DNA of 21,711 nt. Origin: a virus. Below the pieces are notes generated by a model. That model searched no databases. It saw only the letters and a list, made by a program, of their open reading frames with translations, and was not told where the DNA came from. Below are positions 1-21,711 of the stretch, piece by piece. The stretch is taken from positions 1 to 21,711 of IMG/VR virus record IMGVR_UViG_3300023179_004965; one strand, written 5' to 3'. The position numbers were made by a program, and so were the translations under genes. Position 1 is the first letter of the stretch. Every line of letters begins with the position of its first letter.

Positions 1-331
1 ATCTTGGATCTGTAAACATCATCAATGCGTCTGGTTTTTCAAGTTGAATAAGCTGCCTTATTAATTCAGGACTACCATAACCATCTACAGGATAAAGAAA
101 CACATTTGCATCTTCAATACCTGCATTTTGATTTGTATCTGCACTTAAATCAAAACGTTTACCTTTATCAGGATGAGAAATAGCTCCCCCTACGTTTACC
201 CAATTAAAATGATGAGCTGTGCCAATAACAATTTCGCGTGCCATAGTGGAAATACCACTTGTCATTCTAATATCATCACAAAGCAATAAAATTTTTTTTC
301 GTTGTGCTTGTGGTATATACCCTTCTTTCAT
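1..331 (-). CDS. Glycosyltransferase, N-terminal part (runs off the window)
   Basis: About 110 codons are visible from an ATG at 331 to the window edge; the C-terminal part lies outside. After a short basic N-terminus comes a hydrophobic strand (KILLLCDDIRMTSGIST), typical of the first Rossmann strand of GT-B (GT4-like) glycosyltransferases. Further on are a turn with HPDKGKRFDLS and a segment reading EKPDALMMFTDPR. This architecture resembles phage glycosyltransferases that may decorate DNA or virion proteins; the acceptor cannot be read from the sequence. The start lies 9 bases after the stop of the upstream ribbon-helix-helix gene, so the two are probably cotranscribed. Family assignment is from recalled similarity and is moderately sure; the catalytic domain is not in view. 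Confidence 0.65.
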   Translation of the reverse strand, partial: MKEGYIPQAQRKKILLLCDDIRMTSGISTMAREIVIGTAHHFNWVNVGGAISHPDKGKRFDLSADTNQNAGIEDANVFLYPVDGYGSPELIRQLIQLEKPDALMMFTDPR

Positions 332-340
332 ATAACTGTT

Positions 341-538
341 TTAATTACTTTCTTCTGTTAGTTGTGTGTCTAATTGATTGTGAATTTGTTTTCTGAATTC
401 TTCATTTGTTAAGTAAAGATACATACAACGTTCTGTTAATTTTTGAACACTGAATTTATGCTTTACACAAGCTATTTTAAATTGCTCAAATAAATCTTCA
501 GGAACTTTCACGCTTGTTAGTTGCATTTTTTGTCCCAT
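341..538 (-). CDS. Small ribbon-helix-helix-like DNA-binding protein
   Basis: A 65-residue protein if the ATG at 538 (MGQKMQLTS) is used. An in-frame ATG 12 codons upstream exists, but it would make an unlikely hydrophobic extension covering the promoter-like box at 556-563. Residues 6-12 (QLTSVKV) look like the single beta strand, followed by two helices (about 14-25 and 29-45), as in Arc/CopG-type ribbon-helix-helix proteins, which bind operators as dimers. The polar C-terminus is probably disordered. It lies between the purA/purZ-like gene and a glycosyltransferase and might regulate phage genes, but the target is unknown. The leader has the pattern CCAAAATATA just before the start, also seen at the holin-like and HNH genes. 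Confidence 0.6.
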   Translation of the reverse strand: MGQKMQLTSVKVPEDLFEQFKIACVKHKFSVQKLTERCMYLYLTNEEFRKQIHNQLDTQLTEESN

Positions 539-583
539 AGTATATATTTTGGATATAAATATATATAGGAACAAGAAACCGCA

Positions 584-1579
584 TCATATATCAAAAGGAG
601 TCATACTAAAGATAATATTATTTACTAAAGGACAATTAGTTTTTATATTATCTATAATATAACTTTTAAAATCTTCTGTATTGTTAAATGATAATAATTT
701 ATCATTATTGTAAAGTCTCATTTTTGTTTGTTCTAATATATCTAATTTATTAATAATTAAATCAGTAACTCCGTTTATATTAGCTGCTTTGATTAAATCA
801 TTTATATTTAACCAACTAATTTGTCTTTTTCTACCTGTTGTTGCTCCATATTCGTTTCCTAATCTTCTTATATCATCAAATATATCAGATGGTACTTCAA
901 ACATTTTATTCCCAACATAAGTTCTGTATGCTTTAGCTATACCGTATATTTTAGTTATTTTTTGAGGAGGAACACCATTTAATATAGCGCTACCAACAGT
1001 ACAGTGGGATGATGTGACATATGGATAATCACCCCAATCAATATCTAATTCAAATCCTTGTGCTCCTTCAAATAATACTTTACATTCTTGATCTCCATGA
1101 AGTTCTTCATAGATATCAATTTTATTTACTTCAGAGCGTGTTTCTACTCTTATTCCTTTTCTACCATACTTGTCTCTATAAGCAGGACCATTACCTGTTT
1201 TTGTTGTACCTATAATAGTATCTTGTAAATCTTCAAGAAAATGTTTTGATTGTATTATATGTGTTCGTTTATCTACAAACAAATGTTTTCTAATATCAAA
1301 ACCAAAAGATTCTAAATATTCTATTTCTGTTCTTAATTTACTAGTATCAACTACACAACCAGGACCAATTATAGATTTAATTCCATATAACACACCAACA
1401 GGAATAAAATGTGTTACTATTTTTTGATCATTATGATATACAGTATGGCCTGCATTTCCTCCTCCATTATATCTTACAACATGAGTATATTCCCCTGATT
1501 TAGCTAATGAATGAGCTACTTTACCTTTACCTGTATCTCCAGCTTGTAAATCTACTATTACGTGAGCGTAATTAATCAT
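584..1579 (-). CDS. Adenylosuccinate synthetase family enzyme, short form (PurA/PurZ-like)
   Basis: A 331-residue member of the PurA family. PurA joins IMP and aspartate using GTP; the phage variant PurZ uses dGMP to start synthesis of 2-aminoadenine (base Z). Visible motifs are the P-loop GDTGKGK at 14-20 with the catalytic Asp15 present, GGNAGHT with His45, GTTKTGNGPAY, FEGAQG, YVTSS, the aspartate-binding loop ATTGRKR near 246-252, and NKLD (277-280), a GTP-type base-recognition motif. Bacterial PurA is about 430 residues; here about 60 residues before FEGAQG are missing, as in archaeal PurA and phage PurZ. To my knowledge classical PurZ has lost the catalytic Asp and uses ATP, so Asp15 plus NKLD favour a PurA or GTP-using PurZ0-like enzyme. 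The substrate cannot be settled by eye. The gene follows the Cas4-like nuclease by 4 bases. Confidence 0.9.
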   Translation of the reverse strand: MINYAHVIVDLQAGDTGKGKVAHSLAKSGEYTHVVRYNGGGNAGHTVYHNDQKIVTHFIPVGVLYGIKSIIGPGCVVDTSKLRTEIEYLESFGFDIRKHLFVDKRTHIIQSKHFLEDLQDTIIGTTKTGNGPAYRDKYGRKGIRVETRSEVNKIDIYEELHGDQECKVLFEGAQGFELDIDWGDYPYVTSSHCTVGSAILNGVPPQKITKIYGIAKAYRTYVGNKMFEVPSDIFDDIRRLGNEYGATTGRKRQISWLNINDLIKAANINGVTDLIINKLDILEQTKMRLYNNDKLLSFNNTEDFKSYIIDNIKTNCPLVNNIIFSMTPFDI

Positions 1580-1583
1580 TTAT

Positions 1584-2516
1584 TTAATTTTTATTACAAA
1601 GTTCAGGTTTATCACTGTAGGGGCACCATTTGCAACTACTTTCACCTACATTTTTAAGGTATAATTTTATTTGTGGTTTTCCAAACTCATCAAAACAATC
1701 TTGTACAAATGAATTAAAGTTATCTATTGCCTCTTTTCGTTTGATTTTTCCGCTTGCTGGTTTAAAAGATTGAACTCGGGGAATTGAGTATTCAGTGTTT
1801 TCATAGATTTTTCGCTTAACGATGAAGAATTCGACTTCGATTTGTTCAACGTCGTATCCATACTGTCTGGAGAAATATTCTTTGTAAAGTAAGATTTGAG
1901 CAGTTTTTTTACTGTCTTTTTTCTCGTAGTCACTCCATCCACGAGTTGACGTTTTGATGTCATAAATGTATATTTTATTTAGTTCTTCATCATATAAAGC
2001 AAAATCAATAAATGCTTTGTAGTAGATATTGTTTGCTATTTTTAAAATTAAAGGTAATTCTATACCTAGTAGTTTTACTTTTCGAATAGTAAATAATTTA
2101 TTTCTATTCTTTTTAATCCAACTTAACATAGTAATACCATCATCAAAGAACTCACCCATTTCTCCTGCAGTAGTAAAATGATTACCTGCTGCTTTATACT
2201 CCTCAGCGTATACTTTTCTAAAGCGTTCTTGAAATAGAGCTTCTAAATCCATCTTATCAGCTGCTGCTCCACTAATATTATACATTGTAGTAATATATTC
2301 TTGAAGCGTTTCATGGAATGCTGTTCCAAATACAGTGTGAATAGATGCTTGATATGGTTGTTTATTCTCTACATAAGTAAGATACCACTGATGTGGGCAC
2401 TTAGCCCACATCGAGTATTGAGAATAAGATACAGTACGGTTATATTCATAATTTATTTCTGGCGGTTGGAAATTCTGAATTTTTAATTCAATATCAGAAT
2501 ACTTTTTCTTTGCCAT
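1584..2516 (-). CDS. PD-(D/E)XK nuclease, Cas4/RecB-like, with putative Fe-S cluster
   Basis: A 310-residue nuclease. The N-terminal segment has the RecB-family pattern SYSQYSMWAKCPHQW followed by GTAFHETLQEY (motif I His). The core has IYIYDIKTS (the D-x-K catalytic motif) and a downstream QILLYKEYF helix (motif QxxxY). Four cysteines, C40 near the N-terminus and C295, C298 and C307 near the C-terminus, match the split arrangement that holds a 4Fe-4S cluster in Cas4, AddB and Dna2-type nucleases. A role as a 5'-3' exonuclease in phage recombination or DNA end processing is likely; it is not part of a CRISPR locus. The start overlaps the end of the MazG-like gene by 23 bases, consistent with translational coupling. 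Confidence 0.85.
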   Translation of the reverse strand: MAKKKYSDIELKIQNFQPPEINYEYNRTVSYSQYSMWAKCPHQWYLTYVENKQPYQASIHTVFGTAFHETLQEYITTMYNISGAAADKMDLEALFQERFRKVYAEEYKAAGNHFTTAGEMGEFFDDGITMLSWIKKNRNKLFTIRKVKLLGIELPLILKIANNIYYKAFIDFALYDEELNKIYIYDIKTSTRGWSDYEKKDSKKTAQILLYKEYFSRQYGYDVEQIEVEFFIVKRKIYENTEYSIPRVQSFKPASGKIKRKEAIDNFNSFVQDCFDEFGKPQIKLYLKNVGESSCKWCPYSDKPELCNKN

Positions 2517-2763
2517 TAATTTCTTGTTTGATTTTTTCTAAATATAGAATAGCGTCCATATGTTCTTGCTTTGCATGTTCAATCCACTCTAATAATGATA
2601 AATCATTACGATCTAAATCAACACCATACTTTGCTTTACCTTTAGTAGCTCGTTCTTCAAACTGCTGAATAATTGAAGTAACAATTGAGTCTAGAGCGGG
2701 CTTCTCTTCTACTTGATTATCTATATATTCCATATAGTCTTGAAATGGTTTTAAATTATCCAT
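2494..2763 (-). CDS. Small MazG-like protein (putative nucleotide pyrophosphohydrolase)
   Basis: An 89-residue, mostly helical protein. The central part (FEERATKGKAKYG, then DRNDLSLLEWIEHAKQEHMD) resembles short phage proteins grouped with MazG-like NTP pyrophosphohydrolases. Acidic residues spaced as in the metal-binding ExxE...ExxD helices are visible (EW..HA..EH.DA.LYLEK). MazG enzymes cut (d)NTPs to the monophosphate and pyrophosphate. In Z-DNA phages a MazG relative (MazZ) makes the dGMP used by PurZ, so its presence two genes upstream of the PurA/PurZ-like gene is notable. The family call is tentative because the protein is short and no full MazG domain can be traced. It overlaps both neighbours (8 and 23 bases). 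Confidence 0.55.
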   Translation of the reverse strand: MDNLKPFQDYMEYIDNQVEEKPALDSIVTSIIQQFEERATKGKAKYGVDLDRNDLSLLEWIEHAKQEHMDAILYLEKIKQEINGKEKVF

Positions 2764-3148
2764 TGATTTGTAACATTATATTTTCTATTTCTTCTTTAGA
2801 AAGCATATCAATATATTCTTTAGCTTCTTTTTTACTAATTTCAAAATATTGAGATATAGCTTCCACTTGCTCTACTTTATATTCCTTTTTATTTTTAGCT
2901 TTAATGTATTTAAGATACTTATATTGTTTAGGAATAAGATCTTTATATAAATTATAAAGATGTTCTCCTTTCATTATAAATGTATTCTTTTGTACTACAT
3001 TAACTACTTCACAATAATCAGGATCCATTGAAAGTATTCTATTACACATCCAATTATTAAATGTATTTTTTTCTTCCTCAGGAATATCACACCAATTATC
3101 TTTAGTGGTAGTTATTCTTTTTATTATATTAAAAATAGTAGCAGCCAT
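2756..3148 (-). CDS. Probable sliding-clamp loader small subunit (T4 gp62-like)
   Basis: A 130-residue helical protein. The layout resembles the small clamp-loader subunits of T4-like phages: an N-terminal helix, then NRILSMDPDY (the NR.LS pattern), a middle helix with LYKDLIPKQYKYLKYIK, and a C-terminal part with EISKKEAKEY ending in an LSKEEIENI helix. T4 gp62 is about 187 residues, so this is a short version. It would form a pentamer with the gp44-like ATPase encoded at 4432-5355 and load the clamp encoded at 8892-9623. In transcription order the two loader genes are separated by a zinc-ribbon gene, a coiled-coil gene and a GIY-YIG endonuclease. The call rests on recalled pattern similarity plus context. 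Confidence 0.55.
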   Translation of the reverse strand: MAATIFNIIKRITTTKDNWCDIPEEEKNTFNNWMCNRILSMDPDYCEVVNVVQKNTFIMKGEHLYNLYKDLIPKQYKYLKYIKAKNKKEYKVEQVEAISQYFEISKKEAKEYIDMLSKEEIENIMLQING

Positions 3149-3161
3149 TTATTAAATTTAA

Positions 3162-3902
3162 TTAATTTTTTTTATATTCCCAAATATAACCATAGGCTGT
3201 TTTTTGTTTACCTTTACAACAAGTCGATATATTAGAAGTAGGATATTTTAATACTCTTTCTATTTCAGTAAAACTATCCCATTCTTGTATAAAGTTTCCA
3301 TTTTTTGATTTTTGAATAACAGTTATATTATTACCATGTTTATTATTATACCCAGGAAATACATTAGTATAACTCCAAACAAATCCTTGAGAAGTTTTAT
3401 TTTTACCAGATAAATTATCTTTTATTCCTTTACCATATTTTAATTCAGCTTTAACTATTGATTCCCACTCTTGTATAAAGTTACCATTTATATCAAACTG
3501 GTATATTTTAACAGAATTGGATTTACTAGTTATTGATTTTATATGATTTGTTCTTTTATATTTACCTGCTTTTCCTTTATTAGAGTTACTAATTTTTAAT
3601 TTAGTTTCATTACTTACTTTACCTCTACCATTACCTAATTTTAAATTTAAACCATTTAATCCTAATACATTATAAAATAAACCCCAATATATTTCTCTAT
3701 CATTCAGTTGTTCAATAGTACATTCTTCTATTACTTCAAATATATGATTAATAGGATTATATTTTATTAAAGAATTATATAATTTAATTTGTTTTTTACA
3801 TCTTTTTAATTTATTGTATTCTTCCCATCGTCTCTTTATATTTTTAGATTGACCAATATAAATTTTGTTATTTGGATTTATTATTTTATATATTCCTATC
3901 AT
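3162..3902 (-). CDS. GIY-YIG homing endonuclease with NUMOD modules
   Basis: A 246-residue free-standing endonuclease. The catalytic GIY-YIG domain fills residues 1-90: GIYKI at the start, KIYIGQSKNIKRRW (with the catalytic Arg pattern), and the later Glu of DREIYWG. SNETKLKISNSNKGK near 97-111 is a NUMOD3-type DNA-binding motif. Two copies of an IENR1/NUMOD1-like module follow; both contain KxGNFIQEW or NGNFIQEW and end in GFVWSY or GYIWEY. Such proteins cut DNA of related phages lacking the gene and spread by repair. It sits 13 bases upstream of the clamp-loader small-subunit gene, a usual target type. No leftover of a neighbouring gene was found on its far side (3903-3951). A TATATTTA box lies 6 bases upstream of the start. 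Confidence 0.93.
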   Translation of the reverse strand: MIGIYKIINPNNKIYIGQSKNIKRRWEEYNKLKRCKKQIKLYNSLIKYNPINHIFEVIEECTIEQLNDREIYWGLFYNVLGLNGLNLKLGNGRGKVSNETKLKISNSNKGKAGKYKRTNHIKSITSKSNSVKIYQFDINGNFIQEWESIVKAELKYGKGIKDNLSGKNKTSQGFVWSYTNVFPGYNNKHGNNITVIQKSKNGNFIQEWDSFTEIERVLKYPTSNISTCCKGKQKTAYGYIWEYKKN

Positions 3903-3951
3903 ATCAATAAATATATAGAATCATAGAAAAAACACTATTTATCATTAGTCA

Positions 3952-4179
3952 TTAGTAATTTCTTGAATCGTCGTTATATTTATTCTTAGCTTGTTCTTGT
4001 GCTCTACGATAATTTAGTTCTTCTTCTAAACTAGTAACCATTCCACTTAGTGCTTGCATTCGTTCTCCAGCAGCATTAAGTTGAGCGACCAATGCTTTTT
4101 TCTCTTCATTTAAATTAACTACATATTGCCTAAGTTGAACAATCTCTTGTTCCATTTGTTCTTGTTGTTCTTTTTTCAT
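3952..4179 (-). CDS. Small coiled-coil protein of unknown function
   Basis: About 75 residues, largely one charged coiled coil: heptad-like runs from the N-terminus (KKEQQEQMEQEIVQLRQYV) through AALNAAGERMQ-like and SLEEELNYRR segments, then a polar tail. I place the start at the ATG at 4179, because a TATATTTA box (4191-4198) and an A-rich leader (TTTAAAATAAATAA) precede it; the same leader precedes the 31-residue gene at 5449-5544. An in-frame ATG at 4206 (MFNIFKINK) overlapping the stop of the zinc-ribbon gene is a real alternative and would add nine residues. No family is recognised. Its position between clamp-loader genes hints at a replication-linked role, without direct evidence. Confidence 0.6.
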   Translation of the reverse strand: MKKEQQEQMEQEIVQLRQYVVNLNEEKKALVAQLNAAGERMQALSGMVTSLEEELNYRRAQEQAKNKYNDDSRNY

Positions 4180-4198
4180 TTTATTTATTTTAAATATA

Positions 4199-4432
4199 TT
4201 AAACATTATCTTGACTTCTTAATTGCATAGGTATAAATTGTTCATTTACGTGACCACATTTAGTACAGACAAACACAGAAATAGGAATAAGAGCATCCTG
4301 AGCGGTGCCTGTTACGAAACGAGATGCTTTTCGAAGCATAAATCCTTCTTGAAAAGTTTCATTACTACATTCATCACAGGCAACACCTGTTGTTTTATCT
4401 AATGTAATATTTACATTAAGTTGTTGTTCCAT
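4199..4432 (-). CDS. Conserved phage zinc-ribbon protein of unknown function
   Basis: A 77-residue protein with two CxxC knuckles, C19/C22 (CDEC) and C56/C59 (CTKC followed by GHVNEQF), separated by about 33 residues with a GFMLRKASRFVTGT segment between. This is a classic four-cysteine zinc ribbon. Similar small proteins accompany replication genes in T4-like phages, but I know of no assigned function. Its ATG shares one base with the stop codon of the clamp-loader ATPase (TAATG), so the two are translationally coupled and likely made in related amounts. The C-terminus is short and polar. Confidence 0.75.
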   Translation of the reverse strand: MEQQLNVNITLDKTTGVACDECSNETFQEGFMLRKASRFVTGTAQDALIPISVFVCTKCGHVNEQFIPMQLRSQDNV

Positions 4433-5355
4433 TATATTACTTGTTTTTTAATTGTATCTAATATTCTGCTTATTGATGCCATAAAGTTTATTTCTTTATC
4501 AGGTACTACATTTGCTCTCCAGCTATATTCATCTAATATAACTGATACTTGAGCATCGTTTCCATAGCTAAATTCACTTAGATTATCAAACATATATCTA
4601 AAAACTACTTGAAAATCGTCTACTTGTTCATCAGCTATAAGTTGACGAACATCATACCAAGCTTTATTATCTCGTTGTTTAAGTATTTCTACCAACTTTT
4701 TCATCCAATTAACATTCAATGAAATCCATTGATATTTTCCATCTACAACACCGGCTTGTAAGTTTTTAATAACAGAACGAATATCCGGGTAATATTCTTT
4801 AATAAGCATAGCTACATCTTGAATATCATATTCAACTTCTTCAACATCAAGAATATTAGTACAAACATGCCTTGCAACATCACCTTTAGATGGAGGTGTT
4901 AATTTATGAACTTCACAGCGTGATTGGAGAGGTTCAATTAAACGTTCAATATAATTACAAGTAAGAATAAAACGAGTAGTAATTGAATATTCTTCAATTA
5001 GATTTCTAAGTGCAGCTTGTGCTGGTTGAGTTAAGAAATCTGCTTCATCTAGAATAACTACTTTAAGTGGTTTAAATGTAGATGTAGAAGCAAATGTTTT
5101 AACTTTATCTCTAATCATATCAATACCGTTCTCATCACTAGCATTAATATAGAGATAATCACAATTTATATTTTTAACAATTAGTTTAGCAAGTGTTGTT
5201 TTACCTGTTCCTGCTGTTCCACTAAATATAAAATGAGGTATATCATTTGAAGCAATACAAGCAGCGATGCGGTTTTTAACCGCATCGTTACCTATATATT
5301 CATCTAATATTTTACTACGATATTTTTCAATCCAAAGAGAATGTTGTTTTTTCAT
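4432..5355 (-). CDS. Sliding-clamp loader ATPase subunit (T4 gp44 / RFC small-subunit-like)
   Basis: A 307-residue AAA+ ATPase, close to the 319 residues of T4 gp44. It shows the N-terminal WIEKYRSK motif of RFC-type loaders, Walker A GTAGTGKTT (46-54), Walker B LDEAD (102-106), a sensor-1 strand ending in TCNY (132-135), and the SRC motif (145-147) that supplies the trans-acting arginine finger. The C-terminal third is the helical collar. It opens the gp45-like clamp and places it on primed DNA for the polymerase. The start is sure: it is preceded directly by a 31-base element that is nearly identical upstream of the polymerase and clamp genes, so the three are probably expressed together. 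No truncation is seen. Confidence 0.95.
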   Translation of the reverse strand: MKKQHSLWIEKYRSKILDEYIGNDAVKNRIAACIASNDIPHFIFSGTAGTGKTTLAKLIVKNINCDYLYINASDENGIDMIRDKVKTFASTSTFKPLKVVILDEADFLTQPAQAALRNLIEEYSITTRFILTCNYIERLIEPLQSRCEVHKLTPPSKGDVARHVCTNILDVEEVEYDIQDVAMLIKEYYPDIRSVIKNLQAGVVDGKYQWISLNVNWMKKLVEILKQRDNKAWYDVRQLIADEQVDDFQVVFRYMFDNLSEFSYGNDAQVSVILDEYSWRANVVPDKEINFMASISRILDTIKKQVI

Positions 5356-5383
5356 AACTTAAATATATAACTTTTATTTTGCC
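5353..5383 (-). promoter_or_regulatory. Shared upstream element of the clamp-loader gene
   Basis: Read on the minus strand, GGCAAAATAAAAG leads into TTATATATTTAAGTTATG, with the ATG being the clamp-loader start. All but one base of the 31 match the element at the polymerase gene, and it closely resembles that at the clamp gene. TATATTTA (5360-5367) may be a -10-type box. If so, transcription would begin at or next to the ATG. A translation signal is the alternative. Confidence 0.5.
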
Positions 5384-5403
5384 TTCTCCACTATATCTAT
5401 ATC

Positions 5404-5431
5404 TTTTATTTTAGTAGTCAGAACATGATTC
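5404..5431 (-). repeat. Partial duplicate of the tRNA 3' end
   Basis: Minus-strand GAATCATGTTCTGACTAC (5431-5414) matches the T-arm/acceptor 3' end of the tRNA at 5966-6061 (GAATCCTGTTCTGACTAC) at 17 of 18 bases. Weaker, A-rich similarity continues a few bases downstream. The 5' part of a tRNA is not present. It may be the remnant of a second tRNA gene or a recombination product. Confidence 0.6.
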
Positions 5432-5448
5432 TTCTATCTGGCTATTAT

Positions 5449-5544
5449 TTAGTAAAATAATCTTTTAACAAAACGCATTATAGAACCTCCTATAGTCTTG
5501 TATCTTGGGAATCCTTCTACTTGCCATCTCATTTTATATTTCAT
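5449..5544 (-). CDS. Very small basic protein, 31 residues, unknown
   Basis: A short reading frame from an ATG at 5544 to a TAA at 5449. The product begins MKYKMRWQVEGFPRYKT and ends MRFVKRLFY; it is basic and aromatic, with no recognised family. Support comes from the leader: GTTTAAAATAAATAACATG matches the leader of the coiled-coil gene start at 4179 over 14 bases. It falls in the otherwise empty space between the 76-residue membrane protein and the clamp-loader element. An internal ATG (MRFVKRLFY) is too short to be convincing. This could still be a chance frame. Confidence 0.4.
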   Translation of the reverse strand: MKYKMRWQVEGFPRYKTIGGSIMRFVKRLFY

Positions 5545-5591
5545 GTTATTTATTTTAAACAATAAGGACAGAATTCTGTCACCTAGCTATT

Positions 5592-5822
5592 TTAATTTAT
5601 TGTTTCATATGTGTAATTGCATTTTACACATTTATAAGTTTCACGAATGTATGAATTTGTGATTCCAAAACCAATATCGTTTCCTTTAACAAATTTAGAA
5701 TCAATTAAATCATATTTATGTTGTCCACCCATAGAGCATCTACCACTAAAATATAGATAAAACATAAATACAAGCGGAGGTAAACTAAAAAATATAATAA
5801 TTAATAAACTGTTCAAATTCAT
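5592..5822 (-). CDS. Small membrane-anchored protein with C-terminal CxxC motif
   Basis: A 76-residue protein. Residues 5-25 are a strongly hydrophobic helix (LLIIIFFSLPPLVFMFYLYF), followed by GRCSMGGQHKYDL and, near the C-terminus, YKCVKCNYTYE. Cys and His in the first motif plus the CxxC pair could bind zinc. The C-terminal motif resembles that of the 43-residue protein encoded immediately upstream (YYCYKCNHEYDE), suggesting the pair are paralogues, one with and one without a membrane anchor. Start and upstream stop overlap as ATGA, so they are cotranslated. Function is unknown. Confidence 0.65.
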   Translation of the reverse strand: MNLNSLLIIIFFSLPPLVFMFYLYFSGRCSMGGQHKYDLIDSKFVKGNDIGFGITNSYIRETYKCVKCNYTYETIN

Positions 5823-5950
5823 AATTCGTCGTATTCATGATTGCATTTATAGCAATAATATCTATGGGTATTATTAGAGTAAAACGCAATTACTTTTTTC
5901 TTTGACCCCCAATGCCAAAAATTACACCATAAAACTTTTAGTTTGACCAT
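5819..5950 (-). CDS. 43-residue protein with C/H and CxxC motif, unknown
   Basis: The frame starts at an ATG at 5950 and ends with a TGA that overlaps the next start (ATGA), a junction typical of true genes here. The product starts MVKLKVLWCNFWHWGSKKK; Cys9 and His13 together with the later CYKC pair (33/36) would make a four-ligand zinc site. Its C-terminal motif resembles that of the downstream 76-residue protein. It lies directly after the tRNA, so it is probably on the groES-groEL-tRNA transcript. No family with known function is recognised. Confidence 0.6.
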   Translation of the reverse strand: MVKLKVLWCNFWHWGSKKKVIAFYSNNTHRYYCYKCNHEYDEL

Positions 5951-5965
5951 AACTATTATTTTTTG

Positions 5966-6061
5966 TAGTCAGAACAGGATTCGAACTCTGTATTTGTGGA
6001 GGATACCCACCACAATCCCACCCACTCACGAGGGAGCGTCTACCAATTCCGCCACCTGACT
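5966..6061 (-). tRNA. tRNA-Leu-like gene (possible GAG anticodon), atypical
   Basis: Minus strand, 5' end at 6061. The acceptor AGTCAGG pairs with TCTGACT (one G-U), followed by A as discriminator; CCA is not encoded. The D-arm GCGGAATTGGTAGACGC is the one typical of bacterial tRNA-Leu. A long variable arm (TTGTGG pairing with CCACAA) confirms a class II tRNA. The T loop TTCGAAT is normal. Oddities are an anticodon stem with one mismatch and a loop GTGAGTG (anticodon GAG at 6027-6025 if the loop is read this way), and an extra A in the 5' strand of the T stem. It lies 20 bases after groEL. It could be a working, unusual tRNA or a decaying one. Confidence 0.75.
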
Positions 6062-6080
6062 TCCTTTTATTTAATTAAAT

Positions 6081-7694
6081 TTACATTTCTAAATTTGCCA
6101 TCCCAAAATCATCTGTCTTTTTCTTTTCAGATGGTTTGTCATGTATTACTGCTTCTGTCATTAGTAATGTAACTGCAGCAGCAGCAGCATTTTCAAGAGC
6201 ACAACGTACTACTTTAGTTGGATCAATAATACCTGATTTAAAAGCATTAACTGTTCTTTCTCCTACAATATCAGGTACAGCATTTTCTTCTTTTAAAATT
6301 GAAATCCATTCGTAATAGTCTTCACCAGCATTAGATAGGATTTTATTGAGTGGAGCAGAACATGCTTTGAATACTATTCTACCTCCTAATCCAAAATCGC
6401 TATTATCTCTATTATTAATAGCGTTTCTACTATTGAATAATGCCATGCCAGCACCGGCTACAATACCTTCTTCGAGTGCGGCTTTAGTTGCTTGAAGTGC
6501 ATCGTCAATACGATCTTTTCTCTCTTTCATTTCAACTTCAGTACCTCCACCCACATTAATAATAGCTACACCACCAATCATTTTTGCTAAACGATCTTGT
6601 AAGCGTTCAACTTCATAAGGTGAATTTGCATTATCGATTTGAGACTTCAATTCATCAACACGAGCGTCAATTTTTTCAGCTTTACCTTTACCATCTACAA
6701 TAGTAGTAGTATCTTTACCTACAGTAATAGTTCTTGCTTTACCAAACCATTCCATATTGAAGCGTTCCAATTTCATACCTTTTTGAGGTGAAATTACAGT
6801 ACCATCCGTTACAACAGCAATATCTTCTAAAATTAATGTTCTACGTTCACCGAAATCAGGTGCTTTAACAGCTACTACTTTCAATATGCCTCTCATTTTA
6901 TTTACAATGAGTGTTGAAAGTGCTTCACCATCAATATCTTCAGCAATAATAAGTAATGCTTTATTTTCTTGTGATACGCGTTCAAGTACAGGTAATAGAT
7001 CTTTTACAGCACTTAAACGACCATCATACAATAAAATCAAAGCATCGTTGAGAACAGATTGCATTGTGTTGTTATCTGTTACCATATATGGTGACTTATA
7101 ACCACGATCAAATTGAAGTCCTTCCACTACTTCGAGTGATGTTTCACCGGAGCGTGACTCTTCAACAGTTACAATACCATCTCTTCCTACTTTATCAATA
7201 GCAGTAGCTACTAGCTCACCTATTTCTTCATCTCCATTAGCTGATAATGTAGCAATTTGTTTAATTTGCTTTTCATCAGTAATGTCTATTGATATTTCTT
7301 TTAATTCATTAATTACTGCTTTAACAGCTGCTTCAATACCATACTTTACTTGAGTAACATTAACTGATGGTTTTGATGTTGCTTCAAGTGCTTGATTAGC
7401 GATATTATAAGCCAACAACGTTGATGTTGTTGTGCCATCACCTGCTTGATCAACTGTTTTTTGTGCTGCTTGCTTAATTACAGTAGCACCCATATTTTCA
7501 ATTGGATCTTCTAAAGTAATAGTTTTAGCTACAGTAACACCATCTTTAGTTGATACTACTTGTCCATGTTCTTTTTCAATCAACACATTACGTCCAAAAG
7601 GACCCATTGTTACTGTTACAGCGTCGTGTACTTTTTTAATACCGTCCTGTAGTTTTTCTTTTGCTTCTCTATCAAATTTAATTATTTTACTCAT
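6081..7694 (-). CDS. groEL: Chaperonin GroEL (Hsp60), phage-encoded
   Basis: A 537-residue full-length type I chaperonin. The N-terminus [15 protein letters not shown], the conserved Asp51 in [10 protein letters not shown], the nucleotide-binding GDGTTT (85-90), and the [14 protein letters not shown] segment carrying the ATP-hydrolysis Asp are all present. The C-terminus ends [10 protein letters not shown] and lacks the GGM repeat tail of many bacterial GroELs. GroEL folds proteins in a double-ring cage closed by GroES; here it probably serves phage proteins such as capsid or polymerase. The gene follows groES by 9 bases and is followed by the tRNA, so the unit is 66-aa ORF-groES-groEL-tRNA. 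No key catalytic residue is lost, so it should be active. Confidence 0.97.
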
Positions 7695-7707
7695 ATTTTA
7701 TTTATTA

Positions 7708-7998
7708 TTAATCTTCTATTACAGCAAATATATCTTGTTCTTTATATATAAGATATTCTTCACCTTTTATACTAATACGTTGTCCTCCAAAAGCAGGAAA
7801 TGTAACTTGCTGTCCTACTTTTAATGTATTGGGAATTAAGTTTCCATTTAGTCCTATCATTCCGGGCCCAATAGCTATTACTTCTCCTAACATAGCTTTT
7901 TCTTTTCCTAAATCAGGTACTACAATGTTTCCATACATTGTTTCAGTTTCATCTTGTTGTTTAATCACGACGTGATTATGCAATGGTTTTATTTTCAT
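7708..7998 (-). CDS. groES: Co-chaperonin GroES, phage-encoded
   Basis: A 96-residue protein starting [15 protein letters not shown]. It has the mobile loop (about 17-30, [13 protein letters not shown]) with the hydrophobic IVV tripeptide that docks on GroEL, then [21 protein letters not shown] and a C-terminal strand ending DIFAVIED, all in the usual 10-kDa chaperonin order. The start at 7998 is chosen because it makes the standard length and overlaps the upstream stop as ATGA; an in-frame ATG 11 codons upstream would add a non-homologous extension. Having its own GroES suggests that the phage cage differs from the host's, as with gp31 of T4, though here with its own GroEL too. Confidence 0.95.
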
Positions 7999-8195
7999 AA
8001 TTTTTCTATTTCTTGTTTTACTTCTTCCCAATAATTAAAATCCCATCCTCCACAGTTTTTGTCAAGCGCATTCATTATTTGATCAACCGCAGAAGATGCA
8101 ACTTTTTTAGATTGTATTCTTTTAAAATGAGTTATTAAATTTTCATTATAATAATAAAAATCAAGTAACTTTTCTGCTTTTTCTTTCGGTGTCAT
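7995..8195 (-). CDS. Small conserved phage protein of unknown function
   Basis: A 66-residue protein beginning MTPKEKAEKLLDFYYY, with a middle AVDQIMNAL helix and the C-terminal [12 protein letters not shown]. Phages often encode short proteins with this MTPKEKA... / A.DEI / YW.EVK.EIE layout; no function is known to me. It heads the unit with groES and groEL, overlapping groES as ATGA. Between this start and hsp20 lies one copy of the 16-base inverted element (8210-8225), which may control the chaperone unit. The fold is likely a simple helical bundle. Confidence 0.65.
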   Translation of the reverse strand: MTPKEKAEKLLDFYYYNENLITHFKRIQSKKVASSAVDQIMNALDKNCGGWDFNYWEEVKQEIEKL

Positions 8196-8209
8196 AACAT
8201 TATTTTAAA

Positions 8210-8225
8210 GATACTGACAGGTCTC
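8210..8225 (+). repeat. Inverted-repeat copy A, upstream of the groES-groEL unit
   Basis: GATACTGACAGGTCTC on the plus strand. It matches, in reverse orientation, copy B at 8862-8878 except for one extra base. It lies between the stop of hsp20 and the start of the 66-residue gene that heads groES-groEL. Each copy has weak internal dyad symmetry (AGA...TCT), as an operator would. Confidence 0.6.
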
Positions 8226-8238
8226 TTAAATTCAAAAC

Positions 8239-8805
8239 TTATTTAATTGTAACCTTTGTTGGCTTATTTTCTTTTGCAAATGGAATATCCAAAGTCAATA
8301 ATCCTTTTTCCAATTTAGCTTCTAGCTCTTGGAGATTATATTTACTTGAAATTTTCCAAGCAAGATCAAAACTTGATTTTTTAATTGTGCGCAATAGATA
8401 TCTATATTCATTCTTTTCTGCTTCCTCCTCCTTATCACTTTTACGATAAGCAACACGAAGTGTTTCTGAGTCAATAATAATGTCAATATCTGATTTTTCA
8501 AGACCTACTGCTGCGAGTTCAATACGTAAACCATTATCTGTTTCTTGGATATCGCAAGGGATTCCTGCTACTTTTTCTTTGATTGGTTTGTAACCATCAT
8601 TTGAAAAAAATGATTTCCAAAGAAGATCAAATTCTTCATCAAATTTCCAAAAATCATTATACGTGGGGTAATTAGTGAAGGTATTTGTTACATAACCTCC
8701 TGTTGTTGTTCCTACGAGGTATTGATTATTACCTCCTGTTAATGCAAATGCACCTGATGTGCTGGTTCCGTTTGTTACTACGAACACGTCTGTAGTTTTA
8801 CTCAT
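8239..8805 (-). CDS. Small heat shock protein, Hsp20/alpha-crystallin family
   Basis: A 188-residue protein. The C-terminal 110 residues are an alpha-crystallin domain: IPCDIQETDNGLRIELAAVG-type strands, a SETLRVAYRK strand, a FDLAWKISSKYNLQELEAKL segment and the signature KGLLTLDIPF. The N-terminal 50 residues are unusual, rich in Thr, Gly and Asn, and may be flexible. Hsp20 proteins hold unfolding proteins as large oligomers; related genes are common in T4-like cyanophages. Here it is next to groES-groEL, forming a phage chaperone block between the clamp gene and the left replication genes. It has its own upstream region with a hairpin and a repeat element. Confidence 0.9.
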   Translation of the reverse strand: MSKTTDVFVVTNGTSTSGAFALTGGNNQYLVGTTTGGYVTNTFTNYPTYNDFWKFDEEFDLLWKSFFSNDGYKPIKEKVAGIPCDIQETDNGLRIELAAVGLEKSDIDIIIDSETLRVAYRKSDKEEEAEKNEYRYLLRTIKKSSFDLAWKISSKYNLQELEAKLEKGLLTLDIPFAKENKPTKVTIK

Positions 8806-8820
8806 TTTGTTTTTATTTGT

Positions 8821-8837
8821 GCTCCCCTAAGGTGAGC
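8821..8837 (-). promoter_or_regulatory. Leader hairpin upstream of hsp20
   Basis: On the minus strand, GCTCACC pairs with GGGGAGC (six pairs, one A-G mismatch, loop TTA). The 3' arm contains AGGGGAG, a Shine-Dalgarno-like run about 16 bases before the ATG, in a genome where such runs are rare. A temperature-sensing leader is possible for a heat shock gene, but the distance to the start is long. Confidence 0.35.
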
Positions 8838-8844
8838 GGGTTAA

Positions 8845-8873
8845 TTAATAATTCGTAACGTGAGACCTGTCAA
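8845..8873 (-). promoter_or_regulatory. Possible sigma-70-type promoter of hsp20
   Basis: TTGACA (8873-8868), 17 bases, then TATTAA (8850-8845), reading towards hsp20. The -35 is perfect and the -10 matches at four of six. The TTGACA falls inside the inverted-repeat element. If the host is a member of Bacteroidota, whose main sigma factor prefers other boxes, this match may be chance. Confidence 0.35.
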
Positions 8874-8878
8874 GTATC
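8862..8878 (+). repeat. Inverted-repeat copy B, upstream of hsp20
   Basis: GAGACCTGTCAAGTATC, the reverse complement of copy A (8210-8225) apart from one inserted A. With copy A it brackets hsp20. It lies about 57 bases before the hsp20 start and just after the clamp gene's stop in the upstream direction. Confidence 0.6.
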
Positions 8879-8891
8879 TCGTATATAAATA

Positions 8892-9623
8892 TTATTCCTT
8901 TGGGGGAAGATAATATGTGCTTTTAATATTTCTTTCATCTGTGAATTCTAATTTTAGAATTCCATTCTCATCAAACCAACCACGACCTGTTGCTCCTTTA
9001 TTTTCAACAAATATTTCTTGAATATAGTTGGCGTTGTATATAAATGCGGAAGACGGTAATGTCATTTCACTAGCTAACGTATAGAAGTCAATTTTATCAT
9101 CGTGTGATGTTTTACCACCTAAAGTAAAGTAAATATTTTTTTCTTGTTCTTCACTATATGCAGCTTGAATTTTAACTTCATCACTACCTAGTGCTTTTTT
9201 AGCTCTAATATAACGATCAGTTAGTTCTTTATCAATATCAAACGAGTAATCAAATGTAACTTGACTTTCATCTAATACCATTGTTTCAATAGGTATCATT
9301 CTTAAATCAGCAAGATGATAAGTCAAGTCATATTCATTATCTGCTATTAATAATTTAGTAGTAACATTATTACGTGTTTCAGTATTTAATGCTATAAATT
9401 GATTTGTAATGCCTACTAATTTAAGTAATTTATTTGTGTCGTATATTCCTAAAACACAATCATTAATTTCAAATCCAGGAGCTTCTACTACACCGCATAA
9501 ATCCATTGTAGGTGAAGTAAATTGTATTTGTACTTTTTCATCTTTAATTATCCACTTTACTTTTTCATGTATTCCATTTAGGTAATACTTTTCAATGACT
9601 GAGAGTAGTAATTGTTTTTCCAT
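8892..9623 (-). CDS. Sliding clamp (DNA polymerase processivity factor, T4 gp45-like)
   Basis: A 243-residue protein, close to T4 gp45 (228). Features are a start with SVIEKYYLNGI, the clamp strand pattern LGIYDTNKLLKLVGI, and a two-domain layout of alternating strands ending in a short tail (STYYLPPKE). A trimeric ring tethering the polymerase, and in T4 also activating late transcription, is expected. The assignment rests on this pattern plus position: immediately after the polymerase gene and sharing its 31-base upstream element. Clamp sequences diverge strongly, so motif evidence is weaker than for the polymerase, but the context is strong. Confidence 0.87.
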   Translation of the reverse strand: MEKQLLLSVIEKYYLNGIHEKVKWIIKDEKVQIQFTSPTMDLCGVVEAPGFEINDCVLGIYDTNKLLKLVGITNQFIALNTETRNNVTTKLLIADNEYDLTYHLADLRMIPIETMVLDESQVTFDYSFDIDKELTDRYIRAKKALGSDEVKIQAAYSEEQEKNIYFTLGGKTSHDDKIDFYTLASEMTLPSSAFIYNANYIQEIFVENKGATGRGWFDENGILKLEFTDERNIKSTYYLPPKE

Positions 9624-9651
9624 AACTTAAATATAAGATTTATGTTTTGCC
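9621..9651 (-). promoter_or_regulatory. Shared upstream element of the clamp gene
   Basis: Minus strand: GGCAAAACATAAATC then TTATATTTAAGTTATG, ending in the clamp ATG. Same architecture and end sequence as the elements at the clamp-loader and polymerase starts. Its outer end touches the polymerase stop codon, so the signal fits entirely between two genes. Confidence 0.5.
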
Positions 9652-12224
9652 TAAATAAATCGAAAATACTTATTTACTTTATCATTCAAACTAGGAAACG
9701 ACCAACCTAAATCTTCATAAATACCTTTTAATTTATTTAATAGTGTTGATTCGAATCCTTCATCTCTATCAGCAAACTTATCAATTAACTCAACAATAAA
9801 ATCAGGATCATTACCTGTAAATCCAATTACATCTATACTATATGGGTTTGTTTTAAGTTGAATATATTTCATTTTATCACCAGCAGTAAACAATGGATAT
9901 TGTTTATGTACTTTTTTAAATTTAAGTAAGTCATTATAGTATATAGCTGCTTTAGTGTTAATAGGACATTTTAATTTTAGTGTTGAGAATATTTCACCTG
10001 CTTTAGGAGCACGTTCAATGTATGATTCAATTTGTTTTACTCCTGTAGGTTTAGCTATTTCTTCAATAGGCATTGTTTTAACATACTTTTTAAAATCAAT
10101 TATCTTTTGATCTATTTCTATTTTAGGTTTACCAAACATAATATCTTTAAGTAATCCCTCACCAAATTCAGAATATAGAGGTGTCATATTTGATTTCATC
10201 AAATCAAGACCCATCATTATCATTTCATCAGCAGTAACACCTTCTTTATTTACAATGTACATTGCATAACGACGTTTACCTGCGAAATAACCTCTTTCAA
10301 TAACTACTTCTTGTTTTAATTCGAAGTAATGATCACGTTTTCCAACATTAAAATGTTCTCTAACTATATAATCAATATTATCGTTTGCTGCTTTTTGTAT
10401 TTCAGTGGCAATTTCTAGTACAGCTTTAACGTATTCTTCTTTAGTTGTTGTTTCTGGGTAACGTTGTAATACTAAGTCTTTACACTGAATGAATAATGAG
10501 TCTGTGTCTGATGTTACGACATAATCTTTATCTATAGTGTCTAATTGCTCATTCATCCATTTATTAACAAACTTAATTGACTCTTGTGTTACACGCTGAC
10601 CACTGAGCGTTATAGCTTTAGATATCATTTTATGACCATCAGTATAGCGCCAACTATTGACAGCATAACAACCATAAACGTCATTTAGTTTGATTTTATA
10701 TGCATGTTGGCGTCTATTATAGAACTCACCTTTAACAGCATCACCTGATTTGTATGCTTTTTTCATTAGGTTTTTATACTCAACTCGCTTATTAAACCAA
10801 TCAGTTAATACTTCACATACTACCGATGATTTATCAGTTCTAAACATAGCACCAGATGCTGCTATCATCCATTTATTATCTTCAATTAAACCAATTAATG
10901 CACCTACTTTTACTTGTGCTTGTTGAGTTGAACGTTTTTCATTTAGTCGCTCAATAGTGATTATTTGTTCAGGATCCATTTGTTTTAGATCATTTAACGT
11001 CCAATTATTATCATACTTATTTTTATTTATAATACGACCAATGAACGTTTCAATTCCTATGTTAAGCGAACGAATAATAGATGGATATAGTGATGTAAAA
11101 TCTAAATCAATAACCCACTCATATAATCCAGGGGTTGGATCTTTTAAATAACCACCAGCATATTCTTCTTCAAGCTGTTTAAGTGCAGGATTAGTAGTTG
11201 TAGGTTTATTAGGTGAAACTATACCTTGACGTTTTAGATAAGTCAATATAGCGCCATCGTTTAGTACAGTTGATAAATAGATCATTTCATAAGGTACATG
11301 ACATAGATGACAAATTGCAACCGTTAGTTCAATAAATTTGAATTTCTTTTCTAATTCAATAATAATTTCTACGTCACGTAAGTTATATTCAACGTATTTA
11401 TTTACATCTTCTTTGAACAATCTATCTAAACTACCTTCATAATCTACCTTACCTAAATTAACATATTTTACTCCTATATCGTTTAGTTTATATGATGGTT
11501 CTTGCTTCATAACGTACTTCTTATGAAGCAACATATAATCTAAATGATTAATACCTGCTATTTCAATTGGTTGAGATGTATCCCACTCGGTAAATTTAAA
11601 CTTACGGATTGGAGACAAACGAGCTGCTTCATCAGCTCCTAATACATTGTTTAGCCTATAATATAGATAGGGAATATCAAAGAAACCACTATTCCATCCA
11701 GTAATAATAGTCGGGTCTACTGTTTCCCATAATTCAAGAAATAACAATAGTAATTCTTCTTCATTAGCACAAGGTACTACTTGTTTATTTTCTTCATTTA
11801 TTGGTTGTAATTGATTTTTTTCATCTAATATTAAGCAATAATATTTTTTGCCGGTAGCATCATACAATGAAATTGAAGTGATTTTCATTGGTGCTGATTT
11901 AATATATTCAGTAGTTAGAGCACCACCAATTTCACACTCAATATCAAAGTAAACTATATTATGCCATTCAGGAGTATCATCACTGTCTTTATACTTATTA
12001 ATTAACACAGCAGTAAGTCGATCGATATCTGCTTCATATAAATGGTTATCAGTCCATTTGTATTTAGTAGTTAATTTAGCTCGCTTACCATCTAGCGTTT
12101 GGTATTGACCGTTATCGTCTATTTGAAAGCGAGGTACTGTATATTGGAATTCGGTCCATCCTTGATTATCATCACGTAGATGATAGCTGTACGATTTATT
12201 GTCGTAGAATATTGCTTGATACAT
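9651..12224 (-). CDS. DNA polymerase, family B, with 3'-5' exonuclease (T4 gp43-like)
   Basis: An 857-residue replicative polymerase, near the 898 of T4 gp43. Exonuclease motifs are complete: FDIE (D94, E96), the Exo II segment GWNSGFFDIPY (D183), and Exo III YNLRD (Y280, D284). Polymerase motifs are complete: motif A DFTSLYPS (375-382), motif B KIKLNDVYG (510-518), motif C DTDS (573-576), and the KRRYA thumb-proximal motif. It copies the phage genome together with the clamp and loader encoded nearby. It is not a family A DpoZ-type enzyme, relevant to the PurA/PurZ question. The start is supported by the shared 31-base element. No intein or split is seen. Confidence 0.98.
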   Translation of the reverse strand: MYQAIFYDNKSYSYHLRDDNQGWTEFQYTVPRFQIDDNGQYQTLDGKRAKLTTKYKWTDNHLYEADIDRLTAVLINKYKDSDDTPEWHNIVYFDIECEIGGALTTEYIKSAPMKITSISLYDATGKKYYCLILDEKNQLQPINEENKQVVPCANEEELLLLFLELWETVDPTIITGWNSGFFDIPYLYYRLNNVLGADEAARLSPIRKFKFTEWDTSQPIEIAGINHLDYMLLHKKYVMKQEPSYKLNDIGVKYVNLGKVDYEGSLDRLFKEDVNKYVEYNLRDVEIIIELEKKFKFIELTVAICHLCHVPYEMIYLSTVLNDGAILTYLKRQGIVSPNKPTTTNPALKQLEEEYAGGYLKDPTPGLYEWVIDLDFTSLYPSIIRSLNIGIETFIGRIINKNKYDNNWTLNDLKQMDPEQIITIERLNEKRSTQQAQVKVGALIGLIEDNKWMIAASGAMFRTDKSSVVCEVLTDWFNKRVEYKNLMKKAYKSGDAVKGEFYNRRQHAYKIKLNDVYGCYAVNSWRYTDGHKMISKAITLSGQRVTQESIKFVNKWMNEQLDTIDKDYVVTSDTDSLFIQCKDLVLQRYPETTTKEEYVKAVLEIATEIQKAANDNIDYIVREHFNVGKRDHYFELKQEVVIERGYFAGKRRYAMYIVNKEGVTADEMIMMGLDLMKSNMTPLYSEFGEGLLKDIMFGKPKIEIDQKIIDFKKYVKTMPIEEIAKPTGVKQIESYIERAPKAGEIFSTLKLKCPINTKAAIYYNDLLKFKKVHKQYPLFTAGDKMKYIQLKTNPYSIDVIGFTGNDPDFIVELIDKFADRDEGFESTLLNKLKGIYEDLGWSFPSLNDKVNKYFRFI

Positions 12225-12252
12225 AACTTAAATATATAACCTTTATTTTGCC
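12222..12252 (-). promoter_or_regulatory. Shared upstream element of the polymerase gene
   Basis: Minus strand: GGCAAAATAAAGG then TTATATATTTAAGTTATG, ending in the polymerase ATG. It differs from the clamp-loader element at a single base over 31. It lies between the stop of the 43-residue gene and the polymerase start. Confidence 0.5.
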
Positions 12253-12262
12253 AAAAATTAAA

Positions 12263-12394
12263 TTAGTAAGGAGTTAAAACATGATCAGATGCTATTCCGT
12301 TTTGTTCTAACCACTCCATTGCTTGATTATAAGTTAAATTTTCTACAATTATTGTATTTGTAAGAATATCTAATATATAATATAATTGTTCCAT
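12263..12394 (-). CDS. 43-residue acidic protein, unknown
   Basis: The frame begins at an ATG at 12394 that shares one base with the stop of the Gly-rich protein gene (TAATG), a junction used by several real genes here. The product (start MEQLYYILDILTNTIIVENL, end ASDHVLTPY) is acidic and contains NQAMEWLEQNG, a helix-turn pattern. No family is recognised. It is the last gene before the polymerase element, so it probably belongs to the upstream glycosyltransferase/structural transcript. Confidence 0.6.
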   Translation of the reverse strand: MEQLYYILDILTNTIIVENLTYNQAMEWLEQNGIASDHVLTPY

Positions 12395-12927
12395 TAGCTA
12401 AAAGTTACTGTTATTGTTTGAGTAGATTGACCACATGAACTGCCATTTAAACCACCCCAATTACTATTTTTAATCATGGGTCTTACTGTAAATGTAGTTC
12501 CACCACCACAATCACAAGTTCCACTACTTGTTAAATAAATTGAATTAGCATCTGCCGTTCCTTGCACACATCCTTGAATTACTCTCCAAGTTCTAGATCC
12601 AATTGTTACTGAGAAGTTAGTACCTGTAGTTGCTGTTCTTAAAGCATTAGCAATGTTTTGAACATTAGCATCAGTAACAGTAATACTAGCACCAAGATTA
12701 TTTGATATAGTCATTGTTGTATATGTTCCTGTTAATTGGCTTCTAAATGTTGTCCAAGCATTTTCTATTGTTGCTCCTGGTGCTTGACCTCCAGTAAATG
12801 TTTGAGAAAATGTTACACCACCACCTCCTCCTCCTCCGGAAACAGACATCGTTATTCTTCCCATATTGTTATTATTAACAAAAGTAAAATTACCTGAATT
12901 ATTTGTATTTGATAAAGTTAGTGGCAT
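12394..12927 (-). CDS. Gly/Thr/Asn-rich protein, probably virion-associated
   Basis: A 177-residue protein starting at the ATG at 12927 (MPLTLSNTNNSGNF); a TTG one codon earlier is in frame but not needed. The N-terminus has the repeated SGNFTF / MGRITMSV strands and a run of seven Gly near residue 32. The rest is rich in Thr, Ser and Asn with short beta-prone stretches, plus a few Cys (GCVQG, CDCGGG, SSCGQ). Such composition is typical of phage tail-fibre or head-decoration proteins, and openings of the type PL.LSN.N.SGNF recur in marine phage structural proteins as I remember them. It overlaps the glycosyltransferase gene by one base, so glycosylation of this product is conceivable but unproven. 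Confidence 0.6.
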   Translation of the reverse strand: MPLTLSNTNNSGNFTFVNNNNMGRITMSVSGGGGGGGVTFSQTFTGGQAPGATIENAWTTFRSQLTGTYTTMTISNNLGASITVTDANVQNIANALRTATTGTNFSVTIGSRTWRVIQGCVQGTADANSIYLTSSGTCDCGGGTTFTVRPMIKNSNWGGLNGSSCGQSTQTITVTFS

Positions 12928-13730
12928 CAAATATAAATATTCAATTCTATTTCTTCAGGAGTATAATTGTAGAAATGTTTATAACTATGTAAGAAAGCAA
13001 CATCAGGTTGTTCTTCCATTGGGATACTCCATCCTGTTTTATCCCACCAATTACCTATATTTTTGGAATCATATTGAGCCCAATCTTCCCATACTCCACT
13101 AGTATAACCATTAAATTGAAAAATAAAAGATAAAGTAGCATCACACCATTCAATTGGTCTGCTATCTAATACTTTAATTTCATCCCAAGGAATATTATTT
13201 ATGTTTTCGTAAATTTTAATAAATTTTTCTCTATTGAATATAGCACCTCCACACGCTCCATAACTTTCTAAAGAACCTAATTTGCTCCAGTGATTTCTAG
13301 AATGATCAGTTATATTAAATTTATTTTTAAGATAACTATATAATTCAGGAGTATATAAAGGACCATTTGCTCCTGAGATGTCAAATTGAGGAGGTTTAAT
13401 TATTTGTCTTTTACACCATACATCGTCTTCATAGTGTAAAACCCAATCAACATCTTTTAAAACAGTAGTGCATGCTTTATATATTCTTTCTAACCAATCT
13501 AATTGACCGTTTTCTTTAATGAATACTCTTCCTGAATGAGGATTATTAATTCCAGTTTGTTCTAAATGTTCATAATAACAATTAAATTTTTCTGCTACTT
13601 TTTCTAATATATTACTTCCATCTTCATATAACATTACTGGAATATCAGGATAAATTTTTCTAAGTTGTTCTAAGGCTTTGTAGCATGCTACTAATTTATG
13701 TCCTGATTGGTAAAATACTCCTAGTTTCAT
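12927..13730 (-). CDS. Putative GT-A glycosyltransferase
   Basis: A 267-residue protein. The N-terminus MKLGVFYQSGHKLVACYKAL and the following PVMLYEDGS look like the nucleotide-sugar-binding Rossmann half. WVLHYEDDVWC near residue 97-107 carries an acidic DxD-like metal motif. GACGGAIFNREKF is the typical acceptor-side Gly-rich turn, and DATLSFIFQFNGY follows. These fit a GT-A transferase working on a phage or host surface molecule; sugar and acceptor are unknown. It overlaps the GlcNAc-transferase-like gene by four bases (ATGA) and the Gly-rich gene by one, so the three form one unit. Confidence 0.65.
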   Translation of the reverse strand: MKLGVFYQSGHKLVACYKALEQLRKIYPDIPVMLYEDGSNILEKVAEKFNCYYEHLEQTGINNPHSGRVFIKENGQLDWLERIYKACTTVLKDVDWVLHYEDDVWCKRQIIKPPQFDISGANGPLYTPELYSYLKNKFNITDHSRNHWSKLGSLESYGACGGAIFNREKFIKIYENINNIPWDEIKVLDSRPIEWCDATLSFIFQFNGYTSGVWEDWAQYDSKNIGNWWDKTGWSIPMEEQPDVAFLHSYKHFYNYTPEEIELNIYI

Positions 13731-14914
13731 AGTATTATATCTTTTCTATTTATCCATTCTCCATCTTTATTTACAGGCCAGTAAACCCACTTATATGGTT
13801 TAGTAAATGATTTAAAATGTATTTGTAAGTTTGGAGTGTATTCTGTTAGATCAAATCTATATATTACTTCTTCTTTTTCATTTTCAACACCAATATAAAT
13901 AAAGTTAAAATCTTCTGTTGGTGGAATACTTAAAGTTAAATTATATTCTTCTTCTACTATTAAGTCCCAATCAGAATCATCATTAACAGGTGGATTAATT
14001 CCTTTTAATGTATCTGGATGTAATCTTTTATTTTTAAAATTAATACCAGCATATAACTCATAATCGCGGTGAGTACGTACTGTACCTAAACCGTATTCAC
14101 CTAAATCAATATTATTATCTTCTTCTTGTAGCATATGACGTAAACGGCGTTTACTATCATTATCCATTTCCCACCATGGTTTTTCTACATTATTAGCTGG
14201 GGTAAAATCATCCCAATGTTTAGTTCTACCTTCACGAGTATATTCATGCCATATTATTGTTTTATGAGGATGAAATAAATCATATCCTAATGTATATGAC
14301 CTAATTGATAAACTAATTTCATCACCAGCAAAATAAATATTAGGATCGTATTTATATTCTTCACAATGAATACCTAGTGTAAAGAAAAAATGACCACTAA
14401 CAAATCTAGCAGGAATAGGAGCAGTTAATGTTTCCCAATCAGGTATAGTATGAGGTCTGAATAGTATAGTACCACCTGATGTGAAGTTAGAGGCAACCAT
14501 TTTGTATGGCTCTATATTCAATAATTCATTATTAAGAGGACGATACATTCCTGCATACGAAGTAATAATAGGTTTAGGTGAATTAGTTAATTGCATCATT
14601 TCAATTAACTCTTCATCCCAATCTTGTAAGAAACGATGATGTGAGTCTAATTGTAAAGTATATTTTTCACCTTTCCATAATTTTTGAATTAAACTTCTAG
14701 CCCAACATAATCCTTTACTTTCACTCCAGTGTTTATCTATTATAGTGAAACAAGAATCACTAGCAAATTCAGCTAGCGATTCTGTTTCATCTCGTTGCCA
14801 ACAAATGCCAAATGTAAGACGCTCAGGATATTTAGCTTTAGCTATACAATCTCTAATTGTAGGAACTAATTCAGGATCTCTATATGATGCTATCTGAATG
14901 AATATTTTATCCAT
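13727..14914 (-). CDS. GlcNAc-transferase-like glycosyltransferase
   Basis: About 395 residues from the ATG at 14914 (MDKIFIQIASYRDPEL). Upstream in-frame ATGs (14929, 14947) would lengthen the overlap with the dCTP-deaminase-like gene to as much as 41 bases, so I prefer the 8-base overlap. IFIQIASYRDPEL, the ERLTFGICWQ segment, the WARSLIQKLW helix, the metal motif LQLDSHHRF and the later FTSGGTILFRP and AGDEISLSIR match the family of UDP-GlcNAc transferases that includes Dictyostelium Skp1 GlcNAc-transferase and many phage proteins. The C-terminal 90 residues (from about 305) form a separate beta-rich region of unknown role. It may modify virion or surface proteins. Confidence 0.8.
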   Translation of the reverse strand: MDKIFIQIASYRDPELVPTIRDCIAKAKYPERLTFGICWQRDETESLAEFASDSCFTIIDKHWSESKGLCWARSLIQKLWKGEKYTLQLDSHHRFLQDWDEELIEMMQLTNSPKPIITSYAGMYRPLNNELLNIEPYKMVASNFTSGGTILFRPHTIPDWETLTAPIPARFVSGHFFFTLGIHCEEYKYDPNIYFAGDEISLSIRSYTLGYDLFHPHKTIIWHEYTREGRTKHWDDFTPANNVEKPWWEMDNDSKRRLRHMLQEEDNNIDLGEYGLGTVRTHRDYELYAGINFKNKRLHPDTLKGINPPVNDDSDWDLIVEEEYNLTLSIPPTEDFNFIYIGVENEKEEVIYRFDLTEYTPNLQIHFKSFTKPYKWVYWPVNKDGEWINRKDIIL

Positions 14915-15434
14915 TTCTTTGTTTATCATTTTGCCACTGTCCATCATACATTTCTGTGGGTGTGCATTCGTAGAAGTAAATTTGAGCTACCCGAGCATCT
15001 TTTTCAATAAAAATAGGCTCAAATACATAAAGTAATGTACCCATATTCTCTGTTTTAAATCCAGGATCAAATACTGGGCTATTAATGATAGCTCCGTTAC
15101 GGTAAAGTGAAGAGCGTTGTTTGATAAATGCTACTCTATTATTTGGGATAGTACAGCCTTCATTAAAAGTAATATCGTATACACCTTCATATAATAACCA
15201 TCCTTCACAACCATCTAATTTAATGGACTCTATTGGTTTATATGTAGTTAATTCAGTTTTATCTTTTAATACTTTACCGATTTTACCATCAGCATGGTAA
15301 ACATCTGCACTAATTTTATTACCTATTTTTTGTACTGCTTTTAAACTAAGATCAAAACCTACTTGCGCTGGTTTGCCTTTAGTGTGTTCTAATTTTAATA
15401 GATTTTCTTCTAGTATTTGATTTACGTTTAACAT
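14907..15434 (-). CDS. dCTP deaminase/dUTPase-fold protein
   Basis: A 175-residue protein of the trimeric dUTPase/dCTP-deaminase fold. Seen are the N-terminal QVGFDLSL (the family's DL motif), the phosphate-binding KQRSSLYRNG, and SPVFDPGFKTENMG, corresponding to the AHxIDPGWxG region of Dcd. Dcd deaminates dCTP to dUTP and dUTPase hydrolyses dUTP; both lead towards dTTP. The Glu that follows the DPG region in bacterial Dcd (IVLEF) is not at that place here (TLLYVFEP), so activity may differ or the alignment shifts. The gene starts its own cluster just after a strong hairpin. Confidence 0.7.
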   Translation of the reverse strand: MLNVNQILEENLLKLEHTKGKPAQVGFDLSLKAVQKIGNKISADVYHADGKIGKVLKDKTELTTYKPIESIKLDGCEGWLLYEGVYDITFNEGCTIPNNRVAFIKQRSSLYRNGAIINSPVFDPGFKTENMGTLLYVFEPIFIEKDARVAQIYFYECTPTEMYDGQWQNDKQRNG

Positions 15435-15454
15435 AACATTGATTTTTAAATAGA

Positions 15455-15489
15455 GATAGGCGAAAGATAATTAAATCTTTTCGCCTATC
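15455..15489 (-). terminator. Strong stem-loop, probable terminator after the holin-like gene
   Basis: GATAGGCGAAAAGAT and ATCTTTCGCCTATC form a stem of about 14 pairs with one bulge and a six-base loop (TTAATT on the minus strand). It lies between the holin-like gene and the next unit. The bases after the stem (TCTATTTAAAAATC) are only partly T-rich, so it may be a leaky terminator or a processing site. Confidence 0.6.
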
Positions 15490-15508
15490 CAAATTAAACT
15501 AAATTAAA

Positions 15509-15850
15509 TTACTTTTTAGTTTTTTTAACGATTTTTGGAGCTTCAACAGCTACTGGTTCTTCTACTTTAGCTGGTTCTTCAACAGTAGCAACTGGTTCTT
15601 CAGTAGCAACTGGCTCTTCAACAGCAGCGGGTACTTCAGTAGTAGCTGGTTTGGAAGCAAACAATTCTACAAGCATTTTTAAAGGTCCATCAGGTAAGAA
15701 TCGACCAATAACAACCACAGCAGCTGCTATTAAAGCGTTTACTAATGTTACTTCACCAGTAGTAAGTTGTTCTTGTAATACTACAAAGAAAGCAGCTAAA
15801 ATACCAACAATAGATGTAACTGGGGAATCACCTAAAATTTTCTTAAGCAT
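15509..15850 (-). CDS. Small membrane protein with two helices and repeat tail (holin-like)
   Basis: A 113-residue protein. Residues about 10-28 (SPVTSIVGILAAFFVVLQEQ) and 36-53 (LVNALIAAAVVVIGRFL) are two membrane helices. Residues 66-108 are a Pro/Glu/Val-rich tail with repeats of EEPVAT/EEPAK/EEPVAV type, then a basic end KIVKKTKK. Two helices with a charged C-terminus fit a class II holin, but no lysis enzyme lies next to it and the long acidic repeat tail is unusual, so this is tentative. A TATATTTA box (15873-15880) and CCAAATTTATA leader precede the ATG. A stem-loop follows the stop. Confidence 0.55.
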   Translation of the reverse strand: MLKKILGDSPVTSIVGILAAFFVVLQEQLTTGEVTLVNALIAAAVVVIGRFLPDGPLKMLVELFASKPATTEVPAAVEEPVATEEPVATVEEPAKVEEPVAVEAPKIVKKTKK

Positions 15851-15885
15851 AGTTTATAAATTTGGTTTTCAATAAATATATGATT

Positions 15886-15948
15886 TTAACGATAACCTTC
15901 CATTCCTAGTTTAAGCATATCTAATACTTCTGCTTTAGCTGTTCTATT
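15886..15948 (-). pseudogene. Leftover of a folE 3' end (about 20 codons)
   Basis: Minus-strand frame reading NRTAKAEVLDMLKLGMEGYR then TAA. It matches the C-terminus of the intact FolE at 16453-17181 (NKTAKAEVLEMLKLNIQTLY), with 19 identical bases in a row (AACAGCTAAAGCAGAAGTA). It begins right at the stop of the 151-residue ORF and has no start of its own. It is diverged from the intact copy, so it is not a recent duplication. Confidence 0.85.
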
Positions 15949-16402
15949 AATTTATATTAATAATAATTCTGTTTTCTTTAGTAAATCCTTCTCCATTTAC
16001 TACCATATCACCATTTGCATTCCTTTCTGTATCTACAATACAGTATCTCCATCTTAGTCCTTGTAGTTTACTTACCACTTTTGATATTTTACACCAAGTA
16101 GGTTTAAACATATCGCTCGCTGTATCTATGTCATCTAATAGCCTAAACATTTTCTCAATAATATGAATTAATGTTGCTATATTTATACCTCTTCTCTGGG
16201 TTGTATCAATAGCATACGTGTCTTCAATCATTTTAACTAAATCATCATCAACAGCATGTGCTTCTTTTGCTTTATTATAACAGTATTCTACATAGTTTTT
16301 ATTACCTTCTATACCTTCATACCCTTCAAGAATATTTTCAATAGAACATAGTATGTCTCTTAATCTGTCTGCTGCATATAGCATTTCATGTTTATTATTC
16401 AT
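15947..16402 (-). CDS. 151-residue protein of unknown function, candidate mobile gene
   Basis: A mostly helical 151-residue protein, starting MNNKHEMLYAADRLRDILCS and ending FTKENRIIININ. Heptad-like and amphipathic stretches run through residues 8-30, 60-110 and 105-120. No HNH, GIY-YIG or LAGLIDADG motif is visible. Its location is telling: it separates the intact folE from a leftover folE 3' end whose first bases touch its stop codon. This is the mirror image of the GIY-YIG gene next to queE. It may therefore have been brought in together with a replacement folE end, as homing genes are. Whether it encodes an endonuclease or is merely a passenger is open. Confidence 0.6.
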   Translation of the reverse strand: MNNKHEMLYAADRLRDILCSIENILEGYEGIEGNKNYVEYCYNKAKEAHAVDDDLVKMIEDTYAIDTTQRRGINIATLIHIIEKMFRLLDDIDTASDMFKPTWCKISKVVSKLQGLRWRYCIVDTERNANGDMVVNGEGFTKENRIIININ

Positions 16403-16452
16403 TTTTTATATTTTAAATTTTCAAATAAATCCATGACAAGAAATATAATTTA

Positions 16453-17181
16453 TTAGTATAGAGTTTGAATATTCAGTTTTAACATTTCAAGTACTTCTGC
16501 TTTAGCTGTTTTATTATGATCGGAAAATACACCAGATACTTCACTTGTTACCATTGAAGCTCCTTGATGTTTTACACCTCTACAACTTACGCATTGATGT
16601 CCTGCATGTACTATTACCATTACTCCAATATTATCTTCACATATAGCATCAATAGCATTATGAATTGCTACTGTAAGTTGTTCTTGAATAGCACCTCTAC
16701 GAGCAAAATGTTCTACTACACGATTTAATTTACTTAAACCAACTACTTTACCATCTTTACCAGGTATATAGGCAACGTGTGCTTTACCTAGAATTGCTTG
16801 ATGATGGTGTGAACACATTGATACGATTGGTATATCGCGCTCTAAAATAATACCTGTGTATCCATCACTTGGAAATGCAGTAATGTCTGAAGGTAATTCA
16901 TATCTACCTTTCCATAGATCAAACACATAAGCTTTAGCTACGCGGCGTGGCGTTTCCATACTGTTTGGATCGTTTCTCCAATCAACACCTAATGCTGTAA
17001 GAAAATTGCCATAAGCTATTTCAGCTTCATCTACAATTTTCCATTTTTCATCATCAGTAAGTGAACGATGATATCCATCCTCAATAAGAGAAGCCAAATG
17101 ATTTGAAATACCATTTGCAAATCCAGGTTGTGCTGTTTCTAATGCTTCAACATTAGCGATTTTTCTACGTTTATTCTCCAT
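16453..17181 (-). CDS. folE: GTP cyclohydrolase I (FolE)
   Basis: A 242-residue protein making dihydroneopterin triphosphate from GTP, the first step of tetrahydrofolate and of preQ0/queuosine synthesis. Visible motifs are ETPRRVAKAY, the zinc/active-site SMCSHHHQAI (CEHH in most relatives), GLSKLNRVVEHFARR, QEQLT, and HQCVSCRGVKHQGASMVTS carrying the third zinc Cys and the active-site His. The length fits the family, with a short N-terminal extension. In a phage with queE and queC nearby it most likely feeds 7-deazaguanine synthesis. It overlaps the upstream zinc-motif gene by 11 bases. Its last 20 codons appear to have been replaced during insertion of the 151-residue ORF. Confidence 0.95.
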   Translation of the reverse strand: MENKRRKIANVEALETAQPGFANGISNHLASLIEDGYHRSLTDDEKWKIVDEAEIAYGNFLTALGVDWRNDPNSMETPRRVAKAYVFDLWKGRYELPSDITAFPSDGYTGIILERDIPIVSMCSHHHQAILGKAHVAYIPGKDGKVVGLSKLNRVVEHFARRGAIQEQLTVAIHNAIDAICEDNIGVMVIVHAGHQCVSCRGVKHQGASMVTSEVSGVFSDHNKTAKAEVLEMLKLNIQTLY

Positions 17182-17338
17182 ATTCTTCTTTATACATTAT
17201 TTTAAAATAACATTTTTCACATAATTGACCTGCACCTTCAACGTAATAATTTCTTTCATCTATGTGATCTGATTTAAGATAAGTAGTATCTTCATTACAG
17301 ACGATACAATACTCTTTTTCATCGGTTAGTTTTTCCAT
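17171..17338 (-). CDS. Small protein with two CxxC motifs
   Basis: A 55-residue protein from the ATG at 17338 (MEKLTDEKEYCIVCNED); a longer version from 17359 would overlap the membrane-protein gene further and is less likely. CIVC near the N-terminus and CEKC near residue 44 make a four-cysteine zinc site, with acidic and aromatic residues between. No specific family is recognised. It overlaps folE by 11 bases and the upstream small membrane-protein gene by 20, so all are translated from one message. Confidence 0.6.
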   Translation of the reverse strand: MEKLTDEKEYCIVCNEDTTYLKSDHIDERNYYVEGAGQLCEKCYFKIMYKEEYGE

Positions 17339-17438
17339 TTTTATCGTTTTTGTCAGCAAACCAAATAGCTATTTTTAGTAAGGATAAAGGAAAAGCTGCT
17401 GTTACTATTAAACCTGCTATTAGGTATATTATTTTCAA
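17319..17438 (-). CDS. 39-residue single-helix membrane protein, TTG start
   Basis: Read from a TTG at 17438, three bases after the thioesterase stop. The product has one strongly hydrophobic helix (IIYLIAGLIVTAAFPLSLLK) followed by a polar, basic tail (FADKNDKNGKTNR). No in-frame ATG exists upstream, so the TTG start is needed. The frame fills the gap between two genes exactly and ends overlapping the next gene, which supports it. Function is unknown; small single-helix proteins are common in T4-like genomes. Confidence 0.5.
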   Translation of the reverse strand: MKIIYLIAGLIVTAAFPLSLLKIAIWFADKNDKNGKTNR

Positions 17439-17440
17439 TA

Positions 17441-17800
17441 TTATTTCTTTTTATTATGTGCTATTGGTCTTCCATTTTCATCTAATAATACAAATACAAT
17501 TTTTTCAACTCTAATAATAGTTTGTTTAGTATCTTTATTTCGTACTTCACATACGATAGTAATAGATGTTGTACCTACAGACACTAAATCACATCCTATC
17601 TCAATAACATCACCTGTCTTAGCTGAAGATACGAAATTAATTTCGCTCATTGCCTTAGTAACTATATTTGTTTTATTTAGTTGGCAAATAGCAAATATAA
17701 CTGCTTCTTCGTCTATCCATTTTAAAACTTGTCCACCAAATAAAGTACCTCTAGCGTTTAAATCGCTTGGTTTAATTAGTTTTCTAGTTCTAAATTTCAT
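17441..17800 (-). CDS. Acyl-CoA thioesterase, hot-dog fold (YciA-like)
   Basis: A 119-residue single hot-dog domain. The N-terminal signature KPSDLNARGTLFGGQVLKW, followed by IDEEA, matches YciA/acyl-CoA hydrolase proteins, including the Asn-x-x-Gly and Gly-Gly turn and the Asp on the central helix. EINFVSSAKTGDVIEI and the later VFVLLDENGRP strands complete the fold. Such enzymes hydrolyse acyl-CoAs as hexamers of dimers. Its ATG shares one base with the queE stop. A fatty-acid enzyme inside a deazaguanine cluster is unexpected; it may act on a different thioester, or be a metabolic gene carried along. Confidence 0.85.
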   Translation of the reverse strand: MKFRTRKLIKPSDLNARGTLFGGQVLKWIDEEAVIFAICQLNKTNIVTKAMSEINFVSSAKTGDVIEIGCDLVSVGTTSITIVCEVRNKDTKQTIIRVEKIVFVLLDENGRPIAHNKKK

Positions 17801-18648
17801 TATACATTAAGTGTTTTATCCCAAGCTGAAATATGTAAGCGAGTTAAACCACGGAATTTGTATTTTTTAGCCATTTCTAATACAAATTGAGTACGCTCAT
17901 GAAAATCAGCTTGATTATCTAATCCTGGCATACAAACCACTTTGGAAAGCGGTATACTAAATTCATCAACAAAGTCACGTAGTAGTTCATTAACATCTTC
18001 TTCATTTGATATAACAAATTTAAATTGGTAATTACTATGTTCCATTATGCGTTTAATAGCTTCGGGTACGATACGTTGTTTAGCTGGTAAGCCTGAATTT
18101 GCTAGTTTAGGTGAGCAGTTGATTTGATCAAGTATTTTAAATAAAGATTTATCAATTATAACTGTACCATTTGTTTCTATTTCATAGTATGGACTAATCT
18201 CTTCCACGTCTATAAGTGCTAATTCTTCAAGCATCCAATAGCCAGTAAAATTAACTATTGCTTCTTGATGTCCTTTAATTGTGGGTTCACCACCAGTCCA
18301 AATAATATGAATATTACCTTTTAAAATATCATCATAGATACCTTGTTCTTTCCAACGGTCAATTAGATATTGAAAGTCCTTATCTTCACCTCTCCAAGCC
18401 CATTGTGAGAGAGAATCACACGTCCATGTTGCTTTACCTTCAGCATGAAGATCACCAACAATTATCTCTCCATCTTCTAATAATTTATCTTTAACTATTT
18501 GATTCATATGTTTTCTAGATAGTCCGCAGCTAAGATTGCATATTCCCAGTCTTACAAAATATGAAGGTACTCCTGTGCTTACTCCTTCTCCTTGCACTGA
18601 AAAAAAGTCACTTGATATGAGCAACTTATTCGGATCTATTTTTGACAT
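17800..18648 (-). CDS. queE: QueE, 7-carboxy-7-deazaguanine synthase (radical SAM)
   Basis: A 282-residue radical SAM enzyme turning 6-carboxy-tetrahydropterin into 7-carboxy-7-deazaguanine. It has the family opening FSVQGEGVSTGVPSYFVRL, then C37-NLS-C41. The third cluster cysteine is not at the usual place: after C41 there is an insertion of about 33 residues, then TWTCDS with C77, where the normal sequence is CxxCDT. TGGEP (SAM binding), ETNGT and SPK motifs follow. The start overlaps the GIY-YIG gene by 13 bases. Its N-terminal codons differ almost throughout from the leftover copy at 19548-19598, although the protein is the same, showing they are old alleles. Confidence 0.93.
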   Translation of the reverse strand: MSKIDPNKLLISSDFFSVQGEGVSTGVPSYFVRLGICNLSCGLSRKHMNQIVKDKLLEDGEIIVGDLHAEGKATWTCDSLSQWAWRGEDKDFQYLIDRWKEQGIYDDILKGNIHIIWTGGEPTIKGHQEAIVNFTGYWMLEELALIDVEEISPYYEIETNGTVIIDKSLFKILDQINCSPKLANSGLPAKQRIVPEAIKRIMEHSNYQFKFVISNEEDVNELLRDFVDEFSIPLSKVVCMPGLDNQADFHERTQFVLEMAKKYKFRGLTRLHISAWDKTLNV

Positions 18649-19505
18649 AATTTTAAAATTTTATTTTCTGTTTTATTACGTATTTTAATATTATTCTGAG
18701 TTAGGATTATTCGAATTAAATTATTGTTGCATTTATATTTTCTGCCTAAGTCACTCAATGTATATCCTTTCTCATATAAAGATATAATTTCATTTTTGAC
18801 TTCCCAAACTTCAGGTCTATCTTTTTTCATTGGTTTTTCAATGTTGTCCTTTCTATTTCTGAGTTGTATTTTATTTTCTATAAGGCGTTTTGTAACGAAT
18901 GAGGTACTTTTATTAAAATGATTAGCTATTCTATTTACACTCCATTTATCTTCACTGTATAGCTTGATCAATTTATTTAGGTATGTTTCATCAAACTCTA
19001 AATCACGAGCACCAGATGTTATTGAATTTTTAAATCGTATTTGTTGTGATTCGGAAGCTGTTCTTAAAATATCATTACATATTATTTTAATAGTACCTCT
19101 ATCACATTTATATTTTTCAGCTAATATTGTTCTAGGTATTCCTTGTTTATATTGCTCTCTAATTTCATTGTAGTAATCGTACCATAAGTCCTTTCTAAAG
19201 CCATGTATACTTCCATTTAGTCCAGAATTACTATTTATATTATACGTGTTAGGATCATTACAGAACTCTTCAGTTAGGTACTCTTTTTCTTTTTGTTCAG
19301 CTTCCTGTCGCGTAGAGTAGACGTGCAGTACTTCTTTCTTAAAGTTTTCGATACCTTCAATCTCAATTAGTTTTACTATAATGTTGCTACTGCTCATGTA
19401 TACATCTTGTTCAGGATTAGGATGTGTTCTTACTCCTATATAGATTTTATTATTTTTTAGATTAGTAATCCTATAAACATAATGTATGTTATTCATATCT
19501 GTCAT
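18636..19505 (-). CDS. GIY-YIG homing endonuclease with helix-turn-helix repeats
   Basis: A 289-residue free-standing endonuclease. The N-terminal 95 residues are the GIY-YIG domain: HYVYRITNLKNNKIYIGVRT, then the AEQKEKEYL Glu helix. The rest contains three repeated helix-turn-helix units, each of the type ...YKQGIPRTILAEKYKCDRGTI, near residues 115-145, 175-210 and 235-275, likely reading DNA sequence. Its stop lies within the start of queE (13-base overlap), and a leftover queE 5' end lies beyond its start. So it was probably inserted at the 5' end of queE, bringing a new queE beginning with it. An alternative start three codons later is possible. Confidence 0.9.
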   Translation of the reverse strand: MTDMNNIHYVYRITNLKNNKIYIGVRTHPNPEQDVYMSSSNIIVKLIEIEGIENFKKEVLHVYSTRQEAEQKEKEYLTEEFCNDPNTYNINSNSGLNGSIHGFRKDLWYDYYNEIREQYKQGIPRTILAEKYKCDRGTIKIICNDILRTASESQQIRFKNSITSGARDLEFDETYLNKLIKLYSEDKWSVNRIANHFNKSTSFVTKRLIENKIQLRNRKDNIEKPMKKDRPEVWEVKNEIISLYEKGYTLSDLGRKYKCNNNLIRIILTQNNIKIRNKTENKILKLCQK

Positions 19506-19547
19506 TTATAATAAATATTGACAGATTATAATTTCTACTCGATTAAT

Positions 19548-19598
19548 TCAATAGAAGTCTGAGCTTATAAGTAATTTATTTGGATTGATCTTGCTCAT
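19548..19598 (-). pseudogene. Leftover of a queE 5' end (16 codons)
   Basis: Reads MSKINPNKLLISSDFY then TGA, against MSKIDPNKLLISSDFF in the intact QueE at 17800-18648. Most codons differ synonymously (for example TCA/AGC, TTG/TTA, CTC/CTT). The ATG lies inside the end of the 73-residue gene, where the original queE start presumably was. The GIY-YIG gene begins 43 bases downstream of it. Confidence 0.9.
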
Positions 19599-19797
19599 TA
19601 ATATATGCTTTATATTTTTCTTTATCTATTACTATCATTTTAGTAGGGGCAGGTGTACCAGTAAAGGGACAGTAGTTAATTTGAGTTGCATATTCTTCAT
19701 TATGTGCCCACATTTTTCCTTCTTCATCTATTTCTATGTGAGTTATTGCTTGACCCCACATTCTATTAGGTGCTCTGTATTGTAAATTCTGTTGCAT
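19576..19797 (-). CDS. 73-residue protein of unknown function
   Basis: Starts MQQNLQYRAPNRMWGQAITH. A central acidic stretch (EIDEEGKMWAHNEEYATQ) is followed by INYCPFTGTPAP, which resembles the CPFCG knuckle of short zinc proteins but with only one Cys, so metal binding is doubtful. The C-terminus is polar. The original queE start lies inside its end, which shows that this gene was directly upstream of, and coupled to, queE before the endonuclease arrived. It begins two bases after the stop of the 40-residue gene. No function is known to me. Confidence 0.6.
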   Translation of the reverse strand: MQQNLQYRAPNRMWGQAITHIEIDEEGKMWAHNEEYATQINYCPFTGTPAPTKMIVIDKEKYKAYINEQDQSK

Positions 19798-19799
19798 GG

Positions 19800-19922
19800 T
19801 TATTTCTTAGTATATTTTATATAATTAAATATACAATTTAAATTTGGCCATTCCAAAATTCCTAAAATACTAACGTGGTGTTCACCGCATAAACCTAATG
19901 TATGTTCTATAAGATGCATCAT
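19800..19922 (-). CDS. 40-residue protein of unknown function
   Basis: From an ATG at 19922 (a second ATG is the next codon) to a TAA two bases before the 73-residue gene. The product contains HLIEHTLGLCGEHHVSILG and a C-terminal CIFNYIKYTKK. The Cys and three His in LGLCGEHH could bind a metal. The tight junction with the next gene and the peptide's patterned sequence support it. It starts only about 9 bases after the T-tract of a strong terminator, so it needs a very close promoter or read-through. Confidence 0.55.
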   Translation of the reverse strand: MMHLIEHTLGLCGEHHVSILGILEWPNLNCIFNYIKYTKK

Positions 19923-19930
19923 ATTATATA

Positions 19931-19968
19931 AAATAAAAAACATCCCCACCAATTAAGGTGGGGATGTT
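19931..19968 (-). terminator. Rho-independent terminator after the HTH gene
   Basis: On the minus strand AACATCCCCACC, loop TTAATT, GGTGGGGATGTT: a perfect 12-pair GC-rich stem, followed by TTTTATTTTATAT. This is the clearest terminator in the window. Its loop is the same TTAATT as in the stem at 15455-15489. Confidence 0.92.
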
Positions 19969-19979
19969 GAGGGCGTGAA

Positions 19980-20210
19980 TTAAGCAAATTCACTGTTTTT
20001 CATGCGGCGACGAGTAATGTTATACATCTCGTTAGCCATTTCTTGAGGCACAGAACGACGACCTGCTACTACGTTGCTAACATGGGATTCCGAATACCCA
20101 GTAAGTTCAGCAACACGAGTAACATCTCCTTGACGTTGGCGAGCTTTAAAGAAGTTAAGCTTCGCGGTGCGATTTAATTTGTTCGCACGAACTTTTGTTT
20201 GGTAACTCAT
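19980..20210 (-). CDS. Helix-turn-helix DNA-binding protein
   Basis: A 76-residue basic protein. Residues about 28-60 (GDVTRVAELTGYSESHVSNV, then VAGRRSVPQEMANEMY) form a Cro/XRE-type helix-turn-helix with the recognition helix in SESHVSNVVAGRR. The N-terminus is Lys/Arg-rich and the C-terminus ends in TRRRMKNSEFA. It probably represses or activates phage promoters. It has its own leader and a strong terminator right after the stop, so it is a single-gene unit that can be expressed strongly. Its codons look richer in G and C than those of its neighbours, which could reflect high expression. Confidence 0.75.
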   Translation of the reverse strand: MSYQTKVRANKLNRTAKLNFFKARQRQGDVTRVAELTGYSESHVSNVVAGRRSVPQEMANEMYNITRRRMKNSEFA

Positions 20211-20235
20211 AACTAAAAATTGAATTTTTATTTGT

Positions 20236-20258
20236 TTAAATATAAAATTTTATTTTAC
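20236..20258 (-). promoter_or_regulatory. Promoter-like element upstream of the HTH gene
   Basis: Minus strand GGTAAAATAAAATTTTA followed by TATTTAA, resembling the elements before polymerase, clamp and clamp loader, but about 26 bases before the ATG. This distance argues that the shared motif is a promoter and not a ribosome signal. The GGTAAAATAA part coincides with the last codons and stop of the HNH gene, so part of the match may be coding. Confidence 0.4.
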
Positions 20259-20687
20259 CCTCTCCAAATATTCTTTTATATCAATTCTACTTTTCTTTTC
20301 TTGATAATGAAAATCAGTATGACAATTTCGACATAACGGAATACATTTTTTAAGTTCTGTTTTTAAAGTTTCTAAAGTACAACTTTTATAATAAGGAATA
20401 GGATAATCTTTAGTATTAGGATTAATATGATGATAATCAATTAACCAATATCTTTTTTCTCCACATTTCTTACACCCGCAAATTGCTCTATGTTTATTTA
20501 TAAAGGTTTGACCTCTATCATAACATGCTTTATTAGATTTACGTTGGTATTTTTTATACTTATCTTTATTTTTTTCATTATGAATTTTATTATAGGCATG
20601 TTGACATAATTTACATTTACCAGCACCCTTATAAAATTCACTTATTGGTTTAATTTTATTACAATTAGGACATATTTTATTGCTCAT
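20250..20687 (-). CDS. HNH endonuclease with N-terminal zinc ribbon
   Basis: A 145-residue protein. It starts with CPNCNKIKPISEFYKGAGKC and CKLC, a zinc ribbon common in phage HNH proteins. The catalytic region has CGCKKCGEK, the IDYHHINPN segment with the general-base His pair, and LCRNCHTDFH, the closing zinc/His part of the HNH fold. It is probably a homing endonuclease inserted between queC and the HTH gene. I find no leftover of either neighbour next to it. Its promoter region contains an inverted repeat (20700-20732). Confidence 0.9.
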   Translation of the reverse strand: MSNKICPNCNKIKPISEFYKGAGKCKLCQHAYNKIHNEKNKDKYKKYQRKSNKACYDRGQTFINKHRAICGCKKCGEKRYWLIDYHHINPNTKDYPIPYYKSCTLETLKTELKKCIPLCRNCHTDFHYQEKKSRIDIKEYLERVK

Positions 20688-20699
20688 ATATTATATTTT

Positions 20700-20732
20700 G
20701 GATCCGGTAATAAATATATTAAAACCGGATCC
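20700..20732. repeat. Inverted repeat around a TATATTTA box
   Basis: GGATCCGGT and ACCGGATCC, a perfect nine-base inverted repeat separated by 15 bases that contain TATATTTA on the minus strand (20718-20711). It lies between queC and the HNH gene. There is no T-tract next to it, so it looks more like an operator or a recombination site than a terminator. Confidence 0.6.
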
Positions 20733-20740
20733 TAATATAA

Positions 20741-21628
20741 TTATTTATTATGTTCTTCTAGAACTTTTAAAACATAATCACGAACTACCTCCCAAGACAC
20801 AGGACCACTTAAATCAGCATAATTTACAGGATCAGGACGGCCGAGTTTAATAAATGCTTCAATACGTTCTACTGATGATGCTGATTTATAGTCTGAAAAC
20901 CATTCTACCCATCCTTGTCCTCCATCCATACTAAATTGCGTTTGCAATTTGATCGTGCCAATAGGAATTGGTTTGTAACTCGTATTAGTACGCTTATACA
21001 CTTCATCAAAATCAAGACCAAGTTTTTCACAACACTCTAATCCATCTTGCAATATACCAAATTTATCAGTAAGAAGATAAGGGGTATAAATTAATACTTT
21101 TTCAGCTTCCCAATTACCGATTCTAAATGCTTCCATATCAGCATCTCTAAACTCTTGACGGCAGTCAGGATAAATAGCGTGATCACCAGCGTGAATACCC
21201 ATTGCAATATAACACTGAGTATTGTTTTTATTAGCAATTGATAATGCTACTGCTTGGATAAGTGAACTGAAGATTTTGTTGCGATTAGGAACTACAGTCT
21301 CTTTCATATTATCCTGTTCGTAATGTCCTTCGGGTACTTCTTTACCGCCTTCTACAAGAGCGGAGTTTAGAAGGTTTTGCAATCCTTCAATCTTAATAAC
21401 TTGATGATCTACATAGAAAGGATAATCTATTGTTTTTTCTTTTTCATCAACAACAAACTGTCCGTTAATGTAGCTGATTAAACTCTGCGCTCTTTCAAGC
21501 TCTACTTTATGCTTTTGTCCATAATCAAAACTGAGGGCAGTAATTGCATAGTCGTTAGCCATTAAATGTAAAAGAAGGGTAGAACTATCCATACCTCCAC
21601 TTAATGATAATACTGCTTGTTTTTTCAT
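20741..21628 (-). CDS. queC: QueC-like 7-cyano-7-deazaguanine (preQ0) synthase
   Basis: A 295-residue PP-loop ATPase. LSLSGGMDSSTLLLHL (SGGMDSS at 10-16) is the ATP-binding loop; FDYGQKHKVEL, VVPNRNKIF, MGIHAGDH and YPDCRQEF are QueC hallmarks. QueC turns 7-carboxy-7-deazaguanine into preQ0. Odd: the C-terminal zinc motif of QueC (four Cys ahead of VERxEAF) is lost. In the matching stretch SDYKSASSVERIEAF the cysteine places are taken by Asp246, Ser249 and Ser252, and the upstream one by Ser217; about 20 extra residues lie between. The length exceeds the usual 220-230. So it may be a phage subtype with changed stability or chemistry. Its start overlaps the preceding stop (ATGA). Confidence 0.9.
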   Translation of the reverse strand: MKKQAVLSLSGGMDSSTLLLHLMANDYAITALSFDYGQKHKVELERAQSLISYINGQFVVDEKEKTIDYPFYVDHQVIKIEGLQNLLNSALVEGGKEVPEGHYEQDNMKETVVPNRNKIFSSLIQAVALSIANKNNTQCYIAMGIHAGDHAIYPDCRQEFRDADMEAFRIGNWEAEKVLIYTPYLLTDKFGILQDGLECCEKLGLDFDEVYKRTNTSYKPIPIGTIKLQTQFSMDGGQGWVEWFSDYKSASSVERIEAFIKLGRPDPVNYADLSGPVSWEVVRDYVLKVLEEHNK

Positions 21629-21711
21629 TTTATATAACTTTTAAACTTTTGTACGTTAAATTTAATATCTTCTATTTGCCCGCTCAAGTCTTTATCAAAG
21701 AAGTCTTCTAT
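21625..21711 (-). CDS. C-terminal end of an unidentified gene upstream of queC
   Basis: The last 28 codons of a gene that enters from beyond the right edge. The visible part (start IEDFFDKDLSGQIEDIKFNV, end FKSYIK) is helical and polar. Its TGA overlaps the queC ATG, so it is in the same operon. A QueD end cannot be recognised in it; the family is unknown. Confidence 0.55.
   Translation of the reverse strand: MEDFFDKDLSGQIEDIKFNVQKFKSYIK

Follow-up and report, generated by a model that had tools for sequence, protein, structure and literature searches.

A probable passenger gene behind folE and the probable relic of a homing endonuclease in a viral genome fragment

How a 151-aa open reading frame (ORF) came to lie between an intact folE gene and a second, stranded folE 3′ end is the question raised by the locus described here. 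The window, as the whole stretch analyzed is called, is the record of a viral fragment of 21.7 kb, and all of the loci compared with it are metagenomic virus contigs, designated below by L numbers. Among named phages, those of Flavobacterium and Cellulophaga match the folE of the window best, which only suggests that the virus infects a host of the Bacteroidota. On the minus strand, the order is folE, a spacer of 50 nt, the 151-aa ORF and the leftover folE tail (Table 1). The original prediction regarded the ORF as a possible new type of homing gene. The reading preferred here, to which a probability of roughly 0.8 is assigned, is that a free-standing homing endonuclease brought the ORF to the 3′ end of folE as a passenger, the endonuclease gene having since been deleted.

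Table 1. Features of the window and cargo genes of related loci
Feature	Positions or loci	Strand	Basis
folE (GTP cyclohydrolase I), intact, with imported C-terminal tail ...NKTAKAEVLEMLKLNIQTLY	16453..17181	-	Pfam PF01227 GTP_cyclohydroI 6.1e-45; tail compared with relatives
Coconversion-like tract, 3′ 480 bp of folE	16453..16932	-	Identity drop vs L006; change of closest relatives
Putative 50-nt endonuclease relic, folE-to-ORF spacer: leader fragment + 3′ end	16403..16452	-	Match to L058 GIY-YIG 3′ end
151-aa ORF, putative cargo (passenger) gene	15947..16402	-	Relatives; dN/dS
Stranded original folE 3′ end, 20 codons + stop, NRTAKAEVLDMLKLGMEGYR*	15886..15948	-	Orthologous junction in L005
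queE, 5′ half diverged beside GIY-YIG gene	17800..18648	-	Identity to L006
GIY-YIG homing endonuclease at queE 5′ end	18636..19505	-	SegE_GIY-YIG 9e-7; phrog_314 5e-23
Stranded original queE 5′ end, 15 codons (MSKINPNKLLISSDF), upstream of GIY-YIG ORF	about 19554..19598	-	
Cargo: GNAT	L338, L341		PF00583 3e-11 (L205 copy of L338 contig)
Cargo: Tox-ART-HYD1-like (ADP-ribosyltransferase-like)	L340		1e-6 (L219 copy)
Cargo: 2CompART-like (ADP-ribosyltransferase-like)	L342, L344, L345		6e-4 (L184 copy), below family cut-off
Cargo: 108-aa ORF	L339		Related to gene of large phage L002, 48% identity, 1e-34
Cargo: 87-aa ORF	L343, L226		

The replaced folE end and its spacer

Regarding the two folE ends, both are present in the sequence as originally predicted: 20 codons of a second C-terminus follow the 151-aa ORF, and the intact folE ends differently. 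The leftover begins 2 nt within the stop codon of the ORF; it shares 12/20 amino acids and 43/63 nt with the tail that the intact folE carries, and 55/63 nt with the native folE tail of L010. In a scan for folE-type tails in up to 4 kb downstream of folE, run on about 80 related loci besides the window, the leftover of the window scored 100 vs 10-36 at loci without a leftover, and chance is thereby excluded. Other true leftovers scored 36-49, the lowest value (36) belonging to L058, where just nine residues survive. Past the leftover, the DNA can be aligned with the native folE/d113 junction of the relative L005, indicating that the leftover is the original end and that the intact folE bears an imported one.

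L005 and its companion L006 are empty-site relatives with conserved flanks, in which one folE each is present and the 151-aa ORF is absent, the window being occupied. The insert is thus present or absent among close relatives at one end of one gene. Between L006 and the window, identity is 96% over 2.5 kb of flanks and falls to 83% in the 3′-terminal 480 bp of folE, beside the insert (Fisher p=1.6e-21, a value that is somewhat optimistic because the tract limits were set after the profile was seen, though the drop is large). L005 and L006 are clearly the nearest relatives over folE codons 1-85 (94% vs 82% for the next relative) and drop out of the best relatives over codons 151-200, others being nearer from codon 151 onwards. 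The comparison of folE flanks that had been proposed as a check found both empty sites and an identity drop restricted to the 3′ part of folE, as coconversion of flanking target-gene sequence would leave it. Entry of the ORF into folE together with a replacement tail, as first proposed, agrees with this coconversion-like tract, with the empty-site relatives and with occupied folE sites elsewhere. The folE tail of L005 and L006 is of a similar “LNLQ” type although no insert is present there, so that such a tail alone is no proof of homing.

The 3′ end of folE appears as a repeated target. A GIY-YIG gene follows folE in L257-L259 and L260-L266, and leftover folE tails lie behind the insert in L057, L058, L059, L067 and L260, each with an endonuclease. 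In L058, the leftover (LNMEGYR) is fused onto the C-terminus of the endonuclease itself, whereas in the other four loci several small ORFs lie between the endonuclease and the leftover tail. Judged by gene order, these four loci present the architecture of the window with a predicted endonuclease still in place.

In the window, the endonuclease gene is probably represented by the 50-nt spacer. Its core (16409-16434, ATGGATTTATTTGAAAATTTAAAATA) is identical at 24/26 nt to the 3′ end of the folE-associated GIY-YIG gene of L058, which encodes GFIWKFK, and the Trp codon of this peptide is now a stop in the spacer. The score of the spacer against the endonuclease 3′ end was reached by 0/5000 dinucleotide-preserving shuffles; in a looser test with the whole gene and mononucleotide shuffles, it was reached by 1/500 for L058 and 0/500 for L037. 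A similar scar without cargo stands behind folE in L027 (GGC TTT ATT TGG AAA TTT AAA ATA AAA TAG). From this resemblance, the spacer is probably an internally deleted endonuclease gene, the exact parent of which cannot be named because the stump is short and many GIY-YIG/HNH genes end in GFIWK(Y/F)K. The loss of an endonuclease with tail and cargo retained has a parallel, on sequence comparison, at a clamp-loader gene: L159 and L130 share a tail (MSTISRILEAVK) and a cargo family, and an HNH gene is found in L159 only. In a second pair at the clamp-loader gene, L172 contains the HNH gene and a 187-aa ORF, and L104 contains a 173-aa relative and no HNH gene.

The 151-aa protein as a probable passenger

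Profile searches with the 151-aa protein gave no match in Pfam, NCBIfam or PADLOC. Weak PHROG matches (phrog_4680, E=0.036; for the relative in L094, phrog_30083, E=0.003, and phrog_38419, E=0.011) were discarded, as they cover short stretches and belong to families of unknown function. Among seven aligned sequences of the family, neither a GIY/YIG or LAGLIDADG motif nor an invariant histidine was found; the latter result argues against HNH, His-Cys and Vsr-type chemistry, and PD-(D/E)XK is not decidable by motif alone. Two AlphaFold2 models were of modest confidence, a mainly helical one having a mean pLDDT of 68, and Foldseek gave no match below E=0.1 in PDB/BFVD for a model of this confidence. 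A PDB sequence match to 1wwz (159 residues; E=0.05 over 43 residues) was judged to be due to chance. The ORF thus shows no recognizable catalytic motif of a homing endonuclease, in line with the earlier observation that no known motif is visible. The profile and structure searches suggested at that time for a nuclease identity returned no usable profile match and no significant Foldseek match, and the view of the ORF as a new type of homing gene or unrecognized nuclease found no support in profile matches, in invariant histidines or in a model of modest confidence. These sequence and model data imply that the 151-aa protein is probably not a nuclease, and is a passenger rather than a vehicle. 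The alternative offered in the original prediction, that the ORF depends on another nuclease, fits better, since the ORF follows endonucleases elsewhere and a stump lies beside folE in the window.

Relatives at 65-80% identity occur in eleven viral contigs; none was found in the bacterial genome contigs searched, and tblastn with the window protein gave no match in GenBank phage or plasmid records. With the L094 relative, tblastn returned Vibrio phage head proteins at E>=1 only, which were judged to be chance matches. The conserved DNA stops near the ORF limits, and the flanks are unrelated between relatives. Between more diverged copies of the ORF, dN/dS is about 0.1-0.3, indicating that the ORF is maintained by purifying selection.

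The contexts of these relatives include two types of endonuclease. In L001, the ORF lies 3′ of a 216-aa GIY-YIG gene with an overlap of 8 nt, and the two together split an FAD-dehydrogenase gene that other phages carry in one piece. In L094-L096, it lies 3′ of a 235-aa HNH endonuclease (phrog_655, 4e-46) with an overlap of 4 nt, and the pair follows a clamp-loader gene whose tail has been replaced. This repeated pairing with two predicted endonuclease types is read directly from the contigs. The ORF of L092 starts 17 nt past a tRNA (Rfam tRNA, 39 bits), and those of L002, L003 and L087-L089 lie among small ORFs of large phages; no endonuclease is found immediately upstream in these six contigs. 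Behind the ORF in L001-L003, L087-L089, L092 and L094, no obvious leftover gene tail was found, the frames being judged by eye.

Several further observations were made around these relatives. The tRNA of L092 (7856-7968) is 113 nt long by Rfam and is not called by ARAGORN; it may hold an insertion. In L094 (8485-8927), a 62-aa ORF after the 151-aa relative starts with MSQEQLKMKM and the next gene with MSNEQLKMKM, and the 62-aa ORF may be a further insertion, by which the start of a gene was duplicated. In L087 (8954-11080), about 0.9 kb downstream of the 151-aa relative, a thymidylate synthase gene is split in two by a 323-aa ORF with CxxC motifs, which is likely an endonuclease. Many small ORFs of these phages, as in L001 (3017-3583) and L178 (879-1154), start with a common peptide (MKxxELKQIIREEI...) that may be a signal for packaging or targeting.

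Interchangeable cargo and the queE insertion

The endonucleases that accompany the ORF also occur at the same sites without it. At the clamp-loader site, the HNH gene is present without the ORF in L159, L169 and L172-L174. The GIY-YIG gene of L001 recurs at its site in other phages, where the same slot holds different cargo (Table 1), so far as the contigs can be read a swapping of cargo behind one endonuclease, and in most of these L001-type loci the cargo begins within the end of the endonuclease gene, with ATGGAAAATAAA (MENK) as its first codons. The comparison of sites in L001, L094 and the flavoprotein-site series leads us to infer that endonuclease and cargo move together between phages. 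A second cargo family (EFVPYEQALALKELGFDEPCFGYY...; L057:6367-6801, L159:2018-2458, L130, L155) occurs behind folE and clamp-loader genes, with or without an endonuclease.

A wider idea, which is held tentatively and at slightly less than even odds, is that unrelated effector-type genes (ADP-ribosyltransferase-like, acetyltransferase-like and the 151-aa family) are exchanged in a standing “cargo slot” at the 3′ end of the endonuclease gene, are spread by homing to the ends of several target genes and persist as ordinary genes of the phage after the endonuclease has decayed. By association with its slot-mates, an effector-like role of the 151-aa protein is suggested, and the ADP-ribosyltransferase-like and acetyltransferase-like neighbors would perhaps point to host takeover or counter-defence. 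If the slot is general, its genes would be good candidates for such factors.

The window holds a second insertion of the same signature at queE. A 15-codon queE start is stranded, which bears out the companion claim on queE, the 5′ half of queE is diverged (52-93% identity to L006 at 18000-18660, 93-100% at 17820-17999) and the GIY-YIG gene is intact; by their layout, the putative folE and queE events are mirror images, in agreement with the original prediction. The same prediction found it striking that two deazaguanine genes were hit in one phage. This is probably not special, since clamp-loader and FAD-dehydrogenase genes are likewise struck in related phages, and deazaguanine genes as special targets were dropped from consideration once those sites had been found. 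Concerning introns, no group I intron was matched by Rfam in the window, L001, L087 or L094, nor at a relaxed threshold in window positions 15400-20800, and stop codons separate the parts, unlike the arrangement of a group I intron or intein.

Additional endonuclease-related features were observed. The GIY-YIG gene at queE recurs in L026 (513-2097) with 89% identity, and two small ORFs (91 and 75 aa) there separate the stranded queE start from the endonuclease, as cargo on the 5′ side of the latter. The C-terminal part of the window copy gives several helix-turn-helix matches, among them an NCBIfam Cbp1-type match (E=6e-9, below the family cut-off). Another GIY-YIG ORF at 3162-3902 (minus strand) contains NUMOD1/NUMOD3 and I-HmuI NUMOD-like domains and is flanked by two small ORFs. 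A 145-aa ORF at 20250-20687 (minus strand) adjoins a queC-like gene (20741-21628); it contains CxxC pairs, matches HNH weakly (PF01844, E=0.065) and may be a third endonuclease located next to a deazaguanine gene.

Proposed history, rival readings and known systems

In the proposed history, the donor would have carried a folE with a different tail, followed by a GIY-YIG-type endonuclease gene ending in GFIWKFK and, directly 3′, the cargo ORF. An ancestral folE with the tail ...KLGMEGYR would have been cleaved near its 3′ end and repaired from this donor; we infer the starting double-strand break, as well as the type of endonuclease that acted, from the replaced tail, leftover tail, diverged tract and endonuclease-like stump in the window. 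Repair would have copied in the 3′ part of the donor folE (about 480 bp) with the endonuclease and the cargo, stranding the last 20 codons of the recipient folE behind the insert. With the new tail, folE stays intact and has presumably lost the cutting site, which would protect the occupied gene. A later internal deletion would have reduced the endonuclease to the 50-nt stump and left the cargo alone. As folE, endonuclease and 151-aa ORF were found together at none of the loci compared, this intermediate is a conjectural one.

Recombination between co-infecting phages is common, and an intergenic insertion by ordinary homologous or illegitimate recombination, with crossovers at the observed boundaries, would need no endonuclease. 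This reading is considered unlikely, because the folE end is repeatedly struck by endonuclease-bearing inserts with leftover tails, the spacer holds a stump, and the queE insertion in the same window has the same signature together with an intact endonuclease. Somewhat less credible still is the possibility that the ORF itself is a homing endonuclease of an unrecognized family, which would have cut folE and inserted its own copy there. The ORF does stand alone at a homing-type scar with replaced tail, leftover tail and diverged tract, and relatives of it are found at several unrelated sites, the conserved stretch lying close to the ORF limits; against this stand the lack of usable profile matches and of nuclease motifs described above, the helical low-confidence model without a nuclease match, and the two sites at which the ORF follows a recognizable endonuclease that also occurs there without the ORF. 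The stump, moreover, accounts for the window without a new nuclease.

A tandem duplication of folE, in which the second copy decayed to a 20-codon remnant while the ORF arose in or replaced the rest, would explain the presence of two folE ends. It is regarded as very improbable, given that no trace of the remainder of a second folE is found, that the ORF has relatives at 65-80% identity in unrelated contexts, and that the empty-site relatives carry a single folE. Carriage of the ORF by a since-deleted endonuclease is therefore preferred over all three rivals. Under this preferred history, a readable scar composed of replaced tail, endonuclease stump, cargo and leftover tail would trace orphan accessory genes of phages to past homing. 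Such a scar can be searched for automatically beside any gene end, and it suggests how small effector-like genes reach distant phages without integrases or transposases. The cargo slot, if true, would be a route for the capture and delivery of single accessory genes.

For the free-standing homing endonuclease genes of T4-like phages (seg, mob), gene-end insertion, coconversion and split genes are established (PMC2988022). The loci described here are alike in these features, including split genes as in Aeh1 nrdA, and in start-stop overlaps with neighboring genes. Unlike those systems, the surviving gene in the window is a putative non-nuclease passenger, the endonuclease is a stump (intact endonucleases being found at other folE loci) and the original gene end is a 20-codon scrap. 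In phage T6, SegB drives the amplification of anti-defence genes (PMC13096335), another tie between a phage homing endonuclease and accessory genes close by; SegB amplifies segments within one genome, whereas the signature in the window is that of transfer between phages. In the part of the open-access literature that was covered, no description of such a 3′ cargo slot was found. The nearest published idea is that of HEG-islands (Barth et al. 2023, PMC10448857), in which, as described, core or essential genes are bracketed by two or more endonuclease genes. Both have in common that homing endonuclease genes move neighboring cargo between phages. In contrast to the bracketing of core genes in HEG-islands, a single endonuclease here accompanies a short, swappable, non-core gene in a fixed 3′ slot, and the cassette sits at one end of its target gene with a replaced tail, the endonuclease having been lost in the window.
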